Part shown: positions 1 through 64,000 of the stretch, piece by piece
Numbering within the stretch: position 1 is the first letter of the stretch
Layout of the letters: every line of letters begins with the position of its first letter
Source of the DNA: Raoultibacter phocaeensis
GTDB taxonomy: Bacteria; Actinomycetota; Coriobacteriia; Coriobacteriales; Eggerthellaceae
Direction of reading: 5' to 3'
Length of the DNA stretch: 64,000 nucleotides
Assembly (NCBI RefSeq): GCF_901411515.1
Contig: NZ_CABDUX010000002.1
Location: forward strand, 744,001 to 808,000
Translations under genes and position numbers: made by a program
Notes under the pieces: model-generated
The model's input: only the letters and a program-made list of their open reading frames with translations
What the model was told of the DNA's origin: nothing
The model's database searches: none

Positions 1-843
1 GACATGATCGATACCTTCCTTCCGTCCTTGTGCGGCAAACGGGGCGCCCGCGCCGTCCTTCTCGTCATTCGTCTCATCGGCGCCTTCGATAGCGCCTTTC
101 TCCTCAAGCTCTTCGACCCAGGCGGCATGCTCGTGCTTGGCGTGATCGAGCGGCAGATAGCCGGTGAACATCGATTTCAGCGTCTTCCACGAAACCGGCA
201 GGATTGCTCCGAAGAACACGTGCGCGAGGAAGAACAGAAGCATGAGCGCCGCGGAGATGTCGTGGATCCATGTGATTGCGTTCATGAAGCCCTCGGGAAG
301 CGCGATCGCGTGCGCGAGCACTTTGAACAAGCCGCTCACCAGCACCGCAACGGTTGCCACAATGGCGAGGATGAACGCCATGCGCTCGCTTTCGAAGTAC
401 TTCGCCTCTTTGGGATACGTGCACTTCTTGACGCCGAGCAGGCTTCCGTAGTGGTTGAGCGTATAGGTGATGGCGTTTTTAGTGGGCATGTGCTCGCCGA
501 AGCGCCAGCGCGAGATGATGGTGTTCCCGAGCCAGTAGAACGTGCCGAACAAAAACAGCAGCGCGAACACGAAATGCACGTTGAACCACAGCGCAGTTGA
601 GGCGTCGGTCGTCACGAACGCGGGGGTGAACCTCGTTCCGAGGATGATGCCCGACACGAGCAGCAGCGCCGTGCCGAGCGCATGGGTCCAATGCGATACA
701 CGCGCGGGCCCATCGTGTCTCAGTATCCGGTTTCCCCTGATGACGGGGTCTTGACGCTTGCTCAAGCCCGCCACCAGTAATCCTAAGAAGGGGGCCGCGA
801 ATACGAGCCAGGTGAATTGGTCGAACAAAAGCGTTTCCTGCAT
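1..843 (-). CDS. Formate dehydrogenase-type cytochrome b (gamma) subunit, 3' end cut off by window edge
   Basis: The reading frame is open from an ATG at 843 to the window edge (281 codons, no stop). The protein starts MQETLLFDQFTWLVF and has several hydrophobic helices: about residues 8-24, 50-66, 80-100, 145-165 and 183-205. Histidines sit in the pattern of diheme cytochrome b subunits: RxxHDGPARVSHWTHALG near residues 44-60, VHFVF, and a late WIHDISAALMLLFFLAHVF. The FdhI/b556 family anchors formate dehydrogenase and passes electrons to quinone. The visible C-terminal part is charged, Glu/Lys/Asp-rich and probably cytoplasmic, and is longer than in the E. coli protein. The rest of the complex should lie to the left of or beyond the edge. 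The assignment to formate rather than another respiratory dehydrogenase is an inference. Confidence 0.72.
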   Translation of the reverse strand, partial: MQETLLFDQFTWLVFAAPFLGLLVAGLSKRQDPVIRGNRILRHDGPARVSHWTHALGTALLLVSGIILGTRFTPAFVTTDASTALWFNVHFVFALLFLFGTFYWLGNTIISRWRFGEHMPTKNAITYTLNHYGSLLGVKKCTYPKEAKYFESERMAFILAIVATVAVLVSGLFKVLAHAIALPEGFMNAITWIHDISAALMLLFFLAHVFFGAILPVSWKTLKSMFTGYLPLDHAKHEHAAWVEELEEKGAIEGADETNDEKDGAGAPFAAQGRKEGIDHV

Positions 844-1267
844 CCCTGCTCCTCTCGATTACTCGTCTATGCATGGATTAGTATAGAAACGGCAGGCGAG
901 AGGCCCAATGTGGCGGAAATGAACAGCGCTCAGCGTTTTCTGCGCAGACAGGGTGGTGCTACCTGTTCAAAATGAACAGCAAACGAAGCGAATGGGAGAG
1001 CATGGTGCCGAATCGGCGGTAAACGTGTGCCAGCCGTTCGCCAAACGAGCCGCGATCAAGCCTTGAAACCGGATCCGTTTTCGGTTTCGGGAAGGGTTTT
1101 CGCCCCCTTCGCTCGGCAATCGGCGCGTTTCGGGGCATCGGGGGTAGTAAATGCAGCCCTTGTTTGGCCGCTCGTCCGAGAAAAGCGACCGATGAATACG
1201 TAAGCGGGTTCGTGGGAAACGGGTCGGATAGCGCAAGGGCGCATGCTTCGAAGCGATGCGGGTGCAG
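844..1267. other. Intergenic region without a supported gene
   Basis: No reading frame here looks like a protein. Two small dyads are visible: GAAACCG/CGGTTTC at 1065-1071/1082-1088 and GAAGGG/CCCTTC at 1091-1096/1105-1110. They lie on the 3' side of the minus-strand gene that ends at 1268. Neither is followed by a T-run on that strand, so I do not call them terminators. Confidence 0.4.
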
Positions 1268-2545
1268 CTAGAGGTTGCGGGAGAGCTCCTCGACTCCCTC
1301 GTCGGCGATGAATACGAACGCCTTGCCGCGCTGCTCGGCACGCAGGTATCCCGCTTCGGAGAGTTCAACGAGGTCGCGCCGGGCCGTTGCGTATGAAATC
1401 CGGTGTTTTTCCTGGTGGTAGCGGATATGGAATTCCGCAAGAGGCGTGCGTAGGGCCCGGGCGAGGATGGAGCGCTGCCGGTGGTTGAACCGCGCATCGG
1501 AGGAGAGCATGCTTTTCGCCGCGGAATCTTTGTCCGCCACCCCGGTGATGCGGGCTTCCGCTTCGTCGAGTGCGACTTTCATGCATTGCGCGGAAAGCGT
1601 GTGGTGTACGGTCAGATCGCAGCAGGTGCGCCTGAGCGTGCTTTCGTATTCAGCGGGGCTGCAGAGCGTGCGGTCGCCGAGTTTCCTATCAAGCCACCTG
1701 AGCTTTGCATGCGAGACGGGCACAAGGGCGAGGACGGGCAGGTCGTGCTTGAGGAAGAACAGCCTCGATGCGAGCGAGGCGACAAGCGAACTCGCAAAAC
1801 CGAACGGTTCGTGGTAGCGGATTGCGTCGGCAACGAGGTTGCCCTGCATGACGAGGAGGTCCTCGTCGTCTCCGCTCGCATTGGCGTACTCCATGATCGC
1901 ATCGAGCTGATGCTGCACGATGTTCCACGTCTGCTCGTCGATGGCCCCCGCCGAAGCTATAGAGAGCGATTCGATGTCATCGGGTGCGAGGCCTTCGGTC
2001 AGGCGCTCGTAGAACGAGCCCAAGAGCGATCGGGAAAACGGTTCGCGTACGAACAAGGGCAAGTCCTGATCGACGAGCACGGCGTTTGCGACGGCCCGTT
2101 CCGCAGGATGATCGGGCAGCGTTCCTAGCCGCACGTGCATTTCGAGGTGGTCGCAATCGACGGAATGCCGTGAAAGCCGCAATGCTGCAACGTACTCGGC
2201 CAAGCGCAATCCAAGCGTGAACGAACGGTCCGCATGGTCGAGCAGAACCTCGCAAAACGACGATTCCTTCGCACTGAGCCGCTCGATCGCATCGACGAGG
2301 TCGCTCAGCTCATGGGTGCGCCGATACCAAAGTAGGTTTCCATCCTCGTCATCGAACAGGTGGACCCCGATGCACTGCCCGATAGAGCCGAGCATGTCCC
2401 AAACAGCGAGCGGACTCATGTCCGGCGGCAAAGGATGCGCGAGAAACGTGTCCCACGTCATAGCTTCGCGCTGCGAAAGCCGCAGAAGCGCGCGAAAACT
2501 GCGATCATGTATGATCTCGGTCAATGTCGGTGCACGGTCGTCCAA
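1268..2545 (-). CDS. Winged-helix protein with degenerate Fic-like region
   Basis: A 425-residue protein of unknown function. I start it at TTG 2545 because AGGGGGT lies 6 bases upstream; the frame itself is open further upstream. The C-terminal ~65 residues (NHRQRSILARAL...ISYATARRDLVELSEAGYL) match the winged helix seen at the end of many Fic proteins and DeoR-like regulators. The middle contains YHEPF-GFASSLVASLASRLFFLKHDLPVLALVPVS, spaced like the Fic core HPFxxGNGR and its following helix, but the GNGR residues are absent. If this is a Fic fold it cannot AMPylate in the usual way. It is a single gene with its own start region, facing away from tig. DNA binding is likely from the winged helix; the role is unknown. 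Confidence 0.5.
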   Translation of the reverse strand: MDDRAPTLTEIIHDRSFRALLRLSQREAMTWDTFLAHPLPPDMSPLAVWDMLGSIGQCIGVHLFDDEDGNLLWYRRTHELSDLVDAIERLSAKESSFCEVLLDHADRSFTLGLRLAEYVAALRLSRHSVDCDHLEMHVRLGTLPDHPAERAVANAVLVDQDLPLFVREPFSRSLLGSFYERLTEGLAPDDIESLSIASAGAIDEQTWNIVQHQLDAIMEYANASGDDEDLLVMQGNLVADAIRYHEPFGFASSLVASLASRLFFLKHDLPVLALVPVSHAKLRWLDRKLGDRTLCSPAEYESTLRRTCCDLTVHHTLSAQCMKVALDEAEARITGVADKDSAAKSMLSSDARFNHRQRSILARALRTPLAEFHIRYHQEKHRISYATARRDLVELSEAGYLRAEQRGKAFVFIADEGVEELSRNL

Positions 2546-2960
2546 CGTAGTACCCCCTGGCAGGCCCGCTCGGCTGTGCGCCGTGCTGCCTGCCATCCAT
2601 CGATGCTGTGTGAGCCTCGTCGCCAAGTAAGAGATTACTATAGGCCCTCGTGCTCCGAGTGTGCGAATACGGTGGATGGACGTTTCAAGGCGAAGGAGGC
2701 CTTTGCTACACCGATAAGCGTACGCACGGTAACCGGTTGGCATCCGAATCGTCAGTTTGATGTGTTCGTGCACGTTCGTTCTTTCTCATTCTAACCATAT
2801 GTGCGATAATTCCGTTTCGGTATGCTTTAAGCCGTGGGATACCGCGTTTCACGTGGGATGCTACGAGGCCATGATCGGGGGTTGCCCCGGCTGCTTCAAA
2901 GGGGCGTTGCAGACCGCGTTTATGCCGCAAGGCAGCAATGGAAGATGGAAGGAAAACTAC
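2546..2960. other. Divergent control region between the Fic-like gene and tig
   Basis: This 415-bp region carries both divergent start regions. A candidate -10 (GATAAT, 2805-2810) lies upstream of tig, but the matching -35 position (about 2782) is weak. A second AT-rich hexamer, TATGCT, is at 2821-2826. I see no RNA gene. Confidence 0.35.
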
Positions 2961-4454
2961 GTGGAAACAAAAGTCGAGGCATTGAAGGACAACCAAGTCA
3001 AACTGACCGTCACGATCGATGCCAAAGAGATCGATGATCGCATCAAGAAAACCTACAAGGATTTCGCCTACAAGTACAATTTCCCGGGCTTTCGCCGCGG
3101 CAAGGCTCCGCGTCCGGTCATCGACAACGCCCTCGGCGCTGAAGCCGTTCCGGCGACGGTGACCGATGCCGTGTTGAACGAGACGTATCCTGTCGCCGTG
3201 GACGAGGCTCTGCTCTATCCCGTTTCGCAGCCGCAGTTCGAAGATCAGTCCTCGCTCGTCGAGGCCGGCAAGCCCTTCACGTACGTTGCCACCGTATCGG
3301 TCAAACCCGAGTTCGAGCTTTCGAGCTACGAGCCGGTTGAGATCGAGCTTCCCTGCGAGCATGCTACCGACGAGGAGATCGCCGATCAGATCGATCAGCT
3401 TCGCGAGCACTATTACTCGTTCGAAGATGCGCCTGCGAGCGCCAAGATCGAAGAGGGCGGTTACGCCGACCTCGCCATGACCGCTACCGGTTCTGACGGC
3501 GAAGCGCTCGAATCGCTGACGACCGAATCGCGTCTGTACGGCCTTGGCGTGGGCCTCTTCCCCGAGTCCTTCGATGCGGAGCTTATCGGCCTCAAGAAGG
3601 GGCAGAAGAAGAGCTTCGACATCGACATCACGGGCGATTCCTCCATGATGGTATCCTCGCTTGCCGAAAAAACCGACTCGATCCACTTCGACATAGAGGT
3701 GCTCGCGGTCAAGAAAAAGGACCTTCCTGAGGTAACCGACGAGTGGGCAAAGGATACGCTCGGGTTCGAGAACGTCGAAGATCTGAAAACCCGTATCGCC
3801 GAGTCCATCGAAAAGCAGAAGGCCGATATGCTTCCGGGCATGAAGGAGAACGCGTGCCTGAACGTGCTCGCCGAGCGCCTCGAGGGCGAAGCTCCCGAGT
3901 CGATGGTCGAATCGAACGAAGCCGACCTGCTCAAATCGTTCTTCCAGCAGCTGCAGCAGCAGTCCATGAGCTTCGATGTGTACCTCATGCAGCAGGGCAT
4001 CACCGCCGACCAGTTCAAGGAAGACGTGAAAAAGCAGTCCACCGACATCGCCAAGCAGGATCTCGCGCTCGATGCGTGGGCCCGCCACGCGAAGATGGAA
4101 GTGACCGACCAGGAGCTCACCGACGAGTTCGCCAAGAGCGGCGTTGAGGATCCTGAGGCCCTCGAGGCCGAGTGGCGTGCCAACGGCCAGATGCACATGC
4201 TTCGCCAGGGCATCTTGCGCACGCGCGCCGTCACCGAGGTCATGGATACGGCGAACGTGACCGAGCTTACCGGCCCGAAGAAGGACGAAGACAAGGCCGA
4301 GAAGAAGCCTGCCAAGAAAGCCGCTGCAAAGAAGACCGCCAAGAAGGACGAAGCGGGTGCCGAAGCGGAAGAGAAGAAGGCTCCTGCGAAGAAAAAGGCC
4401 CCGGCCAAGAAGGCCGAAAAGAAGGAAACCGACGCCGAAGAGGCGAAGGAATAG
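2961..4454 (+). CDS. tig: Trigger factor chaperone (peptidyl-prolyl isomerase)
   Basis: A ribosome-bound chaperone that shields nascent chains and catalyses prolyl isomerisation; 497 residues from GTG 2961, chosen because GGAAGGAAAA lies just upstream. The N-terminal ribosome-binding domain shows the signature [16 protein letters not shown] (about residues 43-58), followed by the FKBP-like domain and the helical C-terminal domain. An unusual Lys/Ala/Glu-rich tail of about 58 residues (440-497), built from [11 protein letters not shown]-like units, resembles histone H1 tails and is not part of the E. coli protein. It is followed after 71 bp by clpP-clpX, the usual order. Folding and proteolysis genes are thus grouped. 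Confidence 0.96.
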
Positions 4455-4525
4455 AACAAGCATACCGATCAAGCAATCAAGCATATGAGAGTCAGGCGGA
4501 TCTATCCGCCGGAAACGAGGCATAC

Positions 4526-5167
4526 ATGACATCGAACATCCAACCCGCAACCTCAGCGCTCATCCCTTACGTCATCGAGCAATCGCCGCGCGGGGAGCGC
4601 AGCTACGACATCTACTCTCGCCTGCTCAATGATCGCATCATCTTTTTGGGCGAGCAGATCGACGACAACGTTGCCAACTCGGTGGTGGCGCAGATGCTCC
4701 ATCTGGCGAACTCCGATCCCGACAAGGACATCTCGCTCTACATCAACTCGCCCGGAGGCTCGGTTACAGCCGGGCTCGCGATTCTCGACACGATGAACTT
4801 CATCAAGTGCGACGTGTCGACGATCTGCCTCGGCGAATGCGCATCGATGGCCGCCGTGCTGTTGAGTTCGGGCACCAAGGGAAAGAGGCTCTGCCTGCCC
4901 AACTCAATGGTGCTCATCCATCAGCCTTCGGGCGGAGCGCAGGGCCAGCAGACCGAGATCGCGATCGTTGCGGACTTCATGTTCAAGACACGCGAGCGCC
5001 TGAACAAGATCCTCGCGGATAACACGGGCCAATCGCTCGAGACCATTCAAAACGATACCGAGCGCGACAACTACATGACCGCCGAAGAGGCGAAGGCGTA
5101 CGGGCTCGTGGACGACATCGTGAAGTCCCAGGCCGTCGTGAGCGATGACAAGAAAAGCGAAGAGTAA
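4526..5167 (+). CDS. clpP: ATP-dependent Clp protease proteolytic subunit
   Basis: A serine peptidase that forms the tetradecameric chamber used with ClpX. It has 213 residues; the start at 4526 is set by GAGG five bases upstream. The catalytic triad can be read: Ser107 in GECASMAA, His132 in LIHQPSG and Asp181 in ERDNYM. The oxyanion loop SPGGSV (75-80) is present. The stop codon overlaps the clpX start by one base (TAATG), so the two are translationally coupled. This is the main housekeeping ClpP; no second copy is in the window. Confidence 0.97.
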
Positions 5168-6579
5168 TGCCTAACGATAGGATCGACGGGCGCGACGCCG
5201 GATACGGGATGGAGCAGGATCCCCGTGATATCGCGTGCGCCTTCTGCGGCAAAGCGCCGCACCAGGTATCGGCCATGATATCGGGGCCGGGCGGCATCTA
5301 CATCTGCGACGAGTGCATTTCGGTGTGCGCGGATGCTATGATGCGCGATATGGGTCTCAACAACGCGTCGGGGGATATGGATTCCCCGACGCCTGTTGCC
5401 TACGGCAAGGGTGGTACCGCCGCCCGCCACGCGCGCGGTTCCATCGAGCCGAGCGTCATCGAGCCCGAACCCGAAGACATCCTCGCCGATCTGCCAACGC
5501 CCCATGAGCTCTACGAAGAGCTTTCCGAGCACGTAGTGGGGCAGGAAACAGCGAAACGCGCCCTGTCCGTTGCCGTGTACAACCACTACAAGCGCATCAG
5601 CCTCGACGAGGATCTCGACGACGACGATGTGGAGATAGCGAAGAGCAACATCCTTCTGCTTGGGCCCACCGGTTCGGGAAAGACGCTCCTTGCCCAAACG
5701 CTCGCCCGCACGCTGCAGGTTCCGTTCGCCATAGCGGACGCGACCACGCTCACCGAGGCGGGCTATGTGGGCGAGGATGTGGAGAACATCCTGTTGAAGC
5801 TCATCACCGCAGCCGACTTTGATGTATCGCGTGCCGAAATCGGCATCATCTACATCGACGAGATCGACAAGATCGCGCGTAAGGCCGAAAACCTTTCGAT
5901 CACGCGCGACGTGTCGGGCGAGGGCGTGCAGCAGGCGCTTCTCAAGATCGTCGAGGGCACCGAGGCGAGTGTGCCGCCGCAAGGGGGGCGCAAGCACCCC
6001 CAGCAGGAGCTCATCCATATCGATACGACGAACATCCTGTTCATACTGGGTGGGGCGTTCGTGGGACTGTCCGACATCATCGGCCAGCGCGTCGGAAAGA
6101 CCGGGCTCGGGTTCAACGCGGAGCCGCCGAAGGCCAAGAAGCAGACCGAAGAGGAGCTGCTCGCACGCGTGCTGCCCGAAGACCTCAACAAGTACGGCAT
6201 GATCCCCGAGTTCGTCGGGCGCATCCCGGTGATCACCTCGCTCAAGGAACTTTCGGAGGATGATCTGGTGCGCATCCTCACCGAACCGAAGAACGCGCTT
6301 GTCAAACAGTACACGCGCATGTTCGAGTTCGAAGACGCCGATCTCGTGTTCGAGCCCGATGCCCTGCGCGCCATCGCGCGCGAAGCGGTAAGCCACGGCA
6401 CGGGCGCGCGCGGTCTGCGCTCCATCATGGAACGCGTGCTGCTCGATGTGATGTATGATCTGCCCGAACAGGAAGGCGCGTCGAGCGTCGTCGTACGGGA
6501 AAGCGATATCACGGGCGAAACGAAGCCCGAGATCGTAGCGGTGAAGGTATCGAAGCGCAAGCCCAAGCGAAGCGCCTAA
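5167..6579 (+). CDS. clpX: Clp protease ATP-binding subunit ClpX
   Basis: An AAA+ unfoldase that recognises tagged substrates and feeds ClpP. It has 470 residues, somewhat longer than E. coli ClpX because of linker insertions. The N-terminal zinc-binding domain has four cysteines (C24, C27, C47, C50). Walker A GPTGSGKT is at 166-173 and Walker B IYIDEID at about 228-234. The start ATG overlaps the clpP stop by one base. A hairpin terminator follows at 6597-6631. Confidence 0.97.
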
Positions 6580-6596
6580 ACGCAAAGCGGAAATCG

Positions 6597-6631
6597 GGCG
6601 GGCGCGGCTTTGAGCTTTGCGCCCGCCTTTT
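6597..6631 (+). terminator. Rho-independent terminator after clpX
   Basis: A perfect 9-bp GC stem (GGCGGGCGC 6597-6605 with GCGCCCGCC 6619-6627), a 13-base loop and a short TTTT tail. It separates the tig-clpP-clpX group from valS. Confidence 0.8.
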
Positions 6632-6654
6632 GCATTCAGGGATAAGAGGAGACT

Positions 6655-9339
6655 ATGTCGGAAGAGAAGAACAACGAGCAGGCGAAGAAGCGGGTCGACT
6701 ACGATTTCGCCGCGCACGAACGCCCCCTTATCGAGGCCTGGGAGAAGCAGGGCTACTTCAAGCGCACCCCGGGTTTCGGGGAGCATGAGGGCGATGCGTA
6801 CACGATCGTCATTCCTCCCCCCAACATCACCGGCGCGCTCCATATGGGCCACGCCCTGAACGACACCATCCAGGATACCTGCATCCGCCGTGCGCGCATG
6901 CAGGGCTACCAAGCCAGGTGGATCCTCGGCACCGACCATGCGGGCATCGCCACGCAGACCAAGGTGGACAAGAAGCTTGCCGACGAGGGCATATCGAGGC
7001 TCGAGATCGGGCGCGAGGCGTTCGTCGAGGCGTGCTACGACTGGTACCGCGAATACGGTGCAACCATCGTGAACCAAATCAAGGGCATGGGCTGCTCATG
7101 CGATTACTCCGACGAGCATTTCACGCTCGAGCCAGCGTACGTGAAAGCCGTGCGCCAGGTCTTCGTCGACTGGTATCGCGACGATCTCATCTACCGCGGT
7201 AAGCGCATCGTCAACTGGTGTCCGAGCTGCACGACGGCCATTGCCGATGACGAGGCGGAGTACGTGGACGAAGCGGGGCACCTGTGGTACCTGCGTTACC
7301 CCCTTACCGAGCCGGTGGATGGCATGGACTACATCGTTGTGGCCACCACGCGCCCCGAAACCATGCTCGGCGATACGGGCGTTGCGGTGAGTCCGAAAGA
7401 TGAATCGAAGAAGGCGCTCGTTGGGCGTTCGGTTATGCTGCCGCTCGTGGATCGCGAGATACCCATCTTCAGCGATTTCCATGTGGATCCCGAATTCGGC
7501 ACCGGATTTGTGAAGGTCACGCCCGCGCACGATCCGAACGATTACGCGATGGGCGAGCGCAACGGCCTTGAGCGCATCAACATCTTCGACGAGAACGCGG
7601 TTGTGGTCGAAGGTTATGGCGAGTTCTCGGGTATGACGCGCGACGAGGCCCGCGAGGCCGTGGTGGCGAAGTTCGAAGAGCTCGGGCTGCTCGATCACGT
7701 CGAGGAGCACGACCATTCGGTCATGACGTGCTACCGCTGCCACACGAAGCTCGAGCCATGGCTCTCCGAGCAATGGTTCGTTGCCGTGGACGGGTTGAAG
7801 CGCGATGCTGCCCGCGTGGTTGAGGACGGGTCGGTGGCGTTTTATCCCGAGCGCTGGAAGCAGGTCTATCTCGACTGGATGGAAAACCTCAAGGATTGGT
7901 GCATCTCGCGGCAGCTGTGGTGGGGGCATCGCATCCCGATGTTCTACTGCGACGCGTGCGGCTGGGAAGATGCGAGCGTCGAGGATATCGAGGTATGTCC
8001 TGTGTGCGGCGCCCCTGTTCGCCAGGACGACGATGTGCTCGACACCTGGTTCTCTTCGCAGCTCTGGCCGTTCGCCACGATGGGGTGGCCCGAAGCGGGC
8101 ATGGATGCGCCCGAGATCAAGCTCGCGTACCCCACCCAAGTGCTTTCGACCGCCCGCGATATCATGGGGTTGTGGGTGGCGCGCATGGTCATGTCGTCGA
8201 TGTATTGCTGCAAGGAGATTCCCTTCGAGAACGTCATCATCCACCCGACGGTCATGGCGGCGGACGGCAAGCCGATGAGCAAGTCGCGCGGCAACGGCGT
8301 CGATCCTTTGCGCCTCATGGAGGATTACGGTGCCGATGGCATGCGCTTCGGTCTCCTTATGCAGGTGACCGGCGCCCAAGACCTCAAGTTCAACGAAGCG
8401 AAGCTCGAAAGCAGCCGTAACTTCGCGAACAAGATCAGAAACGCCGCGCGGTTCGTGATGATGAACCTGGACGGCTTTGAACCGGGCGAGCCCGAGCCGG
8501 TGACCCCTGCCGACCGGTGGATATTCTCGCGCCTTGCGGGGCTGGTGGCCCGCATCGACGGGGCGTTCGCGCGCTTCGAGTTCGGTGAGATCACCCGCGA
8601 GCTCTACACGTTTTTCTGGAACGAGTTCTGCGATTGGTACATCGAGTTCTCGAAGAGCCGCCTGAACGGTTCGGCCGAGGACCGCGCTGCGTGCCAGCGT
8701 AACCTCGTGTTCGTGCTCGATACGGCGCTCAGGCTTCTGCATCCCATCATGCCGTTTGTGACCGAGGAGATATACCAGGAGCTGCCCGTCGACAAGGCGG
8801 ATGCTCCGTACCTGATCATAGCCTCGTGGCCCGACGCTTCCGCGCTTGCGCGCTACGTTGACGCCGATGCCGAGCGCGCCATCACCATGGTGACCGAGAC
8901 GGTGTCGGGGATCCGCTCGACCCGCTCGCGCTACGGCATCACGCCGAAGACAGCGCTTTCGGTGGTCGTTAAAGCGGATGCGCACGATGTAGAGCTGCTC
9001 GACGCGCAGCGACAGCTCGTCGCCGACATGGCGAATGTGGACGACCTTGTGATTGCGGCCGATGCCGAGAAGCCCGCCGAATCGGGCATCGCGCTCGCCG
9101 CGGGCCTCGAGGTCTACATCGTGCTAGCGGGGCTTGTCGATTTCGAGGCCGAGCGTGCTCGCCTCGAGAAGGAGCGGGCGAAGGTTGCGGCCGACGCGGC
9201 GAAGCTCGAGAAGAAGCTTTCGAACCCGGGCTTTCTTGCGAAAGCGGCACCCGAGATCGTCGAGAAGGACCGCGCGAAGTGCACCGAGCTCACCGATATG
9301 CTCGCCCGCATCGAAGGACAGCTTGCCGAAATATGGTAG
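6655..9339 (+). CDS. valS: Valyl-tRNA synthetase
   Basis: A class I synthetase that charges tRNA-Val; 894 residues, normal for the family. AGAGGAG stands just upstream of ATG 6655. The HIGH motif appears as HMGH (63-66) after PPPNITGAL, and KMSKS as KPMSKS (about 539-544). The CP1 editing domain is present, as is the C-terminal coiled coil rich in Glu/Lys (last ~65 residues). The gene stands between terminators, so it is probably transcribed alone. Confidence 0.97.
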   Translation: MSEEKNNEQAKKRVDYDFAAHERPLIEAWEKQGYFKRTPGFGEHEGDAYTIVIPPPNITGALHMGHALNDTIQDTCIRRARMQGYQARWILGTDHAGIATQTKVDKKLADEGISRLEIGREAFVEACYDWYREYGATIVNQIKGMGCSCDYSDEHFTLEPAYVKAVRQVFVDWYRDDLIYRGKRIVNWCPSCTTAIADDEAEYVDEAGHLWYLRYPLTEPVDGMDYIVVATTRPETMLGDTGVAVSPKDESKKALVGRSVMLPLVDREIPIFSDFHVDPEFGTGFVKVTPAHDPNDYAMGERNGLERINIFDENAVVVEGYGEFSGMTRDEAREAVVAKFEELGLLDHVEEHDHSVMTCYRCHTKLEPWLSEQWFVAVDGLKRDAARVVEDGSVAFYPERWKQVYLDWMENLKDWCISRQLWWGHRIPMFYCDACGWEDASVEDIEVCPVCGAPVRQDDDVLDTWFSSQLWPFATMGWPEAGMDAPEIKLAYPTQVLSTARDIMGLWVARMVMSSMYCCKEIPFENVIIHPTVMAADGKPMSKSRGNGVDPLRLMEDYGADGMRFGLLMQVTGAQDLKFNEAKLESSRNFANKIRNAARFVMMNLDGFEPGEPEPVTPADRWIFSRLAGLVARIDGAFARFEFGEITRELYTFFWNEFCDWYIEFSKSRLNGSAEDRAACQRNLVFVLDTALRLLHPIMPFVTEEIYQELPVDKADAPYLIIASWPDASALARYVDADAERAITMVTETVSGIRSTRSRYGITPKTALSVVVKADAHDVELLDAQRQLVADMANVDDLVIAADAEKPAESGIALAAGLEVYIVLAGLVDFEAERARLEKERAKVAADAAKLEKKLSNPGFLAKAAPEIVEKDRAKCTELTDMLARIEGQLAEIW

Positions 9340-9361
9340 GGCGCTGCAACATTCAGGCGAA

Positions 9362-9396
9362 AGCGGCTGCATCGTTTCGGCGACGGTGCAGCCGCT
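9362..9396 (+). terminator. Hairpin downstream of valS
   Basis: A perfect 10-bp stem (AGCGGCTGCA 9362-9371 with TGCAGCCGCT 9387-9396) and a 15-base loop, followed by the T-poor TCGTTGTG. It is the first of two hairpins after valS. Confidence 0.6.
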
Positions 9397-9413
9397 TCGT
9401 TGTGTGCACAGTG

Positions 9414-9460
9414 TCGCCCGAAAAACACGGATTAGGCGCAAGAACCGTGTTTTTGGGCGA
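9414..9460. repeat. Long inverted repeat, possible bidirectional terminator
   Basis: The arms are TCGCCCGAAAAACACGG (9414-9430) and CCGTGTTTTTGGGCGA (9445-9460). They pair over 16 bp with a single bulged G and a 14-base loop. The A5/T5 blocks inside the stem give a T-run in either direction, so it could stop transcription from both sides. See findings. Confidence 0.6.
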
Positions 9461-9617
9461 TACTGTTATCCGCGCTTGAGCCTCCGACGCTCGCACTTCA
9501 CCGTCAGTCGGCTCCCGGCTTTCGGTGTCCACCAAGGTTCGCTGCGCGACATCTTTGGACGACCTGTGGAAAGGCGCATCCCCCCATCGGTTTTCCGAGG
9601 AAATTAGGGGTATCTAC

Positions 9618-9645
9618 TTGGCGTGCATAGGTTCTTTGTTACAAT
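9618..9645 (+). promoter_or_regulatory. Promoter of the zinc-ribbon membrane protein gene
   Basis: TTGGCG (9618-9623), a 16-base spacer and TACAAT (9640-9645), with TG one base ahead of the -10 (extended -10). The gene starts at 9733. Confidence 0.6.
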
Positions 9646-9732
9646 AGGGCACTGTGTCGGCGCAGATGGTCGACTCGTGCGCGTTAAAAACGGCCTGTGC
9701 CGCGCGCGCTGACCGAGGAAAACGAGGTTACC

Positions 9733-10293
9733 ATGAACGAACTGTTGTCCCAGCTGTGGACGCCCGAGCTGCAATCGGCATTCACGATCGTCGTCGTGCT
9801 GCTGGTCGTGCTCTACGTGCTGTCCATCGTTTGGGTGGTGCGCGATGCCTACCTGCGTGGATCATTCTGGTACATCTGGGCGATCGTCGCGCTCGTGCCG
9901 CTTGTCGGCGTGATAGCGTATTGCTTGCTTCGCCCCCCGCTTCTGCAGATCGACCGCGACGAGCAGGAACTCGAAATCGCACTCAAGCAGCGCGAGCTCA
10001 TGAAGTACGGCGAATGCGCGAACTGCGGCTATCCGGTGGAGGCCGATTTCGTTCTGTGCCCGAACTGCCACCAGCGCTTGAAGAACCTCTGCATGACCTG
10101 CAATCATGCGCTCGATCCGTCGTGGACGGTGTGCCCGTACTGCGCCACCCCCGTTACAGGAGGCGCGCCTCGCCGTGGTGCTGTGCGACCCCGTTCAGGC
10201 GCGACAACTACCACGCCGCAGAATGCGGCCACCCAGCAAGCGAGATCGGCTCGCTCACGTTCGCGCTCGGGCGATGAGCTCGGCGCACAGTAG
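9733..10293 (+). CDS. Membrane protein with PLDc_N-like helices and two zinc ribbons
   Basis: 186 residues from ATG 9733, which follows AACGAGG. Two transmembrane helices (about 16-36 and 43-63) flank WVVRDAYLRGSFWYIWAIVALVPLVG, the look of a phospholipase D nuclease N-terminal (PLDc_N) segment. Then come four CxxC pairs forming two zinc ribbons (CANCGYPV, CPNCHQR, CMTCNHA, CPYCATP). The tail is Arg/Ser/Thr-rich and disordered. The ribbons should face the cytoplasm. No enzymatic function can be assigned; such small proteins may be adaptors. Confidence 0.7.
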   Translation: MNELLSQLWTPELQSAFTIVVVLLVVLYVLSIVWVVRDAYLRGSFWYIWAIVALVPLVGVIAYCLLRPPLLQIDRDEQELEIALKQRELMKYGECANCGYPVEADFVLCPNCHQRLKNLCMTCNHALDPSWTVCPYCATPVTGGAPRRGAVRPRSGATTTTPQNAATQQARSARSRSRSGDELGAQ

Positions 10294-10313
10294 TTCTCAA
10301 CTGTATGCAACGC

Positions 10314-10345
10314 GAAGCCGCCCTCGTATGGCGGCTTCGTTGTTC
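10314..10345 (+). terminator. Terminator after the zinc-ribbon gene
   Basis: Stem GAAGCCGCC (10314-10322) with GGCGGCTTC (10330-10338), 7-base loop, then GTTGTTC. The stem can extend by AAC/GTT pairs on the outside. Confidence 0.65.
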
Positions 10346-10448
10346 GTAGGGCCGATGGGCCCGCATGAAGGTGTTCGATCCGCGAGGGACGGCACCGCAA
10401 CGATCGTGCAGGTGCTTTGTACGCACCCGGCACAGGAAAGGATTTGAC

Positions 10449-12362
10449 ATGGAAATCATTTTGCCCGACGGATCGCGCAAGGAACTCGAGGACGGCGCGA
10501 CGGTTGCCGACATAGCGGCGTCGATCGGCGCAGGCCTTGCGAAAGCTGCGCTTGCCGGCATCGTCGACGGCGTTGCGGTCGATCTCGGTTGCGAGGTGCA
10601 CGATGGCGAGCAGGTATCGATCATCACGAATAAGACTCCCGAAGCCATCGAGATACTCAGGCATTCGACGGCGCATATCATGGCGGCGGCGCTCGTGGAC
10701 TTGTACGGCGATGTGAAGTTCGGCGTCGGTCCTGCGATCGAGGACGGTTTCTACTACGATATCAAGCTGGACGACAATCTGGGTCCCGATGATCTTGCGA
10801 AAGTCGAGGCCCGCATGGCCGAGATCATCGCTGCTGCCGAGCCATTTGAACGTCGCGTTGTTACGCGCGCCGAAGCCGAGGAACTTTTCTCCGACCAGCC
10901 GTTCAAGCTCGAGCTCATTGCCGAGCTGCCCGAGGACGAGGCCATCACCACGTACTCGATCGGCAGGTTCACCGATCTGTGCCGCGGCCCCCATCTTCCC
11001 GACACGTCGAAGGTTCCCGCGTTCAAGCTCACAAAGCTCGCCGGCGCGTACTGGCGCGGCGACAGCGAGCGCGAGATGCTCCAGCGCGTGTACGGCACGG
11101 CATTCTTCAGCAAGAAGGAGCTTGAAACCTATCTTCACAATCTCGAAGAAGCCGAGAAGCGCGATCATCGCAAGCTGGGCCGCGAGCTCGGCATCTACAC
11201 GATGGATCCGCTCGCCGGCGTCGGCCTGCCGATGTATCTGCCCAAGGGCGCGCGCATCATCCGCACGATGCAGGAGTGGCTGCGCCGCGATCTGTACGAG
11301 CGCGGCTACGAGGAGGTCATCACGCCGCACATCTATAACGCCGACGTGTGGAAGATGAGCGGCCACTACGACTTCTACCATGAGAACATGTACTTCTTCG
11401 AGATCAACGAGGGCGACGAAGAGAATCCGCGCATGAGCGAGTACGGCGTGAAGCCCATGAACTGCCCCGGCCACGTCATGCTGTACAAGGCCGACTTGCA
11501 CTCCTATCGCGATCTGCCGCTGCGCTACTTCGAGTTCGGCACGGTCTACCGCCACGAGATGAGCGGCGTCGTGCACGGCCTTCTGCGCGCCCGCGGGTTC
11601 ACGCAAGACGATGCGCATGTGTTCTGCACCAAAGACCAGGTGGTCGACGAGGTGGTCGCCATCCTCGATCTCGTGGACCACATCATGACCACGTTCGGGT
11701 TCGAGTACACGGCCGAAATATCGACACGTCCCGAGAAGAGCATCGGTTCTGACGACATGTGGGAGCATGCAACGACGTCGCTTGAGGAAGCGTGCTCCCG
11801 CCACGGCCTTGAGTACGAGATCAACGAGGGCGACGGCGCATTCTACGGTCCGAAGATCGACATCAAGGTGAAAGATGCCATCGGTCGTACGTGGCAGTGC
11901 TCGACCGTTCAGGTCGACTTCAACTTTCCCGAACGGTTTAACTTGACGTACCGCACCGAGGACAACTCCGAGGAGCGTCCCTGGATGCTTCACCGCGCCA
12001 TCTTCGGTTCGATCGAGCGTTTCTTGGGTATCCTGATCGAGCACTATGCAGGCGCGCTGCCTTTGTGGCTCGCACCCGTGCAGGTGGCTGTGCTGCCCCT
12101 GACCGATCGCCACGTCGATGCGGCGAACGAACTCATCGGCAAGCTGAAGGCGGCGGGCGGACGCGTAGAGCTCTATGCGCAAAACGAGCCTATGCGCGTG
12201 AAGATCGCGAAGGCGCAGAGCCAGAAGATCCCCTACATGGTCGTGCTCGGCGATAAAGAAGTCGAGAACGGCACCGTGAGCGTGCGCGAACGCCATGAAG
12301 GCGATCTGGGCAGCTGGGACGTCCAGAAGCTCGTCGATATCATCGAGGAAGCGGCGTTGTAA
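10449..12362 (+). CDS. thrS: Threonyl-tRNA synthetase
   Basis: A class II synthetase that charges tRNA-Thr; 637 residues. I choose ATG 10449 (MEIILPDGSRKELEDG) because it begins the N-terminal TGS domain and AAAGGA stands before it; the frame extends upstream without homology. The second additional domain HSTAHIMAAAL (zinc-dependent editing, HxxxH) is at about 77-87. The catalytic core shows MNCPGHVMLYK with its zinc cysteine, and the anticodon-binding domain ends the protein. The leader (10346-10448) is too short for a T-box. Confidence 0.96.
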   Translation: MEIILPDGSRKELEDGATVADIAASIGAGLAKAALAGIVDGVAVDLGCEVHDGEQVSIITNKTPEAIEILRHSTAHIMAAALVDLYGDVKFGVGPAIEDGFYYDIKLDDNLGPDDLAKVEARMAEIIAAAEPFERRVVTRAEAEELFSDQPFKLELIAELPEDEAITTYSIGRFTDLCRGPHLPDTSKVPAFKLTKLAGAYWRGDSEREMLQRVYGTAFFSKKELETYLHNLEEAEKRDHRKLGRELGIYTMDPLAGVGLPMYLPKGARIIRTMQEWLRRDLYERGYEEVITPHIYNADVWKMSGHYDFYHENMYFFEINEGDEENPRMSEYGVKPMNCPGHVMLYKADLHSYRDLPLRYFEFGTVYRHEMSGVVHGLLRARGFTQDDAHVFCTKDQVVDEVVAILDLVDHIMTTFGFEYTAEISTRPEKSIGSDDMWEHATTSLEEACSRHGLEYEINEGDGAFYGPKIDIKVKDAIGRTWQCSTVQVDFNFPERFNLTYRTEDNSEERPWMLHRAIFGSIERFLGILIEHYAGALPLWLAPVQVAVLPLTDRHVDAANELIGKLKAAGGRVELYAQNEPMRVKIAKAQSQKIPYMVVLGDKEVENGTVSVRERHEGDLGSWDVQKLVDIIEEAAL

Positions 12363-12388
12363 AACGATTTCCCAACTACTGCGTCATT

Positions 12389-12439
12389 GAGGCTCCGGGC
12401 AGCTCGAATGAATCGATCGCTCGGAGCCTCGCGTATTTT
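12389..12439 (+). terminator. Terminator after thrS
   Basis: A 9-bp stem, GAGGCTCCG (12389-12397) with CGGAGCCTC (12422-12430), followed by GCGTATTTT. The loop is long (24 bases) but contains a further CGA/TCG-rich fold. It may also serve the minus-strand gene that ends at 12477. Confidence 0.6.
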
Positions 12440-12476
12440 CCTGTCGGAATCGTGTCGGTCGGTGTACGCTATGCGG

Positions 12477-13316
12477 CTATCGACGGTCGTTTTCGTTTGG
12501 GTCGGGAAGCCAGAAGCGGTATGCTGTAGCGGGCTCGCTGTCCCACGTGGTTATGCAGAATTTCGAAAGGTCGTAGGTTCCATCGGCATGGGTTCCGGTC
12601 AACTCTTGTTTCGGGAGCACGAACGCTACCGTAATGGTTCGTTTCTCCGAGGGCGCAAGTATGTTCCAGCCATCCTTCAGGGCGTAGTGGATGAGGTTCT
12701 CGTCTTGCCGGGGCTCGCCGTATAATTCCGAAAAGATGCCGAGGTCCAGCTGCCATCCGCTGCCGATAAAGTCGGAGTCCGTACCGTCGAACCTGTCTGC
12801 CCAGAGCGCGAGCGTGGGCATGTAGGTTTCTGCGTCGCTTTCGTTTGCGAGGGTGATATCGGCAAACACGACAAAGCTCTCAAGCGGTTTTCGCTGACGG
12901 GGGTTTGCCTCGGCATAGTGCGGGTACCATTCTCGGAATGATTGCAGGCTGACGGCCTTCGAGCTTTCGACCTTCATGGTGAGGGCCGAGCATTCGTAGG
13001 ACCATTCGGGCGTCTCGGCGAACTGCCGGGCGATTTCCGTACCCATGAAATCGAGCTCTTCATCGGTTATCAAGTGTTTCCTGCCTTGCTCAAGATCCTC
13101 AAGCGCATAGGGCATGTTCGGAGGTATGTCGACGACGCTTTCTGCCTCGACGGTGCTGTAGACGGCGAAACTCCATGCCTCGGCTTCGTACTCGGTAGCA
13201 GCGGTTCTCGGTGATCCAGGAAGGTAGCGTCCGATTGCCCATCCTGCGACAAGCGCTCCTGCAAGCAGGCAGCATATGCCCGCTGTGATACGTTTTGTTC
13301 GCGTGGTTGCCTGCAA
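12477..13316 (-). CDS. Secreted or membrane-anchored protein of unknown function
   Basis: 279 residues from TTG 13316, with AAAGGA nine bases upstream. An N-terminal hydrophobic stretch (about residues 10-30, ITAGICCLLAGALVAGWAIG) serves as signal anchor. The rest is soluble, with FVVFADITLANESDAETYMPTLALW suggesting a beta-sandwich of the kind found in DUF4352/telokin-like extracellular domains. No catalytic motif is visible. It faces away from the LuxR gene, sharing the 100-bp region between them. Confidence 0.55.
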   Translation of the reverse strand: MQATTRTKRITAGICCLLAGALVAGWAIGRYLPGSPRTAATEYEAEAWSFAVYSTVEAESVVDIPPNMPYALEDLEQGRKHLITDEELDFMGTEIARQFAETPEWSYECSALTMKVESSKAVSLQSFREWYPHYAEANPRQRKPLESFVVFADITLANESDAETYMPTLALWADRFDGTDSDFIGSGWQLDLGIFSELYGEPRQDENLIHYALKDGWNILAPSEKRTITVAFVLPKQELTGTHADGTYDLSKFCITTWDSEPATAYRFWLPDPNENDRR

Positions 13317-13541
13317 CAGATCACATCCTTTACGACGGGTTCATTACCTGAAACCCTATCACGCAAAGACGAAAATCAGCAATGATGATTTATATCACCC
13401 CTGTTCTCGGCTTTTGCGATGCGACGATTTGCTACGCTGTTTCGTGCGAAGACCAACGGTTGCCAGTTGGTATGCGCTGCGCTTGCGAACACGGTAGAGC
13501 GGGCTTCGTTTGCGGATATGAGGGCTAAGGAATATGGTGCG

Positions 13542-14195
13542 ATGTTCGATTGGGCTGCGATGGTGTCTGTTTTGTGTTTGACGGGCGTGTTCGCTGGATT
13601 CTGCATCGCCGTTTCATGCGCATTCTTCGTTCAGCACCCTTTGCGGGTTCACTATCGCATGGTGGCACTCTGGGCCATTGCGCTTACCGCGGCGGCGTTG
13701 CTCGGCCCAATTGCAACGGATGCTCTTGGTGCGGATGAGGCATTCGTTGCGATTTTCCTTGCCGTGCTCCTTGTTGCGGCTCTGTTCCTGTCGATTGTTC
13801 TCTTTCGATATTGGGAGACAAGGGACGCGCTTGCGGCGGTTGCGTATTTGCAGATGGGTCGCTATCGGATGCGCGCTATCGAAACCGGCGTTTCGGGACT
13901 GAAGGAGGATCCCGCTTGTAATTCAAGGGTAGCCGATGTTTCATCCGATACGCTGTCTTCTGAGTCGGCGATGGTGTATGCGATGGCTGCACGCCGGTAC
14001 GATCTTACCCGAAGGGAAGAAGAGGTGCTGCGGCTGCTACTCGACGGCAAAAGCTTTGCGGCGATAGCGGGGGAGCTTTTCATCTCCGACAACACGGTGA
14101 AGACCCATGTTCGCCATATCTATCGCAAGATGGGCGTGAATCGCAAACAAGGTCTCAGCGAGAAAGTGTACGGACCCGCCTCGGCTTCGGAATGA
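13542..14195 (+). CDS. LuxR-family regulator with N-terminal membrane helices
   Basis: 217 residues from ATG 13542, with AAGGAA nine bases upstream; earlier in-frame ATGs have no ribosome site. Three hydrophobic helices come first (about 5-30, 38-57 and 65-87). A linker and a C-terminal LuxR helix-turn-helix follow ([22 protein letters not shown]...[17 protein letters not shown]). Eggerthellaceae encode many membrane-bound LuxR regulators, usually with about 12 helices; this one keeps only three. Its stop overlaps the start of a tiny ORF (ATGA). The signal sensed is unknown. Confidence 0.8.
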
Positions 14196-14284
14196 CGATT
14201 GTCGAACGAGCGGTAGCGGAAGAAAAATCGCGAGAGGCCTTCATGTTGGCAGAGATTTACGATGCTGAACTTGCTCAGGGCTAG
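14192..14284 (+). CDS. Tiny ORF coupled to the luxR stop
   Basis: A 30-codon frame begins with an ATG that overlaps the luxR stop (ATGA at 14192-14195) and ends TAG at 14282-14284. The peptide is charged and helical ([20 protein letters not shown], then [10 protein letters not shown]). It may be a translationally coupled microprotein, or the remnant of a longer gene. I do not recognise it. Nothing supported is seen between 14285 and 14534. Confidence 0.3.
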
Positions 14285-14534
14285 AAAGGGAGGAAGCTAA
14301 ATTCCCGATCTGCGGGTCTCGTGCAGTTGCACAAGATCTCCGGCTCCGATTGCAGCTCCAGTGAGGCTTTTACAGTTCACGATCGCAAATCTCTGCCACC
14401 TTTGCTCCACATTTTCAAATTTTCGATGTTCCGCGATGCTGGGAATCGAAAACTCCCTTAATCCCGATGCGCTGAGCATGTGGAGGCGGATGGCCAGAGC
14501 TTTTCGCCATGGGCGCCGTCTGCTTCCTCGGTGG

Positions 14535-16511
14535 CTAGCCGGCGGCATCGTCGGAGGTGCCAGGTTTTTCTTCTAGCACGTCGTCGGCTCCCGTATCTTC
14601 CTCGTCGTCGCCCGCACCCCACGATCCGTAGCCGCGTCCGAATCGGCGGCCCTCTTCTTTGCGCAGCGCGCGCCGAGCTTCGCGTGCAGTGTGGCGCTCT
14701 TCGCGGCGTTTCTTGTGGGCGGCTTCGATCTCGGCTTTCTCGTCGTCGCTGAGTTTTTCGAATTCGGCCAGACGGCGCGCCTGCTCGGCTGCGAACAGAA
14801 GCGCCACGCGATCGGCATGGGCGGCTCGCGCGGCCGATGCCTTTCGAGCGAGCTCGTCGCGCTTCTCTTCTGCGGCGGTGCGCAGTGCGGTGCGGCTTTG
14901 GAGGGCGGCGGCTTTATCCTGCCAGTTGCCGCTTTGCTGCGCCTCGACGGTCTGGTCGCCGACTTTCTTCACGGTCTGCCAGCGCAGATCGCCCTCGGTT
15001 TTGAGGTGCTCCCATGTTTTGTCGCCCGTGCGCTTCGCCGATGCCCATTCGTCATCGCCTTGCTTCTTGATCTCATCCCAGAGCGCTGGATCGAGTTCGG
15101 CTCCCTGGATGAGCGCGTTCGCGCGGTCGATATGATCGCTTGGAAGCCAGGTATCCATGGGGCCGCGGCCTGTGTGATGCGAGAGAAAGCCAGCCGCTTT
15201 CGTGCGGGCGAACGAAGCGGCTCGCAAAGCCGCGTCCTGCTTGGCGAGCATGCGCTCGAGCGCCAGGTGGTCGCGCAGGATGCTGCCGATCTCGCGAGGG
15301 TTCTTGCTGATCTCCTTGACGGCGACGATGGGTTGCGCATCGACCACGCGGTAGGTTATAGAAGCGAGAAACGGCATGAGGAACACAGTGATGGCGCCTG
15401 CCGATACGAGTACCGAAGCGGTGTCTTGCGGCATGGCACCCACCTTTACCGCCACGCTTGTCACAGCCACGATGATGGGCAAGGCGGTCGTGCAGTACAG
15501 AGCAACGGTGAGGCGACTGTTCGGCGACATGTCACGCGTATCCTTGCCGGTCGTCAGCGCGATGAATATGGGAACAGCGCGGATGAGCAGCAGCATGAGA
15601 ATGAACCCGACAAGAAGCACAGGCTGCGTGAACACCGCCATGAGGTTGATCTTCGCGCCCGACGCGATGAAGAACACGGGGATGAGGAACCCGTACGCGA
15701 TGCCGTCGAGCTTCATTTCGAGGTCGTGGTCGCCTTCGGGAATCACGTAGCGCAGCACGAACCCTGCTGCGAAAGCGCCGAGCACGATGTCGAGATCGAA
15801 GATTGCCGAGAGGGCGACGAGTGCCACGAGCAGAAGCACCGTCACGCGCATGGCCGTCTGGGCGGTGGTGTTGGCGTTGGCGGTGAGGAACTTGAACCCC
15901 GCACCGCCGGCCTTCTTCGCCTTGGCGGAGAATACGCCCGCCAAAACCGCGACGCCGACGAAGCCGATGAGGATGAGCACCGTTTTCCATTCCGCGCGCG
16001 ACGAAAGCAGAAGGGCCATGGCGATGACGGGACCGAGCTCGCCGTAGGTTCCGTAGGCGAGGATCGATTCGCCCACGCGGGTTTCCATGAGGTTGCGCTC
16101 TTTGAGGATGGGAAGCAGCGTGCCGAGCGCGGTTGTGGTAAGGGCGATAGCGACCGCGATGCCGTCGACATGGCTGATCGAGAAGTTAGGGGAGAGCCGC
16201 ACAGCCAAAAACCCGAGACCGAGCGTGATGATCCACGTGACGAGGCCGCGTTTTCCCTGCGAGCCCGTCAAATGCTTCGGATTGATTTCGTAGCCCGCGA
16301 GCAAGAAAAGAAACGCGAGACCAAGGTCTGAAAGCAGCGCCACCGATTCGGTCATGCGGATCAAATCGACCATGTACGGCCCGAGCAGGGCTCCTGCGAC
16401 AAGGAGGAAGACGACTTCGGGTATCGGTTTTCCAGGGATGAGCTGGGCGACCATCGGGGACACGGCGGCGACGAGCGCGATGACGGCGAGCGATATGAGA
16501 TCGACGGGCAT
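14535..16511 (-). CDS. CPA2-family cation:proton antiporter with long charged tail
   Basis: 658 residues from ATG 16511, with GAAAGGG upstream; the frame extends 19 codons further without a ribosome site. The first ~400 residues are about 12 membrane helices with Na+/H+ exchanger features (FLFLLAGYEINPKHL, HVDGIAVAIALTTTALGTLLPIL, DLDIVLGAFAAGFVLRY). The cytoplasmic tail of roughly 250 residues is Arg/Glu/Lys/Asp-rich, contains repeats of the type DEWASAKRTGDKTWEHLKTEGDLRWQTV, and ends acidic. No TrkA/RCK NAD-binding domain is apparent. It probably exchanges Na+ or K+ for protons. Confidence 0.82.
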   Translation of the reverse strand: MPVDLISLAVIALVAAVSPMVAQLIPGKPIPEVVFLLVAGALLGPYMVDLIRMTESVALLSDLGLAFLFLLAGYEINPKHLTGSQGKRGLVTWIITLGLGFLAVRLSPNFSISHVDGIAVAIALTTTALGTLLPILKERNLMETRVGESILAYGTYGELGPVIAMALLLSSRAEWKTVLILIGFVGVAVLAGVFSAKAKKAGGAGFKFLTANANTTAQTAMRVTVLLLVALVALSAIFDLDIVLGAFAAGFVLRYVIPEGDHDLEMKLDGIAYGFLIPVFFIASGAKINLMAVFTQPVLLVGFILMLLLIRAVPIFIALTTGKDTRDMSPNSRLTVALYCTTALPIIVAVTSVAVKVGAMPQDTASVLVSAGAITVFLMPFLASITYRVVDAQPIVAVKEISKNPREIGSILRDHLALERMLAKQDAALRAASFARTKAAGFLSHHTGRGPMDTWLPSDHIDRANALIQGAELDPALWDEIKKQGDDEWASAKRTGDKTWEHLKTEGDLRWQTVKKVGDQTVEAQQSGNWQDKAAALQSRTALRTAAEEKRDELARKASAARAAHADRVALLFAAEQARRLAEFEKLSDDEKAEIEAAHKKRREERHTAREARRALRKEEGRRFGRGYGSWGAGDDEEDTGADDVLEEKPGTSDDAAG

Positions 16512-16854
16512 AGAGCAGGCCCTTTCTGGCGGCTCAAACGGTACGGTTCGGTTTGGGAGATTATACACCTCCTATGATCGGGAATTCGTAAACCCCTTGC
16601 AACGACCTGCGTATCTACGAAAAGGAGCAGAAGAGGACTGGTGCTGACCTGTCGTTTTCGGGGGTCGAGTCATGTCGCACAGCCGAAAGCGCGCTTGCGG
16701 TTGTTCAAGGCATGCTCGACCTCGATCTCATGTGCGCACTCATGTTGTACAGCCCCGATACGTAAATCGATTGGTTGCAAACGGTCGATCCCGACGAAAA
16801 CCGCACGTTTTCGCGGTAGCATATACGGCGAATCGAAAAAGAAAGGACGTTGCC
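16512..16854. other. Divergent intergenic region
   Basis: The region separates the antiporter from the YbjQ gene. It contains a hairpin, CGAAAAC (16795-16801) with GTTTTCG (16807-16813) and a 5-base loop, about 40 bases before the YbjQ start. No gene is supported. Confidence 0.4.
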
Positions 16855-17178
16855 ATGATCGTTACCACCACACCGGAAGTTGAAGGTTACGCCATTACCG
16901 GATACTACGGCGTCGTATTCGGGGAAGTCATTACCGGTGTCAATTTCTTGCGGGACTTCGGCGCGGGTATTCGCAACATAGTCGGCGGAAGAAGCGAAGG
17001 CTACGAAGCGGAGCTGACGCAGGCGCGCACCGAGGCGCTGCAGGAGCTTGAGCAGCGGGCGGCCTCGATGGGTGCGCATGCGGTCGTTGGCGTGGATATC
17101 GACTACGAAGTGCTCGGCCAGGGCAACATGCTCATGGTCACGGCCTCGGGCACCGCCGTGACGCTGGCCGCTAAGTAG
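16855..17178 (+). CDS. YbjQ/UPF0145 family protein
   Basis: 107 residues from ATG 16855 after GAAAGGACG. The family signature is clear: [25 protein letters not shown], the long helix [18 protein letters not shown], and [18 protein letters not shown]0145 proteins form small pentameric beta/alpha rings annotated as putative heavy-metal-binding; no function is proven. It is followed 11 bp later by the K+ channel gene and is likely co-transcribed with it. Confidence 0.85.
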
Positions 17179-17189
17179 GAGAGCGCATC

Positions 17190-18062
17190 GTGACGTTGCG
17201 GGTTGATGACGGCAAGCTTGACGACGCTTCCCCTTTCAAGCGCCAGGCGTTCTACGCGCTCAATGCTCCGATGCGCGGCAATGTGCCGGCACGCGTATTC
17301 GGTATCGGAATATTCGTCCTCATCATCGCAAACGCGCTGTTCGTATTCGTGGATGCCCATACGGGCCTTCCGGATGTCATCTATGCCGTGATGGCGGCGA
17401 TCGGCATGGTGTCGACGGTGTGCTTCCTTATCGAGTACTGCTTTCGCGTATGGACATCCGATCTGTCGCATGCGGACATGAAGCCAAAGCGCGCACGCGT
17501 GCGCTATGTCGTATCGCTCATGGGTCTGATCGACCTGCTTGCCTTTCTTCCGGGTATGCTTGCCTGGTTCTTTCCGCTTTCACCTGCGCTGTTGGCGAGC
17601 GTTCCCGTGATCCGTCTCGTGCGCCTCATAAAGATATCGCGCTATATGAAAGGGTTGCATTCGATCGCGCTCGTATTCGAGAAGCGCCGTCAGGAGATCA
17701 TCTCGGCGTTCATGGTGCTCGCGTTGCTCACGGTGACGGCGAGCGTGCTCATGTACCAGGTGGAAAACCCCGTGCAGCCCGAAAAGTTCGACAGCGTGTT
17801 CACGGGCATGTACTGGGCCATGACTACCATCACCTCGACGGGATACGGCGATTTGGTGCCGGTGACGGGCATGGGCCGCTTCATCGGCTTCTGCACGATG
17901 GTGCTTTCGATCGCGGTCGTCGCCATTCCCGCGGGTATTTTCTCCGCAGGGTTCGTGTCGCAATTTAGGGAAGACGACGCCCGCACGGCCCGTCGCGAAC
18001 GCCGGGAGCGGATGGACGAGTGCGAAGGGCAAGATGAGGGGGATGGGGACGCGAGCCGCTAG
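17190..18062 (+). CDS. Voltage-gated potassium channel
   Basis: 290 residues from GTG 17190 with AGGAGAG upstream. It has six membrane helices. The S4 voltage sensor carries a positive charge at every third residue (R142, R145, K148, R151, K154 in VPVIRLVRLIKISRYMK). The pore loop holds the K+ filter TSTGYGDL (about 215-222). The C-terminus is short, acidic and Arg-rich with no RCK domain. It conducts K+ across the membrane. Its TAG stop overlaps the patatin stop on the other strand. Confidence 0.92.
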   Translation: MTLRVDDGKLDDASPFKRQAFYALNAPMRGNVPARVFGIGIFVLIIANALFVFVDAHTGLPDVIYAVMAAIGMVSTVCFLIEYCFRVWTSDLSHADMKPKRARVRYVVSLMGLIDLLAFLPGMLAWFFPLSPALLASVPVIRLVRLIKISRYMKGLHSIALVFEKRRQEIISAFMVLALLTVTASVLMYQVENPVQPEKFDSVFTGMYWAMTTITSTGYGDLVPVTGMGRFIGFCTMVLSIAVVAIPAGIFSAGFVSQFREDDARTARRERRERMDECEGQDEGDGDASR

Positions 18063-18991
18063 CGCAGGTCGTCTCCTAGATAGCGCTTGAGCTCAGGCCA
18101 GGTTCGTGCCGCGGTTTCGTATCCCTGTTCGTAGAGGGCGAACAATTTGTCGGGATCCTTCTCCATGCTTCCGATGGTTACCGGCTCGGGCGGCCGGATC
18201 ACGAACACCGTATCATTTTCGTGCATTTTCGGAAGCGCGCGGTACAGGCGGTTGTATTCGAAGTGGCGGTAGCGCATGCGGTCGACGAAGTACGGATACG
18301 CGCTGTATTGGCGCGAAGCGAGTGCCTGGAGCTTGTTGGGCTCCTTCTTGTAGCTTTCGTGCTGCGTAAGCACGACAACATGCTTCTTCGTGCTGGTGAA
18401 AAGCGAGTACATGATGGGAACGCTATCGCACGTGCCCCCGTCGAGCAGATGCTTTCCGTCGATCTCGACGATCTTGCTTACAAGCGGCATGGCCGACGAT
18501 GCGATGAGGTAGGGAAGATCGGCTATAGGATCGGTAAACGCATGGTAGTCGGCTTCGCCGGTTTCGAGGTTGCTTGCAACGGTGGTGAGTTTCATGGGCG
18601 AGTTCCGAAACGCCTCGTAATTGAAGGGCTCGAGTACGTTGGGGATCGTATCGAATGTGAACTCGACACCGAAGGCGTTGCCGGTGCGCACGAAGCTTTT
18701 CATCGAAAGATAGCGCCAATCCGAGCAGTACTTGGTGTTGAGGTAGCACGTGCGTCCGTCTTCGCCCGCAACGTAGTTATAGCCGTTGAGCGCACCTGCC
18801 GAGGTGCCGATGACGTGATGCGCCCAGAACTTCTGATCCATGAAGAAATCGAGGACTCCTGCGGTGAACTGACCGCGCATCGCGCCGCCTTCGAGTACGA
18901 GGTTCACAGGCGATGCGGCGCATCCTGTGTATGCCGGTTCGTGGAGGCTTGCGTGCACGCGCTCTGCAGGTGTTTGCTTGCTGGTTTCCAT
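18059..18991 (-). CDS. Patatin-like phospholipase (RssA/YjjU type)
   Basis: 310 residues from ATG 18991 (METSKQTPAER), preceded by AGAAGGGAACG. The patatin fold is marked by the oxyanion loop GGAMRG (35-40), the nucleophile elbow GTSAG with Ser64, and the catalytic aspartate in DGG (D184). It should be a cytoplasmic lipid acyl hydrolase using a Ser-Asp dyad. It converges on the K+ channel gene, and the two stop codons share the bases CTAG at 18059-18062, leaving no room for a terminator between them. Confidence 0.88.
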   Translation of the reverse strand: METSKQTPAERVHASLHEPAYTGCAASPVNLVLEGGAMRGQFTAGVLDFFMDQKFWAHHVIGTSAGALNGYNYVAGEDGRTCYLNTKYCSDWRYLSMKSFVRTGNAFGVEFTFDTIPNVLEPFNYEAFRNSPMKLTTVASNLETGEADYHAFTDPIADLPYLIASSAMPLVSKIVEIDGKHLLDGGTCDSVPIMYSLFTSTKKHVVVLTQHESYKKEPNKLQALASRQYSAYPYFVDRMRYRHFEYNRLYRALPKMHENDTVFVIRPPEPVTIGSMEKDPDKLFALYEQGYETAARTWPELKRYLGDDLR

Positions 18992-19018
18992 GCTTTCGTT
19001 CCCTTCTGTCAAACCGAT

Positions 19019-19024
19019 AGTATA
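19019..19024 (-). promoter_or_regulatory. Probable -10 of the patatin gene
   Basis: On the minus strand this reads TATACT, 28 bases before the start codon. The -35 position (about 19042-19047, TTCGGA) is a weak match. Confidence 0.35.
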
Positions 19025-19081
19025 GCGCTTCTTACTGTTCGTCCGAATAACGTCGATTTGTTTCCTAAATGGCAACACTCG

Positions 19082-19110
19082 TGTTCAGCGCCGATGCGAA
19101 CCGCTACAAT
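19082..19110 (+). promoter_or_regulatory. Promoter of trxA
   Basis: TGTTCA (19082-19087), a 17-base spacer and TACAAT (19105-19110), giving a leader of roughly 75 bases before trxA. Confidence 0.5.
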
Positions 19111-19193
19111 GGAATCAATACAAGATGAGCATGCGAACGAAATGCGAGCATGCGAGCGGATCGAGAGACCCGCGCAGCTTTTAGGAGGTTGCA

Positions 19194-19502
19194 ATGAGCG
19201 AGGTTATTACGTCGGCGGAGTTCCAGAGCAAGGTGCTCGACGAGAAGCAGCCGGTGTTGGTCGATTTCTTTGCGACGTGGTGCGGTCCGTGCAGGATGCT
19301 CGCTCCCACGTTGGAGGAAATTACCAAGGATATGGATGGCAAGGCGAAGGTCTACAAGCTCGATATCGACCAGAGTCCCGAGATCGCTTCGCGCTATGGC
19401 GTGATGAGCGTTCCGACGCTGATTTTGTTCGAAGGCGGTCAGATAAAGAAGCAAACGGTTGGAGCCCAACCGAAAGCCCAGATCATGGCAATGTTCGACT
19501 AA
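19194..19502 (+). CDS. trxA: Thioredoxin
   Basis: 102 residues from ATG 19194, preceded by a strong TTAGGAGG. The active site WCGPC is at 29-33 (Cys30, Cys33). The cis-proline motif SVPTLILFEGG follows. It is the small disulfide reductase reduced by TrxB (21172) and the natural reductant for the neighbouring MsrAB. It is a single gene with its own terminator. Confidence 0.96.
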   Translation: MSEVITSAEFQSKVLDEKQPVLVDFFATWCGPCRMLAPTLEEITKDMDGKAKVYKLDIDQSPEIASRYGVMSVPTLILFEGGQIKKQTVGAQPKAQIMAMFD

Positions 19503-19526
19503 CATTCCGACATAATCGCAACAATA

Positions 19527-19557
19527 GGGCCGGTGCAGCGCGCATCGGCCTTTTTTT
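19527..19557 (+). terminator. Terminator of trxA
   Basis: An imperfect GC hairpin (GGGCCGGTGC with GCGCATCGGCC) directly followed by seven T at 19551-19557. Confidence 0.8.
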
Positions 19558-19572
19558 GTGCAGACGAACGGC

Positions 19573-19722
19573 GATCCGCCAGCGAAAGGTTGGTTGCGGT
19601 AGGGCGAACAACGGTCAGCACAACGAGACGATCCACCAGTGCGGGCCGGTTGCGAGAGAGCGAACGGGAGCGGTGGCGGCGAGGTGATCCGCCAGCGAAA
19701 GGTTGGTTGCGGTAGGGCGAAC
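19573..19722. repeat. Three-copy direct repeat downstream of trxA
   Basis: A 37-bp unit starting GATCCGCCAGCGAAAGGTTG and ending in GGGCGAAC occurs perfectly at 19573-19609 and 19686-19722. A diverged copy (36 bp) lies between them at 19630-19665. No reading frame is supported across it. The stretch lies between the trxA terminator and the 3' end of msrAB. Confidence 0.75.
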
Positions 19723-19782
19723 GGACGCAGAGCGTTTGAGGGCACCGCGTTTGGGCGGCTCGCGCGCGCGGCGCCCCGAGGC

Positions 19783-20967
19783 TTACGCGCGGCTCGAAAG
19801 CGGCTCGGCATCCGCGAGCTCGCGTTCCTCTTCGAAGTCTTCGAAGAGCGGCTTGAGGTAGCCGTATCCCTGGCTATCGAGCTCGTCGTACGGGATGAAG
19901 CGTAAGGCGGCGCTGTTGATGCAGTAGCGCATGCCGCCCGCTTCGGCGGGTCCGTCGGGAAACACATGCCCGAGGTGCGCATCTCCTGCGCGGCTGCGGA
20001 TTTCGGTGCGCAGCGTGTTGAAACTCGTATCTAAATGCTCGGTGACGACCTCTTCAGCGATGGGCGACGTGAAACTCGGCCAACCGCATCCCGATTCGAA
20101 CTTGTCGATCGAGCTGAACAGCGGTTCGCCTGTGGTTATGTCGACGTATATGCCCTTGTCGAAGGTACGGGTGTATTCGCCTGTGAAGGGGCGTTCGGTT
20201 TCGCTTTCCTGCGTAACCTTGTACGCGATGTCCGAAAGGCTCGCCTTAAGCTCGGTATCGGGGGGTTTGTGATAGGCTGAGGCATCGATCATGCCGTCAG
20301 CGGTCGGCTCTTCGGTCGACGGCTCCGGAATCTGGGCGGAATCGGCGGGGTCGGCGTTGTCGCTGATTCCAGATGCAAGCTGCTCGGGCGTGAGGAACAC
20401 GCGGTTGCCGAGTCCGTGCTCGCGTGCGAACTCGTCGGCAGAGCGCACGTTGATGTGGCAGTAGCCGCCGGGATTCTTGTCGAGGTAGTCTTGGTGGTAC
20501 TCTTCGGCGGGGAAGAAGCCGTCGATCGGCTCGACCTCGATCGCGAGGGGCTCGTCGTAGGTTTCTTGCAGGTCGCGAAGCTCGGTCTCGATGATGGGGA
20601 CATCGTGCATGTCGGCGTAGTAGATGCCCGATCGGTATTGGGTTCCCCGGTCGTTTCCCTGGCGGTTCACCGATGTGGGGTCGATGGTGGTGAAAAACGC
20701 TTCGAGCAGAAGCTCGGTCGGGAGAACCGTTCGGTCGTAGGCGACCGCTACCGTTTCGGCGTGGCCGGTGTTGCCGTAGCACACATCGCGGTACGACGGC
20801 GATTCAGTGGTGCCGTTCGCGTAACCCACCTGGGTCTCCAGGACGCCCGGAAGGCGTTTCAGGTACGCCTCGAGTCCCCAGAAGCAGCCGCCGGCGAGAT
20901 ACATCACATGCCGGTCGATCGGGGTATCGAGATCGTCTTCTTCGTTTGTAATGCGTTCGGGTACCAT
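19783..20967 (-). CDS. msrAB: Fused methionine sulfoxide reductase MsrA-MsrB
   Basis: 394 residues from ATG 20967, with AAGGAG seven bases upstream. Residues 18-175 are MsrA with the catalytic motif GGCFWG (Cys28). A Pro/Ser/Glu-rich linker follows (about 208-230). Residues 235-375 are MsrB, with SGCGWPSF carrying the resolving cysteine and [11 protein letters not shown] the catalytic Cys349. The zinc-binding CxxC pairs of many MsrB proteins are absent. The two domains reduce the S and R forms of methionine sulfoxide. No signal peptide is seen, so it is cytoplasmic, with thioredoxin as reductant. Confidence 0.94.
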
Positions 20968-21171
20968 AGCAAACTCCTTGTCGTTTGGGCATGATCCTAT
21001 CTAACTCGTCTTTCGAGGAAGCGGCGCAAAGCGTTACCTTCGTGTTGCGGCTTTTTGCTCCATTCACCCGAATCGTTACGCGTTCGTTGATACCCGCGCT
21101 TGGCAAAGGGTGCGCAAACGGGGTAAGGTATACGAAACAGCAGTGCTAAGGCAGCATATGAAGGAGCGTGC

Positions 21172-22110
21172 ATGGGTATGGGAGAGAATGCCCCGAGCAA
21201 GGTATACGACGTAGCGGTTATCGGTTCCGGGCCTGCGGGCATGACGGCGGCTCTGTACGCAGCGCGAGCGGGGCTTGAGGTGGCGGTGTTCGAGCGCATC
21301 ACGCCGGGCGGCCAGCTCGGCCAGACCGAGCATATCGAGAACTACCCGGGGTTCCCCGACGGCATAAACGGGTTCGATCTCGCATTTGCAATGAAACAAC
21401 AGGCCGACCGGTTCGGCTCCGTCAACATTGGCGAGGAGATACTGTCGGTTGACTTCTCCGCATCGCCTAAGGTCCTGAACACCGGATTCGGCACCTATGG
21501 GGCGCGAAGCGTCATCGTGGCAACGGGAGCGAAACCCCGTCGGCTCGGTCTGGAGCTCGAAGGCGAGCTCGGCGGCCGCGGCGTCTCGTACTGCGCAACC
21601 TGCGACGGAAACTTTTTCAAGGACCGCGACGTGGTTATCGTGGGGGGCGGCAACACGGCAGTCGCCGACGCCATCTATATGGCCCGCATCGCACGCAAAG
21701 TCTACCTGGTGCATCGACGCGATACGCTGCGCGCCACGGCCATCTACCATAAGATGCTCGAAGAGCTCGATACCGTCCAGTTCGTATGGAATTCGGGCAT
21801 CAAAGAGCTTCTTGCGAAAGACGGTATGCTCGGCGGCGTGATCGTGGAGCATTACGACACCGGAGAAACCGAGGAGATCAACTGCTCGGGATTGTTCGTC
21901 GCGGTGGGTACCGAGCCGAATACCGAGTTCCTCGGCGGTGCGGTCGAGCTGGACGGCGGCTACATCGTAGCCGATGAATCCGGCCACACCTCGGTCGAGG
22001 GCGTGTTCGCTGCAGGGGATGTGCGCACCAAGGTGCTCAGGCAGGTGACAACCGCCGTTTCCGATGGTGCGAATACTGCGGAGGCTGCTGCGGAGTACCT
22101 GGCTTCGTGA
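21172..22110 (+). CDS. trxB: Thioredoxin reductase
   Basis: 312 residues; AAGGAG precedes ATG 21172 (a second ATG two codons on is also possible). The FAD dinucleotide fold GSGPAG is at 18-23 and the redox motif CATC at 141-144. The NADPH site is GGGNTA, and the FAD-binding end GVFAAGDV is followed by the QVTTAVSDGANTA helix. It reduces TrxA with NADPH and completes the thiol redox group with trxA and msrAB. Confidence 0.96.
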   Translation: MGMGENAPSKVYDVAVIGSGPAGMTAALYAARAGLEVAVFERITPGGQLGQTEHIENYPGFPDGINGFDLAFAMKQQADRFGSVNIGEEILSVDFSASPKVLNTGFGTYGARSVIVATGAKPRRLGLELEGELGGRGVSYCATCDGNFFKDRDVVIVGGGNTAVADAIYMARIARKVYLVHRRDTLRATAIYHKMLEELDTVQFVWNSGIKELLAKDGMLGGVIVEHYDTGETEEINCSGLFVAVGTEPNTEFLGGAVELDGGYIVADESGHTSVEGVFAAGDVRTKVLRQVTTAVSDGANTAEAAAEYLAS

Positions 22111-22218
22111 TACCATATCCAGTTGCGGTTTGCGCCCGGTTATCCGGGTTCGCCCGCACGCGCGAACGCTTCGGCGTTTGCACCGATACGATGTGCACGA
22201 AGCTGCAAAGGACTACCG

Positions 22219-23286
22219 ATGATAGAAAAGCTCGAAAAGATAATCGAGGCGTACGAGGATTTGCAGACGAGGCTCGGCGATCCCGCCGTGCTCGCCGACC
22301 AGAAGGAATACAACCGGCTCGCGAAAGAGTTCTCGAGCCAAGGCCCTCTTGCCGCGAAGGCACGCGAGTACGTGCAGGCTTCCGAGGATTTGGCGGCGGC
22401 CAAGGATATGCTCGCCGATCCTGATATGAAGGAATTCGCGCAGGAGGAGATCGCGGCAATCGAAGCGAAGCTCCCGCAGCTCGAAGAGGATATCAAGTTC
22501 ATGCTCATACCGGCCGACCCCGCCGATGACAAGGACATCATCGTTGAAATCCGTGCGGGCGCAGGTGGCGACGAGGCGGCTATCTTCGCAGGCGATCTGT
22601 ACAAGATGTACGAGCGGTTCGCTGGCGAACAGGGTTGGAAAACCGAGACGCTCGACATCTCCGCTTCGGAGGCCGGCGGTTTCAAGGAAATTCAGTTTAA
22701 GGTCAAAGGCGACAAGGTCTACTCCGTCATGAAGTTCGAGAGCGGCGTGCACCGCGTGCAGCGCGTTCCGAAGACCGAGAGCCAGGGGCGCATCCACACC
22801 TCTACGGCGACGGTGGCGGTGCTGCCCGAGGCCGATGAGGTCGAAGTCGAGATCAACCAGAACGATCTGCGCATCGATGTGTATCGCGCAGGCGGTCCCG
22901 GCGGCCAGTGTGTGAACACGACCGACTCGGCGGTGCGCATCACGCACATCCCTTCGGGTCTCGTCGTGCAGTCGCAGGATCAGAAATCTCAGCTGCAGAA
23001 CAAGATCGCGGCCATGAGCGTTCTGCGCGCACGCCTTTACGAGAAGATGCTCGCCGAGCAGCAGGCAGCCGAAGGCGCCGAGCGACGCAGCCAGATAGGC
23101 ACGGGCGATCGTTCGGAGAAGATCCGTACCTACAACGGCCCGCAGGACCGCGTGACCGATCACCGTATCGGCTACAACGGTACGTACAACGGCGTGCTTC
23201 TGGGTGCGGGAGGCGCTGGCCTTGCCGAGCTCATCACGGCGTTGCAGGCAGCCGACCGTGCGAAGAAGCTCGAGCAGGCCGTTTAG
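22219..23286 (+). CDS. prfA: Peptide chain release factor 1
   Basis: 355 residues from ATG 22219, with AAAGGAC eight bases upstream; the open frame extends upstream but without homology. It reads UAG/UAA stop codons and hydrolyses peptidyl-tRNA through the GGQ motif (228-230). The residue after GGQ is cysteine (GGQCVN) where E. coli has histidine. The PxT-type codon-recognition region and C-terminal [10 protein letters not shown]-like segment are present. It is methylated on the GGQ glutamine by PrmC, encoded two genes downstream. Confidence 0.96.
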
Positions 23287-23288
23287 CC

Positions 23289-23810
23289 TTGGGCGTCAAC
23301 GCGGCCCTTGAGGCGCTTTCGAAAGAGCAGCTCATCGAGTTGGTGGGCATATGCTCGAAGAATCTCATCGCCATCGACGGTACGTGGTTCCAGTCGGTCG
23401 AGCGCGAGCGCGGGATGGGCGAAGCAATGCACCACGACGAGGAAGCCTGGCGGCGGTTCACAGTGAGCGAGGCGAAGCGCTTGAAAAGCTTTCTCGGGTT
23501 GCCCGAACGCGCGGGGCTCGACGGGCTCGAGGCGGCGCTCGCCCTCAAGCTCAATACGCTTTCGAGTACCGCTGAGGTGCACCGCGAGGACGGCGCGCTC
23601 GTGTACCGCGTAGTCGAATGCCGCGTGCAGGCGGCTCGCGCGCGCAAGGGCATGGAGCTGCATCCCTGCAAGTCGGTCGGCCTTATCGAGTACGAAGGGT
23701 TCGCCCGCATGATCGACGAGGGTATAGCGTGCGAGTGTCTGAGCTGCTACCCCGACGCCACCGATACCACCTGCAGCTGTGCGTGGCGGTTTTCGATCGA
23801 CGAAGATTAG
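23289..23810 (+). CDS. Small cytosolic cysteine-rich protein, DUF6125-like
   Basis: 173 residues if started at TTG 23289, three bases after the prfA stop; no strong ribosome site is visible, so the start is uncertain. A four-cysteine cluster lies near the C-terminus (ECLSCYPD...TTCSCAW), and the central region reads ALKLNTLSSTAEVHREDGALVYRVVECRVQ. The pattern resembles small metal-binding or hydrolase-like proteins annotated DUF6125. The position inside a prfA-prmC operon suggests co-transcription; the function is unknown. Confidence 0.55.
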   Translation: MGVNAALEALSKEQLIELVGICSKNLIAIDGTWFQSVERERGMGEAMHHDEEAWRRFTVSEAKRLKSFLGLPERAGLDGLEAALALKLNTLSSTAEVHREDGALVYRVVECRVQAARARKGMELHPCKSVGLIEYEGFARMIDEGIACECLSCYPDATDTTCSCAWRFSIDED

Positions 23811-23904
23811 CTTGCGGGATTGCCTGGTTCGCCGCACGGGGAAATCGCACTGGAAAATCGCGGCCGCGGATTCGATCAGGCGGCGGCCAGAGGCAGCGAG
23901 GTTC

Positions 23905-23913
23905 TGCTACAAT
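23905..23913 (+). promoter_or_regulatory. Extended -10 promoter of prmC, probably leaderless
   Basis: TGC (23905-23907) followed by TACAAT (23908-23913). The expected transcription start, about 7 bases after the -10, falls at or next to the ATG at 23921. No ribosome site is present in the intervening bases. Confidence 0.5.
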
Positions 23914-23920
23914 CGAAACC

Positions 23921-25033
23921 ATGAACGATACCTGGACCATACAAGCGGCGCTCGACTGGACGCAAGGCTATCTCGAGCGCAAGGGCGACGAAAACCCGCG
24001 GCTTTCATCCCAATGGCTTTTAAGCGAGGCGACCGGCCTTTCGCGTATCGAGCTGTACGCCCATTTCGACAAACCTCTGAGCATGGAGGAGCGCGACGTG
24101 CTGCGCGGGTACGTTACGCGTCGTGGCAGCGGGGAGCCGCTGCAGTACATTACCGGCGAGGTGGGCTTTCGCCATATCACGGTGAAGGTACGCCCCGGCG
24201 TGCTCATTCCGCGCCCTGAAACCGAAGTGCTCGTGAGCGAGGGGCTGGCCGCGCTTCCCCCCGTGCCGAAACGCGTCGCGGCCGATGCGTTCGTCCCCGA
24301 CTTACCCCAAGGCGAAAAGGGGGAAGAAGAGCTGGTCGGCGATGGTGCCGCGGCGGATGAAACGCACGTTGACGGCGACGCTGCGGGCGGGATCTCTTGC
24401 GATGGTGCCGTGGCGCGCGGCGCGCAGGACGACGGCGACGATGCAGACGCTGCGCTGGGCGAACGCGAAAGCGCGCCTGCGGATGCAAGCAGGCTTCTCG
24501 TGGCCGATCTCTGCACGGGATCGGGCTGCATCGCCTGTTCGATTGCCTACGAGCATCCCCATGCCCGCGTGATCGCCACCGACATCGCTCCCGAAGCCGT
24601 TGCGCTCGCCCGCGAGAACGCAGAGGCGCTCGGACTGTCTGAGCGCATCGAGGTGCTCGAAGGCAGCCTCGGGAATGCGGTTTCCGGCAGTTTGCTGGGG
24701 ACGTTCGACCTCGTCATCTCGAATCCGCCGTACATTCCCACCGCAGTGCTCGCCGACATTCCGCGCGAAGTTGCCGATTTCGAGCCCTCGCTTGCGCTTG
24801 ACGGGGGAGCAGACGGGCTCGACCTGTTCAAGCCGCTTGTCGTCTGGGCGGCGCGCGCGCTCAAACCGGGTGCTGCGATGGTGGTCGAACTGCACGAGAC
24901 GTGTTTGGATGCGGCTGCGAGGATCGCGTGCGATGCGGGGTTCGAAACGACGAAGATCGTCGAAGATTTGGCGGGCAGGCCGCGTGTCCTGGTGGCGCAT
25001 ACGCCTGCAGAGGGAGGTGGGTCCGATGAGTAA
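23921..25033 (+). CDS. prmC: Release factor glutamine methyltransferase with acidic insertion
   Basis: 370 residues from ATG 23921, about 90 longer than E. coli PrmC. The N-terminal helical domain ends in QYITGEVGFRHITVKVRPGVLIPRPETE. The SAM-binding motif DLCTGSG is at 196-202 and the catalytic NPPY at 268-271. Between residues about 115 and 190 lies an acidic, Ala/Gly/Asp-rich insertion that splits the normally continuous link between the two domains. The enzyme N5-methylates the GGQ glutamine of release factors. Its stop overlaps the next gene by 8 bases. Confidence 0.93.
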   Translation: MNDTWTIQAALDWTQGYLERKGDENPRLSSQWLLSEATGLSRIELYAHFDKPLSMEERDVLRGYVTRRGSGEPLQYITGEVGFRHITVKVRPGVLIPRPETEVLVSEGLAALPPVPKRVAADAFVPDLPQGEKGEEELVGDGAAADETHVDGDAAGGISCDGAVARGAQDDGDDADAALGERESAPADASRLLVADLCTGSGCIACSIAYEHPHARVIATDIAPEAVALARENAEALGLSERIEVLEGSLGNAVSGSLLGTFDLVISNPPYIPTAVLADIPREVADFEPSLALDGGADGLDLFKPLVVWAARALKPGAAMVVELHETCLDAAARIACDAGFETTKIVEDLAGRPRVLVAHTPAEGGGSDE

Positions 25034-25520
25034 GATCGTGAACGAACCGAAAAACACGTTTCCCTTGTTCGTGAAGGTGCGCGAACAGCTCGAGCACCGT
25101 GCGCTCTGGCTATCGCTTCTGGCCGAAGAAGCGGAAAAACGCGGACTCGACGCCGACGATTTCGCAGCGGCGGCGGTCAAGCGCTGCGGCCTTTCCCAAG
25201 GTGCCGACATCGTCAAAAAGAGCGGGACGAAAAGCCTCAAAAGGCTGCGCAAGGTGCTCTTTACCAAAAACGCCCAGATCGTGTTCGAGATGAACGTGGT
25301 GGAATGCACCGATGACGTGCTCTCGATAGACTTTCATTACTGCCCGCTCGTGAAGGCGTGGCAGAAACAGGGGCTCTCAGACGAGCGCATCGCCCAGCTC
25401 TGCGACATCGCCATGTGCGGTGACCGCGGCATCGGAGAGGCTCACGGCGTCGAGCTCGACCTGCCTAAAACCATCGCGCGCGGCGACGACTGCTGTGCGA
25501 TCCGATACGTGCGACGCTGA
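25026..25520 (+). CDS. L-2-amino-thiazoline-4-carboxylic acid hydrolase-like protein
   Basis: 164 residues from ATG 25026, with a strong GGAGGTG upstream and an 8-base overlap with prmC. The C-terminal half has ECTDDVLSIDFHYCPLVKAW and CDIAMCGDRG, and a closing RGDDCCAIRY. This is the pattern of the ATC hydrolase-like family (PF14196), of which most members have no tested activity. Conserved cysteines suggest thiol chemistry or metal binding. It is part of the prfA-prmC run. Confidence 0.6.
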   Translation: MSKIVNEPKNTFPLFVKVREQLEHRALWLSLLAEEAEKRGLDADDFAAAAVKRCGLSQGADIVKKSGTKSLKRLRKVLFTKNAQIVFEMNVVECTDDVLSIDFHYCPLVKAWQKQGLSDERIAQLCDIAMCGDRGIGEAHGVELDLPKTIARGDDCCAIRYVRR

Positions 25521-25562
25521 CGCGAGCCGTTGCAAACGGTCGGCTGAAACGAAAGGACATCC

Positions 25563-26396
25563 ATGCTCGAACGCACCGTACTCGAAGAAAACCTCATGCT
25601 GAGCGCTTACGTGTTGAAAGAGCGGCTCGGAGGTCGCAAGCCCGCTGTGGGTTTGGTGCTTGGATCGGGGCTCAATCCGCTTGGCAACGAGATCGAAAAC
25701 GCGGCGTACGTGCCCTACGCCGAAATACCGCGCATGAAGACGAGCACGGCCGAAAGCCATGTTGGCAGGTTCGTATGCGGCACACTCGGAGGCAAGGAGG
25801 TCTTGTGCATGCAGGGCCGTCTGCACGGCTACGAGGGCAACAACGCCCAGGAAGTTGCCTACCCCGTCTGGCTTATGGAGCGCATGGGCGTCGAAGCCAT
25901 CATCACCACCAATGCGGCGGGCGCCGTCAACGAGTCCTATGAGGTCGGCGATTTCTGCATGATGGCCGATCAGATCAACTTCACGGGAAGAAATCCCATC
26001 GCCGCAGCCGATCCGGCCAACCTCTCCGATCGGTTCTTTTCGATGACCGATGCGTTCGACGAGGGTTTGCGTGCCATCGCGCGCGAGGTTGCGCAAGAGG
26101 AGAACGTGAGGCTGCAGGAAGGCGTATATCTAGGTCTTCTGGGTCCGAGTTTCGAAACCCCGGCTGAAATCAGGATGTTTCGCGGCTGGGGAGCCGATAC
26201 GGTTGCCATGTCGGTATGCGAGGAAGTCATTGCGGCGCGCCATGTGGGTCTTAAGATGCTCGGCATCTCGCTCGTGTCCAATATGGCTGCGGGCATCGAA
26301 GGCGCTTCGCCTACCGGTATCGAAGTGCTCGAAGTCGCGAAGATGCGCGAAGGCGATTTCAAACGCCTCGTCACCGGCATCGTGGCGCGGATGTAG
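25563..26396 (+). CDS. punA: Purine nucleoside phosphorylase (trimeric type)
   Basis: 277 residues with GAAAGGAC upstream. Motifs: phosphate-binding LVLGSGLNPLG (about 31-41), GRLHGYEG, TTNAAGAVN, and the base-recognition LGPSFETPAEIRM. It cleaves inosine/guanosine with phosphate in purine salvage. The Met-Ser-Val segment (TVAMSVCEEVIAARH) replaces the usual MSTVPE; the catalytic Glu position is still recognisable. The next gene begins one base after its stop. Confidence 0.9.
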   Translation: MLERTVLEENLMLSAYVLKERLGGRKPAVGLVLGSGLNPLGNEIENAAYVPYAEIPRMKTSTAESHVGRFVCGTLGGKEVLCMQGRLHGYEGNNAQEVAYPVWLMERMGVEAIITTNAAGAVNESYEVGDFCMMADQINFTGRNPIAAADPANLSDRFFSMTDAFDEGLRAIAREVAQEENVRLQEGVYLGLLGPSFETPAEIRMFRGWGADTVAMSVCEEVIAARHVGLKMLGISLVSNMAAGIEGASPTGIEVLEVAKMREGDFKRLVTGIVARM

Positions 26397-26397
26397 C

Positions 26398-27273
26398 ATG
26401 GCGAAGCGCCTGATTTTTTCCGAAATCGTGCCCGAGGTCGATGCGCACGCTTCGACGGGATCGTCTGCGTCGCATCGTCTGGAGCTCCATGTGCTCGCCA
26501 GCGGAAGCGGCGGCAACGCTTCGGTCATCGTCGATTCGCAGACGGGTGGTGCCATCGTCATCGATTGCGGCATCTGCAAGCGCGATTTCTTTGCACGCTT
26601 AAACGAGGCGGGTATCGCGCTCGGCGACATTGCGGGGATCCTCGTCACTCACGAGCACACCGATCATACCAAAGGACTCGGCGTGGTGCTGCGCGGCATG
26701 CGCAAGCTCGGTTTCGAGCCGCCTGTGTTCGCAAGCGATGCCGTGCGCGATTCCAGTTCTGAAATCGGTGCATTGCGAGAATCGTTCGACGTGCGGCCGT
26801 ATTGTGCCGAGCATGCGTTTTCGCTTGGCGGCATGGAAGTCCATCCGTTCGCGACCTCGCACGACTCGGTCGAGTCGTACGGGTTCCGCATCGGGGGAGC
26901 GCTCGGCGATACGATCGGCTTCATGACCGATACGGGTATCGTGACCGATGCGGCACTCGCCCACCTCGAAGCGTGCCGCATCCTTGCGATCGAAAGCAAC
27001 CACGATGCGAAGATGCTCGCCGAGGGACCGTATCCCTATGTGGTTAAGCGCCGCATTGCATCCGACGGCGGCCATCTTTCGAACGAGCAGTCCGCCGATT
27101 TGCTTGAACGCTTGCTGTGCGCGGAGCTTGAGCAGGTTATTGCCATGCACGTTTCCGAAAACAACAACACGTACCGTTTACCGGAAGATTCGCTTGCCTC
27201 GGTCATCGCGCGCAACGCGCACGGCGCGTGCGTGCAGGTTGCCTACCAGCATATGCGCGTGAGCGCCCGGTAG
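26398..27273 (+). CDS. Metallo-beta-lactamase-fold hydrolase (WalJ/YycJ type)
   Basis: 291 residues from ATG 26398, one base after the preceding stop (ATGTAGCATG). It has the SGSGGN start (35-40) of the YycJ family, then the zinc motif THEHTDH (His85, His87, Asp89, His90). Later metal ligands are in TSHDS, FMTDTG, ESNHD and the final HxSENN segment. YycJ/WalJ proteins are probable nucleases tied to cell-wall or replication control; the substrate is not settled. Confidence 0.85.
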   Translation: MAKRLIFSEIVPEVDAHASTGSSASHRLELHVLASGSGGNASVIVDSQTGGAIVIDCGICKRDFFARLNEAGIALGDIAGILVTHEHTDHTKGLGVVLRGMRKLGFEPPVFASDAVRDSSSEIGALRESFDVRPYCAEHAFSLGGMEVHPFATSHDSVESYGFRIGGALGDTIGFMTDTGIVTDAALAHLEACRILAIESNHDAKMLAEGPYPYVVKRRIASDGGHLSNEQSADLLERLLCAELEQVIAMHVSENNNTYRLPEDSLASVIARNAHGACVQVAYQHMRVSAR

Positions 27274-27293
27274 CATCGGCTCCTTAGACGACG

Positions 27294-28223
27294 CTACGCT
27301 TCGAACAGCTCGGTCGAGAAATAGCGCTCTCCGGTGTCGGGCAGGATGGTGACGACCGTTTTGCCTGCCCCGAGCTTGCGTGCGAGCCTGCGTGCTGCGG
27401 CGACGTTCGTGCCGCTCGACACGCCTACCATGAGGCCCTCCTCGTGAGCGAGCCTGCGGGCGGTTTCGAGCGCCTCTTCGTCGGAGACCACGCATACGTC
27501 GTCGTAGATGTCCTGATCGAGGATGTCGGGGATGAGCCCGTCGCCGATGCCCATCTGCAGATGCGTGCTGATGCCTCCGCCCGAGAGGATGGCGGCGTTT
27601 TCGGGTTCGACCGCCCAGATGGATACGCCCGGATAGAGCGCTTTGAGCACCTGGCCGATGCCAGAGATGGTGCCGCCCGTGCCGATGCCTGCGCAGAAGC
27701 CATGGATGGGCCCTTCGACGTCCTCGAGGATCTCAAGGGCGGTGTGGTACTTGTGTGCGAGCAGGTTGTCGGTGTTCTTGAACTGCTGGGGAATGTAGAC
27801 GCGTGAATCTTCGGCGGCCATGCGCTCGGCGGTGGCAATGCATTCGGCGATGCATTTGCCGATATCGCCCTCGTCGTGCACGATGACGACTTCGGCTCCG
27901 TAATGGCGCACGAGCTTGCGGCGCTCGACGCTCACCGAGTCGGGCATGATGATTTTCGCGGCATAGCCTTTGACGGCGCATACGAGCGCAAGTCCGATTC
28001 CCTGGTTGCCGCTCGTGGGTTCGACGATGATAGTGCCCGGACCGATCTCGCCGCGCTTTTCGGCGGCGGTGATCATTTGGTACGCCGTACGGGTTTTGAT
28101 CGAGCCGCCGATGTTAATGCCCTCGTATTTCACGAGAATCTGGGCGGCATTTTGCTCGGAGAGGTGGTTGAGCCTCATCATGGGCGTGCGGCCCATCGCT
28201 TCGAGAACGTTATCGTAGATCAT
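27294..28223 (-). CDS. cysK: Cysteine synthase (O-acetylserine sulfhydrylase)
   Basis: 309 residues from ATG 28223, with GAAAGAT upstream. The PLP lysine is Lys43 in GGSIKTRTA; the substrate loop TSGNQG and phosphate loop GTGGT are present. It makes cysteine from O-acetylserine and sulfide. The Lys-adjacent sequence differs from the common NPxxSVKDR, so a related beta-replacing enzyme cannot be ruled out. It converges on the hydrolase gene. Confidence 0.9.
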   Translation of the reverse strand: MIYDNVLEAMGRTPMMRLNHLSEQNAAQILVKYEGINIGGSIKTRTAYQMITAAEKRGEIGPGTIIVEPTSGNQGIGLALVCAVKGYAAKIIMPDSVSVERRKLVRHYGAEVVIVHDEGDIGKCIAECIATAERMAAEDSRVYIPQQFKNTDNLLAHKYHTALEILEDVEGPIHGFCAGIGTGGTISGIGQVLKALYPGVSIWAVEPENAAILSGGGISTHLQMGIGDGLIPDILDQDIYDDVCVVSDEEALETARRLAHEEGLMVGVSSGTNVAAARRLARKLGAGKTVVTILPDTGERYFSTELFEA

Positions 28224-28282
28224 GATCGTATCTTTCGGGTTTGGGTGCATTGTGTCGGAATGCCCGCGAGGGCGATTCGCCT

Positions 28283-28288
28283 ATTGTA
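28283..28288 (-). promoter_or_regulatory. Probable -10 of cysK
   Basis: On the minus strand this reads TACAAT, 60 bases before the start. No convincing -35 is seen. Confidence 0.35.
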
Positions 28289-28368
28289 CACCAACGCGGT
28301 GCATGGAGGCTCCCGTGGCCGCAACCGTGAAGCAGGTACAAAGGCGCAACGTCGAACATCCGAATGTC

Positions 28369-29313
28369 TTATCCCGCCACCGGTGAGGACAAGGCCCACA
28401 TGGATTCTGCCTGCGAGATCACCGTCTCGAAATCCCAACCCACTGAACTGCGTGCGTCGCTTGAAGGATCGCGTACGGTAAGCTTGCTGTCCATGTCTAT
28501 ATCTGCGAGCACGATGAAGGTTCTCTGCTCTCCGAAGTCGCCGGGTACCATGGAGCAGATGACGGGCTTTCCTGCGATGATCGCTTTGCGGATACTCGAC
28601 TCGTCGAGCTTGATCTCATCTGCTTCGAGGCCGAGCGCCTCGGCGGTTGCGGGGATGAAGGCCGCATCCGTCGAAGCGTTCGATGCGTAGCCGGCCGCTT
28701 CGATCAGGGCGCTTATGTCGGTGGGCAGCGCGTCGCGTGATCCGGTTACGGCTGCGTAGGCCATGGCCATGCAAAGCGGGCCCTGTCCGCACGAACCGAG
28801 CGTTGACGACGCATACGGCTGCGTTGCCCATTGCGGATCCCGCTGGTAGAGCTGGGGGATCGTACCCTGTTCCCAGTCCTGCAAAGGCGTGCTCCTGACG
28901 GTGCGGGTTGCCTGTTCGGTTTCAGCCGAAGGCAGCAGGGGGAGATTGTTGGAAAACACGCCCGATCCGTCCATGTCCTCGGCACCGCTTTGCGTGATTC
29001 CGAAGCTTACCGTTGCTATGCCGAATACGGCAAGCGCTACGAGCACGACGAAGGCGCCGATCGTTTTACGGCGGCCTTGCCGCCTCCTTTCGCGGTACCC
29101 CTCGACGGGGGAGAGCAGGGCTGGGTTGTACGGTTTCGCCTCGCCCGTCCAATTGAAGCGGCTCATGCGTTTTTGGGGGTGCTGCTCGGGGTTCGCGGCG
29201 CCGCAGGGGGCTGTTTCGGCATGCGGGGCTTCTGCGTGGGCGCCTTCGGGTTCGGCTACGACGCGATAGCCGCACGAATGAAACGAGAGGTAGAGCTTAT
29301 GCGGGTATCCCAT
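28369..29313 (-). CDS. Membrane-anchored C39-like protein lacking catalytic residues
   Basis: 314 residues from ATG 29313. A cytoplasmic N-terminus (1-84) is followed by one membrane helix (85-107) and an extracellular domain resembling the papain-like Peptidase_C39_2 family: LYQRDPQWATQPYASSTLGSCGQGPLCMAMAY, then a C-terminal FIVLADID...VRDPSSD. In active members the catalytic cysteine is in GCGP; here the aligned residue is Gln177 (SCGQGP), with cysteines displaced to 175 and 181. The usual histidine before FIVL is Thr265. The aspartate of the DP pair remains. It is probably a pseudo-enzyme or binding protein. Confidence 0.6.
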   Translation of the reverse strand: MGYPHKLYLSFHSCGYRVVAEPEGAHAEAPHAETAPCGAANPEQHPQKRMSRFNWTGEAKPYNPALLSPVEGYRERRRQGRRKTIGAFVVLVALAVFGIATVSFGITQSGAEDMDGSGVFSNNLPLLPSAETEQATRTVRSTPLQDWEQGTIPQLYQRDPQWATQPYASSTLGSCGQGPLCMAMAYAAVTGSRDALPTDISALIEAAGYASNASTDAAFIPATAEALGLEADEIKLDESSIRKAIIAGKPVICSMVPGDFGEQRTFIVLADIDMDSKLTVRDPSSDARSSVGWDFETVISQAESMWALSSPVAG

Positions 29314-29607
29314 CGATGCACCTCCTTGGTATGCGGGTCTAAAGCCAGTCCGACTGCCGTTGCCGTTTCAGTATACCCGCAAGTCATCGCCGAGCACCGC
29401 TTAGGTATCCGAATGTTCCAAGCTGTTGAACGTGCGTTACCGAACAGAGCGGACGCAAGCGTAAGGCTGCGTCGTGCGGACGCGGGCTTGAAGCCTCGCG
29501 CTGTCCCTGCGCTTTCGAGCGGGTGAGCCGGAAGCGCTCTTGGTGAGCGCAAGCGCGCTCGACCCCCTTCGCGCTTGTGCGCCCGCAAAGCGAGAAGCGG
29601 CCAAGGA
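29314..29607. other. Intergenic region with no supported gene
   Basis: A minus-strand TATACT (29370-29375) lies 57 bases before the C39-like start and may be its -10. The remainder holds nothing I can support. Confidence 0.35.
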
Positions 29608-29616
29608 TGGTACAAT
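29608..29616 (+). promoter_or_regulatory. Extended -10 promoter of the lysR gene
   Basis: TGG followed by TACAAT (29611-29616); the start codon is 43 bases further on. No good -35 is present. Confidence 0.5.
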
Positions 29617-29658
29617 AGGCCTGTTTTCGCCCGAGTGGGACAACCAGGGGGTAGCCGC

Positions 29659-30585
29659 GTGCTGTTGGACGACATCGAAATATTCCTCGTCATATCGGAG
29701 ACGAAGAGCCTGTCGCAAGCGGCCGAGCGCCTGTACATGTCGCGCCCCGGACTTTCGCAGAAGATCGCGGCCATCGAGGCTCGCTACGGTACGAAGCTCT
29801 ATGAACGCACCTCCACCGGCGTCGTTCCCACGGCTGCCGGGCAGATCGTTACGAAGTTCGCGAAGAAGATCTCGACGCTCGAAAACGCGCTCGCCTCGGA
29901 GCTTGCCGCCGTCGACGAGCATTTCGATCGCACGATCGAGGTCGGCATGAGCTTCAACGACGGCGTCGCGCTTTTGCCGGCTCTCGTCAAGAAGTTTCAT
30001 GACGTCCACCCCGACGCGCTCGTCCATCTCGATGCAGGTTACGAACCGGAGCTGATGGAAAAACTCAAGGCGGGCAAACTCGACTTCGCCATACTCGAAA
30101 ACCAGCCGCTCGAAGATGGCCTCTCGCGCGAGACGCTCGGCTACCAGAGGATTTTGTTCTGCGCGCCCGACAAGCCGCCGTACAATTCCACGCCGCAGCC
30201 GGTGAAGATCGAGACGCTGCTCAAGTGGCCGATGATCATCTACGAGTGGAATTCGGGCCGCCACATGGTGGGAAACCGCCATTTCCGCGAGCGCTACGGC
30301 ATTTCGCTCACCGAACACAACATGGTGGCGCAGTTCGACACGCACGAGGCCATGGTCAACGGCGTGAAGGCGGGGCTCGGATGGGCGAGCATCCCCGAGT
30401 GCGTCGCCACGCGCTACAAGCACGAGCCGGGCATCATCTGGTTCAAAATAGACACCGACCCCATGCGCTATCCGGTCGATCTCACGTGGCACACGGGCCA
30501 TATCATGTCGGATCAGGCGCGCTTGTTCATGGAGTTCATACGAGGCAACGTGCCCGCTGGTTATTTCGGCGAGCACTCAAGCTAG
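29659..30585 (+). CDS. LysR-family transcriptional regulator
   Basis: 308 residues from GTG 29659, with AGGGGG seven bases upstream. The N-terminal helix-turn-helix is clear (MLLDDIEIFLVISETKSLSQ, then AAERLYMSRPGLSQKI, 1-36). The periplasmic-binding-like effector domain follows (about 90-290). It lies 458 bp upstream of, and in the same direction as, the molybdopterin oxidoreductase gene. Classical LysR genes are divergent from their target, so control of the downstream block is plausible but not shown. The effector could be the substrate of the reductase. Confidence 0.88.
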   Translation: MLLDDIEIFLVISETKSLSQAAERLYMSRPGLSQKIAAIEARYGTKLYERTSTGVVPTAAGQIVTKFAKKISTLENALASELAAVDEHFDRTIEVGMSFNDGVALLPALVKKFHDVHPDALVHLDAGYEPELMEKLKAGKLDFAILENQPLEDGLSRETLGYQRILFCAPDKPPYNSTPQPVKIETLLKWPMIIYEWNSGRHMVGNRHFRERYGISLTEHNMVAQFDTHEAMVNGVKAGLGWASIPECVATRYKHEPGIIWFKIDTDPMRYPVDLTWHTGHIMSDQARLFMEFIRGNVPAGYFGEHSS

Positions 30586-31043
30586 TGCCCACGGTGCACC
30601 GCGTCGCATTCTCCGCCTCGTGTGAGTTCGCCTTTTCGATCGACGCGCATGCCCTGAGTTCCGCTGTAAGAAACCGATATCGACGCGGCCCCGCATGGCA
30701 CCCGTTGGGACCCGGCGCATCGGCGCTCCGAGCGGGCGCATGCCGATTCTGGTTCAACAGCGGACTCTGAGTCCGCTTGCCGTCAAGCCGAGTTTGCGGC
30801 CGCGGTAACCTTTCTCTGCATGAAAGCTGCGCTTTACGGCAGCCGTTAACGATCATGACGGCGATTCGGTGGATGACGTTCAAAAGCACCGCCGCCCCGC
30901 CGTATCCTTTGCCTCACGTCAGAACCGGAGCGCGCAAGGGGACCCCAAGCATGCTGCGCACCTCCGCTTCGACACCGTAATCAAGCTGCACGCGCGAAAC
31001 CCGGCACATCCCGGATTTCGGCGGCCAAGACGAGGAGGATTCG
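30586..31043. other. Long upstream region of the molybdopterin operon
   Basis: No reading frame is supported in these 458 bases. The most visible element is a 19-bp palindrome at 30759-30777. The region probably holds the operon promoter, but I could not place a convincing -35/-10. Confidence 0.4.
30759..30777. promoter_or_regulatory. Perfect palindrome, candidate operator
   Basis: AGCGGACTC-T-GAGTCCGCT is a perfect dyad with a one-base centre. It has no T-run after it, so an operator fits better than a terminator. It lies between the lysR gene and the molybdopterin operon. Confidence 0.45.
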
Positions 31044-33644
31044 GTGGATAAGCACGATATCATCGACGCACGGAAAAAGGCGAGGGAGGGCGAGCGCATC
31101 TTCTACACCTCGTGTCCGAACAACGGATGCTGGGATTCGGCCTGCATTCTGAAGTGCCACGAAAAGGACGGCAAGCTCATCGCTGTCGAGCCCGACGACA
31201 GCATCAACGCCGGCATGTGCCGCGAAGACGTCGAATGGGAGAGCATCTGGCGCGGCATGGTACAGATGCGCCCCTGTTCGATGGGGCATGCGTGGAAAGA
31301 AGAGCTCTACGGCGAGACGCGCCTTACCCATCCCATGAAGCGCATTGGCGAGAAGGGTCCTGGCAAGGGCTACTTCGTCGAGATCGGCTGGGAAGAGGCG
31401 CTCGACACCATCGCCGAGAAGATGATCGAAATCAAAGAGAAGTACGGCGAGTTCGGTATCTTCCACACCCAGTACGGCAGCTTCAGCAAAAACGGCTTCC
31501 CGCTTGCGAAGTGGTGGCCGGCGAGCTTCGGGTTTTGGGGCGATCATTCGACCTCGGGGCATACCGCAGGCGAGAACTTCCATCTGGGCTTCGATCTCAC
31601 GAAAGCGATGGTGAGCCGAACGAGCCCCGCGCTTCCGGGCTTCGAGGCGTCCGACGTGTTCAATTCCAAGCTCATCATCATGTGGGGCATGGATCCGGTC
31701 GTCGACTGGTTCGGCCCGACGTCCTACTACATGCAGCTCGCCCACGAGTACGGCTGCAAAACCATCGTCATCGACCCGCGCTACACCGCTAGCTGCGAGG
31801 TGCTCGCCGACCAGTGGATTCCCATCCGTCCCGGCACCGACCTCGCAATGCTGCTCGCCGTAGCGCAGGTGCTCTTCGAGGAAGACCTGTACGATCACGA
31901 TTACGTGGCCGAGTGGGTCGAGCCCGAGGGTTTCAAAGAGTGGCGCGCCTACTGTTTGGGCGAGGGCGAAGATGGCGTGGCGAAGACGCCCGAGTGGGCC
32001 GAGCCCATCTGCGCCATCCCGGCCGAAACCATCCGCGAGTTCGCACGGCTCTACGGCACCACGAAACCGGTGCACCTGCAGTACTTCTACTCATGCGCGA
32101 AGCGCCACCTTGGCGAGTACAGTGCGGCTGCAGCCATGCTGCTCCAGACCATGACGGGCAACCTCGCGTGCCCCGGCGGCTGCCAGACGGGCTCCGCCCT
32201 GCCGACCCCGGGCCGCATCCCCACGCCCTACGCCGACTTCAAGCAGGCGCCGTCCGACTACACGATCCCGGTGCTCTGCAACAACAACAAGCTCACCGAG
32301 ACGCTCGCGTGCCAGAAAGACTTCTGGGAGGGCCGCATGAGCGAGGAGGAGTTCCGCCATCGCATCGGCGCACCCACCGACGATTCGCCGCTTCCCAATA
32401 TCCAGATGCTCATCATCGAGAACAACTACGTGAACAACCATCACGATACGAACAAGCGCATGGAAGGGTTCGCATCGACCGAGTTCAACTGGGGATTCCA
32501 GTGGCACAAGAACCAGCCGTCGATCGAGTTTTGCGACATCGTTTTGCCGGCACCCGTGTGGCAGTTCGAGGGCATGGACCAGTACATGTACGGCCACCAG
32601 CGCTTCGTGAGCGGCCCGTCGGGGATGCGCAACTACTTCGTGTTCAGCGATGCAGGCTGCGAGTACCCGGGAGAGGTGCGCTCGAAGGAATGGGTGTGGA
32701 CCGAGATCGCCAAGCGCCTCGGCGTTGCCGAGCAGTACAACCCGCGCATGGTGGACGTCGCATGGGAGGATTGGACGACTGCCCAGCGCGCGATCTACCA
32801 AGAGGCGTACGAAGCGTGGGCGAAGGATGAGAACGGCATGCTTAAGCGCCTCGGAATCGAGCCTAAGAGCTGGGACGAGTTCGTGGCGAATCCGGTCGTG
32901 CGCATCCCGATCGACACGCCGTACTACCCGTACAAGAGCTGCCTCGAAGCGGGCGTGAACCCCTTCCAGACCGAGTCGGGCAAGATCGAGTTCGTGTCGA
33001 GCTACGTGAAGAACAACGACCTCACCAAAACTAGGTGGCGCGGTCATTTCGACCCGATGCCGGTGTGGGAACCGAGCTACGTCGAGGGCGACATCGGAAC
33101 CGCTGCGGCCGACGGCTTCTACAACCCGAAAGCCGAAACGTACCCGCTTTCGCTCGTCACGCCGGTTTCGGTGTACCGTCAGCACTCTTCGAACGACAAC
33201 AATCCGCTTCTGCGCGAGGACTGCTACCGCCACGGCGTGTGGATAGCGGGCGTCGACGCGAAAGCGCGCGGTATCAAAGACGGAGACGTCGTGCGCGTGT
33301 ACAGCGAGACGGGCGAGATGGAGCTTGCCGCGTACGTGACGAACCGCATGATGCCGGGTACGGCCGCCGTGCACCACGGCGCCTGGTTCCAGGGCGGCGG
33401 CAAGAAGACCGAGCTCAACCCTTACGGCATGGACATGCGCGGAGCACCCAACATCCTGCTCGATGACGTGCATCTGCCCAACATCTTAGGCACGCTGCTT
33501 ACCGCGGGGTTAGTTGAAATCGAGAAGATAGCCGATGGCGATGCAGAGGGTTACGGTCCCGAAGCGGAGCGTTCCGGCATGAGGGGTGCGGCCCTGGCAA
33601 TCGCCTCGCGCGAGGCGTTGGGAGAGAAAGGGGAAGCGCGATGA
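31044..33644 (+). CDS. Cytoplasmic molybdopterin oxidoreductase, catechol dehydroxylase / transhydroxylase-like
   Basis: 866 residues from GTG 31044 with GAGGAGG upstream. It belongs to the DMSO reductase superfamily with a bis-MGD molybdenum site. The N-terminal [4Fe-4S] motif can be read as C24-x4-C29-x4-C34 with C78 (RPCSMG) as fourth ligand. The molybdopterin domains follow (WGMDPVVDWFG, PRYTASCEVLADQWIPIRPGTD) and the C-terminal dinucleotide-binding barrel. There is no Tat signal. Candidate molybdenum-site residues lie in GDHSTSGHTAG (166-176), where I cannot single out the ligand. The soluble large/small pair resembles pyrogallol transhydroxylase and gut Coriobacteriia catechol dehydroxylases. 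Substrate unknown; another reductase role is possible. Confidence 0.75.
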   Translation: MDKHDIIDARKKAREGERIFYTSCPNNGCWDSACILKCHEKDGKLIAVEPDDSINAGMCREDVEWESIWRGMVQMRPCSMGHAWKEELYGETRLTHPMKRIGEKGPGKGYFVEIGWEEALDTIAEKMIEIKEKYGEFGIFHTQYGSFSKNGFPLAKWWPASFGFWGDHSTSGHTAGENFHLGFDLTKAMVSRTSPALPGFEASDVFNSKLIIMWGMDPVVDWFGPTSYYMQLAHEYGCKTIVIDPRYTASCEVLADQWIPIRPGTDLAMLLAVAQVLFEEDLYDHDYVAEWVEPEGFKEWRAYCLGEGEDGVAKTPEWAEPICAIPAETIREFARLYGTTKPVHLQYFYSCAKRHLGEYSAAAAMLLQTMTGNLACPGGCQTGSALPTPGRIPTPYADFKQAPSDYTIPVLCNNNKLTETLACQKDFWEGRMSEEEFRHRIGAPTDDSPLPNIQMLIIENNYVNNHHDTNKRMEGFASTEFNWGFQWHKNQPSIEFCDIVLPAPVWQFEGMDQYMYGHQRFVSGPSGMRNYFVFSDAGCEYPGEVRSKEWVWTEIAKRLGVAEQYNPRMVDVAWEDWTTAQRAIYQEAYEAWAKDENGMLKRLGIEPKSWDEFVANPVVRIPIDTPYYPYKSCLEAGVNPFQTESGKIEFVSSYVKNNDLTKTRWRGHFDPMPVWEPSYVEGDIGTAAADGFYNPKAETYPLSLVTPVSVYRQHSSNDNNPLLREDCYRHGVWIAGVDAKARGIKDGDVVRVYSETGEMELAAYVTNRMMPGTAAVHHGAWFQGGGKKTELNPYGMDMRGAPNILLDDVHLPNILGTLLTAGLVEIEKIADGDAEGYGPEAERSGMRGAALAIASREALGEKGEAR

Positions 33645-34384
33645 CGCAGTACGGATTCCACTTCGATCAGAACCGTTGTTACGCGTGCCAGGCGTGCAGC
33701 ATTGCCTGCAAGGACTGGAACGGCATCGATCCGGGTGCGGAAAAGTGGATGGCGGTGTACGAATGGGAGACGGGCACGTTTCCGAACATCCGCCTTCATC
33801 CGCTCGCGTTCTCGTGCGCGCACTGCGAGAAGCCCTCGTGCATTCCCGCGTGTCCCGAAGGCGCTATCTACAAAGAAGACGATTTCGGTGCGGTACTTGT
33901 CGATCAGGACAAGTGCACGGGATGCCGCGAATGCTACGACGCGTGCCCCTACGGCGCCCCGAAGTTCGCTTCCGACGATCCGACCGAAAAGATGAGTAAG
34001 TGCACGATGTGCATCGATCGCTTGGTCGAGGGCTTGCAGCCGCTCTGCGCCGCCTCGTGCCCGCTGCGTGCCTTCGATTTCGGGCCGCTCGACGAGCTTA
34101 TCGAGAAGTACACCGACATCCGCTACTGCGAGGGAATGCCGTCGCCCGAGATCACCGAGCCGGCATATCTGATCTGGCCGCAGCGTGAGAAGGAGCAGCT
34201 CGTTCCCTTCGATGCCGAGCGCGCCATCGAGCTCAACCGCCAGCGCGGGGATTTAGGTACGATGTTCGAAAGCAAAGAAGACCTTACCGAATTCGAAGAG
34301 GGGACCATCGGCCGCGACGGGCTGCGCATGAAGCACGCAAGCATCGCCGAGCTCATGCGCGCCACGCGCAACGATATGGCGTAA
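33641..34384 (+). CDS. Ferredoxin-like electron-transfer subunit with four [4Fe-4S] clusters
   Basis: 247 residues; its ATG overlaps the stop of the large subunit (ATGA), so the two are made in step. Sixteen cysteines are arranged as CxxCxxCxxxC (13-23), C59-C62-C67-C71, CxxCxxCxxxC (92-102) and C121-C124-C136-C140. This is the DmsB/NrfC pattern with four clusters. It passes electrons to the molybdenum subunit. No NrfD/DmsC membrane anchor follows, so the donor must be soluble or loosely associated. Confidence 0.9.
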   Translation: MTQYGFHFDQNRCYACQACSIACKDWNGIDPGAEKWMAVYEWETGTFPNIRLHPLAFSCAHCEKPSCIPACPEGAIYKEDDFGAVLVDQDKCTGCRECYDACPYGAPKFASDDPTEKMSKCTMCIDRLVEGLQPLCAASCPLRAFDFGPLDELIEKYTDIRYCEGMPSPEITEPAYLIWPQREKEQLVPFDAERAIELNRQRGDLGTMFESKEDLTEFEEGTIGRDGLRMKHASIAELMRATRNDMA

Positions 34385-34443
34385 GCGGCCTCTGTCGGCC
34401 GTCCAGCCGACTAGCAGCGCCGAAGGTCAATTGTACTTGCGAC

Positions 34444-34468
34444 CAGGGGCGGTACCGAACCGCCCCTG
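34444..34468 (+). terminator. Hairpin after the ferredoxin-like subunit
   Basis: A perfect 10-bp stem, CAGGGGCGGT (34444-34453) with ACCGCCCCTG (34459-34468), and a 5-base loop. There is no T-run, so it may be a transcript-processing or stabilising hairpin that separates enzyme and transporter genes. Confidence 0.5.
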
Positions 34469-34587
34469 AGCGGGGATTCGTTTCCAAAGCGTGCAGGGTG
34501 CACTTCCGCCAAAGAGCGCGAATGCTTGTTTCGGAAACGGACCGGGTGCGTATACGGGTTTTCCGAAAGCGCACCGTTTGAATCGAG

Positions 34588-34610
34588 CCGTCGACCCTGT
34601 CGGTCGACGG
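34588..34610 (+). promoter_or_regulatory. Leader hairpin just before the GntP-type permease
   Basis: A perfect 9-bp stem CCGTCGACC/GGTCGACGG with a 5-base loop, ending about 10 bases before the ribosome site AAAGGGGAG. It could affect translation or protect the message 5' end. Confidence 0.45.
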
Positions 34611-34629
34611 AAAACGAAAGGGGAGTTTC

Positions 34630-35949
34630 ATGGAGTGGATCGGAGTTATCGGCATCGTCGTCGGTCTCGTGTTCTTCGTCATTGCAGCCATGAAGGGCTG
34701 GAACGTTCTCATCACGTCCATCGTGACCGCTATCATCATCGCGCTCACCAACGGCATGGACATCGGTGCCGCCATGGTGGGCAACGAGTCGTCGTACGTT
34801 ACGGGGCTCGCCGGTTTCGTTCAGAAAAACCTGCTCATCTTCATGGGCGCCGCCATTTTGGGCGAGTACATCGACAAGTCGGGTGCGGCTAAGGCCATCG
34901 CCCAGGCGATTATGAACAAGGTGGGCACCAAGAGCCCGTATCTCGTGCTCTTGGGCATTGCGGCTGTGGGCGCCATCCTCACGTACGCGGGCATTTCCAT
35001 GTTCGTGGCCATGTTCGCGCTCATTCCGCTTGCGCGACCGCTGTTCAAGGAATGCAACATCCCGTGGCACCTGTTCGCCGCCGCGTGGTCGCTCGCTGCG
35101 TGCTCGTTTACCATGGCGATGATCCCGGGTGTGCCGGCTATCGCGTGGATCAACGCTGCGAATGGCTGTGGCGTGTCACTTACTGCAGCCCCCATCATGG
35201 GCATCGTCGGCTCGCTCATCGCCATCGTGGTCTCGTGTCTCTACATCAAGTTCGCGCTGAAGCGCGCCCAGGCCAAGGGCGAGGTCTACGAAGCGGCCGA
35301 GGGCGACGGCGTCGTTGCGGAAGAAAAGGATCTTCCGAACCTGTTTCTGGCCCTGCTGCCGTTGATTCTGCTTATCGGTATCATCATCGTCGGTTCGCAG
35401 CTGCAGGTCGCCAACGTCGTCTACATCGCCATGATCGTTGCCGTCGTCGCATCGATGATCGTGTTCAACAAGCACATCGCGAGCCAGCGCGACGTCATGG
35501 GTACCGGTGCCAAGAACTCACTCGGGCCTGCGCTCTTCACCTCCGCTGCGGTCGGCGTGGGTACCGTGGCCGCCGCTTCCGTCGGTTTCACGGCCATCTA
35601 CGAAGCCATCTTCAACATGCCGGGCGGCGCGTACGTTTCCGCTGCCATGATGGCGGCCGTTCTCGGCGGCGTCATGGGATCGGGCTCGGGTGCGGTCGGC
35701 ATCATCTCGGCGAACTTCCTCGCCCCGTATCTGGCCACCGGCGTCGATCCGGCGGCTCTGGCGAAGATCATCGCCACCTCCGCCACTATCGGCGGCGCAT
35801 TGCCCAACTCGGGCGCTATGTTCGGCATGCTCGCCGCCATGGGCCTGAACCACAAGAACTCCTACAAGCACATCGCCGCCATATCCATCGGAGCGGGACT
35901 CTGCGCCTTGGTTGTCATGATCATCATGGCGAACATCGGCATCGTGTAG
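34630..35949 (+). CDS. GntP-family-like permease
   Basis: 439 residues, about 12 membrane helices, from ATG 34630 after AAAGGGGAG. The N-terminal half has IGIVVGLVFFVIAAMKGWNVLITS and a re-entrant-looking GAILTYAGISMFVAMFALIPLARPLF; the C-terminal half has GVGTVAAASVGFTAIYEAIF and GSGSGAVGIISANFLAPYLATGVDP. This layout matches the GntP/citrate-type ion transporter group, which takes up organic acids with H+ or Na+. It sits directly behind the molybdopterin enzyme genes, so uptake of the substrate or export of the product is a reasonable inference. Confidence 0.75.
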   Translation: MEWIGVIGIVVGLVFFVIAAMKGWNVLITSIVTAIIIALTNGMDIGAAMVGNESSYVTGLAGFVQKNLLIFMGAAILGEYIDKSGAAKAIAQAIMNKVGTKSPYLVLLGIAAVGAILTYAGISMFVAMFALIPLARPLFKECNIPWHLFAAAWSLAACSFTMAMIPGVPAIAWINAANGCGVSLTAAPIMGIVGSLIAIVVSCLYIKFALKRAQAKGEVYEAAEGDGVVAEEKDLPNLFLALLPLILLIGIIIVGSQLQVANVVYIAMIVAVVASMIVFNKHIASQRDVMGTGAKNSLGPALFTSAAVGVGTVAAASVGFTAIYEAIFNMPGGAYVSAAMMAAVLGGVMGSGSGAVGIISANFLAPYLATGVDPAALAKIIATSATIGGALPNSGAMFGMLAAMGLNHKNSYKHIAAISIGAGLCALVVMIIMANIGIV

Positions 35950-35960
35950 AAGGATTCAGT

Positions 35961-35991
35961 GGGGCCCGCAGGGCGGTGCGGGCCCCTTGTT
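35961..35991 (+). terminator. Terminator after the GntP-type permease
   Basis: A perfect 9-bp stem, GGGGCCCGC (35961-35969) with GCGGGCCCC (35978-35986), and a TTGTT tail. Confidence 0.7.
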
Positions 35992-36128
35992 GCTCGGTTC
36001 TGCTGGTCGTAGGCATGTCGAACGGTTCGCAGATTTGAGGTAAACGCACTTTCACTGCATGCGTGCAGCGTGGCTGCCCTCTCGGGCAATCACGCTGTGC
36101 GCATCGCACGATAAAGGAGTGAGCGTGT

Positions 36129-37640
36129 ATGGGGGTAACGGAGGACAAGGGTTCTGCAACCGAGCAGGTCTCCCTGTTCGAGAAGGTTCCCGAAGATAAG
36201 AAGCTCGGCTGGACTGGGGTTGCAGCCATTTTGTCGGGTGTTGTGTCGAGTTTGACGAAGCTCATGGGCGGCGGCATCGTCGCGTACTACGCGGGATGCT
36301 ACTTCGGGCTCGGTGCGGCGGCGATCATGTTCGCCTTGAGCGTGTTTCTCACGTTCTTCGTCGGACGAATCTCGTTGCGCGAGGGCCTGCCGAGCAACGT
36401 TACCTCGCGGCTGTACGTATTCGGCACGAAAGGCTCGGCACTCGATTCGCTCATCTGGATATTTCTTTTGGTGGGGACTCTCGCGATCGGTACGGTGCAG
36501 CTCGGCAACGCGATCATCTACTATTTCGGTTGGACCGACGAGATCGTGAAGCACCTTCTATATCTTGCGATTTCGGCTGCGTGGGTTCTCATGTCGCTTT
36601 TCGGCATGAAGTTCGTCGCGCGGTTCAACATGGTGTTCGTGATCCTCCTGTTTTTGGCGCTTCTGTTCGTTGCGGGCAGCATCGCCCAAGACGGACATCT
36701 GGTCGACGCGCTCACGCACGGGGTGCTCATTCCTCATGTAGGACAGCTCGAAGGCTTCGCGTACGCGGTCAACTACAGCATCATGACATCGGGGCTGATG
36801 GCGCTCTTCTCATCCGACTTCACCCGCTTCGTCAAACGCGAGCGCGACATGGCCGCCATCTCGGTAGTCGGAAGCATCTTCGCCGTGCTCACCTACGTGT
36901 TCGGCGCGCTGTTGGCCTACTACGGGTTCAACGTGTCCTACGAGTATTTCCTCGGCCAGGGATTGGACGAGGTGGCGGCCGCCAACGCGGCCATCACGAA
37001 CCCGGGCATCACGTTCGTCTTGTCGCTCGGTTTGGTGGGGCTCGTCATCATCTGCCTTTCGCAGCTTAAAGTGGAAACGTCGAACTCTATCAGCAGCAGC
37101 AACGCCATTTCAAACCTGTTCGACAGCCTCTTCGGCATCAAGCTCAAGTGGCCGACCGCTGTGATAGCGGTCAACCTCATCGGCTTGGTGTTCATCTTCG
37201 GCAATATACTCGATCGGGTGAACGCCTTCATGGGCATCGGAAGCATTCTCACGATGTCATGGTGCTTCTTGCTCATCACCGATTACTACATCGTACGCGG
37301 CAAACTCAAAATCGGCACGCGCGGCATCGTCTCGCTCAAGTACATTGAAGCGGTGAACTGGCGCGGCGTATCGACGATCGTCATCGTAACGCTCGTGGCC
37401 GGCACGCTGTACACGACGGGCAACCTCGCCGTGCCGTTCCTGCTCGTGGCGCCATTGACCGTTGCGCTGTATACAGGGTTGAGCCTCGCGTTCAGAAAAC
37501 GCGTCATTTCGCAGGATCGGTCGATGCGCGAGAAGGAGTACGGCGATCCTGAACTCGCGGGCGCGGTTGCCCGCGTGGAGGCGGGGGAACACCCGGGCGC
37601 TTCGGTCGACGCGTACGCCGAGGCGGGAAGCTTAAGGTAG
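36129..37640 (+). CDS. NCS1-family permease (cytosine/purine/allantoin type)
   Basis: 503 residues with about 12 helices and AAAGGAG upstream. The NCS1 (PF02133) signs are LGWTGVAAILSGVVSSLTKLMGGGIVAYYAGCYFGLGAA near the start, a later GLMALFSSDFTRFVKRERDM and the ITDYYIVRGKLKIG segment between helices 10 and 11. The family moves nucleobases, hydantoins, allantoin or thiamine with Na+/H+. The long acidic C-terminal tail is dispensable-looking. It lies behind a terminator, so it may have its own promoter, but its position suggests membership in the same functional block. Confidence 0.85.
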   Translation: MGVTEDKGSATEQVSLFEKVPEDKKLGWTGVAAILSGVVSSLTKLMGGGIVAYYAGCYFGLGAAAIMFALSVFLTFFVGRISLREGLPSNVTSRLYVFGTKGSALDSLIWIFLLVGTLAIGTVQLGNAIIYYFGWTDEIVKHLLYLAISAAWVLMSLFGMKFVARFNMVFVILLFLALLFVAGSIAQDGHLVDALTHGVLIPHVGQLEGFAYAVNYSIMTSGLMALFSSDFTRFVKRERDMAAISVVGSIFAVLTYVFGALLAYYGFNVSYEYFLGQGLDEVAAANAAITNPGITFVLSLGLVGLVIICLSQLKVETSNSISSSNAISNLFDSLFGIKLKWPTAVIAVNLIGLVFIFGNILDRVNAFMGIGSILTMSWCFLLITDYYIVRGKLKIGTRGIVSLKYIEAVNWRGVSTIVIVTLVAGTLYTTGNLAVPFLLVAPLTVALYTGLSLAFRKRVISQDRSMREKEYGDPELAGAVARVEAGEHPGASVDAYAEAGSLR

Positions 37641-37699
37641 CGTTATGGTCCGGAAAACCTGGGCTTAACGATAGAGAAACGAGAAAAGGAGATTCATCT

Positions 37700-37918
37700 A
37701 TGTGCTTCAGACCACCAACTGTCGATGCCGGCCCGGTACAATGCCCGAAGTGCGGGGCCGAGGTCGATCCGAAAGCCGACGAATGCCCCAGCTGCGGGGC
37801 GAAGGCCATGCCGGCTCCCGGCATGCCTGCTGCTCCGGGAGCTCCCGGAGCCCCGAAGGCCCCCAGCGCGCCGCAGGCCCCGGGTGCGCCTGCGGCCCCG
37901 AAAGCGCCGGGAGCATAA
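37700..37918 (+). CDS. Small zinc-ribbon protein with Pro/Ala-rich tail
   Basis: 72 residues, with AAAAGGAG before ATG 37700. A zinc ribbon CPKCGAEV...CPSCGAKA (15-34) is followed by a low-complexity tail of PGAPxAP-like units running to the C-terminus. It is short, soluble and disordered at the end. It may tether or scaffold, but no function is known. The gene ends in a good terminator. Confidence 0.7.
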   Translation: MCFRPPTVDAGPVQCPKCGAEVDPKADECPSCGAKAMPAPGMPAAPGAPGAPKAPSAPQAPGAPAAPKAPGA

Positions 37919-37954
37919 GGGCGGCGAACATCGAAGCGCGTGCGTAAGGATGGG

Positions 37955-37982
37955 CGGGTTCGGGAATATCCGAACCCGTTTT
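37955..37982 (+). terminator. Terminator after the zinc-ribbon gene
   Basis: Stem CGGGTTCGG (37955-37963) with CCGAACCCG (37970-37978), loop GAATAT, T4 tail. It marks the end of the block that starts at lysR. Confidence 0.8.
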
Positions 37983-37985
37983 GCG

Positions 37986-38441
37986 TTACAGCGGCGGCGT
38001 GGAAGCTCGTATGAGCTGTTCTTTATGTGCCATGAGGTCGAGAAAGCCGGAGGGAAAACCGGCGGCTTCAAGAATATCATCGTCAAACGAGCGAGCTAGC
38101 CCTCGCATTTCTTCGGCGAATGCCGAGGTGTAGTGCATTCCGAGAACGCTTTCCGAATCGCTTTCTTCAGTGAGCCTCTTGATAACAAGCGCTACGTAGG
38201 AAAGGGAGGAGTTGTCGGCATCGAGGTCGGCTATTCGTTTCGGTCTGCAAACAAGAGGCTTGCAGACCAACGACGAAAAATGTGCGCACCGGTTTCTTAC
38301 CTCGGATACAGTGCGCATCCAGCTTATGAGCGTATCGTACGGTATTCTGAAAGAGTCTGAATTCACTATGCAATAAAATGGCCGGGGCATTGCCACATCG
38401 TTGAGAGGTGCCCCCGGCTCTGTCGCTGATAACGATATCAT
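37986..38441 (-). pseudogene. C-terminal remnant of an Abi-like (AbiD/F, Abi_2) protein
   Basis: 151 codons, about half the length of Abi_2 family proteins. The segment PYDTLISWMRTVSEVRNRCAHFSSL matches the family's C-terminal RNxxAH motif, which resembles the HEPN RNase motif Rx4-6H. The N-terminal half is missing: upstream sequence is AT-rich and has no continuing frame. Abi_2 proteins abort phage infection. No ribosome site of quality precedes the ATG at 38441, so I regard it as a broken gene; a functional short HEPN-like protein is an alternative. Confidence 0.45.
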
Positions 38442-38516
38442 CGTTCTTCATTTTGTCAAACCTTCAATCCGCTTGCCGCGAGATGCTTTAGCCCAACTGC
38501 AGTTCAAAATGTGTAG

Positions 38517-38558
38517 TATTTATTATACAACAATACACTGGTAATCGTATAATAAATA
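38517..38558. repeat. AT-rich inverted repeat
   Basis: TATTTATTATAC (38517-38528) and GTATAATAAATA (38547-38558) are perfect 12-bp arms around an 18-base spacer. The stretch stands out as AT-rich from the surrounding GC-rich DNA. It is upstream of the Abi-like remnant. Confidence 0.7.
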
Positions 38559-38629
38559 GTTGGCTTTTTTGGAATTTCTTGCTGCTCGGATGGATCTGAC
38601 AGATGATAAAGCGGTCACGCTTACGTGCC

Positions 38630-39190
38630 CTACATGGGCTTGAGGTTCTTGTCGAGCCGCTCGATCATCCAGGCGAGGCGTTTTTCGCGCCCCGCATCGG
38701 TTTTCGCGTCGAAGTAGGCGCGCGTGTACGTCTTCTTTACGGAGGGCGACATGGAAAGGAAGTTCGTGTAGGCGGGTTCATGTCCTTGTAGCACTGCAGT
38801 TACCTGATCGATCTGCTCGTCAGTGGCCTGCTGGGGTTTCGGGGCGTCCCATTGCCCGTTTCGCTTTGCCTCGTCGATCTTCGCACGACCGTACTCGGTC
38901 ATGATGCCGCGCTTCTCGAGCTTCTCGACGAGCCCCTTGTTTTTCTCCGACCATTTGCTGTTTGCCCGCCGCTGCGCGAAATACTTGCGGTAGACCGTGT
39001 CGTCGATGCTCTGCATCTGCCCGTCGATCCAACCGAAGCAGAGCGCCTCTTCGAGCGCTTCGCCCGCTTTGAGTGTTTTCGGCCCGCCTGCTTTGCCGAA
39101 TAGGAGCCAGACGCCCTCGTCTGACGTGCAGTTGTCGCTAAGCCAGGTTCTGAATGCTTCTCGGGTTGAAAAGGTCAGCTCTTCGGCCAT
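38630..39190 (-). CDS. YdeI/OmpD-associated family protein
   Basis: 186 residues from ATG 39190 with GGAGGG just upstream. Conserved family features: the N-terminal FSTREAFRTWLSDNCTSDEGVWLLFGKAG, then EALCFGWIDGQMQSIDDTVYRKYFAQRRANSKWSEKN, and the C-terminal AYTNFLSMSPSVKKTYTRAYFDAKTDAGREKRL. YdeI-like proteins are linked to tolerance of antimicrobial peptides and bacteriocins, but their biochemical role is unclear. The gene is intact although it sits in a decayed stretch. Confidence 0.8.
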   Translation of the reverse strand: MAEELTFSTREAFRTWLSDNCTSDEGVWLLFGKAGGPKTLKAGEALEEALCFGWIDGQMQSIDDTVYRKYFAQRRANSKWSEKNKGLVEKLEKRGIMTEYGRAKIDEAKRNGQWDAPKPQQATDEQIDQVTAVLQGHEPAYTNFLSMSPSVKKTYTRAYFDAKTDAGREKRLAWMIERLDKNLKPM

Positions 39191-39380
39191 GTTCCCTCCG
39201 TTGATCGCATAGTCTTGTATGTCCGCATTATCTTACTATGGTTGCCTCGGCGCAGCCTTCTCGCGCAGGCGATCGGGCGGGTATTACAAAAATGAAATAT
39301 CTATTACGGCCGATTCAATTGAACGTGTGCTGCCTCTTCGGAATACTTTGAACCGTAAACTTCGCCCATGGAGTAAGAGA

Positions 39381-39611
39381 TCACATCCTTTCGCTAAGCG
39401 AGATGCTGCGCTCGAAATTCATAGTAAGCAAGAACTCATCGATCTCGTTGAGGGGGAGCGTCGAGAGCTCCTTTCGTAGGATGTTTGGGTTTTCGGTCGT
39501 CTGACAGCGGATGGTGCCGAAAATGCACACTTTTCCGCTTTGTGTTGCGTTTTCTACCTCAAGGGCGAGCGTGCAGCCACCGAGGTTGGAGCTGTCGGGC
39601 AAAAGGTCCAC
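39381..39611 (-). pseudogene. Unidentified coding remnant
   Basis: An open stretch of about 76-84 codons (GTG at 39611; an in-frame TAG lies just upstream) encodes a plausible folded fragment: SSNLGGCTLALEVENATQSG...LSTLPLNEIDEFLLTMNFERS. No ribosome site is visible and the 5' part appears lost. Between 39191 and 39854 nothing else is supported as a gene. Confidence 0.3.
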
Positions 39612-39685
39612 GGGGTAAAGGCTGTGATCAGGTAATTCCTATAGGATGAGAAACAGGTTTTTACTTGTGCGGCCCGTGTATGCAA

Positions 39686-39719
39686 CACTTCGTGAAAAAG
39701 TGTGCGAAGTGAGCCTTTT
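39686..39719 (+). terminator. Weak hairpin with T-run upstream of the ilv promoter
   Basis: A 7-bp stem CACTTCG (39686-39692) with CGAAGTG (39705-39711), then AGCC and TTTTT. It could insulate the ilv promoter. Confidence 0.4.
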
Positions 39720-39854
39720 TCGTTGCACGGCGGTAAGTTGGCCTGTTCCCGCGGTTCACTTGGGGCGCCGCGCGTACGTGCGAGAAGAGGTCCGAACGCT
39801 GCTGCAGAATTCCATAAGCTCTTAAAGTTTTTTCTCCCTTTTCGAAATTCAGCG

Positions 39855-39882
39855 TTGCGCGATGGGGAATCGCGAGTATACT
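39855..39882 (+). promoter_or_regulatory. Promoter of the ilv operon
   Basis: TTGCGC (39855-39860), 16-base spacer, TATACT (39877-39882). The predicted start near 39889 precedes the T-box-like leader. Confidence 0.6.
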
Positions 39883-39888
39883 TCGTAC

Positions 39889-40178
39889 CCAACAAATCTA
39901 TAGCTTCAAATGCGTTGACGAGGAAAGTACGGACGAATCCATCTTCAGAGAGCCGGCGGGTGCTGCGAGCCGGTGGTGGACGGCCCGAAAGCCACCTTTG
40001 AGCAGTCGAGTTCGAACGAAGCGGACGCAGCCGGGCAACTCACGGTGTGCACCGCGGCAAGTAGGCTTGAACCGGTGACAACCGTTATCAGTCCGAATGT
40101 TGAGCGCATCGCCCAAAGCGTGCGCGTCTTCCTTTACCTGATGGTCCTGGTGCAAGCTTCTTGCGGCAGGATTTTTTT
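39889..40178 (+). promoter_or_regulatory. T-box-like leader of ilvD with attenuator
   Basis: The leader reads like a T-box riboswitch: GAGGAAAGTA (K-turn and AGTA loop-E side of stem I, about 39919-39928), AGAGAGCCGG and later GAGCCGG (distal stem), then GAAA-GCC-A and TTTGAGC. The last part aligns with the B. subtilis glyQS specifier region (GAAA-GGC-A...TTGAGC), so the specifier would be GCC, an alanine codon. The T-box motif appears as GGTGTGCACCGCGG (about 40044-40057), with TGC where the consensus has the two bases GN. A transcription terminator follows at 40145-40178. Such leaders bind uncharged tRNA and let transcription proceed. Confidence 0.6.
40145..40178 (+). terminator. Leader terminator (attenuator) of the ilv operon
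   Basis: TCCTG-GCAAG arms pair with CTTGC-CAGGA across a CTT loop, with a small internal loop, and are followed by T7 (40172-40178). It lies 94 bases before the ilvD start. Confidence 0.8.
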
Positions 40179-40272
40179 GTTGTAGCGCATGCAATGCGCA
40201 CGCTGATCGCCGAAGCGGCATTGCGTGCGGTTGGGTGCAACGGGCATACGTCAGACGGAAGGAAGGCACATC

Positions 40273-41951
40273 ATGCACTACCGCAGCGATGCTGTGAAAA
40301 AGGGGGTTGCGCGCGCACCGCACCGCAGCCTGCTTAAGGCAGACGGAATGACCGACGAGGAGCTTGCGCGACCGCTTGTCGCCGTCGTCAACTCCCGAAA
40401 CGACATCATTCCCGGGCACAACAACCTCGATAAGATCGCCGATGCCGTGAAGGCGGGCATCTACATGGCGGGCGGCGTTCCTTTCGAAATCTCCACCATC
40501 GGCGTGTGCGACGGCATCGCGATGAACCACGAGGGCATGCACTACTCGCTCGTTTCGCGCGAGGTTATCGCCGATTCGGTCGAATGTGCGGTGCAGGGCC
40601 ATCAGTTCGATGCTATGGTATGCATTCCCAATTGCGACAAGATCGTGCCCGGCATGCTCATGGGCGCTTTGCGCGTAAACATCCCCACCGTGTTCGTGTC
40701 GGGTGGTCCTATGCTCGCGGGCAAGCAGCCGGGCGGGTGCGGGCCGACGACCGACCTCAACACGCTTTTCGACGGGGCGGCTGCCGTGCAAAACGGCACG
40801 ATGACCGAAGAGGAGCTCGCATACTACGAAGATACAGCGTGTCCGACCTGCGGCAGTTGCTCGGGCATGTTCACGGCGAACTCCATGAATTGCCTGTGCG
40901 AGGCGCTCGGCATCGCGCTTCCCGGCAACGGCACGATACCTGCCGTCTACTCCGAGCGCATCAGGCTTGCAAAGCATGCGGGCATGAAGGCGATGGAGCT
41001 TTTGGAACGGGGTGTCACCGCCCGCGATATCGTGAACAAAGCTGCTATCCATAACGCGATGGAGTGCGATATGGCGTTCGGCGGCTCGACGAATACGGTG
41101 CTCCATCTTACGGCCATCGCGGCCGAGGCGGGCCACCCCATCTCGATGGACGATTGGGATGACGCAAGCGCGCGCACCCCGCATCTCGTGAAGCTCCAGC
41201 CCTCGGGTCCCAGGCCGCTTTCCGATCTCTACGAAGTCGGCGGAGTACCGGTGGTCATCGCCGAGCTCGACAAACTCGGCCTCATCGACCGCAGTGCCGT
41301 TACGTGCATGGGTTCGATGGGCGAGTACCTCGACTATATGGGCGAGCACTGCCAAGGCGCCGACGGCGAAGTGTGCCGCAGCTTCGACAACCCGTTTTCG
41401 GAAGCGGGGGCGCTCAAAGTGCTGCACGGCAACATCGCTCCCGATGGGGCCATCGTCAAGAAGGCGGCGGTCGATCCGGCTATGATGAAGCACACTGGTC
41501 TCGCCCGCGTGTTCGAAAGCGAGGAAGAAGCGTGCGCCGCCATCAACGCCGGCAAAATCGTCCCAGGCGATGTGGTTGTCATCCGCTACGAAGGCCCGAA
41601 AGGCGGCCCCGGCATGCGCGAGATGCTCACACCCACCTCGTCGATCGTCGGCATGGGGCTTTCCACGTCGGTCGCGCTCATCACCGACGGGCGTTTTTCG
41701 GGGGCAACCAAGGGCCCTGCCGTGGGGCACGTCAGTCCCGAGGCGGCGGCGGGAGGTCCGATCGCGCTTATCGAAGAGGGCGATTCGATCACCGTCGACA
41801 TCGGGAGGGGAGCGCTTACGCTCAATGTCGACGAGGCGGAACTCGAGCGAAGGCGCACGGCATGGCAGCCGCCCGCGCAGAAACACAACCACGGGGTGCT
41901 CTCCCGTTACGCGAAACTGGTGACTTCGGCAGACAAGGGGGCGATTCTCTC

Positions 41952-41955
<4 letters not shown>
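40273..41955 (+). CDS. ilvD: Dihydroxy-acid dehydratase
   Basis: 560 residues from ATG 40273, after GGAAGG. It converts dihydroxy-isovalerate/methylvalerate to the keto acids in valine and isoleucine synthesis. The Fe-S ligands are visible in IPNCDKIVPGM and PTCGSCSGMFTANSMNC, with a further cysteine in the N-terminal VCDGIAM. The C-terminal barrel has ITDGRFSGATKGPAVGHVSPEA with the catalytic serine. The stop overlaps ilvB (ATGA). Confidence 0.96.
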
Positions 41956-45306
<3,351 letters not shown>

Positions 45307-45320
45307 GACGGATGCTGTCG

Positions 45321-45377
45321 CGCCTGCGCCGAACAGGGCGCGCTCAGCTGGACTCTATCACGCCTGCGCCGAACAGG
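45321..45377. repeat. 17-bp direct repeat downstream of ilvC
   Basis: CGCCTGCGCCGAACAGG occurs perfectly at 45321-45337 and 45361-45377, separated by 23 bases. No gene lies across it. Confidence 0.7.
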
Positions 45378-45520
45378 TGCGGTGACAGACGATGAAAACG
45401 TGGCTCCAGGGTCTGTTAACCTGGGGCCGTTTTACACCCGACGATGGGCCTTGCGCAGCGGTACCTTCGTCGGCACCCGACCGCCCGAATCGCAGCCGGC
45501 CATCTTGCTTCTGCGCACGG

Positions 45521-45841
45521 TCAGTCGGCGAGATCAACAAGCGCGTAGTCGTCGATGTCTTGCGAGGCGTGGACGACGCGCCATACGGTGAGCCCGTCTT
45601 CGCCGTACGAGTAAAACAGCCGATACGATCCGACGAGATACGTCTGCATCCCGCTCGTCGACAGACGCTCGTCGTCGAAGCGTCTTCCGAGGTCGGGAAA
45701 CTCGCAGAGGAGGTCAACCTTTGCGACAAGGGTTTCGTACCACGTGCGGGCTGCCTGAGGCGAGTCGAGTATCACTCCAATGTATATGACGGCGGATTCG
45801 ATATCGTAGGCGGCTCTTGGCCGATATGTGGGCGCAAGCAT
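45521..45841 (-). CDS. ParE/RelE-superfamily toxin
   Basis: 106 residues from ATG 45841 (MLAPTYRPRAAYDIESAVIY). The fold signs are the N-terminal helix pair AAYDIESAVIYI...SPQAARTWYETLVAKVDLLCEFPDLGRRF and the C-terminal strand YRLFYSYGEDGLTVWRVVHASQDIDDY. ParE toxins block gyrase and RelE-type toxins cleave mRNA; the sequence alone does not decide. A 36-codon frame immediately upstream could be its antitoxin. Confidence 0.75.
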   Translation of the reverse strand: MLAPTYRPRAAYDIESAVIYIGVILDSPQAARTWYETLVAKVDLLCEFPDLGRRFDDERLSTSGMQTYLVGSYRLFYSYGEDGLTVWRVVHASQDIDDYALVDLAD

Positions 45842-45848
45842 GATGCGT

Positions 45849-45959
45849 TTACGCTTCGAGCGCTTCGATGACGGTACGGATCCTCTCGTTGAGGGCCGCT
45901 TGGCTTTCTTGGATAATCGCGAAAACGAAAGTCTCTGCATAGGCTAGACTGAGAAGCAT
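45849..45959 (-). CDS. Very short putative antitoxin
   Basis: 36 codons (ATG 45959 to TAA 45849), ending 7 bases before the toxin start. The sequence ends in an amphipathic helix (IIQESQAALNERIRTVIEALEA) of the kind antitoxins use to wrap the toxin. The DNA-binding half normally found (ParD/RelB about 70-90 residues) is missing, and no ribosome site is seen. It may be a truncated antitoxin. Confidence 0.4.
   Translation of the reverse strand: MLLSLAYAETFVFAIIQESQAALNERIRTVIEALEA
45889..45917 (+). promoter_or_regulatory. Promoter of the FMN reductase gene
   Basis: TTGAGG (45889-45894), 17-base spacer, GATAAT (45912-45917). It lies inside the antitoxin-like frame on the other strand, so expression of the two may interfere. 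Confidence 0.5.
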
Positions 45960-45988
45960 CAGGAGGAATTCAACCGAGGAGGTTGTTG

Positions 45989-46525
45989 ATGGCGGATATA
46001 CTGGTGGTTACGGGAAGCCCGCGCGTGGGCGGGAATACGTCGATGCTCGCGGATGCGTTCGCCGAGGGCGCGCAAGGGGCGGGAAACTCCGTCGTACGTT
46101 TCGATGCGGGGCGTGCGGATGTCAAGGGGTGCCTCGGGTGCAACTACTGCTTCACCCACGATGGCGCGTGTTGCCAGTCCGACGACATGCAAAAAGCTTA
46201 TCCGCTGCTTCATCGATGCGATACGCTCGCTTACGTGACGCCCATTTACTGCTTCACCTTCTCCGCGCAGATCAAAGCGTTCATGGACCGCATGTTCTGC
46301 GGCATCGCCAAGCCGTTTTCCGTCAAGTCGACGGTGCTTCTGTGCGCATTCGAGGACAAGGACCACTCCATATCCAAACACATCATCGATACGTACCGCG
46401 CCCTCACCGCGTATTCGGGCATGGAAGACAAGGGGGTCGTCGCGGTCGGCAGCGTGTTCGAAAAGGGCGCGATTGCGGGAAACCCCGGTTTGGGGAAAGC
46501 CCGCAAGCTCGGCGCGAGCCTGTAA
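45989..46525 (+). CDS. NADPH-dependent FMN reductase / flavodoxin-like iron-sulfur flavoprotein
   Basis: 178 residues; GAGGAGG lies seven bases before ATG 45989. The flavodoxin-like fold starts ILVVTGSPRVGGNTSMLAD (phosphate loop for FMN) and contains a cysteine-rich segment KGCLGCNYCFTHDGACCQ (about 47-64), then YVTPIYCFTFSAQIKAFMDRM. The CxxCxxC segment is the pattern of iron-sulfur flavoproteins. It should transfer electrons to small molecules or proteins in the cytoplasm. Confidence 0.85.
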   Translation: MADILVVTGSPRVGGNTSMLADAFAEGAQGAGNSVVRFDAGRADVKGCLGCNYCFTHDGACCQSDDMQKAYPLLHRCDTLAYVTPIYCFTFSAQIKAFMDRMFCGIAKPFSVKSTVLLCAFEDKDHSISKHIIDTYRALTAYSGMEDKGVVAVGSVFEKGAIAGNPGLGKARKLGASL

Positions 46526-46637
46526 GGCTTTCGCCCGCCGTTGGGAAGTCGTGCAGCGCTAGAAGCGCTCGGCAACGATACGGGGTGCTTAGGCAAACAT
46601 GTGCAGGCATCAGCTTGGAAGCGAAAAGACGGCTCGG

Positions 46638-46756
46638 TGTCCGCCAAGGCCCGTTAAACGACATTTCATCTATGCGGAAACCGAATAAAGCCTGATCGGA
46701 ATTTTCTGATTTGAAAAATTGATCCAAAAATGTCGTTTATCGACGGTTGGCGGACA
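46638..46756. mobile_element. MITE-like element with imperfect terminal inverted repeats
   Basis: 119 bp bounded by TGTCCGCCAA...TAAACGACATTT (46638-46666) and its inverse at 46728-46756. The 29-bp arms match at 22 positions: 10 outer and 12 inner, with 7 mismatched between. The inside is AT-rich and holds a second, nested inverted repeat (GATCGGAATTTTC/GAAAAATTGATCC). It has no coding capacity and no clear target duplication. Confidence 0.55.
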
Positions 46757-46864
46757 GCGAAGGTGCTGCGAACCGGTGAATCTCGGCTTCAAGCCAAGGT
46801 CGGCCCATCTGCGCCGCCCGCTGTTCTTTTTTGCATGGTGAGCGCGCAGCGCGGCGTTCCGTAT

Positions 46865-46870
46865 TACAAT
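46865..46870 (+). promoter_or_regulatory. Probable -10 of serC
   Basis: TACAAT, 94 bases before the serC start. No convincing -35; TTGCAT at 46831 is too far away. Confidence 0.35.
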
Positions 46871-46964
46871 GCCATGATAACCGAGGCTCTTGCGGGTGAT
46901 GCACGGCGTGCAGTCGTGTCAATCCGGAAAGCGGAAACAACAGGGAGAAGAGGAGATCGCGAAC

Positions 46965-48047
46965 ATGGGTAGGGTGTACAATTTTTCTGCAGGTCCCGCA
47001 GTTTTGCCGGAAGAGGTGCTCGCCGAAGCAGCTTCCGAGATGCTCAATTACCGAGGATGCGGCATGTCGGTCATGGAGATGAGCCATCGGTCGAAGCCCT
47101 TCGCGGAAATCATCGAGAACGCCGAGGCCGACCTGCGTGAGCTCATCGGCATTCCCGAGAACTACAAAGTGCTGTTCTTGCAGGGCGGAGCTTCGCAGCA
47201 GTTCGCAGCTGTGCCGATGAATCTCATGAAGAATCGCGTGGCCGATTACATCATCACCGGTTCATGGGCCAAGAAGGCGTGGAAAGAAGGCGCTATCTAC
47301 GGCGATGCCCGTGCTATCGCCTCAAGCGAAGACGAGACGTTCTCCTATATTCCCGACTGCTCCGATCTGCCGATTTCGGACGATGCCGATTACGTGTACA
47401 TCTGCGAGAATAACACCATCTACGGCACGAAGTTCCATACGCTGCCTAACACTAAGGGCAAAGATCTCGTGGCCGACGTCTCGTCGTGCTTCTTGTCCGA
47501 GCCCGTCGACATCACGAAGTACGGAGTCATGTACGGCGGTGCTCAGAAGAACATCGGGCCTGCAGGTGTGGTGATCGACATCATCCGCGAGGACCTCATT
47601 TCGGATGACGTGCTTGAGGGTACGCCGACCATGCTCAAGTGGAAGACCCAGGCCGATGCCGATTCGCTGTACAACACGCCGCCCGCTTACGGCATCTACA
47701 TCTGCGGCAAGGTGTTCAAGTGGTTGAAGGACCAGGGAGGTCTCGAGGCCATCGGCGAGCGCAACAAAGAAAAGGCGGCCATCCTCTACGACTACCTCGA
47801 CCAGAGCACGCTTTTCAAGGGTACGGTTCGCAAAGAGGACCGTTCGCTCATGAACGTGCCGTTCGTCACCGGCTCCGATGAGCTCGATGCGGCGTTCGTA
47901 GCCGAGGCGAAGGATGCGGGCCTCGTGAACCTCAAAGGCCACCGTTCGGTCGGGGGTATGCGTGCGAGCATCTACAACGCCATGCCGAAAGCAGGCGTCG
48001 AGAAGCTCGTCGAGTTCATGGATGGCTTCGAGAAGGCGCACGTGTAA
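46965..48047 (+). CDS. serC: Phosphoserine aminotransferase
   Basis: 360 residues from ATG 46965 with AGAGGAG upstream. PLP enzyme of the class V aminotransferases: FSAGPAVLPEEVL start, MSHRSKPF, LFLQGGASQQFAAVPMNL, the lysine region YGGAQKNIGPAG and the C-terminal HRSVGGMRASIYNAMP. It makes phosphoserine from 3-phosphohydroxypyruvate, the product of SerA encoded next. Confidence 0.96.
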   Translation: MGRVYNFSAGPAVLPEEVLAEAASEMLNYRGCGMSVMEMSHRSKPFAEIIENAEADLRELIGIPENYKVLFLQGGASQQFAAVPMNLMKNRVADYIITGSWAKKAWKEGAIYGDARAIASSEDETFSYIPDCSDLPISDDADYVYICENNTIYGTKFHTLPNTKGKDLVADVSSCFLSEPVDITKYGVMYGGAQKNIGPAGVVIDIIREDLISDDVLEGTPTMLKWKTQADADSLYNTPPAYGIYICGKVFKWLKDQGGLEAIGERNKEKAAILYDYLDQSTLFKGTVRKEDRSLMNVPFVTGSDELDAAFVAEAKDAGLVNLKGHRSVGGMRASIYNAMPKAGVEKLVEFMDGFEKAHV

Positions 48048-48260
48048 ACTGGCGTTTGCATGGCGAAGGGCAGCGTGTTTTTGTGCCGATGGGCGTTCCG
48101 AATTCTGAAGCGGGCGAAAACGCGCTGCGTTATGCGCTAGAATGCTTACCGCTGCGCGTGGGCTATGTTGCGGCCCGTGCATTGTTTGCAATGATGAGAT
48201 TCCGATGCGGCTGCACGTTAGTAGCCTGGTCGGCCGATGGAAGGAAGAGTGGTTGCCCTT

Positions 48261-49838
48261 ATGGCGAAGAAGGTGCTGGTTACCGAGAAACTCGCGGATG
48301 CCGGTCTCGATATGCTGCGCGGCAAAGGCTACGAAGTGGATGTTTCGCTCGAACTGACCCCCGAAGGGCTCGTTGCTGCGATTCCCTCATACGATGCGCT
48401 CATCGTACGCAGCGCCACCCAGGTTACCCGCGAGGTCATCGAAGCGGCATCGAATCTTCGGATCATCGGGCGTGCGGGCGTGGGCATCGACAACGTGGAC
48501 GTGGAGGCCGCCACCGAACGCGGCGTCATCGTGTGCAACGCGCCTACGTCGAACATCGTCTCTGCCGCCGAGCATACCATGGCGCTCATGCTCGCGTGTG
48601 CGCGAAACGTTCCTCAAGCAGCAGCTTCCATGAAGGAGGGAAAGTGGGAGCGTTCGCAGTTCACGGGGACTGAGCTGTTCGAGAAGACGCTTGCGATCTT
48701 CGGTCTCGGCCGCGTCGGCGGCCTTGTTGCCGAGCGGGCTCGGGCATTCGGCATGAACCTCATCGGTTACGATCCGTACTGTAGTCCCGAGCGGGCCGAG
48801 CAGCTCGGTGTGAAGCTGTTCGACAACGTGGACGACATCGTGCCCCAAGCCGATTTCATCACGGTGCACCTTCCCAAAACGAAGGAAACCATCGGCATGT
48901 TCGGCCCCGACCAGTACGCGGCCATGAAAGACGGCGTCATCCTCGTGAACACGGCGCGCGGCGGCATCTACAACATCGAATCGCTTGCCGATTTCGTGGC
49001 CGCTGGCAAGATCGGCGGCGCGGCGATTGACGTGTATGAAACCGAGCCGTGTACGGCAAGCCCGCTCCACGAGTTCGACAACGTCATATTGACGCCGCAC
49101 ATCGGGGCTTCCACTAAAGAGGCCCAGTTGCGCGCAGGCATGCAGACCGCCGAGTATGTGGCGGCAGGCCTCGAGGGCTCCATCGTGCCGACTGCGGTGA
49201 ACATGGCGCTCGTGCCGCCTGAGATCATGGATGCGGTGGGGCCGTACGTTCCCGCCTGCCAGCTCATGGGCTCGATGCTCGCGCAGATCGACGGCGACAT
49301 CCCGCAGTACCTCAAGCTTACGGCTGCAGGTTCGCTTGCAGGCGCCGACCCCTCGATCCTCGTTGCGGGAACCTTGGGCGGCATCCTCTCGTACAAGAAC
49401 GTCGCTGTCACGCCCGTGAACGCCGAAGCGGTCGCAAAACGCCACGGTATCAAGGTCGATACCCTGTCAAGCGCAGATGCGCAGGGCTATGCTTCCGCAG
49501 TCACGATCGTCGCCGACGGCACTGAGATATCCTGCACACTCGCCGATACCGCCCAGGTCCCGCGCATCGTCTCTCTGTTCGGCTACCAGATCGACATCGC
49601 GCCTGCGTCCCAATCGCTCATTTTCGAGTACGTCGATGCGCCCGGTAAGATCGGCACCATCGGCACCATTCTCGGTCAGTCCGGCATCAACATCACTACG
49701 ATGCAGGTCGGCATGAAGGAGAAAGAGAAGAATGCGCTCGTGTACATGAACGTCGAGGGCGACATGGACGAGGGAATCATGCAGAAGCTTTCCGAGGGCT
49801 TGGGCGATCTCAAGAACCTGTGGTACGTGAAGCTGTAG
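48261..49838 (+). CDS. serA: D-3-phosphoglycerate dehydrogenase
   Basis: 525 residues from ATG 48261; AAGGAAGAG is 12 bases upstream, and an ATG at 48237 is an alternative. NAD motif [13 protein letters not shown], substrate Arg/Glu/His set in [19 protein letters not shown] and [14 protein letters not shown]. Long form with an intervening domain and C-terminal ACT domain ([20 protein letters not shown]), which binds serine. First step of serine synthesis, paired with serC. Confidence 0.95.
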
Positions 49839-49865
49839 CTTCGTCCCTGAAAACAACGACTCGAG

Positions 49866-49896
49866 ATGCGCCGCCTTCGGGCGGCGCATGCATCTT
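49866..49896 (+). terminator. UUCG-loop hairpin after serA
   Basis: A perfect 10-bp stem ATGCGCCGCC/GGCGGCGCAT (49866-49889) closed by TTCG. The tail GCATCTTC is T-poor but the stem is very stable. Confidence 0.6.
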
Positions 49897-50075
49897 CAAG
49901 CTGCTCGGGTGAGCGGCCGCCCTACTTGACCATGCGCAGCGGGAGAGAGGCGCCTTCATCGGATGCGCCGACGTGCTCGAATGCAGCGGCACATCCATAT
50001 CCTCATCCGTGAAGTGGCAACATCGTGATGAATTAGGTGCCTTGTTAGGAATTTCGCGGAGCAATCCGACAAGTT

Positions 50076-50084
50076 TGCTATGAT
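50076..50084 (+). promoter_or_regulatory. Extended -10 promoter of leuA
   Basis: TGC followed by TATGAT (50079-50084). The predicted start is about 30 bases before the leuA ATG. No T-box or leader peptide is seen between. Confidence 0.5.
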
Positions 50085-50121
50085 AGTCGAATCGTTTCCG
50101 AGAGATCAGAAAGGGCAGCAC

Positions 50122-51654
50122 ATGACACGCAAGATCAATATCTTCGATACCACCTTGCGCGACGGCGAGCAGTCGCCGGGCGCTTCAATGAACACGGAAG
50201 AGAAATTGGTTGTCGCGCGTCAGCTTCTACGACTTAACGTCGATGTGATCGAGGCGGGCTTCCCCATTTCGAGCCCTGGTGATTTCGAGAGCGTACGCCG
50301 CATCGCGGAGCTTGCGGGCGACCAGGCAACGGTATGCGCACTTACCCGTGCGGTGGACAAGGACATCGATTCTGCGGCCGATGCTCTCAAGTACGCGAAG
50401 CGTCCCCGCATCCATACCGGCATCGGCGTGAGCCCGAGCCACTTGCAAGACAAGCTCCGCATCACCGAGAAGGAGTGCCTGGAGCGCACCGCGCACTGCG
50501 TGTCGTACGCGAAGCGATTCGTCGAGGACGTGCAGTTCTATGCCGAAGACGCCGGTCGCTCCGATTACGATTTCCTTGTGCGCGTGATCCAAACCGCCAT
50601 CGACAACGGTGCGACGGTGGTGAACATACCCGATACCACGGGCTATTCGCTGCCCGAAGAATTCGGACGCCGCATCAAGTACCTCATGGACAACGTGGAC
50701 GGCATCGAGAACGTGACGGTTGCCGTGCACTGCCACAACGACCTCGGTATGGCAACCGCGCTCGCTATGGCCGGCGTGAGAAACGGAGCGACGCAGATCG
50801 AGTGCACGATCAACGGCCTTGGCGAGCGCGCGGGTAACACGGCCATGGAGGAAGTGGTCATGGCCATACGTATGCACGAGCAGGAGCTCGATGCTCATAC
50901 CGATGTGAACACGCGCGAGTTCTTGAAAGCAAGCCGCCTCGTCTCTTCGATCACGGGTATGAACGTGCAGGCTAACAAAGCGATCGTCGGGGCAAACGCA
51001 TTCGCGCACTCCTCGGGTATCCATCAAGACGGCGTGCTCAAGAAGCGCGACACCTACGAGATCATCGATCCGGCCGACGTGGGGGCGGGGCAGAGCCAGA
51101 TTGTGCTCACGGCCCGCTCGGGCCATGCGGCTTTGAAACACCGTCTCGACGAGCTGGGCTACAGCCTTGAAGGCGAATCGCTCGACCAGATCTACCACGC
51201 GTTTCTTGATCTGGCCGACAAGAAGAAGGAAGTCTACGACGAGGACCTCGAGAGCCTCGTAAACGAGCGCGACCGCAACGAGAACGCGATCTACGTGCTC
51301 GAAGGCGTGCAGATCAGCTGCGGCTTCCCGCTCATGCCTACCGCAACGGTCACGCTGCGCAACCAAGACGACCAGGTAGTGACCGCCTGCGAGTTCGGTA
51401 CAGGCCCGATCGACGCGATGTGCAAGGCGGTCGATAAGATCGTGCAGGTGGATAACGATCTCACCGAGTTCGCAGTCCAGTCGGTCACTCGCGGCATCGA
51501 TGCGCTCGGCGAGGTGACGATCCGCGTGAATGATCTCGAAGGCACCATCTACACCGGTCGCGGCTCGGACGGCGATATTGTCGTGTCGTCCACCAAAGCG
51601 TACCTGAACGCATTGAACCGCCTGCTGAACGACAAGAAAGAACATCGCAAGTAG
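50122..51654 (+). CDS. leuA: 2-isopropylmalate synthase
   Basis: 510 residues from ATG 50122, preceded by AAAGGG. Catalytic metal motif [17 protein letters not shown] (7-23), [17 protein letters not shown] and [16 protein letters not shown]. The C-terminal LeuA allosteric domain is present. It commits 2-oxoisovalerate, the product of the ilv operon, to leucine. leuBCD are not in this window. Confidence 0.95.
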
Positions 51655-51681
51655 GAAACGGACTATCTGAAGCGCGTGCGA

Positions 51682-51714
51682 AGCGGCTCGGGTCATGCGA
51701 TCCGAGCCGCTTTT
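51682..51714 (+). terminator. Terminator after leuA
   Basis: Stem AGCGGCTCGG (51682-51691) with CCGAGCCGCT (51702-51711), 10-base loop, then TTT. Confidence 0.8.
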
Positions 51715-51817
51715 GCGTTGCTATAGCATTGTTCGATGTTGCTTCTTAGAGATCGGGGCGAGCTGCTCGGTAAGTATTTCAAGCGTCACTAATTATTTCG
51801 GAGTTACATTTATAAAC

Positions 51818-51846
51818 CGTACAAATGTTCCATGATATGCTATACT
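51818..51846 (+). promoter_or_regulatory. LexA-like box and promoter of dinD
   Basis: CGTACAAATGTTCC (51818-51831) matches the Gram-positive SOS core GAACNNNNGTTC with one mismatch. It sits at the -35 position of an extended -10 promoter, TGC-TATACT (51838-51846). LexA bound here would block RNA polymerase. A leader of about 160 bases follows, with a GGCAGCG/CGCGCTGCC hairpin. Confidence 0.55.
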
Positions 51847-52013
51847 TAGCCTTATCGAAAAGAGCCAGTGCAGACGCATCATTCGAGGATGCCCATAGGT
51901 GGCAGCGGTACTCCGCGCTGCCCGTACCACGTCCGCAAGATCTCTGAGAAACGGAGCAGTCCCTTGCGGCGATTCTTCCTGTTAGCGCGTAAGGGCCGAT
52001 TGGGAGGTGTTCT

Positions 52014-52906
52014 ATGGAACGGTCCGATATTGAGAAACGGGCGATGACGCTGGATGATCTGGCGCATATCGATGAGGGGAGCGGTGTCGAATACTGGTAC
52101 GCGCGCGACATCATGGGATTTTTGGGGTATACGCAATGGCGCAACTTTGAGGCCGCTGTCAAGAAGGCAATGGTATCGGCACAAAGCGCCAAAACTGCAG
52201 GTGAACATCATTTTGCTGGCGTCAGCAAAATGGTCGAACTGGGTAGCGGTTCCCAGCGTGAAGTGAACGATTACAAGCTCACTCGCTATGCCTGCTACCT
52301 GATTGCGCAGAACGGCGATCCCCGCAAGGAGGAGATCGCCTTCGCCCAAAGCTACTTTGCTCTGCAAACGCGCAAACAGGAGCTCATCGAGGAGCGTATG
52401 GCAAATCTCGCCCGGATAGCGATTCGCGGGCAGCTTACCGAAGCCGAAAAAGTGTTCTCGCGTATCGCCTACGAACGCGGAGTGGATGGTGCGGGGTTGC
52501 ACGCATACGTTCGAAGGGAGATGCCGCCCTGTTCGGCGGACATTCAACGGCAGACATGAAGAAGCGACTCGGCGTGAAGGGCGCAAAGCCGCTCGCAGAC
52601 CACCTGCCTTCGGTTACGCTTGCGGCCAAGCAGCTCGCAACAGAGATGACGAGCCATAACGCAGTACGGAAGGATCTTCGGGGTGAGCCTCCCATTGCCC
52701 GCGAGCATGTGCAGAACAACGAGAGCGTTCGTGGTGTTCTCGGGCAGCGTGGCATCAGGCCCGAAGAGTTGCCGCCCGAAGAAGACGTGAAGAAGCTCGA
52801 GCGCCGTGTGATGGGCGAGGGCCGCGCGCTCGAGGAAGGCGCAAGGGGGTTTCCTGTTGGAGTCGGACCGATGCGCGGGGACGTTGACGAACGCCCCGAT
52901 TCCTGA
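52014..52906 (+). pseudogene. dinD: DinD (DNA-damage-inducible protein D) split by a frameshift
   Basis: Two adjacent frames make one DinD protein. The first (52014 to about 52505) carries VEYWYARDIMGFLGYTQWRNF, HHFAGVSKMVELGSGSQREV and RYACYLIAQNGDPRKEEIAFAQSYFALQTRKQE, all close to E. coli DinD. The homology then continues in the frame one base back (KGDAALFGGHSTADMKKRLG, ending PEELPPEEDVKKLERR) to 52906. The shift point is near 52503-52511 and looks like a one-base loss. The start has GGGAGGTG. DinD inhibits RecA-mediated strand exchange in E. coli. Confidence 0.8.
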
Positions 52907-53182
52907 GGTTTCGCTCGAATGGCATTCGGTCGATACCGTATAAGGGTGCATGGGGAGAAGCGCCGTTCGCCGATTTAGTGCGGCATTCCGTGCCACTGTT
53001 TTGTTCGCGCTCAAATACGGCACCGATCAAGTAGCAAATCATACCGTTTGCGCGCCGATCGGTAACGGTTCCCTATCGCATCATATCCTATCCTCATCTG
53101 GGGTGTATGGTGTAGCCATGGCTGGATTCCAGCTCGGCAGAGCGAGCCTTTAGCTCGCACCAATCGTACGAAAGGAAACCGT

Positions 53183-54667
53183 ATGAACAACCCTGCTCAA
53201 GATTCCTATCAACTCTACATCGGCGGCGAATGGGTCGATGCCTCTGACGGCAAGACGCTCGACGTCTACTGTCCCGCTAACGGTGAGAAGCTCTCTACCA
53301 TTGCCGATGCGACGCGCGAAGACGTCGATCATGCCGTCGACGTCGCATGGGACGCGTTCAAAACGTGGGGCAAGACCACGAAGGCCGAACGCGCGATCAT
53401 CCTGAACAAGGTTGCCGATATCATCGAAGAAAACGCCGAGCATTTCGCGATGCTCGAAACGCTTGACAACGGCAAGCCGATCCGTGAGACCCGTGCGATC
53501 GACGTAGCCCTTTCCGTAGATCACTTCCGTTACTTCGCGGGTGTGCTTTTGGCTGACACCGGTGAGGCCGATATGCTTCCCGGCAACATGATGTCGCTCG
53601 TGTTCCACGAGCCCATCGGCGTTGTCGGCCAGATTGTGCCGTGGAACTTCCCGTTCCTCATGGCCGCGTGGAAACTCGCCCCCGTCCTGGCAGCGGGCGA
53701 CTGCACGGTGTTCAAGCCCTCCTCGACGACCTCGCTTACCGTACTCGAGCTTGCGAAGCTCACGCAGGATGTTATTCCCGCCGGCGTGTTCAACGTGCTC
53801 ACGGGCCGTGGCTCGAAGTCGGGCCAGTACATTTTGGAGAACAAGAAGATCAGCAAACTCGCGTTCACCGGTTCCACCGAGGTCGGCCGCGACGTCGCCC
53901 TTGCGGCAGCCGAGCGCCTGATTCCCGCCACGCTCGAGCTCGGCGGTAAATCCGCGAACATCATCTTCCCCGATGCGAAGTGGGATATGATGCTCGACGG
54001 CATCCAGCTCGGCATTTTGTTCAACCAGGGTCAGGTGTGCTGCGCCGGCAGCCGCATCTTCGTGCACGAGGACATCTACGACAAGTTCGTGGAAGACGCC
54101 GTGCATGCGTTCGAGAACGTGAAGGTAGGCCTTCCGTGGGAGGACGACACCCAGATGGGCAGCCAGATCGATGAGGGTCAGATGAACAAGATCCTCGATT
54201 ACATCCAGATCGCGAAGGACGAGGGCGGCAAAGTGCTCGTCGGCGGCGAGCGGGCGTGCGAAGGGGAGCTTGCCAAAGGCGCGTTCTTGAAGCCGACGCT
54301 GCTCGAAGTCCCGAACAACTCGTGCCGTGTGGCTCAAGAGGAGATATTCGGGCCGGTGGCTGTGGTCATCAAGTTCAAGGACGAGCAGGAAGTCATCGAT
54401 ATGGCCAACGACTCGGTTTACGGCCTCGGCGGTGCGGTGTGGACGCGCGATATCAACCGCGCCTTCCGCGTTGCCCAAGGTATCCAGACCGGCCGCATGT
54501 GGGTGAACACGTACAACCAGATTCCGTCGGGTGCGCCGTTCGGCGGCTATAAGGAATCCGGCATTGGCCGAGAGACGCACAAGGTCATGCTCGAGCATTA
54601 CTCGCAGGCCAAAAACATCATGATCAACCTAGGTGAAGAGCCGAGCGGATTCTACCCGGCGAAGTAG
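53183..54667 (+). CDS. NAD(P)+-dependent aldehyde dehydrogenase
   Basis: 494 residues from ATG 53183 after GAAAGGAAA. ALDH motifs: IVPWNFPFLMAAWKLAPVLAAGDCTVFKPS, FTGSTEVGRDV, the general base in LELGGKSANI and the nucleophile Cys286 in GQVCCAGSR. The C-terminal NTYNQIPSGAPFGGYKESGIGRE is typical of acetaldehyde/medium-chain aldehyde dehydrogenases. It oxidises aldehydes to acids; the preferred substrate cannot be told. It stands alone between terminators. Confidence 0.93.
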   Translation: MNNPAQDSYQLYIGGEWVDASDGKTLDVYCPANGEKLSTIADATREDVDHAVDVAWDAFKTWGKTTKAERAIILNKVADIIEENAEHFAMLETLDNGKPIRETRAIDVALSVDHFRYFAGVLLADTGEADMLPGNMMSLVFHEPIGVVGQIVPWNFPFLMAAWKLAPVLAAGDCTVFKPSSTTSLTVLELAKLTQDVIPAGVFNVLTGRGSKSGQYILENKKISKLAFTGSTEVGRDVALAAAERLIPATLELGGKSANIIFPDAKWDMMLDGIQLGILFNQGQVCCAGSRIFVHEDIYDKFVEDAVHAFENVKVGLPWEDDTQMGSQIDEGQMNKILDYIQIAKDEGGKVLVGGERACEGELAKGAFLKPTLLEVPNNSCRVAQEEIFGPVAVVIKFKDEQEVIDMANDSVYGLGGAVWTRDINRAFRVAQGIQTGRMWVNTYNQIPSGAPFGGYKESGIGRETHKVMLEHYSQAKNIMINLGEEPSGFYPAK

Positions 54668-54705
54668 CGGCCGGCGCATCGAGTCAGACTCATACTGTAC
54701 GTTCA

Positions 54706-54742
54706 ATCGGGCATCGCAGAGTGCGGTGCCCGATGATATTTC
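54706..54742 (+). terminator. Terminator after the aldehyde dehydrogenase
   Basis: Stem ATCGGGCA (54706-54713) with TGCCCGAT (54727-54734); loop includes GCA/TGC pairs; GATATTTCC follows. Confidence 0.65.
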
Positions 54743-54963
54743 CTGCTCGATGCGTGCTTTCAGATGAAACTACAACAAGAACGCTTACCTTTTATCGCTT
54801 AAGGCGAAAGCTGGTGTTGATCTGATGTACATGTGCTTTTGACGAGGTGATATACTACCCGATTATTGGGCGTGGGAGCGCTTAGGCGTTTTCCGAAATA
54901 CGTTTCTTGCAGCGCAGCGGTGACTTGGGAAACGTAGGCAAACACAACGTGAATAGGCGATGC

Positions 54964-56901
54964 ATGGACGAAGAACTCGGTTGCTGCAAGCCGAGCCTGT
55001 TGGTTGCATGGGTGCGCGAGAATCCGAGCAGGGCGGCGCTTGCGGCGAGTGCGATGCTGTTGACAGTGCTGTTGGCGCTGGCATTCGCCGCATCGTGGCA
55101 GCGCGTATCGGCTGCTGACGTGTCCGCGGTTCATGTTTCGGGAGACATACGGTCCCTTGTGCTTTCCGGTTCGTACCGCGTCGACGACGGCCCTTGGAGG
55201 CCTTATGAGACGGGACAGAAACTCGAAGCGCAGGGTGTCGGCGTAAGCTCCATCGTGGTGCGCGGCAGCCTTGGGGTCGAGAGCGCGGCGGGGGAGCGCA
55301 TAAACGTGCGCCTGAGCAGCACTGCGTACGCGCTTTCGGTCAACGGTACCGAGGTGTTCTCGTCACCGGGCATTGGCGATGCGGGGCCTGCAAGCGAGCC
55401 GCTGTTGGGCTGGGTGGGATTCGCCTCGCCTGGCATCTCCGCCGACGACGAGGTCGAGATCCGTCTGTCGAGCAGTTCCGGGTATTGCGCGCTGGGCGAT
55501 TACGCCATTGCGCTTGACAGCCTGCACGCGGGGGATGCGAACGCCCTGTTCTTCGCTATGGTACAGCGCTATCTTCCCATGTTCGTTTCGGGCCTCGTAG
55601 TACTCGTGGCAGGGTTGGTGCTCTTCCTCGTGGCGAGCGTAGGCCACCTCATCGGCGTGCCGAAAGAGGAGGGCGGCCTGAGGTTCGCGTTGTACGTGCT
55701 CGTGGGCGGCGTGTGGATATTCTTCTGCTTCGATTACATCACGCTGCTCGTTCCCCATCCGGCGTTCACCACCACGGTGAGCCTGCTCGCGCAAGACGTT
55801 TTGGGCGTGCTTCTGCTCGCCTTCGTCGCCTCGCGCGTGGGGGGTCGTACGAGAGTGGTGGTGAGGGCGTTGTTCTGCCTTGCAACAGGAGTGCTGATTG
55901 CGGCTATCGTGCTGCGGCTTTGTGGGGTCGTGTCGCTCTACAATGCGAACATCGCCATCGTACCGCTGTTCATTCTGGCCTGCGTGGCGGCGGCTGCGCT
56001 GCTCGCCCGCGACGCGTGGAAGAGACGCAGACACATCGAGGTTGATGCGGCCTTGGTGGTATTGCCGTGTGCGGCGGGCATGTTCGTGGAGGGTGCCTCG
56101 TTTCTGGTGGGAGGCGTGACAACCGGGCTTTGGCTGTGCGGGGGCATTCTCATAGCGGTTGCGGTGCGGTTTGTAGCGCTGTTCGCGTTCGCGCGAGGCC
56201 AGATACTTCAGGCAGAACGAGCGCAGCGGATGGAATCGGAGGTTGCACAATCGCGCGTTGCGGTTCTGCTTTCCCAAATCCAGCCGCACTTCCTGTTCAA
56301 CGCGCTGAACGCCATCGAATTTTTGTGCGAGGCCGATCCGCCGCGAGCAGCGCGAACCGTACAGGAATTTGCGCAGTACTTGCGCGGAAACATGGATTCG
56401 CTTACGGGCGAGCCGCTCATTCCCCTCAAGCGAGAGCTCGAGCACCTTGCCCACTATGTAGCCATTGAACAGCTGCGGTTTCCCAACGTGGAGGTGCACT
56501 ACCATGTGCAAGCAGACGATTTTCAGGTGCCGCCGCTCAGCGTTCAGCCTTTGGTGGAGAACGCCATTCGTCACGGTGCATCGCAAAGGCGAGGCGGTAA
56601 GGGGACGGTGACACTTTCCTCGTGGCGCGAAGGCGGGCGTTGCTTCGTGCGGGTGAGCGATAACGGCCCGGGGATCACAGTCGATGCCCCTGTGCCGCAC
56701 GGCTGCGGCGCCGAGAGCCCGGCGGGCGAACCGATGCACGGCGCCGAAGGCAGCCCGTCGCGCAGCCATGTCGGACTTGCAAACGTCGAGGCGCGTTTGG
56801 CGGTCTGCGGCGGTGCGCTCCATATTGAGAACACCCCTGGTTCGGGGGTTCAGGTTACCTTGGTCGTTCCCTACGATGAAGAAAGCGAAATGTGCGTATG
56901 A
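54964..56901 (+). CDS. LytS/YehU-type sensor histidine kinase
   Basis: 645 residues from ATG 54964, with a weak AGG site; an in-frame TTG at 54907 is an alternative. One N-terminal helix leads to an extracellular sensing domain (about 35-190), then about seven membrane helices of the 7TMR-DISM layout. The kinase core follows: HisKA_7TM/PF06580 motif QIQPHFLFNALNAIEFL with His442 as phospho-acceptor, and ATPase motifs VENAIRHGA and VSDNGPGI. A candidate -10 (TATACT, 54851-54856) stands upstream. It overlaps the regulator gene by ATGA. Confidence 0.88.
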   Translation: MDEELGCCKPSLLVAWVRENPSRAALAASAMLLTVLLALAFAASWQRVSAADVSAVHVSGDIRSLVLSGSYRVDDGPWRPYETGQKLEAQGVGVSSIVVRGSLGVESAAGERINVRLSSTAYALSVNGTEVFSSPGIGDAGPASEPLLGWVGFASPGISADDEVEIRLSSSSGYCALGDYAIALDSLHAGDANALFFAMVQRYLPMFVSGLVVLVAGLVLFLVASVGHLIGVPKEEGGLRFALYVLVGGVWIFFCFDYITLLVPHPAFTTTVSLLAQDVLGVLLLAFVASRVGGRTRVVVRALFCLATGVLIAAIVLRLCGVVSLYNANIAIVPLFILACVAAAALLARDAWKRRRHIEVDAALVVLPCAAGMFVEGASFLVGGVTTGLWLCGGILIAVAVRFVALFAFARGQILQAERAQRMESEVAQSRVAVLLSQIQPHFLFNALNAIEFLCEADPPRAARTVQEFAQYLRGNMDSLTGEPLIPLKRELEHLAHYVAIEQLRFPNVEVHYHVQADDFQVPPLSVQPLVENAIRHGASQRRGGKGTVTLSSWREGGRCFVRVSDNGPGITVDAPVPHGCGAESPAGEPMHGAEGSPSRSHVGLANVEARLAVCGGALHIENTPGSGVQVTLVVPYDEESEMCV

Positions 56902-57692
56902 ACGTGATAGCGGTTGACGACGAGCCCTGTGCTCTCGAAGGATTGGGCAAGAAGCTCTCATCAATCGACGCTGTGGAAGACGTCAGGCTGTTTTCGAGCG
57001 GAGCCGATGCATGCACGTGCATGGAGTCGCACGAGGTCGACGTGGCGCTGCTCGATATCAATCTGCCGGGCGAAGACGGCTTCGAACTGGCTCGGCGCAT
57101 GAGGGCCTTGCAGCCGGCATGCGCCATCGTATTCGTGACGGGATATTCGGAATACGCCGTAGATGCGTTTAAGCTGCATGCCGACGGCTACGTGCTCAAG
57201 CCGATGTCGGTTGAAGATCTAAAACGCGAGCTCGCATACGCGGCCGAAACGAAGCAGAGCCGGCTCAGTCGCGCAAAGCCGCGTTTGCACGTGCAGATGT
57301 TCGGAGGTTTCGAGGTGTTTTCGGGTGGTGTGCCCGTGCACTTCCCGCGCAGCAAGAGCAAGGAGCTGTTCGCGTTTCTGGTTGATCGGCGCGGGGCGGG
57401 GGCGACGAACGCCCAGATCGCTTCTGCTCTGTGGGAGGATGTGTACTACGATCGGTCGCATCAGAAGATGCTGCAGACCATCATAGCCGACATGCTGAAG
57501 GCTTTGCGCGCCGTGGGTGCAGCCGATGTCATCGTACGCAGGCGCAACCACTTGTCGGTGGACTCGGAGAAGCTGGATTGCGACTACTACCGCTTCATCG
57601 AGGGGAATCCCACGATATCGTGTTTGACGACGTACCTACCCGACTATTCATGGGCCGAGAACACCGCCGCCATGCTCGCCCGTCAATGGTGA
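56898..57692 (+). CDS. Response regulator with SARP-like output domain
   Basis: 264 residues; ATG 56898 overlaps the kinase stop. Receiver domain: acidic DDE (7-9), phospho-acceptor Asp53 in LLDINLPG, Thr81 and Lys101 in LKPM. The output half (about 125-264) reads RLHVQMFGGFEVFSGGVPVHFPRSKSKELFAFLVDRRG, an OmpR-like winged helix of the SARP/BTAD type, not the LytTR domain normally paired with LytS-like kinases. It is a DNA-binding partner of the kinase. Confidence 0.88.
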   Translation: MNVIAVDDEPCALEGLGKKLSSIDAVEDVRLFSSGADACTCMESHEVDVALLDINLPGEDGFELARRMRALQPACAIVFVTGYSEYAVDAFKLHADGYVLKPMSVEDLKRELAYAAETKQSRLSRAKPRLHVQMFGGFEVFSGGVPVHFPRSKSKELFAFLVDRRGAGATNAQIASALWEDVYYDRSHQKMLQTIIADMLKALRAVGAADVIVRRRNHLSVDSEKLDCDYYRFIEGNPTISCLTTYLPDYSWAENTAAMLARQW

Positions 57693-57717
57693 GGCGATTC
57701 GGCTTCGCTAAGCGCTC

Positions 57718-58629
57718 TCAGCCGCCGATCATCGCAAGGTAGTCCTCGAGGCACACCGCTTCCTCGTGCATCTCTCGTGCCGCGTCTTTTCCGACGTAGC
57801 GGTAGTGCCACGGTTCGTAGATGATGCCGGTCGTTTCGCTTTTGTCGATGGGGTAGCGCAGCACGAAGCCGTACTCCCAACTATGCTCGATGAGCCACTG
57901 CTGCACGGGCGTGCGCTCCTGGCTTTCGTCGAGATTCTGGTTGGCGAAATCTACAATGTCGAGCGCAAGGCCCAGCTGATGTTCGCTCGTGCCGGGTACG
58001 GCGACGGTTTTCCCTGCCTCTTTTCGGGCGTCTTCAAGTGAAAGCCCGGCAGCGAGATTCCGCTGCACGTTGGTGGAGAAGAGCGTTTCCTGCGTTTCGT
58101 GCGAGCGGTACGCCGAGCATATGAAAGGGTTGAGCCCGGTAGCGCGGCATGCGGCCATCATGGCCGCCGCATCGGCGGCGCATCGCTCATCGACGTAGAA
58201 GCCCTGTTCGAGATGCACGAGCGTTGGTTCATAGCCGTCGGGAAGAGGATGCCATGGGTTGACGAGGATAAGGCTCCAGTCATCGGGATGCGGTGTGCTG
58301 TTCGCGCGTTCAGCGAGCGGCGGTTGCGAAGCGTTCAGGGCTCCCGTACGGTCAGCTTCGCCTTCGGCGAGGATGCTGTCATCGTGGTTGTTGCCCGGCT
58401 CGCCCCCGCTTGAGATCGGATTCGCTGCGGATGCGCAGCCGAAAGACGCGAACACGATCGCAAGCGCGCACGCGATGAGCAGTGCCCCCGCGAAGGCAAG
58501 CCGTCTGCCGGCTTGGCTGAAACAGATGCGTGCAGAAGAGTCGGACGTTCGAGCGCCCGCGCACCTGTTTCGTCCGACCGCGTTTGGGCGAGTGCGCGCA
58601 GGTGTGCTGAGCCGCTTTGATGGAGCCAT
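57718..58629 (-). CDS. VanY-like D-alanyl-D-alanine carboxypeptidase
   Basis: 303 residues from ATG 58629, with AGGAAAG upstream. A positively charged N-terminus and a membrane helix (about 44-62) anchor it outside the cell. The M15B zinc peptidase domain (about 115-303) shows SAYRSHETQ, SEHQLGLALD (His217, Asp224) and EPWHYRYVG (Glu272, His275). It trims the terminal D-Ala of cell-wall peptides. It converges on the response regulator gene and lies beside a second two-component operon, so it may be part of a cell-wall stress response. Confidence 0.9.
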   Translation of the reverse strand: MAPSKRLSTPARTRPNAVGRNRCAGARTSDSSARICFSQAGRRLAFAGALLIACALAIVFASFGCASAANPISSGGEPGNNHDDSILAEGEADRTGALNASQPPLAERANSTPHPDDWSLILVNPWHPLPDGYEPTLVHLEQGFYVDERCAADAAAMMAACRATGLNPFICSAYRSHETQETLFSTNVQRNLAAGLSLEDARKEAGKTVAVPGTSEHQLGLALDIVDFANQNLDESQERTPVQQWLIEHSWEYGFVLRYPIDKSETTGIIYEPWHYRYVGKDAAREMHEEAVCLEDYLAMIGG

Positions 58630-58677
58630 GGCGGGCCTTCTTTCCTGTTGTTTTCGACATACTAAGAAGAAGACCCA

Positions 58678-59406
58678 TCAAGACGACATAGCGACGGCAT
58701 CGGTATGCCATCCGTTGTTGAAAGAAATCCGATCGTCGCTTACGTAGAGGGGCGCTTCGAATGGTGTGCGGGTATCGTGTGCCGTTGTGCCAAGGGCGAT
58801 CGCGTATTCGCTGAGATAGGTGCCGGGCGCGATCGCGTTCACCTCTGCCGTGTCCACCGTTTCGCATTGCCGCAGGTACTCCAAGACGAGCTCGACGCTT
58901 TCGGGGAGTCCTTCTTCGGTATGTGCGAGCGTCGACGTGCCTGTGTTCAGTTCGAACGCGACTGCATCGCCGGTCGCATCGTCGAGCACGATCGATTCCG
59001 TCATTTCGCTGCTGTTCTGCCAGGTACATATCCAGTACACTCCCGAAAGTCCCGCTTCGTCCGCATCGGTGACGAGCAGGGGGCTTGCAAAGCGTTCGGC
59101 GGAGGGGTGAGGTGATGGTTGCAAATGCGCGAGGATAGCTTCGGTGGCGGCACGTGCCTCGTCTTCGGTCATATGCACGCCTTCGGAGAGCGTTATCAGC
59201 GAACCTGCGGAAGCGAAGAGCTCCATCGCACCGATGAGGTCGGGTGCATCGCCGTAAGCGAACGAGGGGCTGCTGCTGATGCGCTCCGTCGTTCTCTGCT
59301 CAAGCTCGCGGTCGAGCGCATGTGTTGCGATATGCGGCATGGCGGCTCCGATGCCGACAAGTCCGAGCGTGCACAGGATTGCGAGTGTTGTGCCGGCGCG
59401 CCTCAT
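58678..59406 (-). CDS. Secreted or anchored protein encoded with a sensor kinase
   Basis: 242 residues; its ATG overlaps the kinase stop (ATGA), so the two are co-translated. An N-terminal hydrophobic helix (about 5-22) exports the protein. The soluble part reads SGVYWICTWQNSSEMTESIVLDDATGDAVAFELNTG, which resembles the strand pattern of small extracellular sensor-like or PepSY-like domains. No catalytic motif. It could be an accessory ligand-binding partner of the kinase. Confidence 0.6.
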   Translation of the reverse strand: MRRAGTTLAILCTLGLVGIGAAMPHIATHALDRELEQRTTERISSSPSFAYGDAPDLIGAMELFASAGSLITLSEGVHMTEDEARAATEAILAHLQPSPHPSAERFASPLLVTDADEAGLSGVYWICTWQNSSEMTESIVLDDATGDAVAFELNTGTSTLAHTEEGLPESVELVLEYLRQCETVDTAEVNAIAPGTYLSEYAIALGTTAHDTRTPFEAPLYVSDDRISFNNGWHTDAVAMSS

Positions 59407-60803
59407 GCCGTTCCCCCTTTGAGCTCCACGATGACAGCCGTTCCAATGCCGACGCTGCTCCTAAACCGGATGCTTCCCTTGTGCGCGGCGACTATCTCTT
59501 GGCACAGGGCCAATCCGAGTCCGGCTCCGCCCTGGGTGCGGGCGCGCGATGCGTCGGCGCGATAGAACGCTTCGGTTACATGTTCAATCGCTTCTGGGGG
59601 GATTCCTCGACCTTCGTCGCTCACGCATATTTCGCAGCCGTTCGGGATCATGCGCGAGCGTACGAACAGCGTTCCGCCCGAGGCGTCCATGGCCTTCGCG
59701 GCGTTATCCCACAGATTGATGAGAAGCGAGGACACAAGGTCGCAGTCTAAGAGGCATCGCCCCGCTTCGCATTCGCATGCAAGCTCGATGCCCCTCTTCG
59801 CGAAGAAGGGCATCATGCGGGCGGCCAGCCCTTCGATGAGGGCTTTCGGACTCGCAGGAGCGAGAATGGGTTGCTCCCCTTTGAGGACGAGCAGACTCAA
59901 AAGCTTTTGCGAAAGGCTTTCGAGCCGCTTTCCCTCCGAGACGATGTAGCAGGCTGCTTCGATTTGCTCGCTTTCGCTCAAGGTTTGGCCGCGCAGAAGA
60001 TCAGCGTATCCTATGATGGAGGTCAAGGGCGTTTTTATCTCATGGGCAAAACTGCCGACGAAACGGTCCTGCCTTCGGGCCGTGTCTTCGAGTTCGGTTA
60101 TCGTGCGTTCGAGGGTGTCTGCCATGGCGTTGAAATCGCGAGCCACACGGCCGATTTCGTCATTCGTGGCGATGGTCGCACGGCCCGCCAAGTCGCCGCA
60201 GGCTATAGCGCGGGAAGCGCGCGAGAGCCCGACGAGGGGCCGTGTGATCAGGCGTGCGACCGTGTAGGACAGGATACCGCAGAGCGCCGTCAATGCGAAG
60301 AAGACCCAAAGGTAGGTGACCAGCTGTGCATCGCGCGCCGCGATGAGGGCGGAAACGTCTCGCGATATATCCACATACAGCGTTTCGTCGCCCGCTTCGA
60401 GCGCACCTGAAAGCACGACCATATGCACGCCGGAATCGAGCGTAGCGTATCCGATGGTCGAGGTACCCGTTTGGGGCTGCTCAAAGAGCTGCGCGAGGTG
60501 TGCGGCATTGTACTCGTAGACGGTCTGTTCGCTCGTCGAGACGCGCAGGGCGGTCCATCCGACGTCGTTTTGTGCGGTGAGCTGGTCGAGCGTGCTTGTG
60601 ATGTCGTCGGCCTCGAGGGGGCCGTTTACGCTATCGACTACCTGCAGGGTTCCGAGCACCATATTGTACGCGCCGTAGGCGGTTTCCTGTTCGCGTTCGA
60701 GCGAATCCTGGAATGAAAGGGCGATGAGCAGGCTTCCTCCGATGCCGAACAGAACGGAGAGAAGCCCTACCATGCACACCGTCATTTTGAGGCGGACCGT
60801 CAT
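59403..60803 (-). CDS. Sensor histidine kinase (HAMP-HisKA-HATPase)
   Basis: 466 residues from ATG 60803, one base after the regulator stop. Two membrane helices (about 10-30 and 162-182) enclose an extracellular domain. HAMP (about 184-235) is followed by HisKA with His254 in SFAHEIKTPLTSIIGYADLLR, then N, G1 and G2 boxes (NLWDNAAKA, DEGRGIPPE, GAGLGLALCQEIV). A classical membrane kinase of the OmpR-partner type. Confidence 0.92.
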   Translation of the reverse strand: MTVRLKMTVCMVGLLSVLFGIGGSLLIALSFQDSLEREQETAYGAYNMVLGTLQVVDSVNGPLEADDITSTLDQLTAQNDVGWTALRVSTSEQTVYEYNAAHLAQLFEQPQTGTSTIGYATLDSGVHMVVLSGALEAGDETLYVDISRDVSALIAARDAQLVTYLWVFFALTALCGILSYTVARLITRPLVGLSRASRAIACGDLAGRATIATNDEIGRVARDFNAMADTLERTITELEDTARRQDRFVGSFAHEIKTPLTSIIGYADLLRGQTLSESEQIEAACYIVSEGKRLESLSQKLLSLLVLKGEQPILAPASPKALIEGLAARMMPFFAKRGIELACECEAGRCLLDCDLVSSLLINLWDNAAKAMDASGGTLFVRSRMIPNGCEICVSDEGRGIPPEAIEHVTEAFYRADASRARTQGGAGLGLALCQEIVAAHKGSIRFRSSVGIGTAVIVELKGGTA

Positions 60804-60804
60804 C

Positions 60805-61458
60805 TCAAGCCTCGAGGCGGTAGCCGACTTTGCTCACGGCGGTGAGCCTGTCTTCCCAACCGACTTTTTTGCGAAGCCGCTGCACATGCAGGTCGACGGT
60901 CTTGCTGCCGTACTGGAACGGATCGCCCCATACACGCTCGTACATTGTTTCTCGGTGAAGCGCGCGACCGGGATTTTGGGCGAACAGGAGCAGAAGGTCG
61001 TACTCCTTCTTCGTGAGCGCCACAGGTTCGCCTTCTTTGCGCACTTGCATGCCGTACGTGTCGATTTCGAGTCCGCCGATGCAGATGAGCGTATCGTTCT
61101 TTTTGTACCGCCTGAGCACAACGTCGACGCGTGCGAGCAACTCGGCGATCTCGAAGGGCTTTACGATGTAGTCTTCGGCCCCCGCACGCAGTCCCCGCAC
61201 CTTGTCGTCGAGTGCGTTTCTCGCCGTGATGAATATGACGGGAATCTCGGAGGGGCGCAGGTACTCCATGAGCTCGAAGCCGTCGAGTTCGGGGAGCATC
61301 ACGTCGAGCAGCACGAGGTCGAACGCTCTGCGCTCTATGAGATCGGCCGCTTCTGAGCCATCGTATGCGCAGGTGCATACGTAGCCTTCTTTGGTGAGGC
61401 TTAACCGAATGAGGTTTGCGATGGGCGGCTCGTCTTCGACGATGAGAATTGCGGGCAC
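60805..61458 (-). CDS. OmpR/PhoB-family response regulator
   Basis: 217 residues. I choose GTG 61458 (MPAILIVEDEPP) because AGGAGG stands eight bases before it; the frame is open far upstream without homology. Receiver Asp52 (LLDVMLPELDG), Lys100 (IVKPFEI). The C-terminal winged helix ends TKKEYDLLLLFAQNPGRALHRETMYERVWGD...TVDLHVQRLRKKVG. It is the first gene of a regulator-kinase-secreted protein operon, divergent from rimP. Confidence 0.94.
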   Translation of the reverse strand: MPAILIVEDEPPIANLIRLSLTKEGYVCTCAYDGSEAADLIERRAFDLVLLDVMLPELDGFELMEYLRPSEIPVIFITARNALDDKVRGLRAGAEDYIVKPFEIAELLARVDVVLRRYKKNDTLICIGGLEIDTYGMQVRKEGEPVALTKKEYDLLLLFAQNPGRALHRETMYERVWGDPFQYGSKTVDLHVQRLRKKVGWEDRLTAVSKVGYRLEA

Positions 61459-61661
61459 AGAAACCACCTCCTGAAGGACAACGATACCTCGTTTCGGCAT
61501 CAAAACGGCAAACCTCCAGCCTGCAGTCCATCGGGTCCACGGAAACGGCATACCCTTTCTGGGAGCCGCAGGTGCGACCCGCAAGTCTCGCTGCCAACCG
61601 CCACGGGGTACCTGCGATCTGTGGATTTCCCCCGCAGATGGGCCCTTGCCTGCAAAACACC

Positions 61662-61690
61662 TTTTCACGCTCAAAGAAATGTGGTATAAA
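61662..61690 (+). promoter_or_regulatory. Promoter of the rimP-nusA-infB operon
   Basis: TTTTCA (61662-61667), 17-base spacer and TATAAA (61685-61690) with TG one base ahead (extended -10). The rest of 61459-61661 shows nothing else I can support. Confidence 0.6.
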
Positions 61691-61747
61691 TACTGATTGT
61701 CTGTGCACGGATGGGTGCAGACGAAACATACTTTCGAACGTATCGGT

Positions 61748-61776
61748 GAAAGTGGGTTTATCCCGCTTTCTTTTTA
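61748..61776 (+). terminator. Leader terminator directly before rimP
   Basis: Stem GAAAGTGGG (61748-61756) with CCCGCTTTC (61762-61770), one G-T wobble, followed by T5. It ends five bases before the ribosome site GGAGGTG. It must be read through for the operon to be expressed. Confidence 0.65.
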
Positions 61777-61793
61777 TCTGGGAGGTGACCTGC

Positions 61794-62258
61794 ATGTTGA
61801 CCGCAAAAGAACGAAACCTGCTCGAAGCGCTCGAAGGGCAGGCTGCCGAGCACGACATCGAAATCGTGACCGTCGAAGTCGTAGGTGCAAAAAAAGCGCC
61901 GACGATTCGCGTGTACATCGATACGGAGGGCGGCGTGAGCTTCGACGAGCTTTCGAGCGCGCAGGTGTGGATCAACGAGCGCATGGACGAACTCGATCCG
62001 TTTCCGGGTGCGTACACGCTTGAGGTATCGTCGCCCGGCATCGACCGCCCGTTGCGCACGCTCGAGCACTTCGAGCGGTTCGCAGGTGAAACCGCTACCG
62101 TCACGGCGGAGCCCCAAGACGGGCGCAGCAAATGGACGGGTACGCTTTCAGGCGTCCGCGGAAACGCTGTGCTGCTCGACGTCGACGGCGTTGAAGTGGA
62201 GATCGAAATCAATACCATCAAGCGAGCCCGCCTCAAAGGCGTGGTGGACTTCGGTTAG
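61794..62258 (+). CDS. rimP: Ribosome maturation factor RimP
   Basis: 154 residues from ATG 61794 after GGAGGTG. The family motifs are VTVEVVGAKKAPTIRVYIDTEGGVSFDEL, LEVSSPGIDRPL and the C-terminal Sm-like fold (VTAEPQDGRSKWTGTLSGVRGN). It helps assemble the 30S subunit. First gene of the conserved rimP-nusA-ylxR-infB order. Confidence 0.95.
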   Translation: MLTAKERNLLEALEGQAAEHDIEIVTVEVVGAKKAPTIRVYIDTEGGVSFDELSSAQVWINERMDELDPFPGAYTLEVSSPGIDRPLRTLEHFERFAGETATVTAEPQDGRSKWTGTLSGVRGNAVLLDVDGVEVEIEINTIKRARLKGVVDFG

Positions 62259-62273
62259 GAAAGGAAAGGCATC

Positions 62274-63482
62274 GTGGCAAGTTCAGAATTGATCGAGGCC
62301 CTGCAGGCGCTCGCGCACGAGCGTCACATCGACGAGTTCTATCTCATCGAACGGCTTGAGGCTTCGCTTGCGAAAAGCTACCAGCACATCCTCGACCTCG
62401 AGTGGGATGCGCGCGTGACGATCGACCGTTCGACCGGCCAGATCTACGTGTACGAGCTCGTGCCCGTCGGCGAGCCCGACGAAGAAACCGGCGAGTACGC
62501 CGAGTTCGAAGAGCGCGATGTGACCCCCGACGACGTGAGCCGCATCGCTGCGCAAAACGCCAAGGGCGTCATTTCGTCGATCGTGCGCGAAGCGGGCCGT
62601 CAGAGCATCTACGAGGAGTTCTCGAACCGCGTAGGCGATCTCGTGACGGGTACGGTGCTTCAGGGAACGCCTGATTTCACCATCATCAAGATCCGCGACG
62701 GCGTGGAGGCGGAGCTTCCGCATTACGATCTCAAGCGCAACCCGGGCGAGCGCAACGAGCGGCCCGGAAACGAGCACTACCGCCACAACCAGCGCCTCAA
62801 AACGCTTATCATCGACGTGCGCGACCCGAACTCGGATGCGCCGAAAATGCGCGGCGAACAGGCGCGTCCCTCGATCGTCGTATCGCGTACGCATCCCGAT
62901 CTCATCCGCCGTCTGTTCGAGATCGAGGTCCCCGAGATCTACGACGGCATGGTGGAGATCAAATCGATCGCACGCGAGCCGGGCGCCCGCTCGAAGATCG
63001 CGGTAGCCTCGCGCGAGCCGAACCTCGATCCGGTCGGCGCGTGCGTCGGTCCGAAGGGTTCGCGGGTGCGCATGGTGGTCGAAGAGCTGCGCAACGAGCG
63101 CGTCGACGTGATTCAGTGGAATGAGAATCCCGCAACCTACGTTTCCAACGCGCTTTCGCCCGCCAAGGTCACCCGCGTGACCATCGACGAGGATAACCAT
63201 TACGCCACCGTCGTCGTGCCCGACGACCAGCTTTCGCTCGCTATCGGCAAGGAGGGCCAGAACGCCCGCCTCGCCGCGCGCCTCACGGGCTGGCACATCG
63301 ACATCAAGAGCGCTTCGTTTGCCGGTGAGCCGCCTGCGGTCGATAACGTGCTTATCGACGAGGAATCCGCGATCGACGAGGAACTCGTCTGCGCCCATGT
63401 GAGCGAAGACGGCGTGAGGTGCCGCAACCATGCCCGGCCGGGCAGTCGGTTCTGCGGCATCCATGCGGACGACGAGGCGTAA
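62274..63482 (+). CDS. nusA: Transcription termination/antitermination factor NusA with Cys/His tail
   Basis: 402 residues from GTG 62274, with GGAAAGG upstream. N-terminal RNA polymerase-binding domain, S1 domain (VGDLVTGTVLQGTPDFTIIKI), then KH1 and KH2 (PVGACVGPKGSRVRMV; LAIGKEGQNARLAARLTGW). The short C-terminus carries C373, H375, C383, H386, C394 and H397 in a compact CxH...CxxH...CxxH pattern, suggesting a bound metal. It lacks the acidic repeats of E. coli NusA. It modulates pausing and termination, possibly at the leader hairpin upstream of rimP. Confidence 0.95.
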   Translation: MASSELIEALQALAHERHIDEFYLIERLEASLAKSYQHILDLEWDARVTIDRSTGQIYVYELVPVGEPDEETGEYAEFEERDVTPDDVSRIAAQNAKGVISSIVREAGRQSIYEEFSNRVGDLVTGTVLQGTPDFTIIKIRDGVEAELPHYDLKRNPGERNERPGNEHYRHNQRLKTLIIDVRDPNSDAPKMRGEQARPSIVVSRTHPDLIRRLFEIEVPEIYDGMVEIKSIAREPGARSKIAVASREPNLDPVGACVGPKGSRVRMVVEELRNERVDVIQWNENPATYVSNALSPAKVTRVTIDEDNHYATVVVPDDQLSLAIGKEGQNARLAARLTGWHIDIKSASFAGEPPAVDNVLIDEESAIDEELVCAHVSEDGVRCRNHARPGSRFCGIHADDEA

Positions 63483-63496
63483 GAGGGCGTCGCGCG

Positions 63497-63784
63497 ATGG
63501 CTCAGGTGCAAAAACCCAAACGCGAACGCAGTTGCATAGCATGCGGCTGCAAAGCGACCAAGGGGGAGCTTGTGCGCATCGTGCGCAGAAGCGACGGAGC
63601 CGTGGCGTTCGATGCGACGGGCAAGGCAGCGGGCAGGGGCGCGTACGTGTGTTCGGAAGCCTGCTTCGAGAAGGCCGTTCGAACGAAACGGCTCGACCGG
63701 GCGCTCAGGGCATCGTTGACCGAAGAGGATTACGAACGGATCGCATCGGATATGGCGGGCGCGATCCGTGGAGCTACAGGATAG
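63497..63784 (+). CDS. ylxR: YlxR (DUF448) RNA-binding protein
   Basis: 95 residues from ATG 63497. Signature RSCIACGCKATKGELVRIVRR...GRGAYVCSEACFEKAV, with cysteines at the two ends of the fold. YlxR homologues are reported to bind RNA and to affect RNase P and gene expression. It sits in the usual place between nusA and infB. Confidence 0.9.
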   Translation: MAQVQKPKRERSCIACGCKATKGELVRIVRRSDGAVAFDATGKAAGRGAYVCSEACFEKAVRTKRLDRALRASLTEEDYERIASDMAGAIRGATG

Positions 63785-63798
63785 AATGAGGAGAATGT

Positions 63799-64000
63799 AT
63801 GGCCAGCATGCGTGTACATGAGTTGGCGAAAGAGTTCGGCATGTCCAGCAAGGAACTGCTCGATCGGCTCCAGGAGATGAAGATCCCTGCGAAGAGCCAT
63901 GCGAGCATGCTTGCAGATGCCTACGTAGCCAAAATCAGGAAGAACTTGGAGCCTGAGATAAAGCAGCGCGCCGGTCAGCTTGAGGATAAGGAAGCAGCCG
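63799..64000 (+). CDS. infB: Translation initiation factor IF-2, N-terminal part only
   Basis: ATG 63799 follows GAGGAGAA. The visible 67 codons read MASMRVHELAKEFGMSSKELLDRLQEM, the IF2_N domain that opens IF-2. The GTPase domain lies beyond the right edge. IF-2 brings initiator tRNA to the ribosome. Confidence 0.93.
   Translation, partial: MASMRVHELAKEFGMSSKELLDRLQEMKIPAKSHASMLADAYVAKIRKNLEPEIKQRAGQLEDKEAA

Follow-up and report, generated by a model that had tools for sequence, protein, structure and literature searches.

A T-box relative upstream of ilvD in Eggerthellaceae that keeps the decoding half and appears to lack the discriminator half

The ilvD locus and its leader

The DNA considered here, which we call the window, is a 64,000-nucleotide stretch from Raoultibacter phocaeensis (Eggerthellaceae), and all features described for it lie on the forward (+) strand. 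Open reading frames and Pfam matches identify a branched-chain amino acid operon consisting of ilvD, which codes for dihydroxy-acid dehydratase (40273-41955), an ilvB-like gene (about 41990-43751), ilvH (43748-44230) and ilvC (about 44330-45306). The IlvD protein is 94% identical to that of Raoultibacter timonensis, the nearest named relative. As read from the sequence, TATACT at 39877-39882 is likely the −10 box of the ilv promoter; it lies about seven bases before the leader, and the same letters occur at the equivalent place in several relatives. The leader ends with an intrinsic terminator (40145-40178), wherein a hairpin at 40145-40171 with a predicted energy of −15.3 kcal/mol is followed by seven T residues. 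Further downstream, GGAAGGAAGG is located at 40257-40266, upstream of ilvD.

An earlier note on this DNA had placed a T-box-like leader with a seven-T terminator before ilvD, and both its position in the ilvD 5′ leader and the terminator were confirmed. Its T-box assignment also gained a covariance match: when the 801 bases around the leader were searched with E-values, positions 39906-40135 matched the T-box model RF00230 end to end (65.7 bits, E 6.5e-14), and this was the sole strong Rfam match in the region. Given that this score is below the curated gathering cut-off of 93 bits, a default-threshold Rfam scan of the window reported nothing. However, two canonical T-boxes of the same genome, found upstream of trpP and pheS and carrying the ordinary T-box sequences UGGCACCGCA and UGGUACCGCG, likewise score below 93 bits (73.8 and 68.6), and therefore the missed cut-off is weak evidence against membership of the canonical class. 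Since low scores are usual in this genome, it is the lack of a T-box sequence that sets the ilvD leader apart.

The window leader shares with canonical class I T-boxes a stem I with K-turn, S-turn, specifier and apical double T-loop elements, a stem II S-turn, a IIA/B pseudoknot, a terminator and an amino acid biosynthesis operon downstream. Unlike known T-boxes, it has no UGGN bulge and no antiterminator after IIA/B, it falls below the gathering score, and it pairs an alanine specifier with a branched-chain operon. As judged by alignment, the leader (39906-40178) is a genuine T-box relative, which we keep out of the canonical class because a defining feature, the UGGN antiterminator, was looked for and is absent. 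When the window leader was folded by itself, its energy was no better than that of shuffled sequences (z 0.20), which is uninformative, and a search of a plasmid collection gave no match.

Stem I and the specifier

Regions upstream of ilvD were taken from 79 other Eggerthellaceae genomes; of the 138 genomes of this family in the collection, nearly all entered the comparison, and about 70 Eggerthellaceae genomes carry this type of leader. The RF00230 alignment places stem I, including the K-turn region, at 39906-40003, with its specifier loop and distal loop, an AGTA S-turn (39926-39929), an AG bulge reading AGAGAG (39947-39952) and the apical helix CCGGC/GCCGG (39953-39957 with 39969-39973). 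The stem I landmarks that had been picked out from the sequence alone (39920-39929, 39947-39957 and 39987-40003) are all upheld. In relatives, the apical helix takes compensated forms, such that CCGGC/GCCGG is found alongside CCUGC/GCAGG, UUGGC/GCCAA, CAGGC/GCCUG and others.

In the same alignment, A-GCC-A-CC comes directly after the GAA of the specifier loop. The specifier codon is GCC (Ala) at 39991-39993, with GAAA before it and A after it, and counting in the B. subtilis glyQS register yields this codon as well. This alanine reading, already proposed in the earlier note, survives both the covariance alignment and a comparison of the 75 leaders with a placeable specifier loop, 52 of which have GCC in register. 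The neighbouring bases vary more than the codon itself: A, C or U precedes it, and in these 52 leaders it is followed by A (31), C (18) or G (three). The remaining leaders (about 30%) carry GGC (three), GUC (two), other codons, or loops of different length, and in some of these loops GCC persists but is shifted by one base.

The genome encodes a tRNA-Ala(GGC) ending in ACCA that matches the specifier. GCC is not a branched-chain codon, and control of the ilv operon by alanine is possible. The roughly 30% of leaders that lack an in-register GCC, together with the C that replaces the usual 3′ purine of the specifier in 18 of the 52, weigh against such control. An early survey names GCU as the alanine specifier (PMC2494555).

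One leader of the family (L109, from genome G106) has a strongly shortened stem I devoid of AG bulge, distal loop and specifier. It keeps stem II, IIA/B and the terminator, and represents a natural test of the need for stem I.

The IIA/B pseudoknot and selection on the fold

The IIA/B pseudoknot occupies 40071-40093, wherein CGG pairs with CCG (40073-40075 with 40082-40084) and GAC with GTC (40077-40079 with 40091-40093). It covaries across the Eggerthellaceae, with compensatory changes in many relatives: the compensated pairs include CGACA/UGUCG, UGACA/UGUCA, GACU/AGUC, GACC/GGUC, GACG/CGUC, GACAA/UUGUC and GCCUU/AAGGC. T-boxes require IIA/B for tRNA binding, although this element does not itself touch the tRNA (PMC7583486). 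Compensation in both IIA/B and the stem I apex therefore speaks for preservation of a tRNA-binding fold, as opposed to a fossil.

Stem II and the missing antiterminator

Stem II (40004-40070) was delimited by the RF00230 alignment and by comparison with relatives, as were its apical hairpin (40031-40045) and the AAGTA strand of its S-turn (40059-40063). Both the stem II S-turn and the IIA/B pseudoknot are present in the window leader. In a true T-box, the UGGN bulge lies 3′ of IIA/B. The earlier note had taken ACCGCGG (40051-40057), within the segment GGTGTGCACCGCGG (40044-40057), for the T-box core and had described the adjoining acceptor-binding motif as deviant. The same alignment and comparison put this segment in stem II, because it is located upstream of AAGTA and of IIA/B, and ACCGCGG sits between the apical hairpin and the S-turn strand. 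Nor is it conserved: its counterpart in R. timonensis is GGTGTGCACCATGG, with ACCATGG in place of ACCGCGG, and it is absent from other relatives.

The suspected loss of the acceptor-binding element nevertheless stands, for reasons unconnected with the stem II segment cited for it. No UGGN was found at the 5′ edge of an antiterminator bulge downstream of IIA/B in the window leader, and no canonical UGGN-ACCGC occurs downstream of IIA/B in the window or in any Eggerthellaceae ilvD leader examined; the lone pattern match, in L123, falls outside the leader. What is gone is the whole antiterminator throughout the family, rather than one deviant copy of it. UGGN-ACCGC is present in Eggerthellaceae T-boxes of other genes, including those of trpP and pheS in the same genome.

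In the window's own genome, a T-box with UGGCACCGC (L001, 1501-1749, minus strand) precedes a trpP-type tryptophan transporter gene, after which comes an ABC ATPase gene. Elsewhere, 48 TBDB entries resemble the window leader in having a predicted specifier and no UGGN found; the publication gives their number only (PMC7778990). Among the outgroups within the class, a T-box with a CUG specifier before ilvD (L184) has a bulge that reads GGUGGUGCUGAGAGG in place of GGUGGUACCGCG, and L182 and L183 are likewise without the T-box motif. The T-box sequence may have been lost more than once, as these three leaders suggest.

A candidate switch

A terminator is found in the leaders of 68 relatives. Every 12-base segment of each leader was scanned against the terminator 5′ arm. 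When averaged over genera, the strongest pairing was with the 5′ strand of IIA/B, at a mean of −10.4 kcal/mol; the profile as a whole has a mean of −6.9 (sd 1.45). In the window, this candidate antiterminator would join ACCGG-T-GAC (40071-40079, the 5′ strands of IIA and IIB) with GTC-CTGGT (40144-40151), which overlaps the terminator 5′ arm; the resulting eight base pairs are predicted at −10.6 kcal/mol, weaker than the terminator at −15.3. A single register accommodates the pairing ACCGG-n-GACN / N′GUC-CYGGN in 44 leaders from 22 genera, and 92% of the pairs form there. Pairs swapped between genera are worse than native ones (p 0.011 in the register test, p 0.017 by duplex energy), where the permutations control for kinship at the genus level only. 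Several changes preserve the pairing: GACA/UGUC (L066, L095, L107), AUCGG/CUGAU (L131, L133) and GGCUA/UAGUC (L126).

However, the pairing fails in genera g2, g5, g6, g17, g18, g27 and g36, and, owing to the high G and C content of both strands, the median z against shuffled terminator arms reaches no more than −0.9. The earlier note had raised the option of a new pairing; 40071-40079 with 40144-40151 offers one candidate for it, and the evidence for the IIA/B 5′ strand as the new antiterminator partner is suggestive only.

Two further proposals were rejected. Pairing of the stem II apical loop and 3′ arm with the terminator gave a null result in the energy-based swap test; a version with a contiguous helix gave p 0.0012, from regions picked after inspection and mostly from g5 and g6. 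The stem II apical loop is conserved in canonical outgroup T-boxes as well, and therefore its conservation has another cause. The descent of GUCCUGG from the CUCGUCCCUGG of the outgroups is not provable, because the outgroup terminators seem to use ACCGCG/CGCGGU.

The preferred explanation

The explanation that we favour, tentatively and at a little short of an even chance, is that the leader descends from a T-box, has kept the decoding half and the terminator, has lost the discriminator half, and attenuates the ilv operon through a switch that involves the IIA/B 5′ strand. The half retained would consist of stem I with its alanine specifier, stem II and IIA/B, and the half lost would be the UGGN bulge and the antiterminator. 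With the terminator kept, attenuation of the ilv operon most likely continues. The alignments bear out the ancestry, the selection on the decoding fold, the absence of UGGN-ACCGC and the near-universal terminator among relatives, and the mechanism is a proposal.

We infer that the leader still binds tRNA-Ala(GGC), and that two states compete for the IIA/B 5′ strand (ACCGG-n-GAC). In one state, this strand would close the pseudoknot and leave the terminator free; in the other, it would pair with the pre-terminator bases and the terminator 5′ arm (GUC-CUGGU) and thereby prevent termination. The candidate pairing, if right, competes with both IIA/B and the terminator; since tRNA binding to the decoding half needs IIA/B, it would push the leader towards termination, opposite to the behaviour of a T-box. 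Points against include the leaders without a GCC specifier, the frequent loss of the 3′ purine, and L109, which lacks the stem I apex and specifier.

A more specific form of this reversal, which we regard as doubtful, is that binding of tRNA-Ala stabilizes IIA/B, removes the antiterminator partner strand and terminates the ilv operon. Free, mostly uncharged tRNA-Ala would then shut off ilv transcription and spare pyruvate for alanine, and the leader could sense the tRNA without touching its 3′ end.

Alternative explanations

A somewhat unlikely alternative is that the fold has been taken over, such that stem II and IIA/B, or the whole leader, sense a small molecule or protein and tRNA decoding is gone. 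This would fit the Coriobacteriaceae and Atopobiaceae, where the specifier loop has become shorter and varies between leaders (CAUU, CACU, GACU, AAGA) while stem II and IIA/B persist, as well as the one Eggerthellaceae leader that has lost the stem I apex. It sits poorly with the retention of GCC and of the AG bulge and distal loop in most Eggerthellaceae genera, and with the known roles of IIA/B, which concern tRNA binding (PMC7583486).

The acceptor-binding sequence could instead have moved into the terminator, where UGGU at 40148-40151 would pair with the ACCA of uncharged tRNA-Ala; the tRNA would then block the terminator and preserve normal T-box logic without a separate antiterminator. 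In the window's ilvD leader, UGGU occurs downstream of IIA/B only within 40144-40151 and, overlapping this, at 40142-40145. The constancy of UCCUGGUGC in about 30 leaders while the hairpin 3′ arm varies, the match of its U to A73 of tRNA-Ala, and a duplex of −10.4 kcal/mol predicted for the window's arm with the 3′ end of tRNA-Ala all speak for this arrangement. We nevertheless judge it fairly unlikely: in relatives of the same architecture, CGGU, UGGG, UGAU or an unrelated sequence takes its place, although UGG does not vary among T-boxes (PMC7583486), and the element has no 7-base bulge and lies inside a strong hairpin.

Decay, the other option offered in the earlier note, would make stem I a fossil and the terminator constitutive or inactive. 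The missing antiterminator, the scattered specifier changes and the truncated L109 are what decay might leave behind, but compensatory changes in IIA/B and stem I over some 30 genera, a specifier constant in most genera and the retention of terminators oppose it, and we consider it unlikely on these comparative grounds. Finally, a leader-peptide attenuator, in which a short reading frame with many Val and Leu codons would enter the terminator, is highly improbable: the window does have a 70-codon GTG frame ending in VRVFLYLMVLVQASCGRIFLL, but a one-base difference shifts the VLVQ codons of the sister species to another frame, none of the three frames stands out in relatives, being open in 49, 45 and 41 of 68, no conserved short frame before the terminator was found among the frames of 68 relatives, and the Val and Leu codons lie inside the terminator rather than upstream of it.

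Distribution, ancestry and implications

In 20 ilvD-upstream regions from other orders of Coriobacteriia, 16 T-box matches of 47 to 100 bits were obtained. These deeper-branching ilvD T-boxes resemble the window leader in their gene, in the type of stem II apical hairpin and in the order of elements up to IIA/B, and differ from it in having GGGUGGUACCGCG antiterminators, with the core UGGNACCGC in 13 of them, and mostly Leu specifiers (CUG, CUC or UUG, with one GUG).

Within the same order, the ilvD leaders of the sister families Coriobacteriaceae and Atopobiaceae keep stem I, stem II and IIA/B, and UGGN is absent from those examined. At their 3′ end, CCUCGCAUUUCUC...GAGAAAGCGAGG lies immediately upstream of the start codon and is predicted to form a hairpin that would cover the ribosome site. 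On the Collinsella and Olsenella side, a Shine-Dalgarno hairpin replaces the terminator. Slackia equolifaciens and its kin share this form, which is limited to the sister families and some Slackia. The conserved hairpin was observed in L160, L167 and L236-L277, and because it would cover the Shine-Dalgarno sequence, control in these leaders may act on translation. No Shine-Dalgarno sequestration was found for the window's ilvD leader, where the ribosome site is about 80 bases past the terminator. Such hairpins recall class II (translational) T-boxes of the ileS type in Actinobacteria; however, class II T-boxes keep UGGN in the antisequestrator, the sister-family leaders are without it, and the window leader has a terminator.

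From these distributions, we infer that the discriminator domain of a T-box, most likely one of the leucine type, disappeared in the ancestor of the order, and that the descendants of this T-box now use differing output devices. On sequence evidence, the window leader is a T-box variant with the decoding half present and the discriminator half lost, and with an alanine specifier in the Eggerthellaceae. T-boxes are defined by two tRNA contacts, one with the anticodon and one with the 3′ end. This lineage of gut Actinobacteria would have kept the first and dropped the second, with the fold still under selection and with two differing output devices, a terminator and a Shine-Dalgarno hairpin. It thus makes testable both regulation by the decoding half alone and a route from a T-box to something else, and cautions that such leaders are not assignable from the specifier alone. 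A literature search that covered few of the subscription journals gave no account of ilvD leaders from Eggerthellaceae or Coriobacteriaceae, and an earlier description may exist.

Upstream of one Coriobacteriaceae ilvD leader (L172, 176-247) lies a near-perfect inverted repeat of about 72 bases, which gives spurious microRNA matches in Rfam.
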